A DNA stretch of 34,224 nt. Source: Asanoa iriomotensis (lineage in GTDB: Bacteria; Actinomycetota; Actinomycetes; Mycobacteriales; Micromonosporaceae). Where the stretch lies: contig NZ_BONC01000078.1 of the NCBI RefSeq assembly GCF_016862515.1, forward strand, positions 1 through 34,224, written 5' to 3'. Position numbers and translations under genes: made by a program. This document shows positions 1 to 34,224 of the stretch, in pieces. Below the pieces are notes generated by a model. That model saw only the letters and a list, made by a program, of their open reading frames with translations. It had not been told where the DNA came from and did not search any database. Every line of letters starts with the position of its first letter. Within the stretch, counting starts at the first letter, position 1.

Positions 1-66
1 CGCCGGGCGGCGTAGCCTGCCTCGTGCCGCGCGACCCGCAGACCACGCGCGGACGCCGCGGTCAGA

Positions 67-1581
67 TCACAGCAGTGCGCGTTTGATGACCTTGCCCGTT
101 GCTGTTCGCGGCAGTGACGGCACGAAATGCACGTCCCGCGGCACCGCGAAGCGTGCCCCATGCTGCCGCACGTGGTCGCGCACCTCGTCCGCCGACAGAG
201 GCGACGACGACTCATGCAAAACCACAAAAGCCGCCAAGCGTTGGCCGTACGACGCGTCCGGCACACCGACCACCGCGACCTCGCGCACCCCCGGCAACCC
301 AGCCAGCAGATCTTCGACCGACGACGGGAAGACGTTCTCCCCGCCCGAGATGACCATGTCGTCCTCCCGGCCCGACACCGTCAGCAACCCCGACTCGGAC
401 AGGAACCCAAGATCACCCGTCGCCAGCATCCCATCGTGCGACGACACCGGCACGTCGCCCGAGTAGCCCTCGAACAGCATCTCGTTGCCCACGAAGATGC
501 GCCCCACCACGCCCGCCGGCACCGGGGCCCCGGACGCCGACAGGATCTGCACCCGCGTCCCACGCGGCGGCCGCCCGGCCGAAGCCGGCGACGCGCGCAA
601 ATCCGACGGCGTCGCCACCGAAGCCCAGGACACCTCCGTCGACCCGTACAAGTTGAAGAGCACCTCGCCGTGCGCATCCATGAACCGTGTCGCCAGCGAA
701 CCCGGTAGCGCCGACCCGCTCACCGCCACCACCCGCACCGACGGGGGCAGGACGCAGTCGGCGTCCAGCAGGCGCGACAGCATCACCGGCACGGCGAACA
801 ACCCGTCACACCGGTGCCGCCCCGCGAGTTCCACCAACGACGACGGCGAGAAGCGTGGCGTCAACACCACACACGAACGCAACCCGAACGCGAGCTGGAG
901 CGCCGCATAACCCCACGTATGGAACAACGGCGCCGCGATCAGCAAACGGGAACGGGTGCGCACCGGCAGGCGGTCCAGAATGGACACCAATGGACCGACC
1001 CCAGCGGGATTCGGCCGCCGCGCGCCCTTCGGAACGCCGGTCGTCCCCGAGGTCAGCACCACGGTGCGACCAGGCCGGGCCGGCGGCGACAACGAAACGT
1101 CAGGACCACCGGACGAAAGCGCCGACGATACGAGCGCAGCGACCGACGGCGGCGCCGGGAACTCCGGATCATGCACGACCAGGCGCAACCCGTGCTCCCG
1201 CACCACAGAAGCAACCTGCGACGGCGAGAACCCGGTGTTGATGAGAACCGCATCCGCGCCCAGCAGAGACAACGACGCCGCCGACAACACAAAGCCCCGA
1301 TGATTGCGGCACAGCACACCGACCCGGTCGCCCGGCCCGATCCCGTGCGAAGACCGCAACCGACCGGCCGCCGCGAACGAGAGACGCCGCAACGCGTCAT
1401 AACTGAGTGAACCCGAGGGGTCGATCAACGCGACCGCTCCAGGCGACCGGGCGGCCGCCGACAACAGCGACCCACCCAGCCCGAAACCCCATCGCCGCAA
1501 CGCCAACACCTGCGACGCGACCCGATGCGGCAACCCCGGCGCGAGAAGCCCGCGCCGCGCGAGAGTAAGAACAGCCGTCAC
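67..1581 (-). CDS. AMP-forming acyl-CoA synthetase (fatty acid-CoA ligase)
   Basis: Predicted to activate a carboxylic (probably fatty) acid to its acyl-CoA through an acyl-adenylate in the cytoplasm. The 504-residue protein has the adenylate-forming motifs in order: P-loop TSGTTGVPKG at 177-186, YGSTE at 312-316, ATGDLG near 387-392, GREDD at 404-408 and the C-terminal catalytic Lys497 in PRTATGK. I chose the GTG at 1581 because it overlaps the stop of the acyl-CoA dehydrogenase as GTGA. The open frame continues further upstream only as a shadow of that gene. It is the last gene of an SCP2, dehydrogenase, ligase operon, which fits beta-oxidation entry. The exact substrate cannot be read from the sequence. 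Codon use contains more TTG and T-ending codons than genes further right. Confidence 0.9.
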   Translation of the reverse strand: MTAVLTLARRGLLAPGLPHRVASQVLALRRWGFGLGGSLLSAAARSPGAVALIDPSGSLSYDALRRLSFAAAGRLRSSHGIGPGDRVGVLCRNHRGFVLSAASLSLLGADAVLINTGFSPSQVASVVREHGLRLVVHDPEFPAPPSVAALVSSALSSGGPDVSLSPPARPGRTVVLTSGTTGVPKGARRPNPAGVGPLVSILDRLPVRTRSRLLIAAPLFHTWGYAALQLAFGLRSCVVLTPRFSPSSLVELAGRHRCDGLFAVPVMLSRLLDADCVLPPSVRVVAVSGSALPGSLATRFMDAHGEVLFNLYGSTEVSWASVATPSDLRASPASAGRPPRGTRVQILSASGAPVPAGVVGRIFVGNEMLFEGYSGDVPVSSHDGMLATGDLGFLSESGLLTVSGREDDMVISGGENVFPSSVEDLLAGLPGVREVAVVGVPDASYGQRLAAFVVLHESSSPLSADEVRDHVRQHGARFAVPRDVHFVPSLPRTATGKVIKRALL

Positions 1582-2795
1582 CGAATCTGGTGACCCGAGA
1601 TGGCTCGGGACACCACCAGCCGCTGAATCTCCGACGTCCCCTCGAAGATCGTGTAGATCTTGGCGTCGCGGTACCACCGCTCCACCGGATGGTCGCGCAC
1701 GTAGCCCGCGCCGCCGAGGATCTGCAATGCCTTCTCGGTGACCGAAACCGCCACCTCGCCGGCCCGCAGCTTCGACATCGAACCCTCGCCCGCCGCGAAC
1801 GGCCGGTTGTTGCGCCCCATCCACGCCGCCCGCCACACCAGCAGCCGCGCCGCGTCGATGTCGGTGCGCATGTCGGCCAGCGCGAACGCCACCGCCTGGT
1901 TCTCGACGATCGGCCGTCCGAACTGGACACGCGTCTTGGCGTAGTCCAACGCGTACTCGTAAGCGGCCCGGGCGACACCGAGCGCCTGTGCGCCAACCGT
2001 CGGCCGGGTGATCTCAAACGTCCGCATCGCGGCCGACGACGACTGCGACCGCTGCCCCGACCGCGCACGGGAAAGCCGCGCCTCCAACGCGTCGCGCCCA
2101 CCGAGCAGGCAAGACCCCGGCACCCGCACGTCATCCAAGAACACGTCGGCGGTGTGCGAGGCCCGCAACCCCAACTTCAGCAACTTCCGCGAGGAAGACA
2201 ACCCAGCCGTCCACGGCGGCACCACGAAAGCGGCCTGACCACGGGCCCCAAGAGCGGGATCGACGCTGGCCGTCACCACATGCACACCGGCGATCCCACC
2301 GTTGGTGGCATAAGCCTTCTGTCCAGAAAGGACCCACTCGTCAGCCGCGGCATCATAGACAGCCCGGGTACGCATCGCGCCCACATCGGACCCAGCCTCC
2401 GGCTCGGTGGAGCAGAAGGCGGCCACCGCAGGCGAGTCAACGGTCCCGAAGCACTGCGGCACCCATTCGACAAGCTGGTCGGGCGTGCCAGAGCCGTAGA
2501 TCGCCGCCACGGCCAGCGACGTGCCCATGATCGCCAGCCCGATCCCCGCGTCGCCCCAGAAGAGCTCCTCGCACGCGATCGGCAGCGACAGCCCGGTCGG
2601 ATCGGCCCACGCGTTGGCGAGGAACTCGAACCCGTAGAGACCGACCTTGGCTGCCGACTCGATCACCGGCCACGGCGCCTCTTCGCGCGCGTCCCACTCC
2701 GCCGCGGCGGGGCGCACGACCTCGGCCGCGAAGCCGTGCACCCAGTCGCGCAGGTCCCGCTGCTCCTCACTGAGGTCGAGCGAGAACTCGGCCAT
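1578..2795 (-). CDS. Acyl-CoA dehydrogenase
   Basis: FAD-dependent alpha,beta-dehydrogenation of an acyl-CoA, the first oxidative step of beta-oxidation. At 405 residues it has the usual family length. Landmarks are CSTEPEAGSDVGA (flavin/substrate region near residue 150), the helical C-terminal domain beginning around ITRPTVGAQALGVARAAYEYA, the motif LQILGGAGYVRDHPVERWYRD, and IYTIFEGTSEIQ, where Glu385 sits at the catalytic-base position of MCAD-type enzymes. The ATG at 2795 lies six bases after the stop of the SCP2-domain gene, and the 3' end overlaps the ligase start, so the three genes are translationally coupled. The first third uses C-ending codons; after roughly codon 130 T-ending and TTG codons become common. 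Confidence 0.93.
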   Translation of the reverse strand: MAEFSLDLSEEQRDLRDWVHGFAAEVVRPAAAEWDAREEAPWPVIESAAKVGLYGFEFLANAWADPTGLSLPIACEELFWGDAGIGLAIMGTSLAVAAIYGSGTPDQLVEWVPQCFGTVDSPAVAAFCSTEPEAGSDVGAMRTRAVYDAAADEWVLSGQKAYATNGGIAGVHVVTASVDPALGARGQAAFVVPPWTAGLSSSRKLLKLGLRASHTADVFLDDVRVPGSCLLGGRDALEARLSRARSGQRSQSSSAAMRTFEITRPTVGAQALGVARAAYEYALDYAKTRVQFGRPIVENQAVAFALADMRTDIDAARLLVWRAAWMGRNNRPFAAGEGSMSKLRAGEVAVSVTEKALQILGGAGYVRDHPVERWYRDAKIYTIFEGTSEIQRLVVSRAISGHQIR

Positions 2796-2801
2796 GAAAC
2801 G

Positions 2802-3254
2802 TCAGGCCTTCGGGATGTCGAACAGGTTGGCGATGTTGGCGGCCAGACCGAGGTCGCCCTTGGCCTTCAGCTTGCCGGTCATGAACATCATGACCGGGTT
2901 GCCGCTGCCCGAGACGATCTTCAGGAAGTCGACCGGGCCCATGGTCAGCGACAGCCGCGGGTCACGCTCGGCGGTGTTGTTGACCGTGCAGGCGCCGTCC
3001 TCGATGACCACCTCGTAGGTGTCGCTGCCGCCGTCCGGGCGGCCGGTGACGGTCCAGTGGATCACCGCGTTGGTCGAGCCGGCGCGGTCGGCGCGGAACA
3101 GGGCCGGCATCCGCTCGAAGACCTGGTCGAGCACCTTGCCGCGAGCGTCCGAAGCCATGATCTCGGCGATCTTCGCGTCGGGGGTGGACTTGACCAGTTG
3201 CGCGAACTCCTTGGGACCGACCGATACGAATGCGGTCGGGTCGAAGTCAGACAT
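2802..3254 (-). CDS. SCP2 sterol-binding domain protein
   Basis: A single-domain SCP2 (sterol carrier protein 2-like) protein of 150 residues. It is predicted to be soluble and to bind a lipid or acyl-CoA in a hydrophobic pocket. Recognised from the overall SCP2 pattern: a central stretch HWTVTGRPDGGSDTYEVVIEDG, then the LSLTMGPVDFLKIVSGSGNP segment and a C-terminal MTGKLKAKGDLGLAANIANLF helix. No signal peptide or membrane segment is present. It is first in the operon with the acyl-CoA dehydrogenase and acyl-CoA ligase and is read divergently from the TetR gene, sharing a 62-bp intergenic region that contains a palindromic operator. A lipid-delivery role for the two downstream enzymes is inferred from position only. 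Confidence 0.88.
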   Translation of the reverse strand: MSDFDPTAFVSVGPKEFAQLVKSTPDAKIAEIMASDARGKVLDQVFERMPALFRADRAGSTNAVIHWTVTGRPDGGSDTYEVVIEDGACTVNNTAERDPRLSLTMGPVDFLKIVSGSGNPVMMFMTGKLKAKGDLGLAANIANLFDIPKA

Positions 3255-3283
3255 CGCGGCGCTACCCTTCGAAAATGAGTTAA

Positions 3284-3300
3284 CCTACTCCGGAGTAACC
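3284..3300. promoter_or_regulatory. Predicted TetR operator, site 1
   Basis: CCTACTCCGGAGTAACC, containing the perfect 12-bp palindrome TACTCCGGAGTA (3286-3297), in the short gap between the SCP2-domain gene and the tetR gene. The same 17-mer, differing only in three central bases, lies at 10184-10200 in the fabG4/fadA2-type divergent promoter. Placement next to a TetR gene and recurrence at a second lipid-metabolism promoter support a shared operator. No binding has been shown. Confidence 0.7.
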
Positions 3301-3316
3301 TTACGCAGGAGTAGAT

Positions 3317-3970
3317 ATGCTGGCAAGCGTGGAGGCCCGGCCCAGCTTCAAGCGCCTACCCCGCGCCGTCCGCGAGCAGCAGATGCTCGACGCGGCCGTG
3401 CGGGTCTTCTCCCGGCGCGGCTTCCACGAGGCGAGCATGGACGAGATCGCCGTCGAGGCCGGGATCTCCAAACCGATGGTGTACGCGTACCTCGGCAGCA
3501 AGGACGACCTGTTCCGCGCCTGCGTCAACCGCGAGGGCACCCGCCTGCTGGAGTCGATCGTGGCCGCCGTCGGCGACGACCTGCCGGCCGACGAGCAGCT
3601 CTGGCGCGGCCTGCGCGGCTTCTTCGGCTTCGTCGGCGCCCACCGCGAGGGCTGGGCCGTCCTCTACCGCCAGGCCAAGAGCCGTCAGCCCTTCGCCGAC
3701 GACCTCGCGTCGCTACGCGCCCGCATCGTCGAGGTGGTCGCCGGGATGCTCCGCAAGGCGGTGACACAGGAGGGAAAGACGGACGCGAAAGATCAGGATC
3801 TGACCGCCAGCGCGTACGCCCTGGTCGGCGCGGCCGAGTCGATCGCCGACTGGCTGGCCGACCACCCTGAGGCCGACCCCGACCACTCGGCCGCGCGCCT
3901 GATGAACTTCACCTGGCTGGGTGCCCGCCAGCTGCTACAGGGTGAGCTCTGGCAGCCCAGTTCGGCCTGA
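3317..3970 (+). CDS. TetR-family transcriptional regulator
   Basis: A 217-residue TetR-type repressor. The N-terminal helix-turn-helix spans about residues 15-60 (REQQMLDAAVRVFSRRGFHEASMDEIAVEAGISKPMVYAYLGSKDDLF, cited by its ends R18 and F66 approximately). The C-terminal ligand-binding part is variable. The ATG at 3317 follows GCAGGAG (3305-3311) at a good distance. It is divergent from the SCP2/acyl-CoA dehydrogenase/ligase operon and has the TACTCCGGAGTA palindrome in its own promoter, so autoregulation and control of that operon are likely; an acyl-CoA is a reasonable ligand guess. A second copy of the site at 10184-10200 suggests a wider lipid regulon. The 3' end overlaps the convergent adenylosuccinate-synthetase-like gene by 62 bases. 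Confidence 0.92.
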   Translation: MLASVEARPSFKRLPRAVREQQMLDAAVRVFSRRGFHEASMDEIAVEAGISKPMVYAYLGSKDDLFRACVNREGTRLLESIVAAVGDDLPADEQLWRGLRGFFGFVGAHREGWAVLYRQAKSRQPFADDLASLRARIVEVVAGMLRKAVTQEGKTDAKDQDLTASAYALVGAAESIADWLADHPEADPDHSAARLMNFTWLGARQLLQGELWQPSSA

Positions 3971-5198
3971 GCACCTGCTTGGCCTCGGCGGTCGGCCCGT
4001 GCGAGGTCACCACCACCGGCACCTCCAGCGCCGCGGACACCGCGCCTGGCCAGTCGACCGGCGCGGGCTCGTAGACCGCACGGCTGCGGAACAGCCGCCG
4101 CGTCAGCGCCTCCTGCCGATCGAGATCGCCGGCCGCCCCGGCGACCAGCCGATCCGTCCAGTCGTAGGACGAGCAGAACCGCAGCGCCGCCGACGCCACG
4201 TCGAGATGGGTCAGCGCGATCCCGTCGACCCCGCCGCACACCTCGACCGCGTACCGGTGGGCGACCGCGTCGAAGTGCCCGAACCGGAACCGGCCCTGCC
4301 ACCGGTTGGTCGGGTTGTTCGGGTCCGCCAACGGCAGCGCCGGGTCCTCGGTGACCAGAGGACCTGGGCCGTGCCGGGTGGTCACCACCCGGAGCACGCC
4401 AAGCCGGGTCGCGTTGCCGGCCTGACCAGCCTCGGCCAGCAACGTCTCCGCGTTGTCGTACGTCGTCGTGCTCCAGGTGGTGTAGGGGTGGAACCCATGC
4501 CACTCGTCGAGCAGCACCCCCTGCGCTCCCTCGAAAACCACCGGACCGATGGCCAGCAGGTTGCCGAGGAAGGCGCGGCTCACGATCGGCACCCGCGCCG
4601 CGAACGCGCCGAACGCCCGCACCGTCGCGTCGATCGGCGGCACGTCCAGCGGGCCGAGCTCGTCGACGAGCCGGTCGCGGAGCACCGCGAGCTTGGCACC
4701 GAGCACCCCGGGCGCCTGTGTGTCGGCGACCCGGGGCGCGTCGGCCGGGTGGGCGAGCGCGTACCCCATAGCCTCGCCCACCCCCTTGCCGCAGGACCCA
4801 TGCCGGTGGGCCCCACGGGCTATCTCCCGGGCGCGGTTGGCGGCCCGGTGATACGGCGTGGCGAGCAACGCGTCCCCCTCGACCGTCAAGCGGTCGAACG
4901 CGTCCGGCACACCGATGTCGGCCAGGTGGTCGGCCTCGACGACCAGCGCAAGCGGGTCGACCACCATGAACCGGGACAGGTGCGTGTGCACACCACGCAA
5001 CGTGCCGGCGCCGAACTGAGCGAAGACATGACGCCGCCCGTCGGGCAGCACGACACTGTGGCCGGCCTGCCCGCCCCCGTTGTACCGCACCACTGCGGCA
5101 ACCGGGCGGCCGTCGATCCCTTTCGCGCACAACCAGTCGACGACGGTCCCCTTGCCCGCGTCGCCGTATCCCAGGTCGGCCACCAGCACGTGGTTCAT
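3909..5198 (-). CDS. Adenylosuccinate synthetase-like protein (divergent PurA paralogue)
   Basis: A 429-residue member of the PurA fold. Seen: GYGDAGKGT at 10-18 (canonical GDEGKGK) with the general-base Asp13 kept, QAGHS with His47 at the canonical AGH histidine, FEGAQGVLLDEWHG at 222-235, and THLDV and SHGPTAEAK in the C-terminal half. Changed: the IMP-binding TTGRGIGP-like stretch reads GSCGKGVGE (134-142), and the aspartate-binding loop, GATTGRRRRTGW in E. coli, reads NPTNRWQGRFRFG (295-307). Nucleotide binding looks intact, but the amino-acid side differs, so the product may not be adenylosuccinate. The ATG overlaps the VWA gene stop (ATGA). It is the last gene of a Nudix/J-kinase/VWA operon and lies apart from the purine genes, so a paralogue with a special role is more likely than the housekeeping PurA. 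Confidence 0.8.
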   Translation of the reverse strand: MNHVLVADLGYGDAGKGTVVDWLCAKGIDGRPVAAVVRYNGGGQAGHSVVLPDGRRHVFAQFGAGTLRGVHTHLSRFMVVDPLALVVEADHLADIGVPDAFDRLTVEGDALLATPYHRAANRAREIARGAHRHGSCGKGVGEAMGYALAHPADAPRVADTQAPGVLGAKLAVLRDRLVDELGPLDVPPIDATVRAFGAFAARVPIVSRAFLGNLLAIGPVVFEGAQGVLLDEWHGFHPYTTWSTTTYDNAETLLAEAGQAGNATRLGVLRVVTTRHGPGPLVTEDPALPLADPNNPTNRWQGRFRFGHFDAVAHRYAVEVCGGVDGIALTHLDVASAALRFCSSYDWTDRLVAGAAGDLDRQEALTRRLFRSRAVYEPAPVDWPGAVSAALEVPVVVTSHGPTAEAKQVLRPNWAARAHPVAAGGHPAR

Positions 5199-6157
5199 AG
5201 CCGGCTGATCCGGTCGTCGCCCTGCAGCGTGGTCGGCAGGCCCCAGGTCGAGAGGACCCGGCCACCCCGGCCGACCAGCGCGAGCGCGGTGGACACCGTC
5301 GTGGTCACCTTGCTGCCGGCCTCGGCGAGGTCGGCGAGTCCCGACTCGAAGTCGATCGCCGACTCGCCGAGCCCGACCAGCATCGCGATGGCCTCGCAGA
5401 CCGCGTCCGGGTCGTCGAGCTCGATCGCGTTCTGGCCGAGCAGCCCGCGCCAGAAGTCGAGCACCGTGCCGTTGCCGGCGTAGTTGGAGCCGCGCGGCAG
5501 CAGGTAGTAGGTGTCGAACTTGCGGCGCACCTCCGAGACGATCCGCCGCACGGGGATGTCCTCGCGCAGGTCGTCGCCGCAGACGTTGCGCACCTCGCGG
5601 GCCTTGACCCGGTCGTACGCGAGCTCGTCGCCGATCACGAACAGGTAGCCGCGCCGCCCTCGCTTGGTGAAGCAGTCCAGCTCGGTGTGCCGGGCCAGGT
5701 AGTAGAGCGCGAGCTCGTACGACTCGGTCATCTGCCCACCGCCACCGCCTTCGAGCACGATCCGGCCGAGCTGGTCGTCCATCCGGTTGTCGGACTCGAA
5801 CTGGCCGATCTGCAGCGGCACCCGGTCGCAGGTGGCGTCGCCGACCGCGCCGAAGAGGATCTGCGGGTCCCGGGCGTAGCCGTTGCGCAGCAGCAGCCCG
5901 AGCAGCTTGGGCAGCTTGGTCTGCAGCACCCGGGGCACGTCGCCCATGGAGCCGGTGACGTCGAAGATTACGGCGATCGAGAGCGACTCCGGGTGCTCCC
6001 TGGAGTCCCGGCTCTCGCGGACCGTGCCGTGGGGGTCGAGCGTGGGGTGGACGGTGCGGGCGCCGCTGTCGCTGTAGGCGAACGCGCTGCGGCCGGTCGA
6101 GCGCCGGTAGCGGTCGGCGGCATCGTAGACGTCGGTTGACCAGACTCCGCTGCCCAT
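5195..6157 (-). CDS. VWA (von Willebrand factor A) domain protein
   Basis: A 320-residue soluble protein dominated by a VWA domain. The metal-binding MIDAS first motif DVTGSM lies at 66-71 after the strand SIAVIFDVTG; a glycine-rich segment EGGGGGQMTES and the strand YLFVIGDELA follow further along. No signal peptide or transmembrane segment is visible, so it probably acts in the cytoplasm as a metal-dependent protein-interaction module. It starts at ATG 6157 and stops inside the ATG of the PurA-like gene, so the two are coupled. Neighbours upstream are a J-domain/pseudokinase and an NrtR-like regulator. VWA proteins often partner AAA+ or chaperone proteins, but no AAA+ gene is present here. 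Its job is unknown. Confidence 0.85.
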   Translation of the reverse strand: MGSGVWSTDVYDAADRYRRSTGRSAFAYSDSGARTVHPTLDPHGTVRESRDSREHPESLSIAVIFDVTGSMGDVPRVLQTKLPKLLGLLLRNGYARDPQILFGAVGDATCDRVPLQIGQFESDNRMDDQLGRIVLEGGGGGQMTESYELALYYLARHTELDCFTKRGRRGYLFVIGDELAYDRVKAREVRNVCGDDLREDIPVRRIVSEVRRKFDTYYLLPRGSNYAGNGTVLDFWRGLLGQNAIELDDPDAVCEAIAMLVGLGESAIDFESGLADLAEAGSKVTTTVSTALALVGRGGRVLSTWGLPTTLQGDDRISRL

Positions 6158-6169
6158 CGCGGGCCTCCT

Positions 6170-7135
6170 TCAAACCTCGAGCGGGCGGAACTTCCGCGCG
6201 CCGTAGAGTCGTTCGAGAACGTCGTCGAGCTCGGCCAGGAGCTGCCAGGCGTCGTCGGGCCGGGACTGCGGCGACGGCAGCGTGCAACCGCTGGCGAAGG
6301 CCAGCAGCGCGGCCGGCGCGCGCTCGCCCATCAGCGCGGTCATCGACCGGGCGGCCATGGCGATGTCGGTGCCGGGGCTCGGCGCCTGTCGCTTGTGGAC
6401 CTCCGGCGGATACCAGTCGGCGTAGCGCGGGACCATCGCGGGCACGTGGTCGAGGCGGTCGATCACCGAGTAGCACCAGTCGACCAGCACCACGCCGTGC
6501 TCGGTGGTCTCGACCAGGATGTGCTCGGGCAGGACCGCCCCGTGCACCACGCCCGCGCGGTGGGCGAGGCCAAGCGCGACCAGCAGCCGCCGCCAGATCC
6601 AGGCGGCGTCGCGCGGGTCGAGGCCGTCGGGCCGCATCCGGATGAGGTCGGCGACGCTGCACAGATGGGGTACCGACCCCAGCACGTTGACCCGCCGCTC
6701 CGCCCCGCTGCCGGGGTCCCGGTGCCGGAACGTGTCGACCAGCCGTGGCACGTAAGGCAGATAGCGCGGGTCGCCCGCGGTCGCGATCCGGCGCAGTGCC
6801 GCCGCCTCGCGCTCCATCAGGTCGTTGTTGGCCGGCTGCCGAGGCTGCTTGAGGAACAGCCCGCGCCCGATCGCGTAGAGGTTGGCGAGGTCGCCCGTGT
6901 GCGCCACGCCGCCGACCCGGTAGCGGCCGAACAGCACGGTGCCCCGGGCCCGCCAGCGGTTGGTCAGCGCGACGAACGCGTCGGTCGCGGCCGCCTTGGC
7001 CGGGCCCGCCGCCCGGTCCGGATGCAGCAGCGCGGCCAGCCGCAGGTAGCCGCGGTGCGGGTCGGTGGAGCCGAACAGCTCCTCGTCGTTGTTGGCCGCG
7101 TAGACCAAACGGATAGCGTCGTCGAGCGTGGTCAT
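6170..7135 (-). CDS. J-domain protein fused to a kinase-like (pseudokinase) domain
   Basis: A 321-residue protein. The N-terminus looks like a DnaJ J-domain: helix, then HPD at 38-40 (LLHPDR), then a helix ending about residue 62. From about 75 onward it resembles a protein kinase: a Gly-poor N-lobe with a candidate ATP lysine at Lys96 (LFLKQP), a catalytic-loop equivalent HGAVLPEHIL at 198-207 and VDW at 218-220. The canonical HRD aspartate is replaced by Ala (HGA) and DFG by DWC, so phosphotransfer by the usual mechanism is unlikely. It starts at ATG 7135, overlapping the Nudix gene stop (ATGA), and is followed after 12 bases by the VWA gene. Chaperone recruitment or nucleotide sensing is possible; function is not known. 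Confidence 0.75.
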   Translation of the reverse strand: MTTLDDAIRLVYAANNDEELFGSTDPHRGYLRLAALLHPDRAAGPAKAAATDAFVALTNRWRARGTVLFGRYRVGGVAHTGDLANLYAIGRGLFLKQPRQPANNDLMEREAAALRRIATAGDPRYLPYVPRLVDTFRHRDPGSGAERRVNVLGSVPHLCSVADLIRMRPDGLDPRDAAWIWRRLLVALGLAHRAGVVHGAVLPEHILVETTEHGVVLVDWCYSVIDRLDHVPAMVPRYADWYPPEVHKRQAPSPGTDIAMAARSMTALMGERAPAALLAFASGCTLPSPQSRPDDAWQLLAELDDVLERLYGARKFRPLEV

Positions 7136-7887
7136 CGCACGTTCTCCTCTCGGGCCGGCCGGAGCAGAGCGGGGTGCAGGAGCCGGGCGTCGCCGGCCCG
7201 GTAGAGACGGGCGCGCGGTCCGCCGCGCGGTCCGCCGTGCTCGGTCGTCGCGCCGGTGCCCTCGACGAGCCCGGGAACGGAGAGCACCTTGCGGTGGAAG
7301 TTGCCGGCGTGCAGCGGGTGGCCCCACACCGTCTCGTAGACGGCCCGCAGGTCGGCGATGGTGAACTCGTCGCCGACGAACCGGGTCGCCAGCGGCGTGT
7401 ATTCCAGCTTGGAGCGCGCCCGCTCCAAGCCGTCCTCGATGATCCGGCGGTGGTCGAAGGCCAGCTCGCGGGTGGGCAGGGCGGTCAGGGCCAGCCACTC
7501 CGCCGCCCCCGCGTCGGAGCCGGCGGTCGGCTCGGGCAGGTCGGGCGCGAACGCGAGGTAGGCGATCGAGAAGATCCGCATGCGCGGGTCGCGGTCGGGT
7601 GTGCCGTAGGAGGCGAGCTGCTCGAAGTGCACCCGACGCAGCGGCTCGCCACCGAGACCGGTCTCCTCGGCGAACTCGCGGCGGGCGGCGGCGGCGAGGT
7701 CTTCCTCGGGTCGCACGAAGCCGCCGGGCAGGGCCCAGAACCCGGCGAACGGCGGCGCGGCGCGCTGGATCAGCAGCACCTGCAGCTCGTTGTCGCGGAT
7801 CGTCAGTGCGACCACGTCCACCGTGACCGCGACCGCGGGGTAGGCCCGTGGGTCGTAGCCCGCCAGGAACTCCTGCTCGTTGACCAC
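7132..7887 (-). CDS. NrtR-like Nudix hydrolase with C-terminal winged helix (probable regulator)
   Basis: A 251-residue two-domain protein. The N-terminal Nudix domain carries a complete Nudix box (GX5EX7REUXEEXGU) at about 56-78. The C-terminal part (about 160-215, with FTIADLRAVYETVWG and NFHRKVL) matches the winged-helix domain of NrtR-type regulators, which sense ADP-ribose or related NAD metabolites. Because the Nudix box is intact, both hydrolysis and sensing are possible. The GTG start at 7887 is preceded by AGAAGGACGGAG. The gene is first in a coupled operon with the J-domain/pseudokinase, VWA and PurA-like genes. Three tandem 16-bp repeats just upstream are the natural candidate operator, suggesting autoregulation by a nucleotide ligand. 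Confidence 0.85.
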   Translation of the reverse strand: MVNEQEFLAGYDPRAYPAVAVTVDVVALTIRDNELQVLLIQRAAPPFAGFWALPGGFVRPEEDLAAAARREFAEETGLGGEPLRRVHFEQLASYGTPDRDPRMRIFSIAYLAFAPDLPEPTAGSDAGAAEWLALTALPTRELAFDHRRIIEDGLERARSKLEYTPLATRFVGDEFTIADLRAVYETVWGHPLHAGNFHRKVLSVPGLVEGTGATTEHGGPRGGPRARLYRAGDARLLHPALLRPAREENVR

Positions 7888-7907
7888 CGCGCTCCGTCCT
7901 TCTCGCC

Positions 7908-7955
7908 CTAAGAATTTCTCGGACTAAGAATAACTCAGGCTGAGAATAACCCCGA
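7908..7955. repeat. Three tandem 16-bp repeats upstream of the NrtR-like operon (candidate operator)
   Basis: Plus-strand units CTAAGAATTTCTCGGA, CTAAGAATAACTCAGG and CTGAGAATAACCCCGA occur head to tail with a 16-bp period, 20 bases upstream of the Nudix/winged-helix gene. They are AT-rich in a very GC-rich region. The CTCAG-G-CTGAG junction between units 2 and 3 is also palindromic. The likely role is a multi-site operator and promoter for the operon. Confidence 0.65.
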
Positions 7956-7992
7956 GCCGCGAGGGGGGACAAGAGTGCTGCCGATGTGTCAG

Positions 7993-8856
7993 TTAGCTCA
8001 TGGTGCCGATGAGGTGGGGAGCGCCACTCTTCGGGTCGTGCAGCGCGAAGGTCTCGCCCGGCGTCGCCGAGAACGCGACGGTGCCGGGCAGCAGGATCGG
8101 CCGCTTGAAGGCGACCTCGACGGTGTACGCGTCGGGCAGGCGCCCGTCGAGCGCGGCCAGGCAGCGGGCCTTGCTCCACATGCCGTGCGCGATCGGCCGC
8201 GGGAACCCGAACAGCCGCGCGCCCAGCCGCGAGGTGTGGATCGGGTTGCGGTCACCGGACACCCGGGCGTAGTCGACGCCGACCCGGGCCGGCACCTTCC
8301 AGGTCGCCGCGGCCGGTGGCGGCACATCGCGGGCGGCGGCACCACCGCCGGCGCCCGACGACCGACCGCGGCGCAGGTAGGTGGAGACGTCCCGCCACAC
8401 CTCGACGCCGTCGACGCTGGCCACGGCGACGACGTCGAACTGCTTGCCGCGCTCGTGCGGGCGCAGGTCGACCGCCCGCACCGACAGGTCGAGCCGTTCG
8501 GAGGCGTCCAGCGGCCGGGTCGCGGTGATCCGGTTGGCGATGTGCACCAGACCCACCACCGGGTACGGGAAGTCCGCGCCCGTCATCAGCCGCATCGCCA
8601 GCGGGGTGGCCAGCACGTGCGGGAACGTCACGGGCAGCCGGTCGGTCAGCCGGAAACCGCACACCCGGTCGTAGTCGGCCAGCCAGCTCCGGCTGACCTC
8701 GACACCCCGCAGCACCAACTCGACATCGGGCAGCACCTCGATCGGCGGCCGCCGCTCGGTGCCCGGCACCAGACCGATCCGCGGCAGCGCCCGGATCGCC
8801 GCCCGCCGGTAGAGGGGTCCCAGCTCCGGCGGGCCGTCGAGCTCGATGATGGACAT
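7993..8856 (-). CDS. htdX: MaoC-family (R)-hydratase/dehydratase, HtdX-like
   Basis: A 287-residue double-hotdog enzyme predicted to hydrate enoyl-CoA or dehydrate 3-hydroxyacyl thioesters. The hydratase-2 motif lies in the second hotdog, SGDRNPIHTS, with Asp202 and His207 as the expected catalytic pair, followed by FGFPRPIAHGMW. The N-terminal half is a degenerate hotdog. M. tuberculosis HtdX (Rv0241c) is of similar length and sits next to FabG4 (Rv0242c), as here. The ATG at 8856 overlaps the reductase stop by one base (TGATG), so the pair is co-translated. Regulation is probably through the divergent promoter upstream of the reductase. The physiological acyl chain length cannot be told from the sequence. 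Confidence 0.88.
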   Translation of the reverse strand: MSIIELDGPPELGPLYRRAAIRALPRIGLVPGTERRPPIEVLPDVELVLRGVEVSRSWLADYDRVCGFRLTDRLPVTFPHVLATPLAMRLMTGADFPYPVVGLVHIANRITATRPLDASERLDLSVRAVDLRPHERGKQFDVVAVASVDGVEVWRDVSTYLRRGRSSGAGGGAAARDVPPPAAATWKVPARVGVDYARVSGDRNPIHTSRLGARLFGFPRPIAHGMWSKARCLAALDGRLPDAYTVEVAFKRPILLPGTVAFSATPGETFALHDPKSGAPHLIGTMS

Positions 8857-10175
8857 CAGGCACCCAACCACATCTGGCCGCACACCCGCACCACGTTGCC
8901 GGTGATGCCCGCCGAGCCGGGCGCGGCGAGCCAGGCGATGGTCTCGGCCACGTCGATCGGCAGGCCGCCCTGGGACAGGCTGTTCATCCGGCGACCGACC
9001 TCGCGGGCCGCCAGCGGCATGCGGGCGGTCATCCGGGTCTCGATGAAGCCCGGCGCCACCGCGTTGATCGTGACACCCTGCGGCGCGAGGATCGGGGCCA
9101 TCGACTGCACGAGCCCGATCACGCCGGCCTTGGAGGTGGCGTAGTTGGTCTGGCCCCGGTTGCCGGCGATGCCGCTGGTCGACGAGACCGAGATGATCCG
9201 GCCACCCTCGGGCAGCAGCGGGATCAGCGCGTCGTTGATCCGTTCCTGGCTCGACAGGTTGACGTCGACGACCGCGTCCCACTGCTCGGCCGACATCTTC
9301 GCGATCGTCTTGTCGCGGGTGATGCCGGCGTTGTGCACCACGACGTCGACCCGGCCGTGCCGGGACAGCAGTTGGGCGGCCAGGGTGGACGGCGCGTCGG
9401 GCCGGGTCAGGTCGAGCTGCAGCGCCGTGCCGCCGATCTCGTTGGCGACGAGGGCCAGTGCCTCGCCGGCGGCCGGCACGTCGAGCGCGACCACGCTCGC
9501 GCCGTCGCGGGCCAGCACGCGGGCGATCGCCGCGCCGATGCCCTGCGCCGCGCCGGTGACCAGGGCGACCTTGCCCTCCAGGGGCCGGGCCCAGTTGGTC
9601 AGCGGCGACGAGCTGACCTGGCCGATCCAGATCACCTGACCCGAGACGTACGCCGAGCGTCCGGAGAGCAGGAAGCGCACGGTCGAGTCGGTGAACTCCT
9701 CGGCGCCGGGCGCGACGTAGACCAACTGCGCGGTCGAACCCCGGCCGAACTCCTTGCCGATGCTGCGGGTCAGCCCCTCCAGCGCGCGCTGTGCGGTGGC
9801 CTCCCGCGGCGACGCACAGGCGGCGGGCGGCGTGCCGAACACGATCACCCGGCCGCCGCCGGCCAGCGCCCGGGCGTTGGCGTGGAAGAACTCGTAGATC
9901 GGGTGGAGCGCCGCGGCATCGGTGACACCGGTCGCGTCGAACACCAGTGCCGACCACGGCGGGCCGCCGTCCATCGGGACCTCGGCGACGGTGAGCATCT
10001 TGCGCACCGGGCCTTCTATCCGCCCACCGGGCGCGGCGCCGACCAGGACCGGTCCGCGCACCAGCGGATCTCCGGGCCGGTAACGGCGCAGCATCGGTGG
10101 GTTCGGGAGCCCCAGCCGTTTGACCAGCACCCGGCCGGGACCAGAGTTCGCGAAGTTCGCGTAGCGGTCGCTCAT
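8856..10175 (-). CDS. fabG4: High-molecular-weight 3-oxoacyl reductase, FabG4-like
   Basis: A 439-residue two-domain short-chain dehydrogenase. Residues 1-200 form the extra N-terminal domain of HMW FabG proteins. Residues 201-439 are a classical SDR: TGAAQGIG cofactor motif at 207-214, NAG at 282-284, VSSTSG with the catalytic Ser near 332, and YATSK with Tyr345 and Lys349. It is expected to interconvert 3-oxoacyl and 3-hydroxyacyl thioesters; the mycobacterial FabG4 (Rv0242c) is NADH-dependent. It starts at ATG 10175 and is divergent from a FadA2-like thiolase, with an intergenic region of 42 bases carrying the shared TetR-type site. It is followed directly by the HtdX-like hydratase, the same order as in M. 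tuberculosis. Confidence 0.92.
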   Translation of the reverse strand: MSDRYANFANSGPGRVLVKRLGLPNPPMLRRYRPGDPLVRGPVLVGAAPGGRIEGPVRKMLTVAEVPMDGGPPWSALVFDATGVTDAAALHPIYEFFHANARALAGGGRVIVFGTPPAACASPREATAQRALEGLTRSIGKEFGRGSTAQLVYVAPGAEEFTDSTVRFLLSGRSAYVSGQVIWIGQVSSSPLTNWARPLEGKVALVTGAAQGIGAAIARVLARDGASVVALDVPAAGEALALVANEIGGTALQLDLTRPDAPSTLAAQLLSRHGRVDVVVHNAGITRDKTIAKMSAEQWDAVVDVNLSSQERINDALIPLLPEGGRIISVSSTSGIAGNRGQTNYATSKAGVIGLVQSMAPILAPQGVTINAVAPGFIETRMTARMPLAAREVGRRMNSLSQGGLPIDVAETIAWLAAPGSAGITGNVVRVCGQMWLGA

Positions 10176-10183
10176 ACCAGTAG

Positions 10184-10200
10184 CCTACTTATGAGTAACC
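10184..10200. promoter_or_regulatory. Predicted TetR operator, site 2
   Basis: CCTACTTATGAGTAACC in the 42-bp gap between the divergent reductase and thiolase genes. It matches site 1 (3284-3300) at 14 of 17 positions, differing only in the three central bases, and flanking bases also agree (TA on the left, a T two bases to the right). The half-sites TACT and AGTA are inverted around four bases. Probably bound by the TetR protein encoded at 3317-3970. Confidence 0.68.
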
Positions 10201-10217
10201 CTTCAGGGAGGCGACTG

Positions 10218-11507
10218 ATGGAGACAAGACGAGTCGCGATCGTCGGTGGCAACCGGATCCCGTTCGCCCGCTCCAACAGCCGTTATGCGGCGGCGAGCAA
10301 TCTGGACATGCTGACCGCCGCGCTCGACGGGCTGGTCGCCCGGTTCGGGCTCGCCGGCGCCCGGCTCGGCGAACTGGTCGCCGGCGCCGTGCTGAAGCAC
10401 TCGCGCGACTACAACCTGACCCGCGAGGTCGTGCTCGGCTCCCGGCTCGACCCGACCACCCCGGCGTACGACATCCAGCAGGCGTGTGGCACCGGGCTGG
10501 AAGCCGCGATCCTGGTGGCCAACAAGATCGCGCTGGGCCAGATCGACGTGGGCATCGCGGGCGGCGTCGACACCACGTCGGACGCGCCCCTCGCGCTCAA
10601 CGAGGACCTGCGCCGCACGCTGCTGCAGATGAACGCGGCCCGCACGGTCGGCGAGCGGCTGCGCGCGGCGGCCAAGCTGCGCCCGCACCATGCCTTCCTG
10701 CCCGAGACCCCGCGCAACGCGGAACCGCGCACCGGCCTGTCGATGGGCGACCACGCCGCGATCACCGCGCTGCGTTGGCACATCGACCGGGCGGCGCAGG
10801 ACGAGTTGGCGCTCGCCTCGCACCAGCGCCTGGCGGCCGCGTACGAGCGCGGGTTCTTCGACGATCTGCTCACTCCTTATCTGGGCCTGACCCGCGACCA
10901 GAACATGCGTGCCGACACCTCGATCGAGAAGCTCGGCAAGCTGCGGCCGGTGTTCGGCACCCGCGGGCCCGACGCCGACCGGGCCACGATGACCGCCGGC
11001 AACTCCTCGCCGCTGACCGACGGCGCGTCCACCGTGCTGCTCGCCTCCGACGAGTGGGCGGAGCAGCGGCGTCTGCCGGTGCTCGCGCACTTCGTCGACG
11101 CGGAGACCGCCGCGGTCGACTTCGTGCACGGCGACGAGGGCCTGCTGATGGCGCCGGCGTACGCGGTGCCGCGGCTGCTCGCCAAGCACGGGCTGAGCCT
11201 GCAGGACTTCGACTTCTACGAGTTGCACGAGGCGTTCGCGTCGCAGGTGCTGGCCACGCTGGCCGCGTGGGAGTCGCCGGAGTTCTGCAAGGAGCGCCTG
11301 GGCCTCGACTCGCCGCTGGGCCCGATCGACCGGGCCAAGCTCAACGTCAACGGCTCGTCGCTCGCGGCCGGTCACCCGTTCGCCGCGACCGGCGGGCGGA
11401 TCGTGGCGACGCTCGCGAAGCTGCTCGCGGAGAAGGGCGGCGGGCGCGGCCTGATCTCCATCTGCGCCGCCGGCGGCCAGGGCGTGGTGGCCATTCTGGA
11501 GCGCTGA
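10218..11507 (+). CDS. fadA2: Acetyl-CoA acyltransferase (thiolase), FadA2-like
   Basis: Degradative thiolase of 429 residues catalysing thiolytic cleavage of 3-oxoacyl-CoA. Catalytic residues are visible: nucleophile Cys90 in QQACGTG, the HEAF motif in the second half, His386 in NGSSLAAGHPFAATGGR, and the second Cys416 in SICAAGGQG. I chose ATG 10218, preceded by the strong Shine-Dalgarno AGGGAGG (10205-10211). An in-frame ATG at 10191 lies inside the predicted operator and lacks a ribosome site. The gene is divergent from the fabG4/htdX-like pair, matching M. tuberculosis Rv0241c-Rv0242c/Rv0243, so together they can supply hydratase, reductase and thiolase steps of beta-oxidation. Confidence 0.93.
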   Translation: METRRVAIVGGNRIPFARSNSRYAAASNLDMLTAALDGLVARFGLAGARLGELVAGAVLKHSRDYNLTREVVLGSRLDPTTPAYDIQQACGTGLEAAILVANKIALGQIDVGIAGGVDTTSDAPLALNEDLRRTLLQMNAARTVGERLRAAAKLRPHHAFLPETPRNAEPRTGLSMGDHAAITALRWHIDRAAQDELALASHQRLAAAYERGFFDDLLTPYLGLTRDQNMRADTSIEKLGKLRPVFGTRGPDADRATMTAGNSSPLTDGASTVLLASDEWAEQRRLPVLAHFVDAETAAVDFVHGDEGLLMAPAYAVPRLLAKHGLSLQDFDFYELHEAFASQVLATLAAWESPEFCKERLGLDSPLGPIDRAKLNVNGSSLAAGHPFAATGGRIVATLAKLLAEKGGGRGLISICAAGGQGVVAILER

Positions 11508-11524
11508 GGACACTCCCAAATAAG

Positions 11525-11565
11525 TGTTTGACAGTGTGCGTACGCGTCACGCACACTGTCAAACA
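11525..11565. promoter_or_regulatory. Long inverted repeat abutting the arsR-type start codon (operator/promoter)
   Basis: Perfect inverted repeat: GTTTGACAGTGTGCGT at 11526-11541 and its reverse complement at 11549-11564, spacer ACGCGTC; a flanking T/A pair extends it to 17 bp per arm. The right arm ends immediately before the ATG of the ArsR-family gene, leaving no room for a ribosome site. TTGACA (11528-11533) in the left arm and CACACT (11552-11557) make a plausible -35/-10 pair with an 18-bp spacer, putting the transcript start at or near the A of ATG. Binding here would block transcription directly. Confidence 0.75.
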
Positions 11566-12113
11566 TGTCTTTGGGAGATGACCCGACTGCTAAGCTCCGC
11601 GCATTGGCGCACCCACTGCGGTTGCGCATCCTCTCGCTGCTGACCGGCACCGACATGACCGCGGCCGAGGTCGCGCGAGAGCTGGATCTGACCCACGCCA
11701 ACGCGAGCTACCACCTGCGCCACCTCCTCGCGGCCGGCGAGATCGAGGTCGTCGGCGAGGAGAAGATCCGCGGCGGCGTCGCCAAGCGCTACCGGCACCG
11801 CGCCGATGCCGACTTCGACAAGCCGAAGCCGAAGGTCACCACCGAGACCGCGCCCACCGCCGACCACCTGCTGGTGTACGAGGCGGTCGCCACCGAGCTG
11901 CGCCGCCGCTCCCGAGCGCTGCTGCGGGGGCCGAACACCCACCTCACCGACGCCGAGCTCTGGGTCGACCCCGCCGTCTGGGCCGAGGTCGAGGAACAGA
12001 TCACGCAGGCGAGCCGGGCGCTGCACCGGGCCGCCGTCGCACCCCGTACCCCCGGCGCGATCCGGGTCAACGCCACGATCGCCCTGTTCAGAATGGACCC
12101 CGAAGCCAAATGA
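11565..12113 (+). CDS. ArsR/SmtB-type helix-turn-helix regulator
   Basis: A 182-residue winged-helix regulator. The DNA-binding domain is at the N-terminus: ALAHPLRLRILSLL, then MTAAEVARELDLTHANASYHLRHLL (residues about 30-55, recognition helix), then the wing with GGVAKRYRH. The remaining hundred residues are an alpha-helical domain of the kind seen in ArsR-like regulators paired with MFS exporters. No metal-binding cysteine motif is visible, so a drug or metabolite ligand is more likely than a metal. It is translated from an ATG lying directly at the edge of a 16-bp-arm inverted repeat, so its mRNA is probably leaderless and autoregulated. The stop overlaps the MFS start (ATGA). Confidence 0.9.
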   Translation: MSLGDDPTAKLRALAHPLRLRILSLLTGTDMTAAEVARELDLTHANASYHLRHLLAAGEIEVVGEEKIRGGVAKRYRHRADADFDKPKPKVTTETAPTADHLLVYEAVATELRRRSRALLRGPNTHLTDAELWVDPAVWAEVEEQITQASRALHRAAVAPRTPGAIRVNATIALFRMDPEAK

Positions 12114-13366
12114 GCACCGTTCTCACCCCTCCGCCGGCAGCCGACGAGCAGCCCCGCCCGAGCATGCTGGCGCCGTTGCGCCACAGACCCTTCCGGTTCC
12201 TGATCGCCGGCCGCACGACCACCATGCTGGGCAACGCGGTGGCGCCGATCGCGCTCTCGTTCGCCGTGCTCGACCTCACCGGCTCGCTGCGCGACCTGGG
12301 TCTCGTCGTCGGCGCCCGGTCGCTGGCCAACGTCGTCTTCATCCTGTTCGGCGGCGTCATCGCGGACCGCCTGCCGCGCCACCTGGTGATGGTCGGCGCG
12401 TCCGCATTGGCCGGCGCGACCCAGGCCGCGGTCGCGGTCAGCGTGCTCACCGGCACGGCGACGATCCCGTTGCTGATGGGGCTCTCGGTGGTCAACGGCA
12501 TCGCGGCCGCAGTCGCGTTCCCCGCGATCTCGGCGATCATGCCGCAGACGGTGCCGGCGGGTGTGCTCCAGCAGGCCAACGCGATCAACCGGTTCGCCTG
12601 GAACTCCGCGATGATCCTCGGCGCGTCCCTCGGCGGCCTGCTCGTGGCGACCGCCGGCCCGGGCTGGGGTCTGGCCATCGACGCGGGCACGTTCCTCCTC
12701 GCCGGCGTGCTGTTCGCGCTGGTGCGCGTGCCCAAGACGGGTGCGCCGGCGGCCGAGCGGCCCGGAATCTTCGCCGAGATGCGGCTCGGCTGGTCGGCCT
12801 TCATCAGCCGCACCTGGCTGTGGGCGGTCGTCGCCGGCTTCTGCGTGATCAACGCGGCGCTGTCCGGGTCGGTCACCGTCCTCGGCCCGGCGGTCGCCGA
12901 CGCGAGCTTCGGCCGGGCCACCTGGGGTCTGATCCTGGCCGTGGAGACCGCCGGCATGCTCGTCGGCGCGCTCGTCGCGATGCGGGTGCGGGTCGGCCGG
13001 CTGCTTTTCTACGGCGTGCTCTGGTGCCTCGGCGACGCCCTGCTGGTGCTCGCGCTCGGCCTCACGACGCAGGTGTTCGTCCTGCTGCTGGCCGGCTTCG
13101 CGGTCGGTTTCGCGCTCGAGCAGTTCACGGTCGCGTGGGACACCACGATGCAGGAGCACGTGCCGAGCGAGATGCTGGCCCGGGTCTACTCGTACGACAT
13201 GCTCGGCTCGATCCTGGCGGTGCCGATCGGCCAGGTCGCGGCCGGACCGCTCGCCGAGCACTTCGGGCTGCACCGCACGCTGGTCGGCGCCTCGATCCTG
13301 ATGGCGGTCGCCACACTCGCCATGCTCCTCAGCCGCGACGTCCGCCACCTGCGGCATGCCCTGTAG
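12110..13366 (+). CDS. MFS transporter (probable efflux)
   Basis: A 418-residue integral membrane protein with about twelve hydrophobic segments spread over residues 25-410, the usual MFS size. After a short proline-rich cytoplasmic N-terminus the first segment starts at RHRPFRFLIAGRTTTMLGNAV. The loop after the second segment, GGVIADRLPRHLVM, is the typical motif-A position (GxxxDRxxRR-like). The family resemblance is to the drug/enterobactin-exporter-like MFS_3 group. It is translationally coupled to the upstream ArsR-type gene, whose operator should control both, so it is probably an inducible exporter. The substrate is unknown. Confidence 0.88.
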   Translation: MSTVLTPPPAADEQPRPSMLAPLRHRPFRFLIAGRTTTMLGNAVAPIALSFAVLDLTGSLRDLGLVVGARSLANVVFILFGGVIADRLPRHLVMVGASALAGATQAAVAVSVLTGTATIPLLMGLSVVNGIAAAVAFPAISAIMPQTVPAGVLQQANAINRFAWNSAMILGASLGGLLVATAGPGWGLAIDAGTFLLAGVLFALVRVPKTGAPAAERPGIFAEMRLGWSAFISRTWLWAVVAGFCVINAALSGSVTVLGPAVADASFGRATWGLILAVETAGMLVGALVAMRVRVGRLLFYGVLWCLGDALLVLALGLTTQVFVLLLAGFAVGFALEQFTVAWDTTMQEHVPSEMLARVYSYDMLGSILAVPIGQVAAGPLAEHFGLHRTLVGASILMAVATLAMLLSRDVRHLRHAL

Positions 13367-13385
13367 GCGGTGCCAGAATGGCCGG

Positions 13386-14810
13386 GTGACACAGGTACCC
13401 AACGTTCTCGCCGCCCGATACGCCTCGCCCGAGCTGGTCGCGCTCTGGTCGCCGACCGAAAAGGTGAAGCTGGAGCGACGGTTGTGGATCGCGGTGCTGG
13501 AGGCACAGCGCGACCTCGGCATCGCCGTGCCCGACGGCGTGGTCGAGGCCTATCGGGCGGTGCTCGACGACGTCGACCTGCTGTCGATCGCCGAACGCGA
13601 GCGGATCACCCGGCACGACGTGAAAGCGCGGATCGAGGAGTTCGCCGACCTGGCCGGCCACGAGCAGATCCACAAGGGGATGACCTCCCGCGACCTCACC
13701 GAGAACGTCGAGCAGCTGCAGGTCCGCTCGTCGCTGGAGCTGGTCCGCGTCCGGGTGGTCGCGGCCCTGGCCCGGCTCGCCCGGCTGGCTGTCGAGCACG
13801 ACAACCTGGTGATGGCCGGCCGGTCGCACAACGTGGCGGCGCAGGCGACGACGCTGGGCAAGCGGTTCGCCTCGGCCGGCGAGGAGCTGCTGATCGCGTA
13901 CCAGCGGCTCGACGATCTGATCGCCCGCTACCCGTTGCGCGGCATCAAGGGACCGGTCGGCACCGCCGCCGACCAGCTCGACCTCTTCGACGGCGACGCC
14001 GCCAAGGTCGCCGAGCTGGAGACCCGGGTGGCCGCCCACCTCGGCTTCTCGTCGGTGCTGAGCAGCGTTGGCCAGGTCTACCCGCGCTCGCTGGACCTCG
14101 ACGTGGTCACCGCGCTGGCCCAGGTGGTCGCCGGGCCGAGCAGCCTGGCCACGACGATCCGGCTCATGGTCGGGCAGGAGCTGGTCACCGAGGGCTTCCG
14201 GCCGGGCCAGGTCGGCTCGAGCGCGATGCCGCACAAGATGAACACCCGGTCGAGCGAGCGGGTCAACGGGCTCGCGGTGGTGGTCCGCGGCTACGTCTCG
14301 ATGATCGGCGAGCTGGCCGGCGACCAGTGGAACGAGGGCGACGTCTCGGACTCGGTGGTCCGCCGGGTCGCGCTGCCCGACGCGTTCTTCGCCACGGACG
14401 GCCTCTTCCAGACGTTCCTGACCGTGCTCGACGAGTTCGGCGCCTACCCGGCGGTGGTGGCCCGGGAGCTCGACCGCTACCTGCCGTTCCTGGCCACGAC
14501 CAAGATCCTGGTCGCAGCGGTACGCCGGGGCGTCGGCCGCGAGACGGCGCACGAGGTGATCAAGGAGAACGCGGTCGCTGTGGCGCTCGCCATGCGGGAG
14601 AAAGGCAGCACCGAGAACGACCTCTTCGACCGGCTCGCCGCCGACGGCCGGCTCGGCCTGACCCGCGGCGAGATCGACGCGCTGGTCGCCGACCGGGCGG
14701 CGTTCGTCGGCGCGGCCGGTGCCCAGGTGGCCGCCGTGGCCGCGAAGATCGACGAGGTGGTGCGGCGGCACCCGGCCGCGGCGGGCTACACGCCCGGCGC
14801 GATCCTCTGA
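13386..14810 (+). CDS. purB: Adenylosuccinate lyase
   Basis: Cleaves SAICAR to AICAR plus fumarate, and adenylosuccinate to AMP plus fumarate, in de novo purine synthesis. The 474-residue protein has the fumarase/aspartase superfamily signature GSSAMPHKMN at 277-286 (flexible loop with catalytic Ser278/279), the upstream HKGMTSRDLTEN segment and RSHNVAAQATTLGKR. The start is GTG 13386; the open frame runs slightly further upstream but without a ribosome site. It follows the MFS gene by 19 bases and ends just before a strong hairpin terminator. It belongs with the other pur genes in this window, although it is separated from purS by the protease and transporter genes. Confidence 0.95.
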   Translation: MTQVPNVLAARYASPELVALWSPTEKVKLERRLWIAVLEAQRDLGIAVPDGVVEAYRAVLDDVDLLSIAERERITRHDVKARIEEFADLAGHEQIHKGMTSRDLTENVEQLQVRSSLELVRVRVVAALARLARLAVEHDNLVMAGRSHNVAAQATTLGKRFASAGEELLIAYQRLDDLIARYPLRGIKGPVGTAADQLDLFDGDAAKVAELETRVAAHLGFSSVLSSVGQVYPRSLDLDVVTALAQVVAGPSSLATTIRLMVGQELVTEGFRPGQVGSSAMPHKMNTRSSERVNGLAVVVRGYVSMIGELAGDQWNEGDVSDSVVRRVALPDAFFATDGLFQTFLTVLDEFGAYPAVVARELDRYLPFLATTKILVAAVRRGVGRETAHEVIKENAVAVALAMREKGSTENDLFDRLAADGRLGLTRGEIDALVADRAAFVGAAGAQVAAVAAKIDEVVRRHPAAAGYTPGAIL

Positions 14811-14818
14811 CCGCAGCG

Positions 14819-14850
14819 ACGTGGCGCCCCCGGGGGTGGGGGCGCCACGT
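14819..14850. terminator. Bidirectional hairpin terminator between purB and the protease gene
   Basis: Perfect 13-bp stem ACGTGGCGCCCCC (14819-14831) with its complement at 14838-14850 and a GGGGGT loop. It begins 8 bases after the purB stop and ends 22 bases before the convergent protease stop. There is no U-tract, as is common for actinobacterial hairpins. Confidence 0.8.
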
Positions 14851-14872
14851 CTTGTGGGAGAGCGTTGGCCTG

Positions 14873-15565
14873 TCAGACGCCGGCAGTGCTCTGGATCCAC
14901 GCCCTGTTGTAGGCGACGCTGCCGTAGTTCTGGATGTTGACGCCGTCCGCGGTGGACGCGACGCCGACCTGGGCGCCGTTGTAGAACTGCGGGCCGCCGG
15001 AGTCGCCGCGCCACGCGTTGCCGTTGATCCGGGTGCTGCGGATCGCCCGGCCGCCGTACGCGTCGGTCACGTTGGTGCTGGTCACCCGCACGCTGGCCGT
15101 CTTGAGCACTGTCGAGGCGTCGCAGCCGCTGTAGCAGGTCATGCCCCAGCCGTAGATCGTGTTGGTCGAGTTGACCGGCGGGTACGCGCTCGAAAGTGAC
15201 ACGTAGCTCGTGCTCACCGCGCTGCTCAGCCGCATCAGCGCCAGGTCGTAGCGGGTGTAGGTGGCGCTGACCGTGCGGGTGACGCCGCCGGAGCCCCGGT
15301 TGACGCTGCCGACCCGCACCGACATCGAGCCGCTGATGCAGTGCCGGGCCGTGAGCACCCAGGTCGACGCGATGATCGTGCCCGAGCAGGTGAACGAGCC
15401 GTTGCTGAACACGGCCGCGGCCCACGGGGCCGACGCGACGGTGCTGCCGCCGATGATCTGCTGCGGGTCACTGGGCGCGACGGGTGCGGCGCCGGCCGCG
15501 CTGGGCGCGAGCAGGGCTCCGGTCAGGCTGATGGCGAGCGCGGCCAGGGTGAGGCGGGTGCGCAT
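14873..15565 (-). CDS. Secreted trypsin-like serine protease (S1 family)
   Basis: A 230-residue exported protease. Signal peptide: MRTRLTLAALAISLTGALLA, with probable cleavage after AAGA. A short propeptide precedes the mature start IIGGSTVASAPWAA, typical for trypsin-like activation. The catalytic triad is visible as His in LTARHC, Asp in YDLALM and Ser in WRGDSGGP. Cysteine pairs (CSG/RHC and the CYSGC loop) suggest disulfides. The start is ATG 15565, with GGAG eight bases upstream; the open frame extends 23 codons further without a ribosome site. It is convergent with purB and divergent from the GDT1-type transporter, so it is a stand-alone unit. Confidence 0.92.
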   Translation of the reverse strand: MRTRLTLAALAISLTGALLAPSAAGAAPVAPSDPQQIIGGSTVASAPWAAAVFSNGSFTCSGTIIASTWVLTARHCISGSMSVRVGSVNRGSGGVTRTVSATYTRYDLALMRLSSAVSTSYVSLSSAYPPVNSTNTIYGWGMTCYSGCDASTVLKTASVRVTSTNVTDAYGGRAIRSTRINGNAWRGDSGGPQFYNGAQVGVASTADGVNIQNYGSVAYNRAWIQSTAGV

Positions 15566-15682
15566 CTGGGCTCCTATCCGAGGGGGGTGGATCGGACTGC
15601 CCGAGACGCTATTGTGATATCGACGTATTTGCAATCATCAAATCCAGGTCATACGACACGGTGATGGCTAGCGTTGGCCGGG

Positions 15683-16294
15683 ATGGAGTTCCTCATCGTC
15701 GCGGTCACCGCGTTCGCGCTGATCCTGCCGGTGGAACTGCCCGACAAAAGCGTGGTCGCGACGCTCGTGCTCAGCACGCGGTATCCGCCACTGTCGGTGT
15801 GGCTGGGTGTTGCCGCGGCGTTCGGTGTGCAGTGCGCGGTGGCGGTCGGCGCCGGGACGCTGATCGCCCGGCTGCCCGAGCGCCCGGTCGAATTCGTCGC
15901 CGCGGCGCTGTTCCTCGCCGGCGCCGTCGTGCTCTTCCTCGGCGCGCGCCGGGCCGGCCACGAAAGCCCGGATGAGGAACAACAGGACTATGCGCAGCGC
16001 ATAAAAGGTCGGCGCACCGGCCTGCGCGCCGCGGCGGCCAGCTTCGTCGTCCTGTTCACCGCCGAGTGGGGTGACCTCTCGCAGTTGCTGACCGCCGGGC
16101 TGGTGGCGAGTGGCCGAAATCCCATTCCGGTTTTCATCGGCTCCTGGCTCGCGCTGATCGTCGTCTCGGGCGCCGCCGTGCTGCTCGGTCGGTGGCTGCA
16201 GAAGAGGGTCAAGTTGTCGCTGATTCGATATGTGGCAGCCGGTATCTGCCTTGTCCTCGCACTGTTGACAACGGTTGCGGCGGTGCGCGCGTAA
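15683..16294 (+). CDS. TMEM165/GDT1-family cation transporter
   Basis: A 203-residue membrane protein with six predicted segments in two three-helix halves. Each half carries the family acidic motif: ELPDKS near the N-terminus (usual E-x-G-D-K-T/S, here Leu-Pro replaces the x-Gly) and EWGDLS in the second half. A charged loop (ARRAGHESPDEEQQ) separates the halves. GDT1/TMEM165/MneA proteins move Mn2+ or Ca2+, usually by exchange, so cytoplasmic Mn2+/Ca2+ homeostasis is the likely role. I chose ATG 15683; a TTG nine bases upstream is possible because no clear ribosome site decides between them. The gene ends 92 bases before purS and may be a separate unit. Confidence 0.85.
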   Translation: MEFLIVAVTAFALILPVELPDKSVVATLVLSTRYPPLSVWLGVAAAFGVQCAVAVGAGTLIARLPERPVEFVAAALFLAGAVVLFLGARRAGHESPDEEQQDYAQRIKGRRTGLRAAAASFVVLFTAEWGDLSQLLTAGLVASGRNPIPVFIGSWLALIVVSGAAVLLGRWLQKRVKLSLIRYVAAGICLVLALLTTVAAVRA

Positions 16295-16386
16295 TGCCTG
16301 TTCCACGGCGTGGGCGGGTGCCGGTCAACGTCTATCTACCGGGTACTCTTGGCGCGCTTACCGCGTACGAAAGTCAGGAGTGCCCA

Positions 16387-16653
16387 GTGGCTCGCGTCGT
16401 CGTCGACGTCATGCTCAAGCCGGAGATCCTCGATCCGCAGGGCCAGGCGGTCGCCAACGCGCTGCCACGGCTCGGCATCAGCGATGTCTCCTCCGTGCGC
16501 ATCGGCCGCCGCATCGAGATCGAGTTCACCGGTGCCGCCGACCCGGAACGGGTCCGCGAGATCGCCGACAAGCTGCTCGCCAACCCGGTGATCGAGGATT
16601 TCACGATCCAGGAGGTCGCCGAGGAGGCCGTCCCGGCGGGTGAGCCGTCATGA
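16387..16653 (+). CDS. purS: Phosphoribosylformylglycinamidine synthase subunit PurS
   Basis: Small structural subunit (88 residues) that joins PurQ to PurL in the FGAR amidotransferase complex. Recognised from the [19 protein letters not shown] start, the [16 protein letters not shown] middle and the [15 protein letters not shown] end, all typical of PurS. The GTG at 16387 is preceded by AGGAG (16376-16380); the open frame upstream is not coding. Its stop overlaps the purQ start (ATGA), and purQ in turn overlaps purL, giving the usual purSQL arrangement in which the three subunits are made in step. Confidence 0.95.
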
Positions 16654-17329
16654 GTGCCCGCGTCGGTGTCGTGACGTTCCCGGGCTCGCTGGACGACGGC
16701 GACGCCGCCCGCGCCGTGCGGGTCTCCGGCGGCGAGGCGGTGCGGCTGTGGCACGGCGACCGTGACCTGCACGGCGTCGACGCCGTGGTGCTGCCCGGCG
16801 GCTTCTCCTACGGCGACTACCTGCGCACCGGCGCGATCGCCCGGTTCGCGCCCGTGATGGAGTCGATCGTCGACGGTGCCCGCGCCGGCCTCCCGGTGCT
16901 CGGCATCTGCAACGGCTTCCAGATCCTCTGCGAGGCGCACCTGTTGCCGGGTGCCCTCACCCGCAACAGCCACCTCCACTTCCGCAACCGTGACCAGTGG
17001 CTGCGCGTCCACGCCAGCAACACCGCGTGGACCAACTCGTTCGAGACCGACCAGGAGATCCTGGTGCCGCTCAAGAGCGGCGAGGGCCGATACGTGGCCG
17101 ACCAGGCGACGCTCGACGAGTTGGCCGCCAACGGCCGGATCGTGGCGACCTACCTGCGCGGCAACCCCAACGGCTCCGAGCGCGACATCGCCGGGGTCAC
17201 CAACGAGGCCGGCAACGTCGTCGGGCTCATGCCCCACCCCGAGCACGCGATCGAGGCACTGACCGGTCCGTCGCTCGACGGGTTGGGCTTCTTCACCTCG
17301 ATTCTCAAGCACTTGGCGGGGGCCTCGGC

Positions 17330-17333
<4 letters not shown>
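16650..17333 (+). CDS. purQ: Phosphoribosylformylglycinamidine synthase subunit PurQ (glutaminase)
   Basis: Class I glutamine amidotransferase subunit (227 residues) that supplies ammonia for FGAR to FGAM conversion. The nucleophile is Cys87 in LGICNGFQ, and the His/Glu pair lies in MPHPEHAIE (His196, Glu198). [15 protein letters not shown] is the characteristic PurQ segment near residue 52. The ATG overlaps the purS stop and the stop overlaps the purL start, so translation is coupled across the operon. Length is normal for the PurS-dependent bacterial type. Confidence 0.96.
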
Positions 17334-19699
<2,366 letters not shown>

Positions 19700-19710
19700 T
19701 CGACAGATAC

Positions 19711-19744
19711 GAAGAAGGGGGCCGCGCTAGCGGCCCCCTTCTTC
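19711..19744. terminator. Strong bidirectional hairpin after purL
   Basis: Perfect 15-bp stem GAAGAAGGGGGCCGC (19711-19725) with its complement at 19730-19744 and a GCTA loop. It sits between the purL stop and the convergent stop of the Gly/Tyr-rich surface protein, so it can end both transcripts. GTGTTGCTGTTGC follows on the plus strand, only moderately T-rich. Confidence 0.85.
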
Positions 19745-19757
19745 GTGTTGCTGTTGC

Positions 19758-21794
19758 TCAGTCGTCCAGCCAGCCCAGCTCGCGCCGGTCGCCACCACGA
19801 CCACCGCCGCCGCCGTGCCGGGCGCGGCCCTCGCCGCCGTTGTTCTGCTGGCCCTGACCGTCGTAGTAGTCACCGCGGTCGTCGTAGCCGGCGTTCTGGT
19901 TGCCGCCGTACGCGCCGCCGCCGCGCTGCTCGGGCACCCGGTCGTAGCCGCCGCCCTCGTAGCCACCGCCGCGGCCGTAGTCGCCGCCGCCGGCCGGGTA
20001 ACCGCGGGTGTCGTCGTAGCCGCCACCCTGCTGGCCGCCGTAGCCGCCGCCCTCGTAGCCGCCACGACCCTGCTGGTCGTAGCCGCCGCGCGGAGCGCTG
20101 CCGTAGCCGTTGGCGCCGCCCTGGTCGTAGCCGTTGGGCTCGGCACCGTAGCCGCGGTCGTCGCCGTAACCGCCGCCCGAGGCGGGTGCGCCGCCGTAGC
20201 CGTTGTTGCCGCCACCGGCGCCGTAGCCGCTGTTGCCGGCACCGCCGCCGTAGCCGTTGTCGCGACCGCCGTAGCCGTCGCCACCGGAGGCCGGCTCGTA
20301 GCGACCCGTCGGCTCGTCGAACCGCTGGTCGCCGTAGCCACCGCCACCGGACTGCGGATAACCGGCCGGGCCGGCACCGTAGCCGCCGCCCGAGGCCGGG
20401 GCCCCGCCGTATCCGCCGGCACCCGAGCCGGGCGCGTCACCGTAGCCACCGCCGGCGCCGTAGCCGCCACCCGAACCCGGCGCGTTGCCGAACTGGGTGG
20501 GTGCCGCACCGCCGTACATCTGCGTGGCCTGGTCGTAGCCGCCGACCTGGGTGGGCTGGCTGGCGCCGTAACCACCGGCGCCGCCGGCGTCCCAACCGGG
20601 CTGCTGTTGCCCGTAGGTCGGTGCCTGCGCGGGCATCGGTGCGCCGTAGGGGTCGGGGAACTCGTCCATCGGCGCGCGACTGTGCAGCATCGTCGGTGCG
20701 TCGGCCATCGGGCCGCCGCCGGGCCCGGCGATCCGGGTCGCGTCGTTTCCACCGCCGCGGTACGCGGCCGCGCCACCCATCGGCGCCGCCGGGCGTACAC
20801 CCGTGGTCGAGGTCGCGTCGTCCGGGTCGTCGTTCTCCTTGCGGCGCAGCATCACCCAGACGATGCCGCCGACGCCGAACGCGACCAGCAGGCCGCCGCC
20901 GAGCACGACCAGCCAGTTGCCGAAGCCGCCGCCCTCATCCGTGTTGCCGGCCGGGTTGGCCGCGATCGCGGAGTCGCTCGGCTCGTCGGTGAGCTCGTCG
21001 TCGAGCGGCGCCTCTTCGGTCGGCACCGGGGTGCCGCTCGGGCTCGCCGCGGCGGTGAGCTGCAGACTCAGCGTGACGCCGGTGCTGCTCTGGCCCGCGT
21101 TGACGGTGATCGCCTTGGTGACCTTGATCTCGTCCTTCGACGCGCCGATGGTGATGCGCCCGGGCGCGATCGGGTTCCGCTCCGAGCCGTTGAAGCGGAA
21201 GGTGCCGTTCGAGCTGGCGATCGTCTCGTGGGTCTGGGAGTTGCCGTCGCTGAGCGCGACGTAGGCACCGTTGACCGGTTTGCCGTCGGCCTGGTTGATG
21301 ACCTTGCCGCTGATCGTCTTGACCGTCTCGGTCGGCGGCGGCGCCTGCACCTGCTTGCCGCGCACCGTCATGTCGCGCGTCGCCTGGGCGTTCTCGCCGT
21401 TGATCGAGACCTGCACGATCACCTGGCCGGCCTTGGTCTGGCCGTCAGGGACGTTGCCGGCGGTCACCCGCGCCGTGACCTCTTCCGTGTCACCGGCGTT
21501 GATGTCGATGTCGCCGTCGCAGTTCTGGCTGCAGCTGAGCTCGCCGAAGCTGGTCGTCACCCGGACCGTGGCCGTCTGGCGGTTGTTGCCAGGGTTGTCC
21601 GACGGGTTGTTGTTCTTGATGCTGATCCGTACGTTCGCGTTCTCACCAGGAGATAGCGAGCCGTTGGAGACGCTGATCGACACCGTCGGTGGTGCCGCCT
21701 GTGCGGGGCTTGGAAAAAAGGTGACCAGTGCGCCAGCACTCAGCGCCACGACCACACCGGCCCGTACGCGCCAGGCTCGTCGGTGTGTTGTCAC
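19758..21794 (-). CDS. Cell-envelope protein: secreted Ig-like/carboxypeptidase-regulatory region, one TM, long Gly/Tyr-rich cytoplasmic tail
   Basis: About 678 residues. N-terminal signal peptide ending near PSPAQA, then an extracellular part with a CARDB/Ig-like stretch (SVSNGSLSPGENANVRISI) and a carboxypeptidase-regulatory-like fold (KTISGKVINQADGKPVNGAYVAL). An acidic Pro/Thr linker precedes a single membrane segment at about 291-316 followed by LRRKE, so the remaining 360 residues should be cytoplasmic. That tail is low complexity, built from dozens of GGYG/GYG units with Gln, Asn, Asp and Arg. I chose the GTG at 21794 because GGAAGG lies 8 bases before it; the GTG at 21800 would leave a 2-base gap. 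No enzyme motif is present. Role unknown; surface sensing or cytoplasmic scaffolding is possible. Confidence 0.8.
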   Translation of the reverse strand: MTTHRRAWRVRAGVVVALSAGALVTFFPSPAQAAPPTVSISVSNGSLSPGENANVRISIKNNNPSDNPGNNRQTATVRVTTSFGELSCSQNCDGDIDINAGDTEEVTARVTAGNVPDGQTKAGQVIVQVSINGENAQATRDMTVRGKQVQAPPPTETVKTISGKVINQADGKPVNGAYVALSDGNSQTHETIASSNGTFRFNGSERNPIAPGRITIGASKDEIKVTKAITVNAGQSSTGVTLSLQLTAAASPSGTPVPTEEAPLDDELTDEPSDSAIAANPAGNTDEGGGFGNWLVVLGGGLLVAFGVGGIVWVMLRRKENDDPDDATSTTGVRPAAPMGGAAAYRGGGNDATRIAGPGGGPMADAPTMLHSRAPMDEFPDPYGAPMPAQAPTYGQQQPGWDAGGAGGYGASQPTQVGGYDQATQMYGGAAPTQFGNAPGSGGGYGAGGGYGDAPGSGAGGYGGAPASGGGYGAGPAGYPQSGGGGYGDQRFDEPTGRYEPASGGDGYGGRDNGYGGGAGNSGYGAGGGNNGYGGAPASGGGYGDDRGYGAEPNGYDQGGANGYGSAPRGGYDQQGRGGYEGGGYGGQQGGGYDDTRGYPAGGGDYGRGGGYEGGGYDRVPEQRGGGAYGGNQNAGYDDRGDYYDGQGQQNNGGEGRARHGGGGGRGGDRRELGWLDD

Positions 21795-21918
21795 GTCCAC
21801 CGCCTTCCGGTCTCACCCCCGAACGAGTACACCGTCGGTCACTATGCCTTGCCCGACGGGGTCAGCGCGACCCAGGGGCCGAAGGAACTAGGACGCAAGA
21901 AGGTCGTATCGTCCCGTC

Positions 21919-22305
21919 ATGTCCCCTGCGCACAATAAGTCACCCGCGGTCGCGGCTGCCCTAGCCGCCCTCGACGCCGGGGGAAGCCCCGAGAAGACCA
22001 CTCTCCGTGACGCTGTGCGTGCGCTGCTGACCGACCTCGCCCAGCGGGTTCCCGGCCGCTCGGTCGAGGTGCGCGTCCCACCTTACGGTGCGGTGCAATG
22101 CATCCCCGGACCGCGACATACCAGAGGTACGCCCTCCAATGTGGTCGAAACGGACGGTGTGACGTGGATCCTGCTCGCGACCGGTCGCCTGTCGTGGGCT
22201 GAGGCGATGGCCGCCGGCAAGATCAAGGCCAGCGGAATCCGGGCCGATCTTTCCCCATATCTACCCGAGGGGCCAGATTTCGGGTCGCCCGAAGGTGTTC
22301 CCTGA
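21919..22305 (+). CDS. Sterol-carrier-domain family protein (Rv0807-like)
   Basis: A 128-residue soluble protein of the actinobacterial 'sterol carrier family' (bacterial SCP orthologue domain). Features are the N-terminal helix region ([34 protein letters not shown]), the conserved [27 protein letters not shown] core and the C-terminal [16 protein letters not shown]. Such proteins sit next to purF in many actinobacteria, including M. tuberculosis Rv0807-purF as I recall it. The ligand and any link to purine synthesis are unknown. It starts at ATG 21919, with AAGAAGG some distance upstream, and is read divergently from the Gly/Tyr-rich surface protein. Confidence 0.8.
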
Positions 22306-22346
22306 CCCTGAGCGCGCTCAAGGTGGCCCGCTGTGACCGGCGGGAA

Positions 22347-22366
22347 CTCGCGTACACTGGCGCGAG
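22347..22366 (+). promoter_or_regulatory. Possible purF promoter with inverted repeat
   Basis: CTCGCG (22347-22352) and CGCGAG (22361-22366) flank TACACT (22353-22358), a fair -10 hexamer, about 45 bases before the purF start. No good -35 is seen. The repeat could be an operator over the -10; this is inferred only. Confidence 0.4.
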
Positions 22367-22402
22367 CAAGTCGTGCCAAGAATCAGCAGCGAGGAGCGCC
22401 AG

Positions 22403-23980
22403 GTGCCCCGAGGCGACGGCCGGTTGAGCCAGGACCTCGACCCCCAACGGCCGGGCCCGCAGGATGCTTGCGGTGTCTTCGGCGTGTGGGGGCCGGGTGA
22501 AGAGGTCGCCAAGCTGACCTACTTCGGGCTCTACGCCCTCCAGCACCGAGGCCAGGAAGCGGCCGGCATCGCCGTGAGCGACGGCTCCGGCGTGGTGGTC
22601 TACAAGGACCTCGGCCTGGTCGCCCAGGTCTTCGACGAGCCGACCCTGGCCAGCCTGCGCGGCCACCTCGCCATCGGCCACACGCGTTACTCCACCACCG
22701 GCGGCTCCACCTGGGAAAACGCGCAGCCGACGATCCGCGCCACCAGCGCCGGCACGACCATCGCGCTGGCGCACAACGGCAACCTGGTCAACACCGCCGA
22801 GCTGGCCCGCGAGGTCGCCGACCGCGGCCTGCACACCGACCCCGCCACCACCTCCGACACCGCGATGGTGACGGCGCTGCTCACCGGCCGGCCCGACCTC
22901 TCCGTCGAGGCCGCCGCGCTCGAGGTGCTGCCGACGCTGCGCGGCGCGTTCAGCTTCGTGTTCATGGACGAGACCACGCTCTACGCGGCGCGCGACGCCC
23001 ACGGCGTGCGCCCGCTGGTGCTCGGCCGGCTCGAGCGGGGCTGGGTGGTGGCCAGTGAGACGGCGGCGCTCGACATCGTCGGCGCGAGCTTCGTCCGCGA
23101 GGTCGAGCCGGGCGAGCTGCTCGCGATCGACGAGGACGGGCTGCGCTCGTCGCGGTTCGCCGTCCCCGAGCCCAAGGGCTGCCTCTTCGAATACGTCTAC
23201 ATCGCGCGGCCCGACACCACGATCGCCGGGCGCAACGTGCACGCCGCCCGGGTGCAGATCGGCCGCCAGCTGGCCAAGGAGCACCCGGTCGAGGCCGACA
23301 TGGTGATCCCGGTGCCCGAGTCGGGCACGCCGGCCGCGATCGGCTACGCGGCCGAGTCGGGCATCACCTACGGCGCGGGCCTGGTGAAGAACGCCTACGT
23401 CGGGCGCACCTTCATCCAGCCGTCGCAGACCCTGCGCCAGCTGGGCATCCGGCTCAAGCTCAACCCACTGCGGGAAAACGTCCGCGGCAAGCGGATCGTG
23501 GTGGTCGACGACTCCATCGTGCGGGGCAACACACAGCGGGCGATCGTCCGGATGCTCCGCGAGGCCGGCGCGCTCGAGGTGCACGTGCGCATCTCCTCGC
23601 CGCCGGTCAACTGGCCGTGCTTCTACGGGATCGACTTCGCGACCCGGGCGGAGCTGCTGGCCAACGGCCTCGACAACGACGGCATCCGGCGTTCGATCGG
23701 TGCCGACACGTTGGGATACGTATCACTCGGCGGTCTGGTGGCCGCGACCGAGCAGCCGAAGACGCGCTTGTGCCGCGCGTGTTTCGACGGGGAATACCCG
23801 ATCCCGCTGCCGGCCGGCAACCTGATCGGCAAGCACGTGCTCGAAGGGGTCGCCCGCCGGGTCGACGCCGATGCCGAGCAGCGCAACGATGGCGGAGCCG
23901 AGCGTCCGGCGGCGAGCGACCAGTTGGTCGCGCAGCGGCTGGCGGCCAGCTCCAACGGCGGCGGCACGCACCGTTCCTAG
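22403..23980 (+). CDS. purF: Amidophosphoribosyltransferase
   Basis: Catalyses the committed step of purine synthesis, glutamine plus PRPP to phosphoribosylamine. The protein is 525 residues. A short propeptide precedes the N-terminal nucleophile Cys in DACGVFGVW, so removal of about 22 residues is expected. The glutaminase half carries GHTRYSTTG and AHNGNLVN; the PRTase half has the PRPP loop VVVDDSIVRGNT and PVPESGTPAA. Cysteines near the end (NWPCFYGID, RLCRACFDGEYP) are those of the Fe-S-containing PurF type. I chose GTG 22403, with GAGGAG (22391-22396) upstream; a GTG at 22373 is in frame but lacks a ribosome site. The C-terminal 45 residues are a variable tail. Confidence 0.95.
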   Translation: MPRGDGRLSQDLDPQRPGPQDACGVFGVWGPGEEVAKLTYFGLYALQHRGQEAAGIAVSDGSGVVVYKDLGLVAQVFDEPTLASLRGHLAIGHTRYSTTGGSTWENAQPTIRATSAGTTIALAHNGNLVNTAELAREVADRGLHTDPATTSDTAMVTALLTGRPDLSVEAAALEVLPTLRGAFSFVFMDETTLYAARDAHGVRPLVLGRLERGWVVASETAALDIVGASFVREVEPGELLAIDEDGLRSSRFAVPEPKGCLFEYVYIARPDTTIAGRNVHAARVQIGRQLAKEHPVEADMVIPVPESGTPAAIGYAAESGITYGAGLVKNAYVGRTFIQPSQTLRQLGIRLKLNPLRENVRGKRIVVVDDSIVRGNTQRAIVRMLREAGALEVHVRISSPPVNWPCFYGIDFATRAELLANGLDNDGIRRSIGADTLGYVSLGGLVAATEQPKTRLCRACFDGEYPIPLPAGNLIGKHVLEGVARRVDADAEQRNDGGAERPAASDQLVAQRLAASSNGGGTHRS

Positions 23981-24029
23981 CCGGCGTCTCCACCGAGACA
24001 CCGCGCGTCAGGCGTTAAAGGGAGAAATC

Positions 24030-25181
24030 GTGACGCACGTTACTGAGCGGGGCGGCGGCCCGGCCAACACCTCGGGCTCCGACGGTATGCAGCCGTGGAC
24101 GGCCGGCGCGGGACGGTCCAGTCGCAAGCGCACAGTGACGTACGCCGACGCCGGCGTCTCTATCCACGCCGGCGAGCGCGCGGTCGAGCTGCTCAAGAGC
24201 AAGGTGGCCCGGGCGCAGCGGCCGGAGGTCCTCGGTGACCTCGGTGGCTTCGCCGGCCTGTTCCGGCTCGACACCAAGCGCTACAAGAACCCGATCCTCG
24301 CCTCGTCGACCGACGGCGTCGGCACCAAGCTGGTGATCGCGCAGCAGCTCGACATCCACGACACGGTCGGCATCGACCTGGTCGCGATGGTCGTCGACGA
24401 CCTGGTGGCCTGCGGCGCCGAGCCGCTGTTCCTGCTCGACTACATCGCCTGCGGCGAGGTCGTGCCCGACAAGGTCGCCGAGATCGGCGCCGGCATCTCC
24501 GACGGCTGCCGCTACGCCGGCTGCGCGCTGCTCGGCGGCGAGACGGCCGAGCACCCGGGCGTCCTGCGCCCCGACGAATATGACCTGTCCGCCACCGGCG
24601 TCGGCGTGGTGGAGGAGAGCGAGATCCTCGGCCGCGACCGGGTCGAGGTCGGCGACGTCGTCATCGCGATGCGCTCGTCGGGCCTGCACTCCAACGGCTA
24701 CTCGCTGGTCCGCCACGTGCTGCTCGGCGCCGGGCGGATGCGGCTCGACACGGTGGTCGACGACTTCGGCAAGCAGCGCACCCTCGGTGAGGAGCTGTTG
24801 ACGCCGACCAAGATCTACGCCCGCGACTGCCTCAAGCTGATCGAAGAGGCCGAGGTGCGGGCGCTGGCCCACGTCACCGGCGGCGGCATCCCGGGCAACC
24901 TCGTGCGGGTGCTCCCGGAGCACGTCGACGCGGTGGTCAACCGGTCGACCTGGAAGCCGCAGCCGATCTTCGACCTCGTGCAGTCCAAGGGCCGCATCGA
25001 GGACCCGGAGATGGAGTCGACGTTCAACATGGGCGTCGGCATGTTCGCGATCGTCTCCGCCGAGGACGCCGACCGGGCCCTCGCCTTCCTCGCCGGGCGC
25101 GGCATCGACGCGTGGCAGGCGGGCGAGATCATCGAGGGCACGGGGACCGTTCAGATGATCGGCCAGCACACGCGCGGCTGA
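24030..25181 (+). CDS. purM: Phosphoribosylformylglycinamidine cyclo-ligase (AIR synthetase)
   Basis: Converts FGAM to AIR with ATP; 383 residues. Recognised from VTYADAGVSIHAGERAVELLK, SSTDGVGTKLVIA, GIDLVAMVVDDLVACGAEPLFLLDYIA, LLGGETAEHPG and the C-terminal HVTGGGIPGNLVRVLP, all AIR synthetase signatures. The first 35 residues (Gly/Ser/Thr-rich) are an extension not needed for the fold. The GTG at 24030 has AAAGGGAGAA immediately upstream; the reading frame before it overlaps the purF tail in another frame. It lies 49 bases after purF and is followed by the RiPP locus. Confidence 0.95.
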   Translation: MTHVTERGGGPANTSGSDGMQPWTAGAGRSSRKRTVTYADAGVSIHAGERAVELLKSKVARAQRPEVLGDLGGFAGLFRLDTKRYKNPILASSTDGVGTKLVIAQQLDIHDTVGIDLVAMVVDDLVACGAEPLFLLDYIACGEVVPDKVAEIGAGISDGCRYAGCALLGGETAEHPGVLRPDEYDLSATGVGVVEESEILGRDRVEVGDVVIAMRSSGLHSNGYSLVRHVLLGAGRMRLDTVVDDFGKQRTLGEELLTPTKIYARDCLKLIEEAEVRALAHVTGGGIPGNLVRVLPEHVDAVVNRSTWKPQPIFDLVQSKGRIEDPEMESTFNMGVGMFAIVSAEDADRALAFLAGRGIDAWQAGEIIEGTGTVQMIGQHTRG

Positions 25182-25222
25182 CCTGCCGGGCCGGTGTGAT
25201 CGTTCGCCTACCTGATTGGGTC

Positions 25223-25251
25223 TTACCCGATTGGCCACCGCCGCCTAACCT
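25223..25251 (+). promoter_or_regulatory. Weak candidate promoter for the RiPP genes
   Basis: In the 110-base gap after purM, TTACCC (25223-25228), a 17-base spacer and TAACCT (25246-25251) give a weak sigma-70-like pair. GATTGG occurs twice nearby (25214 and 25229). No hairpin separates purM from the next gene, so read-through from purM is equally possible. Confidence 0.3.
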
Positions 25252-25291
25252 AAAGTCCTGCCTCGGCACCTCGACGGGGAGAGGAGGGCGG

Positions 25292-26428
25292 GTGGTTGTC
25301 CGGCGGGCCCAGTTCACCGGTATGCGCGGCATCGCCCCCGTGCCTTCCTACGTGGTTATGCAGCCCACGACGCTGTGCAACCTCGACTGCGCCTACTGCT
25401 ACCTGCCCTTCCGGTCAGCCGATCGGAAGATGCCGGTCGATGTGGCGGCCGCGGTCGCCGGGCCGGCCAACCAGTGGGCCCGCGACGGCCGGTTCTCGGT
25501 GGTCTGGCACGGCGGGGAGCCGCTGGCCGCCGGCCGCGACCATTTCGCGGCGCTGCTCGCGCCGTTCGACCCGCGCGTCGAGCACCACGTGCAGACCAAC
25601 GCGACCCTGATCGACGCGGCGTGGTGCGAGTTCTTCGCCGAGCACGAGATCCGGGTCAGCGTCAGCGTCGACGGTCCGCGCGAGCGCAACGGCGACCGGG
25701 TCACCCGGGGCGGCCGGCCCGCGTACGACCGGATCATGCGTGGCATCGAGACCCTCCGCGCGCACGACATCGGCTTCTCCGCCCTCTGCGTGGTCTCCGA
25801 CCCCGCGCCGGGGCGGGCGGCCGAGCTCTACCGCTACTTCCTCGACCTCGGATGCGACGTGCTCGGCATCAACATCGAGGAGACGGAGGGCACCAACACC
25901 CGCGGCAACGCCCACCCGGCCGGCCAGGTCGTCGACTTCTGGGCCGAGTTGGTCGCCGCCTGGCGCCAGGACCCGCGGATCCACGTCCGCGAGATCGAGT
26001 GGTCGCTGCGCTACACCGAGGCGGTGCTGATCGGCACGGCCGACAGCGTGCTGCCGCGCAAGCTCGACCCGATTCCCACCGTCGCCTACGACGGCTCGGT
26101 GGTGCTGCTCTCTCCGGAGCTGGCCGGGTTCCAGGACGCCCGGCACGGCGACTTCAGCAGTGGCAACGTCCTCGCGACACCCCTTACCGAGATCATCGCC
26201 GGGGCACACCGGCGCACGCCCTGGGTCGCCGAGTTCCTCGACGGCGTGGAGGCGTGCCGAGCGAGCTGCCCCTACTTCGGTTTCTGCGGCGGTGCACACG
26301 CGGCAAACCGCTATTTCGAACACGGCCGGTTCGACACGACCGAAACCGACCACTGCCGCAACAGCAAGATCCGCCTACTGGAAGGGGTGTTGCAGCATGC
26401 CCGAGACCACCAGCCTTCGGCCGTCTGA
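25292..26428 (+). CDS. amcB: Radical SAM/SPASM peptide maturase (probable cyclophane-forming, AmcB-like)
   Basis: A 378-residue radical SAM enzyme predicted to modify the small peptide encoded just downstream. The [4Fe-4S]/SAM motif CNLDCAYC gives Cys29, Cys33 and Cys36. HGGEPLAAG follows as the SAM-contact GGE motif. The C-terminus is a SPASM/twitch auxiliary-cluster domain with Cys322, 326, 332 and 355 (CRASCPYFGFCGG...DHC). Peptide-modifying SPASM enzymes with short precursors include the three-residue-cyclophane (triceptide) maturases, and the precursor here fits that chemistry. I remember an actinobacterial family named AmcB; the symbol rests on that memory. The start is GTG 25292 after GGGGAGAGGAGG; an ATG at 25322 is an alternative. 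The 3' end overlaps the precursor gene by 32 bases. Confidence 0.85.
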   Translation: MVVRRAQFTGMRGIAPVPSYVVMQPTTLCNLDCAYCYLPFRSADRKMPVDVAAAVAGPANQWARDGRFSVVWHGGEPLAAGRDHFAALLAPFDPRVEHHVQTNATLIDAAWCEFFAEHEIRVSVSVDGPRERNGDRVTRGGRPAYDRIMRGIETLRAHDIGFSALCVVSDPAPGRAAELYRYFLDLGCDVLGINIEETEGTNTRGNAHPAGQVVDFWAELVAAWRQDPRIHVREIEWSLRYTEAVLIGTADSVLPRKLDPIPTVAYDGSVVLLSPELAGFQDARHGDFSSGNVLATPLTEIIAGAHRRTPWVAEFLDGVEACRASCPYFGFCGGAHAANRYFEHGRFDTTETDHCRNSKIRLLEGVLQHARDHQPSAV

Positions 26429-26636
26429 CCAGGCCGAGGGCGCCGAGGCCGACGCTGATGACCTGGCGGAGCGCGTCAACGGAGCCCGGGCAGGGCTGAC
26501 CGCGCTGCTGTCCGAGGCGGAACACGCGCGCAAGCTACGCGCCGAAGCGGCCGACCCGGCCGGCGGTGCGGTGTGCGCCTGGAACCACTTCGAGAACATC
26601 CCGACGTTCTACAACTGGAACAACCGCCCCCGCTGA
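26397..26636 (+). CDS. amcA: RiPP precursor peptide with aromatic-X-Asn-rich core (AmcA-like)
   Basis: A 79-residue precursor. Residues 1-58 form an acidic, Ala/Glu-rich leader with a predicted helix (LAERVNGARAGLTALLSEAE, about 23-42). The C-terminus after Cys60, AWNHFENIPTFYNWNNRPR, contains five aromatic residues and five Asn, with triplets WNH (62-64), FEN (65-67), YNW (72-74) and WNN (74-76). Aromatic-X-X triplets of this type are where triceptide maturases join an aromatic ring to the third residue's beta carbon. The ATG overlaps the end of the maturase gene in another frame and has GGAAGGGG (26380-26387) upstream. A hairpin terminator follows. No protease or exporter lies beside it, so maturation and release must use genes elsewhere, or the product stays in the cell. 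Confidence 0.82.
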   Translation: MPETTSLRPSDQAEGAEADADDLAERVNGARAGLTALLSEAEHARKLRAEAADPAGGAVCAWNHFENIPTFYNWNNRPR

Positions 26637-26646
26637 CGCGCGTGGC

Positions 26647-26720
26647 CCCGCTGACCCCTCGGACACAGCCGAGCACGCGGGTTACACCGCGTGCTCGTTG
26701 GTGACCTGGGGGTCAGCGGG
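26647..26720. repeat. Outer inverted repeat around the terminator
   Basis: CCCGCTGACCCC (26647-26658) is the exact reverse complement of 26709-26720, the latter running into the last codons of the DUF3073 gene. With the inner 11-bp hairpin it would form one long bulged stem in either transcript, extending the terminator into a composite structure. Confidence 0.6.
26670..26697. terminator. Hairpin terminator between the RiPP precursor and DUF3073 genes
   Basis: 11-bp perfect stem CGAGCACGCGG (26670-26680) with its complement at 26687-26697 and loop GTTACA. It can terminate the RiPP transcript and, from the other side, the DUF3073 transcript. It is nested inside a second inverted repeat (26647-26658 with 26709-26720). 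Confidence 0.75.
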
Positions 26721-26937
26721 AGCGAGACGACCAGTTGTTGGAAGCGTCGTCTTCTGCGTTGTCGTCCTCGTCTTCGTCGTCGACATAGCTGTTGCTGTAG
26801 TCGTCGTCGAAGTCGTGGTCCGACTGGCTGTGGCCGCCGAGTTCTCGCTGCAAAGCGGCGAGGTCGGTGTTCGGGGAGTGATACTTCAACTCCCGGGCCA
26901 CCTTTGTCTGCTTGGCCTTAGCACGGCCGCGCCCCAT
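26713..26937 (-). CDS. DUF3073 family small acidic protein
   Basis: A 74-residue protein of the actinobacterial DUF3073 family (M. tuberculosis Rv0810c type, which also lies beside purF/purM). The N-terminus MGRGRAKAKQTKVARELKY is basic and highly conserved. It is followed by SPNTDLAALQREL and then an extremely acidic, disordered tail (DDDYSNSYVDDEDEDDN). The bipolar charge pattern suggests nucleic-acid or protein binding, but no function is established. The ATG at 26937 begins exactly at the conserved MGRGR; the open frame extends 21 codons upstream as non-coding. It is convergent with the RiPP locus. Confidence 0.88.
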   Translation of the reverse strand: MGRGRAKAKQTKVARELKYHSPNTDLAALQRELGGHSQSDHDFDDDYSNSYVDDEDEDDNAEDDASNNWSSRSR

Positions 26938-27105
26938 GGCTCGACCCCCTCGCACAGAATTCGGGGCAGCACGAAGGCGGGCCCCGATGACGTCAGGCAT
27001 CTCTCGTGGCTCTTACGGTACATGGGGATGGCCAGGTTCGACACCTCGGGTTGCCCCGCGTGGTCGGCGCGTCGATCACGTTTCTGATCAGGCCAATGTC
27101 GGACG

Positions 27106-27141
27106 GCCCCTTACCGGTCGGCGACGCGGCCGGTAAGGGGC
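27106..27141 (-). terminator. Hairpin terminator of the valine dehydrogenase gene
   Basis: Perfect 12-bp stem GCCCCTTACCGG (27106-27117) with its complement at 27130-27141 and a 12-base loop. It starts 9 bases beyond the dehydrogenase stop on the minus strand; no U-tract. The rest of 26938-27150 shows no gene. Confidence 0.75.
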
Positions 27142-27150
27142 TCTTCCCGC

Positions 27151-28233
27151 TCAGCCCAGGTGGATGGTCCGGAGCCGCCCGATCTCCGCCATTCGGCGCT
27201 CTGCCAGGCGATCCGCGGCCACCGCCGGCGGGACGCCCTCGGCGTCCGCGAGCCGGAGGATTTCGCGCGTGGTGTCGTAGATCCGCGTCGCACGCAGCTT
27301 CGCGCGCTCGAAGTTGAACCCCTCGATCTCATCTGCGACCTGGATCACACCGCCCGCATTGACCACGTAGTCAGGGGCGTAGAGCACCCCCCGGTCGGCG
27401 AGTTGCTTCTCGATGCCCGGGTGCGCCAACTGGTTGTTGGCGGCACCGGCGACCACCTTGGCCCGCAGCACCGAAACGGTGTCGTCGGCCAGGGCGCCAC
27501 CGAGCGCACAGGGGGCGTACACGTCGATGTCGGCGGCCACCATGGCGGCCGCGTCGTCGACCAGGTCCACCTGGGGGTAGGCCTCCCGGACCCAGTCGAT
27601 GGCCCGCTGGTCGACGTCGGTGGCGACCACCGAGGCGCCGTCCTCGATCAGGTGAGCGGTGAGGTGCTTACCGACCTTGCCCAGGCCGGAGACGCCGACC
27701 CGGCGCCCGGCCAGCGTCGGGCTGCCCCAGACGTGCTCGGCCGCCGCCCGCATGCCCTGGAAGACACCCCAGGCGGTGAGCACCGAGGAGTCGCCGGCGC
27801 CGCCGTGCTCGACGCTGCGGCCGGTGACGAACCGGGTCTCCCGGGCCACCACGTCCATGTCGGCGACATAGGTGCCGACGTCGCACGCCGTGTAGTAGCG
27901 GCCGCCGAGGGACTGGACGAACCGCCCGTACGCCCGCAGCAGGCTTTCGCTCTTGTCCTTCTCGGGGTCACCCCAGATGACCGCCTTGCCGCCGCCCAGG
28001 TCGAGACCGGCCAGAGCGTTCTTGTACGCCATGCCGCGGGAGAGATCCAGCACGTCGTGGAGGGCGTCGGCCTCGCTGGCGTAGGGATAGAAGCGGGTGC
28101 CGCCGAGCGCGGGGCCCAGTGCGGTCGAGTAGATACCGATGATCGCCTTCAGGCCGCTCTGCTTGTCCTGGCAGAAGACGACCTGTTCGTGGCCGGTGGA
28201 GTCGGGGTCTTCCGTGCTGGCGAATACGCCCAT
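27151..28233 (-). CDS. vdh: Valine/leucine (Glu/Leu/Phe/Val) dehydrogenase
   Basis: NAD-dependent oxidative deamination of a branched-chain amino acid to its 2-oxo acid, linking amino acid catabolism to acyl-CoA precursors. At 360 residues it matches leucine/valine dehydrogenases rather than the longer glutamate enzymes. Seen: [10 protein letters not shown] (substrate region), [23 protein letters not shown] with the catalytic lysines, and the dinucleotide fold [13 protein letters not shown]. The ATG at 28233 has CAGGAG upstream. The order vdh, hypothetical, bldC is, from memory, that of Streptomyces coelicolor, where this gene is valine dehydrogenase; the leucine/valine choice rests on that synteny. 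It is divergent from the hypothetical gene, with a 191-base promoter region between them. Confidence 0.88.
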
Positions 28234-28424
28234 CGCTGCTCCTGTCGTCACCGCGCGTCCTCGTGGGCCGCACGCACGCTGTGCACTCCGGCGGGGTGGT
28301 GCCGAAGTTTCTGGGGACGACGATATTCCCGTTGGCAACCCGATGCCGCCGCGAGTCGGTGACGACCCGCTGGCCAGATACCCCGTCGTTACGGACGGCG
28401 GCCAATTCGTGGGAGGATCGCGCC

Positions 28425-29264
28425 GTGCCGTCGCTGTTCGCTTCCTACCTGCGCGTCTACGAGCCGTTGACCGCATTCGATCGCGAACGTCAGGTCTTCT
28501 GGCGCCGTTACGTGCGGGAAGGCCGTGCTGTCGCGCCCGCCGAAGGCCCCGTCCGCCAACGCACGGCCGTGATCGAGGGCCTCGGCGCCGGCTGGACCCG
28601 GCTGCCTGACCTGCCCGAAGAGGCCTACGTGCTGGAGGCCGACGACACGCTGCTCGTCTGCCCCTGGAACCTGCGGCTGCGGGTCGCCGAGGCGGCGCTG
28701 AGCGCGCGCGACGGCGTGCCGTCGGTGATCGCCGACGCGTTCGTCCCGCCGGTGCTCGCCGGCCAGGCCCGCGCGGTGGTCGACGACTGGCGCAGCGGGG
28801 CCCGGGTGCTGGAGCACGGCGTGCCGCGGGTGCACGAGCAGATCTCGACCTGGGGTGTGCCGCTGCGCTGGTTCGTCTTCGTCGACCTCGGCGAGCGCGA
28901 CCTGGTGCTGCGCGAGGACCGCCGGTCGCTGCGCTACCGCACGGAGATCTCCAAGGCCCGCCGCCGGGCGTCCCGGGCGCTGTCGGTGCTGCGCAAGTCG
29001 GTGGGCGACGCGCCGATCACCGAGGCGGTCGAGGAGGGTGCGCGGTGGCTCGAGGAGTTCCACCCGCGTTCGGTGGTCGAGCTCGACTACGGCGGCCTCG
29101 TCGACCTGCTCTCCGACACCACTTTGGAAGAGGATGACTCGCCCGGTCTGGTCGCTGCCGGACTGGCCGCTTTGTCCCGCGGTGATGCTGATGGGGCCAC
29201 AGAGGTCTATGAGAACTTGGTCACTCGTTGGCGCGCGATTCAGCTCCTCGAACGGTGTAATTAG
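28425..29264 (+). CDS. Conserved actinobacterial hypothetical protein upstream of bldC
   Basis: A 279-residue soluble protein with no motif I can assign. Visible features: a conserved-looking N-terminus ([28 protein letters not shown]), several Trp/Leu-rich stretches ([35 protein letters not shown]) and a basic helix [25 protein letters not shown] near the middle, followed by an acidic C-terminal helical half ending in [11 protein letters not shown]. No signal peptide or membrane segment. The GTG at 28425 follows GGGAGGA (28411-28417); the open frame upstream is non-coding. Its fixed place between valine dehydrogenase and bldC across actinobacteria suggests a conserved housekeeping or developmental role. 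Confidence 0.8.
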
Positions 29265-29458
29265 GGGTCAAATCGGTGGTCTTGAATGAGCCATTCTCGT
29301 GTTTTCCTGAACACGAACGGTGACGTAGAGTCCAAATAAGGCGGTTTCTGGCATATAAAAACGCCATAAATCGGTCATTGCTCATCCGTCCATCCAGGGA
29401 CGTTCGGCCGTTCGGCCCATGTCGGACATCGGGGACTAGCCGGACCATGAGAGACGCG

Positions 29459-29481
29459 TCGGCCGGCGGGACCCCGGCCGA
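29459..29481 (+). promoter_or_regulatory. bldC leader hairpin within a structured 247-base upstream region
   Basis: TCGGCCGG (29459-29466) pairs with CCGGCCGA (29474-29481), an 8-bp stem ending 20 bases before the bldC ribosome site. The same intergenic region (29265-29511) also holds an AT-rich patch (about 29325-29375, including CATATAAAAACG) that is the likeliest promoter area, and the palindrome ATGTCGGACAT at 29419-29429, a possible regulator site. Confidence 0.45.
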
Positions 29482-29511
29482 TGTCTATAGGTACCTGTGG
29501 AGGAGTGACCG

Positions 29512-29721
29512 ATGGCATCGCGTACGCACGAACCCGAGCCGCTACTCACGCCGGCAGAGGTCGCGTCGATGTTCCGTGTCGACCCGAAGACGGTGACCCG
29601 GTGGGCGAAGGCCGGCAAGCTCAGCGCGATTCGCACGCTGGGCGGCCACCGCCGCTACCGTGAATCCGAGGTTCGAGCCCTGCTGCAGGGGCAGATTCCC
29701 CAGCAGCGCCAGGGCGACTGA
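29512..29721 (+). CDS. bldC: Developmental regulator BldC (MerR-like DNA-binding protein)
   Basis: A 69-residue protein that is little more than a MerR-type winged helix-turn-helix: LLTPAEVASMFRVDPKTVTRWAKAGKL, then IRTLGGHRRYRESEVRALL. It matches Streptomyces BldC almost residue for residue as I recall it. BldC binds direct repeats cooperatively and restrains entry into development. The ATG at 29512 follows GGAGGAG (29498-29504). It has its own long, partly AT-rich upstream region and is closed by a strong hairpin. Confidence 0.96.
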   Translation: MASRTHEPEPLLTPAEVASMFRVDPKTVTRWAKAGKLSAIRTLGGHRRYRESEVRALLQGQIPQQRQGD

Positions 29722-29750
29722 CCTAACCCCCCGGTCGATCGATCGTCGGA

Positions 29751-29793
29751 CAGGGGCGGGAGCCACACGCCAACCGTGTGGGTCCCGCCCCTG
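29751..29793. terminator. Strong hairpin terminator after bldC
   Basis: 19-bp stem with a single mismatch: CAGGGGCGGGAGCCACACG (29751-29769) against 29775-29793, loop CCAAC. It starts 30 bases after the bldC stop and ends 22 bases before the methyltransferase start. Confidence 0.88.
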
Positions 29794-29815
29794 ATGCGTG
29801 TCTAAGGTCGGTCAC

Positions 29816-30598
29816 GTGCAGGAACCCCTTGTAGGTGACGCGTTCGGTGAGCTGGTCAGGGACGCGTTGGCCGTACACACCGGGGTCGGACCCCGGCCCC
29901 TCGCGGGTGGGCGGTTGCCCCGGCCCGTCATCGAGATCATCGAGCGGGACGACGGGCTGATCAACGGCGCGCCCGCCGCCCCCTACCTCGACCCGCCTTC
30001 GGCCTGGCCGGACCACGATCACAGAGCGCTTTCCCGGGTACGCGGACGCGTGCTCGACATCGGCGTCGGCGCCGGCCGGATCGCCCTGGAGCTGCAGCAG
30101 CGCGGTGTGCCCGTGACCGGGCTCGACGTCTCGTCCGGCGCGATCGAGGTGTGCCGCCGGCGGGGCGTACGCGATCTCGTGCTGGCCACCGTCGACGAGC
30201 ACGCCGCCGCCGGACCCCGCTACGACACGTTCCTGCTGCTCGGCAACAACCTCGGGCTGATCGGCGGTGCCGACCGGGCGCCGGCCTTCCTGGCCGCCCT
30301 CGCCGCGCTGGCCCGGCCCGGCGCACAGGTGATCGCGCACGGCACGGACCCGTACAACACCACGGACCCGGTGCACACGGCCTACCACCGGCTCAACCGC
30401 GCGCGGGGCCGGCTGGGCGGGCAGTTGCGGCTGCGGGTGCGCTATCGGGAGCTGACCACGGACTGGTTCGACTACCTCGTCTGCTCGGTCGACGAGCTGC
30501 GCGAGCTGGTCGCCGGGACGCCGTGGCGGGTTACGGACATCGATGACGCCGACGCCCCTTACTACCTGGCGACGCTGGAGCTGGCCGCCGCCGGGTAA
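29816..30598 (+). CDS. Class I SAM-dependent methyltransferase
   Basis: A 260-residue Rossmann-fold methyltransferase. Motif I is VLDIGVGAGRIA at 79-90, followed by the acidic loop VTGLDVSSGAIEVC and the motif FLLLGNNLGLIGGADRAPAFLAAL, which resembles the post-motif region of small-molecule methyltransferases. The substrate cannot be named. The GTG at 29816 has AAGG eight bases upstream; a GTG at 29798 lies too close to the bldC terminator. It is a separate unit between that terminator and the next gene. Single-gene methyltransferases of this type are common near bldC in actinobacteria, but I cannot confirm a functional link. Confidence 0.82.
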   Translation: MQEPLVGDAFGELVRDALAVHTGVGPRPLAGGRLPRPVIEIIERDDGLINGAPAAPYLDPPSAWPDHDHRALSRVRGRVLDIGVGAGRIALELQQRGVPVTGLDVSSGAIEVCRRRGVRDLVLATVDEHAAAGPRYDTFLLLGNNLGLIGGADRAPAFLAALAALARPGAQVIAHGTDPYNTTDPVHTAYHRLNRARGRLGGQLRLRVRYRELTTDWFDYLVCSVDELRELVAGTPWRVTDIDDADAPYYLATLELAAAG

Positions 30599-30648
30599 AG
30601 GCGAACAAACCTCGGAATTCCGACTTGTCGGTCGGTAGCGTGCCCTCT

Positions 30649-31212
30649 ATGAGGGTGGCACGCGGCACGCTGCTGCGGAACCTCGCCGGCAGCATCGGGG
30701 TGTTGTGCACCGTGGCCGGGCTGGCGTTCGGGCTGCCCGCCCTCGACCGCGCCCTGCCCGCGCAGCGCCCCGCCGGCGACGGCCCGTACCCGGTCGGCGG
30801 CGGTGTCACCGTCACCCCGCCGCCGGGCGCCCGGCTCGACGTCACGCTCACCCGACCCGGCGACACCCGCGGCACCGCCGTCTTCCTGACCGGCACCGTC
30901 CGCTACGTCGTCGTGGTCACGCCGTTCGACGGGTCGCTCGCCGAAGCGAACGCCCGGCTCCGCCGCAAGATCACGGGGGTACGCGGCCACGAGATCACCG
31001 GCAAGGAGTTCCCGGTCCGCACGGCCAGCGGCCTGAACGGGCTGCAGGGCACCTACGCCGCCCCGGGCCGGGCCGGTCGTTACCTGGTCTTCCGTGCCGG
31101 CGGCGTGGCGATCGAGGTGACCGCGGCCGGCAGCGCGCCGGCCCTGAGCGGCGCCCTGCCGGCGATCGAGGCGAGCACGCGGACGATCGCCTACCGCGGC
31201 GGCACCGCATGA
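30649..31212 (+). CDS. Membrane-anchored or exported protein of unknown function
   Basis: A 187-residue protein with a basic start (MRVARGTLLRN) and one hydrophobic segment (LAGSIGVLCTVAGLAFGLPAL, about 12-32), acting as a signal anchor. The exposed part is beta-rich (GGGVTVTPPPGARLDVTL, VRYVVVVTPFDG, YLVFRAGGVAIEVTA) with no cysteine or enzyme motif. It is translated from ATG 30649 and its stop overlaps the start of the PrsW-family protease gene (ATGA), so the two are coupled. The pairing with an intramembrane protease gene suggests it may be a partner or substrate; this is inference only. Confidence 0.7.
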   Translation: MRVARGTLLRNLAGSIGVLCTVAGLAFGLPALDRALPAQRPAGDGPYPVGGGVTVTPPPGARLDVTLTRPGDTRGTAVFLTGTVRYVVVVTPFDGSLAEANARLRRKITGVRGHEITGKEFPVRTASGLNGLQGTYAAPGRAGRYLVFRAGGVAIEVTAAGSAPALSGALPAIEASTRTIAYRGGTA

Positions 31213-32615
31213 CACAGACCCTCCCGACGGCCCCGCGCCGGCGGGAGCCGGTGCACCCCACGCCCGAATGGGCGCACCCCGGCAAGTCGCTGTTGCTGCC
31301 GGCGTTCTGGGTCGTGCTGATGCTGATCGCGGGCGGTGCGGTCCGGGTGGCCCTGTTCGTCCGCGACTCGTTCGCCGCGTACCCCACCGCCACCCTGCTG
31401 GCGCTGGTGCTGTTCGGCCTCTACGCGGTCCCGTTCTGCGTCTTCGTGGCGGCCCTGGACTACTTGGAACGCGAGCCACCGCTGCTGCTGGCCACGGCGT
31501 TCGCCTGGGGCGGGCTGGTCGCCACGTCGATCTCGATCCGGGGCAACGCGGCGGTGCACAACCTGGTCGCCAAGCTGGCGTCACCGGGCCTGGCCGCCGA
31601 GTGGGGTTCCGCCCTGGCCGGCCCGACGGTCGAGGAGATCGCCAAGGCCCTCGGCATCGTCGCGATCGTCCTGGTCGCCCGGGCCCAGGTCAACAGCGTC
31701 CTGGACGGCGTGGTCTACGGCTCGCTGGTGGGCCTGGGCTTCCAGGTGGTCGAGGACGTGGTCTACGCGGTCAACGCGGTGGCGGTGGCGGGCCGGGGCG
31801 ACCAGGTGGCTCCGGTGATAGCCACGTTCCTGCTCCGGGGCTTCCTGGCGGGCTTGTGGAGCCACACGCTGTTCGGCGCGCTGGCCGGGGCCGGGATCGG
31901 CTACCTGGCGGTGCGCACGGACCGCTCACTGCTGGTCCGGGTGACGGTGGCGGTGTTGTCGGTGCTGGGCGCGATGGCGATCCACTTCCTGTGGAACTCC
32001 CCGTTGCTAAGCCTGGGCGGCGGGGCGGGCATCTTCGGCGACCTGTTCGTCAAGGGCATCCCGCCGCTGCTGATGATCCTGCTGCTGGTCCGCGGGGTGC
32101 GACATCGGGAGGCGGACTACTACATGGGGCAACTGGCGGCACTGGGCGACCGCCGGATCGCGACCGAGGACGAGCTGCGGGTGTTGGGCCATGGTCATCT
32201 GCGGGCGGGGGCGCGGCGGTACGCGTACGGCCGGGGCGGCGTGAAGGCCCGCCGTGCGGTCCGCCGCCTGCAACGCGCCCAGGCCCGACTCGCGGTGGAA
32301 CTGAGCCGCGGCGTGGTCCGGTCAGGCCCGGCGCCGGCACCCGACCCCGCCGCGGCCCCGACGGCCAGCGCGGTGGGCGTCGCCCGGGTCGCGGACGGCC
32401 CCACGTGCGCCCCCATCCTGGGTGGATCGCACGCGGTCCGCTGGCGGGACCGGGTGCTGGTGGAACGCGGCCGCATGCTGGCCCTCGGCCACCCGGAGGC
32501 GACCGCCCCCTTGAGCCACAACGGCAGCATCCGCCGCATCCTCGGCGGCATCGCAGTGTTCCTGGCCGCCATGATCGTGGTCGGCCTCTCCTTGATCGCC
32601 CTCGGCGCCTCGTGA
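31209..32615 (+). CDS. PrsW-family glutamic intramembrane protease with C-terminal extension
   Basis: A 468-residue polytopic membrane protein. PrsW motifs are seen in order: EEIAK (EExxK), FQVVED (FxxxE-D), HTLFG (HxxFG) and HFLWN (HxxWN). PrsW-type enzymes cut regulators such as anti-sigma factors within the membrane. The core of about eight hydrophobic segments ends near residue 300. A 140-residue basic, Ala/Pro-rich cytoplasmic linker follows, then one more membrane segment (ILGGIAVFLAAMIVVGLSLIAL) at the extreme C-terminus, an extension the short PrsW proteins lack. Coupled to the membrane-anchored protein upstream; convergent with the GNAT gene, only three bases apart. Confidence 0.85.
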   Translation: MTQTLPTAPRRREPVHPTPEWAHPGKSLLLPAFWVVLMLIAGGAVRVALFVRDSFAAYPTATLLALVLFGLYAVPFCVFVAALDYLEREPPLLLATAFAWGGLVATSISIRGNAAVHNLVAKLASPGLAAEWGSALAGPTVEEIAKALGIVAIVLVARAQVNSVLDGVVYGSLVGLGFQVVEDVVYAVNAVAVAGRGDQVAPVIATFLLRGFLAGLWSHTLFGALAGAGIGYLAVRTDRSLLVRVTVAVLSVLGAMAIHFLWNSPLLSLGGGAGIFGDLFVKGIPPLLMILLLVRGVRHREADYYMGQLAALGDRRIATEDELRVLGHGHLRAGARRYAYGRGGVKARRAVRRLQRAQARLAVELSRGVVRSGPAPAPDPAAAPTASAVGVARVADGPTCAPILGGSHAVRWRDRVLVERGRMLALGHPEATAPLSHNGSIRRILGGIAVFLAAMIVVGLSLIALGAS

Positions 32616-32618
32616 CGG

Positions 32619-33368
32619 TCAGCTCCGGATCGCGTGCTCGACCACGTCTCCGCAGGGCTCGAAGCCCAGGCCTGTGTAAAGCCCGACCGCGGCGTGGGCC
32701 GCCTGCAAGATCGCTGTTTCGTGACCCTCGGTCGCCGCCAGTTGCAGGCCGAAGGAGAGCAGCGCGGTCGCCCAACCCTGGCGCCGCGCGGTCGCCAGGG
32801 TGCAGACGTTGTAGAAGCCTGCTGCGCCGCCGCCGTAGCAGAGCTCCGCCGCCGCGACCGGCTGCCCGTCCGCGTAGCCGATCAGGTAGCGGGACGAGCT
32901 GTCCAACGCCGAGGCCGCCGCGCGCTCGAAGAACTCCACGACCGTCGGCGCTGGTGGTGACCAGTTCGCCGCCACCACCGATGCCCAGTCAGCCAGGTCA
33001 GCGGGCGTCGCCGCCACCCGGACCGGGCGGTCGATCTGGCGCGGGCCGGTGCGGCACCACATCGCGAGTTCGCGCTCGCCGACCGGCAGGCCCGCGGCCA
33101 GCAAACGGTCCGACAGGTCCGCCGGTGTCGAGCTCGGGCCGACCCACCACGTGAACGGCCGCCCGGCCGCCCGGACGAGATCGAGGGTCGCCGCGATGCG
33201 GTGTCGAGCGTCGCCGAACCGGGCCGCGGCCACGATGTTGAACGTGTCGTCGGCCAGGCCGCTGTCACAGACCAGCACGTCGCCCGATGCGAGCACGCGC
33301 ATCCCGGGCGTCGAACCGTGCAGGTGGGACGCGTGCCACGCCAGGTTGTCGTCGACCGCCCGCTTCAT
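32619..33368 (-). CDS. GNAT-family N-acetyltransferase
   Basis: A 249-residue protein. The C-terminal half is a GNAT acetyltransferase: a strand with AAAELCYGGGAAGFYNVCTLATARRQGWATALL, where RRQGWA is the acetyl-CoA pyrophosphate-binding motif, followed by ILQAAHAAVGLYTGLGFEPCG, the usual last strand and helix. The N-terminal half (residues 1-120) resembles a degenerate second GNAT domain (TWWVGPSSTPADLSDRLLAAGLP). The substrate is unknown. The ATG at 33368 overlaps the stop of the DUF2786 gene (ATGA), so the two are co-translated. Confidence 0.85.
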   Translation of the reverse strand: MKRAVDDNLAWHASHLHGSTPGMRVLASGDVLVCDSGLADDTFNIVAAARFGDARHRIAATLDLVRAAGRPFTWWVGPSSTPADLSDRLLAAGLPVGERELAMWCRTGPRQIDRPVRVAATPADLADWASVVAANWSPPAPTVVEFFERAAASALDSSSRYLIGYADGQPVAAAELCYGGGAAGFYNVCTLATARRQGWATALLSFGLQLAATEGHETAILQAAHAAVGLYTGLGFEPCGDVVEHAIRS

Positions 33369-34048
33369 GTCAGCGCATCGCGGGCGGGTGCGCCGACGTG
33401 CGCGCCGCCGCCGAGGTCGGCGGCGGTGCCAGCCGCGTAGCCCGACGCGCCGCCGTCACCGCTCAGCCGCCGCGGGCGGGCCAGGCGCGCGGTGGGATAA
33501 GCCTCGTCGCGCCGGCGCTCGACCGCGCCGGAACGGTCGGCCAGGACCAGGTCCATCGACGGTACGCCCGAGGAAGCCGCGGACTCGGCGGCGCGCAGTC
33601 GCGTGGACACCGCCGCCGCGAAGCCCGCCAGCCAGGACCGCCGGAACGCGGCCGGGTGCTGGCCCCACGGGATCGGCGTCGCCGCCAGGCCGTGTGCGGC
33701 CTGGACCAGCAGCGACGTGTAGAGCAGGTCCGCGCGCGTCACGTCGCTGTCGAAGCCGAACAGGTGCACCGCGATCGAGCCCGCCCGGGACAGCCGGATC
33801 GTCCGGCAGCGCAGCGGGATCGCGACGCCGACCAGCAGGCCCGCCTTGTCCGTGGCGTACGGCGACGGCACCTCGATCAGGCGGTCCACCACCGGGTCGC
33901 GGGCCGGGTCGCGGGCCGCGAGCAGCGCCTGGTCGACGCCGTACTTCGCGATCAGTTCCGTGGCCTTCGCCGTCAGCGCCTCGGCCTCGGCCGGTGAGCA
34001 CGCCGGGTCCTCGGCCTTCGCCAGCAGCTTGCGGACCTTGTCGAGCAT
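33365..34048 (-). CDS. DUF2786 domain protein
   Basis: A 227-residue protein. The N-terminal 40 residues (MLDKVRKLLAKAED, then SPAEAEALTAKATELIAKYGVD) form the DUF2786 helical domain. The middle part is a mixed alpha/beta region with GVAIPLRCRTIRL and LLYTSLLVQAAHGLA, and the C-terminal 60 residues are low-complexity Ala/Gly/Arg-rich. DUF2786 has no established function. It starts at ATG 34046-34048, six bases after the stop of the partial gene, and overlaps the GNAT start at its end, so three genes form one minus-strand unit. Confidence 0.82.
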   Translation of the reverse strand: MLDKVRKLLAKAEDPACSPAEAEALTAKATELIAKYGVDQALLAARDPARDPVVDRLIEVPSPYATDKAGLLVGVAIPLRCRTIRLSRAGSIAVHLFGFDSDVTRADLLYTSLLVQAAHGLAATPIPWGQHPAAFRRSWLAGFAAAVSTRLRAAESAASSGVPSMDLVLADRSGAVERRRDEAYPTARLARPRRLSGDGGASGYAAGTAADLGGGAHVGAPARDALT

Positions 34049-34054
34049 GCCTGC

Positions 34055-34224
34055 CTAACCCGCGCGGCGGCGCAGGGTTGCGACGGCCGAGCCCGCCAGC
34101 GTCAGCAGGCACTCCGGCAGTTGCCCGTCGGCCAGCGCCGCGCCGAACAGCGCCTCGCCGGTCGACGCGTCGCTGTTCGCGTAGGCGCTGACGAAGCGGG
34201 CCACCCAGCGGGTGTCGTACCCGG
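34055..34224 (-). CDS. Partial hypothetical protein (5' end outside the window)
   Basis: The last 56 residues of a minus-strand gene, ending GSAVATLRRRAG before the TAG at 34055-34057; readable start YDTRWVARFVSAYANSDAS. The first codons lie beyond the window. It is six bases upstream of the DUF2786 gene and probably in the same operon. Not recognised. Confidence 0.6.
   Translation of the reverse strand, partial: GYDTRWVARFVSAYANSDASTGEALFGAALADGQLPECLLTLAGSAVATLRRRAG

Follow-up and report, generated by a model that had tools for sequence, protein, structure and literature searches.

An AmcA/AmcB gene pair after purM in Micromonosporaceae: a conserved core peptide and its predicted bis-cyclophane product

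Directly downstream of the purine gene purM, Asanoa iriomotensis carries genes for a radical SAM enzyme and a short peptide; the question here is whether the pair specifies a changeable natural product or a standing component of the cell. We analysed the pair in the window (the whole stretch of 34,224 nucleotides) and in related genomes. The original prediction, made from the letters alone, had read it as a cyclophane RiPP locus and had suggested the names AmcA and AmcB for it.

25292..26428, plus strand: amcB, radical SAM/SPASM maturase of 378 residues with a GTG start (match to NF041718)
25282-25287, plus strand: AGGAGG, ribosome-binding site for AmcB (direct reading)
25376-25399, plus strand: CNLDCAYC, AmcB residues 29-36
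within 26255-26356, plus strand: SPASM Cys322, Cys326, Cys332 and Cys355 of AmcB
26397..26636, plus strand: amcA, precursor peptide of 79 residues (match to NF041722), overlapping amcB by 32 bases

A profile search bears out these names, as both genes score above the curated NCBIfam cut-offs: AmcB reaches 524.4 bits against NF041718 (cut-off 425), with residues 14-370 covering profile positions 1-361 of 362, and AmcA reaches 110.7 bits against NF041722, the AmcA_3a family (cut-off 65). The frames 25292-26428 and 26397-26636 are confirmed, and with them the claimed 79-residue peptide and its 32-base overlap with the enzyme gene, an overlap of the same length in 69 of 81 loci. The possibility that AmcA is a chance open frame was ruled out, because the curated cut-offs are passed and the pair recurs in relatives, in 80/80 of those fetched (best 80 of 449 matches). 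The claimed CNLDCAYC motif and SPASM cysteines are also present; C29, C33, C36, C322, C326, C332 and C355 are invariant in 24/24 aligned AmcB proteins, a hand-chosen set in which six are distant copies from other genomic locations. A site resembling AGGAGG precedes the same or a near AmcB start in most loci with purM upstream, and is absent in a few. Comparison with PDB sequences matched AmcB to three entries, two of anaerobic sulfatase maturase and one of ChlB. Judged by sequence, then, the pair is a bona fide AmcAB of a known kind, and its family identity, invariant catalytic cysteines and usual genomic slot are established on that footing.

24021..25181, plus strand: purM, last gene of the purine block and upstream neighbour, start codon putative (Pfam AIRS, AIRS_C)
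26670..26697, no strand: inverted repeat of 11 perfect base pairs, located where amcA and the DUF3073 gene converge (by eye)
26713..26937, minus strand: DUF3073 gene, the usual downstream neighbour (PF11273, 88 bits)

The pair had been placed inside the purine cluster; it sits instead after the end of the pur genes, in a slot between purM and the DUF3073 gene. A scan of named genomes returned 449 matches, and in 80/80 of the best 80 kept the gene order is an SCP-like gene, purF, purM, amcB, amcA, DUF3073 (reverse) and the dehydrogenase LeuDH (reverse); two short contigs among them (L087 and L111) stop short of bldC. The closest relatives in this set are Asanoa, at 93%. Because they are the best 80 of 449, these loci are biased to close relatives, a lean that the 200-genome sample described below corrects for presence and tail only. 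The claim that no protease or transporter lies nearby is upheld by Pfam among the seven neighbouring frames scanned, one of which (28353-29261) has no Pfam family. That frame, with zero Pfam matches, is a conserved neighbour between the dehydrogenase and bldC. The inverted repeat at 26670-26697 is possibly a two-way terminator lacking a T run; it is absent from the output of a terminator scan that requires such a run.

26568..26633, plus strand: invariant core AVCAWNHFENIPTFYNWNNRPR, AmcA residues 58-79, identical at 21/22 positions in 81/81 loci and at Ile68 in 80/81

Alignment of homologues places the strongest conservation at the end of AmcA, where the sole change in 81 loci is one Ile68 to Val substitution. 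The original prediction had quoted a 19-residue tail; its letters are right and the tail is conserved, with the core near-identical in the 81 loci, and the conserved block is longer, at 22 residues (58-79) including an invariant Cys60. This Cys60 (26574-26576 in the window) never varies in the 3a core, but the 3b and 3c tails read lack it; it may serve in a crosslink, in metal binding or in dimer formation. The edge of conservation at residue 57/58 is sharp across the 81 loci, which suggests cleavage near residue 58. The last 21 codons occur in 58 DNA versions that encode 2 protein versions, giving pS 0.304, pN 0.0011 and pN/pS 0.0037. Elsewhere in the locus, pN/pS is 0.573 in the leader, 0.284 in AmcB, 0.259 in LeuDH, 0.222 in purM, 0.170 in purF and 0.038 in bldC (78-81 loci each); the value of 0.367 for DUF3073 rests on 2 loci and was set aside. 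Across seven slot genes (50-80 loci each) there are 1784 windows of 22 codons, and the 35 that equal the core in conservation all lie in bldC. Conservation at the level of RNA or of an overlapping gene was ruled out: pS in the core is 0.304, compared with 0.305-0.410 in purM, AmcB, purF, LeuDH and bldC. Because synonymous change is normal there, selection acts on the protein, and the AmcA core is under extreme purifying selection, at least among these 81 loci, which are close relatives; tails beyond them vary.

To place the pair across the family Micromonosporaceae (in the GTDB sense), we used 200 evenly drawn genomes, 158 of which contain AmcB above the cut-off. A degenerate tail pattern of 15 residues (Trp62-Asn76, position 68 loose) matches 128/200 genomes in 19/44 genera; in 127/128 the match follows purM, on that gene's strand, at a distance of up to 4 kb, the 128th being without a listed purM row. 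Of the 72 genomes without the pattern, 32 were searched again and 31 contain AmcB at E below 1e-90, as a slot copy in 30 and as a non-slot copy only in G041. Two genomes, G043 and G059, had been candidates for losses; AmcB fragments adjoining purM at contig ends overturn that reading, and both are counted as slot copies. The family total is thus 160 genomes with a slot copy and 39 without, among the latter G035 and G041; G089 stands apart, with purM and the dehydrogenase on separate contigs.

Tails were read in 158 of the 160 slot copies (all except those of G059 and G094; any precursor of locus L197 also falls outside the reading). The pattern is present in 128 of them, another 15 have Phe in place of Tyr72, type 3b accounts for 11 and a third type for 3, and the tail of G033 is reduced. 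Their forms include FENIPTF(Y/F)NWNNRPR; WRPFEDAFPTFYQFTNRPR and near forms; PRPFEDAFPTFYQFSN(R/S)PQ(R/K); and WRAFSDAFPTFWEFSNRPR and WTDVFTTQFTEFSNRPR. The third type, RWTDVFTTQFTEFSNRPR, is found in loci L163, L164 and L165 of one genus (g23), and would lie outside NCBIfam coverage, since the tail from L163, the sole third-type sequence scanned, scores 21.6 bits against AmcA_3b, below the cut-off of 65. Because other genera bear 3b and 3c tails, the AmcA product is, as judged from the encoded tails, not one compound across the family.

26589..26597, plus strand: predicted ring 1, Phe65-Glu66-Asn67 (aromatic-x-N/D in 157/158 slot tails; lost in G033)
26616..26624, plus strand: predicted ring 2, Trp74-Asn75-Asn76 (aromatic-x-N in 158/158 slot tails)

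Two triplets recur throughout this variation. FEN, FED, FSD or WTD occurs together with WNN, FTN or FSN in 157/158 slot tails read, and the triplet positions persist even where Phe and Trp swap, so the aromatic-x-x motif by which triceptides are recognized is kept across homologues. In the variants, aligned by eye, WNH becomes WRP, WRA, PRP or APR, and an aromatic residue is retained at the third position of YNW. PMC11002830 describes a bond made by OscB between C7 of Trp and C-beta of Asn or Asp, and one made by XncB or OscB between C4 of Phe and C-beta of Asn. Two rings, at FEN and WNN, are therefore a better prediction than four: both triplets persist, WNH does not, the third position of YNW remains aromatic, and these known relatives crosslink Trp or Phe with the C-beta of an Asn or Asp two residues later. 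The proposal of up to four rings is thus favoured for FEN and WNN and less well supported for the other two, WNH not being kept and YNW ending in an aromatic residue.

The exception is G033, where the AmcB frame continues into the peptide without a stop (L169:5543-6796). In this fused AmcB-AmcA, with tail CESTGTYYNWNNRSR, YNWNN is kept while FEN and the surroundings of Cys60 are gone, and the view that every slot tail keeps both triplets is wrong, as only WNN remains. Ahead of its radical SAM motif the same protein reads QAN, at a place where QPT is usually invariant. An enzyme kept beside a lost aromatic-Asn tail, the case that the original prediction had named as telling against itself, is thus seen in part and once. 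G033 may represent decay under relaxed constraint or a changed product, and it speaks against FEN being indispensable.

More than two rings—three, four or a fused system taking in WNH and YNW—is a rather unlikely alternative. Both extra triplets are present in the 3a tail, NCBIfam describes AmcA as multiple cyclophane-containing, G033 retains YNW and WNN while losing FEN, and PMC11002830 gives His and Tyr as ring partners in other triceptide enzymes. Against this, WNH gives way to WRP, WRA, PRP or APR, and YNW ends in an aromatic residue, unlike the Asn and Asp acceptors of the kept triplets.

In a sample of the class (394 genomes), AmcB at E below 1e-90 was found in 10, 3 of them family members, and the tail pattern in 3/394, all three in the family. 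For the seven non-family AmcB, no purM, purF, DUF3073 or LeuDH adjoins within the stretches fetched; six are accompanied by FDN/WDN-type precursors, and none was found for one. Five of these seven genomes have purM near DUF3073 with no amcBA between, so the purM-DUF3073 junction is probably older than the amcBA insertion. In one of the six with such precursors (G404, L196:3954-5207), AmcB and its FDN/WDN-type precursor lie in one frame, a natural fusion of the substrate to the end of the enzyme.

Trees were compared for the 95 loci having all four genes. The AmcB tree shares 48/92 splits with the tree of purF, purM and LeuDH combined, compared with at most 2 for shuffled labels; purF and LeuDH share 37/92, and single core genes among themselves 33-37/92. 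Strong conflicts number 1/32 splits for AmcB and 1/21 for LeuDH versus the pur genes. Slot-linked AmcB (108) are split from other AmcB (21) with support of 0.966. Wide horizontal spread of the slot copy was considered and ruled out by the tree congruence together with this split, one strong conflict in 32 splits remaining. In the purF and purM tree, 39/39 placed slot loci fall in one clade (support 0.785) and 12/12 placed negatives outside it, G035 included; these are 12 of the 39 genomes without a slot copy, the other 27, G041 among them, having been left out of the tree. The simplest reading of these trees would be a single gain of the slot copy followed by retention. Because the support of 0.785 is moderate and only 12/39 negatives were placed, loss of amcBA inside the clade may also have occurred. 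Taken together, the trees show mostly vertical descent of the amcBA slot copy.

A second use of the enzyme is seen outside the slot. Non-slot AmcB were read in 16 family genomes (L012, L026, L146, L147, L155, L159 and L181-L190), as a second copy in 15 and as the only copy in G041; they are accompanied by FDN/WDN-type precursors and, where measured, are 39-46% identical to the AmcB of the window. Among four non-slot precursors scanned, half of which come from non-family genomes, two scored above and two below the AmcA_1 cut-off. These copies look like accessory clusters, perhaps a separate use of the same chemistry.

Such copies lend some weight to the notion that the slot pair, too, is an ordinary secondary-metabolite RiPP, an antibiotic or colony signal whose stable location is incidental. 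We nevertheless regard this as unlikely. Attack peptides and pheromones usually diversify, whereas the slot core has a pN/pS of 0.0037, in the range of bldC, the slot copy is present in 160/200 family genomes, and its descent is mostly vertical. What favours the notion, besides the accessory-like copies in 16 family genomes with their FDN/WDN-type precursors, is that triceptides are regarded as natural products in PMC12257519.

Tail invariance could also reflect a sequence demand of AmcB in place of a function of the product. The tail differs where AmcB is most diverged, and slot AmcB at 65-73% identity to that of the window go with 3a', 3b and 3c tails, as co-adaptation would predict. Yet AmcB of the same slot lineage serve 3b and 3c tails that keep little beyond the two triplets and an NRPR-like end, distant AmcB go with FDN/WDN repeats, and ring chemistry alone would hardly fix Cys60, His64, Ile68-Phe71 and Arg77-Arg79; we therefore consider this explanation quite improbable. 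The preferred reading remains that the product itself is under constraint. In its common form the core is about as constrained as BldC across many genera while the leader drifts freely, a contrast that suggests a single conserved partner within the cell.

25223..25251, plus strand: promoter-like element TTACCC-N17-TAACCT between purM and amcB (spacer motif count)

The location after purM had raised the question of expression with the purine genes. The purM-amcB spacer is 110 bases long in the window. A generalized form of the element, T[TC]ACCC-N16-18-TANCCT, picked after inspecting the spacers, occurs in 53/91 of them and in 0 when shuffled, and CCTARCCT occurs in 70/91 (21/91 are without it; shuffled mean 0.3, maximum 2). 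A scan for E. coli-type consensus promoters found none in the spacer. One genus (g17) and some others have purM and purF in inverted orientation some kilobases off, with amcBA still next to DUF3073; another genus (g39) and G009 have the inversion on the bldC-DUF3073 side, with amcBA still next to purM. Two different inversions end near amcBA in such loci (L142-L145, L148-L151, L153, L154, L156 and L157), and the junction seems to be a repeated rearrangement point. Because either side is found inverted, neither neighbour is obligatory for amcBA, and because the spacer holds a promoter-like element and the pur genes are inverted away in some genomes, co-expression with purine genes is not obligatory and purM read-through is at most optional. 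That amcBA belongs to the purine regulon, transcribed by read-through from purM and tied to purine or nucleotide metabolism, is very improbable: in most genomes it lies behind purM in the same orientation, but the spacer carries a promoter-like element, and amcBA stays put where purM and purF, or in other genomes the DUF3073-bldC side, are inverted away.

We therefore propose, with somewhat better than even confidence, that amcBA specifies a triceptide-type RiPP, a bis-cyclophane that one large Micromonosporaceae clade keeps as a fixed component and inherits vertically, with one conserved partner and its own promoter. In this scheme the rings and how many there are, binding of the leader, cleavage, promoter function and role are inferred. 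Transcription would start from amcBA's own promoter, with no tie to purine synthesis, and AmcB and AmcA would be made together by way of the 32-base overlap. The acidic, helix-like AmcA leader would offer the tail to AmcB, whose radical SAM cluster (C29/C33/C36) would generate a 5'-deoxyadenosyl radical that abstracts hydrogen from C-beta of Asn67 and Asn76. The resulting carbon radicals would close on the aromatic ring two residues earlier (Phe65 and Trp74), with the SPASM cluster accepting the electron, to give two three-residue cyclophanes and a loss of 4 Da. Cleavage would follow near Gly57/Ala58, probably by an enzyme encoded elsewhere, and the product would meet its one conserved partner as a cofactor, as a signal inside the cell or as a structural ligand.

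The bis-cyclophane chemistry is likely, and we hypothesize a housekeeping role. The AmcA product resembles a standing component of the cell more than a changeable antibiotic. More specifically, and with confidence a little short of even, we suggest that the invariant 22-residue core serves the producer cell as a new RiPP-derived cofactor or a fixed intracellular ligand, its genes having entered the purM-DUF3073 junction a single time and stayed there. The role is open to a gene-deletion test in a tractable Micromonospora or Actinoplanes, and a definite ring number and mass are predicted: the unmodified 22-residue core has a calculated mass of 2748.277 Da, which two rings would lower to 2744.245 Da.

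At the family level, no difference separates the pair from AmcA/AmcB as defined by NCBIfam, with which it shares scores above the cut-offs, a two-gene layout and several aromatic-x-N motifs. These families (NF041722 and NF041718) presumably correspond to Phan and Morinaka's group (2022, ACS Chem Biol 17:3284). GrrM/OscB maturases (TIGR04261) are also radical SAM/SPASM enzymes of aromatic-x-Asn/Asp chemistry; AmcB scores 237.2 bits against that family, below the cut-off of 310, and so falls outside it. PQQ and mycofactocin are RiPP-derived redox cofactors. With these the likeness would be one of working only, an analogy between core genes with an invariant core and a radical SAM maturase that implies no membership; core and chemistry differ, and neither a linked protease nor such a client dehydrogenase lies among the neighbours scanned. 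ChlB (PDB 9gm3), called a multiple cyclophane synthase in the literature, resembles AmcB in the radical SAM domain (residues 25-183, E 1.4e-12), the match being confined to that part. Among the open-access papers searched, no title was recognizable as describing the locus as a conserved Micromonosporaceae feature; a subscription paper on the AmcA/AmcB group lies outside this scope, so absence is unproven. Several triceptide chemistries are known, and PMC12257519 described the bioactivities in 2025 as still to be elucidated. The kind of system described here is already known, and what this analysis adds is its core-genome-like behaviour, with a fixed slot, an invariant core and vertical descent; if the housekeeping proposal is true, it would add a non-antibiotic function to the triceptide class.
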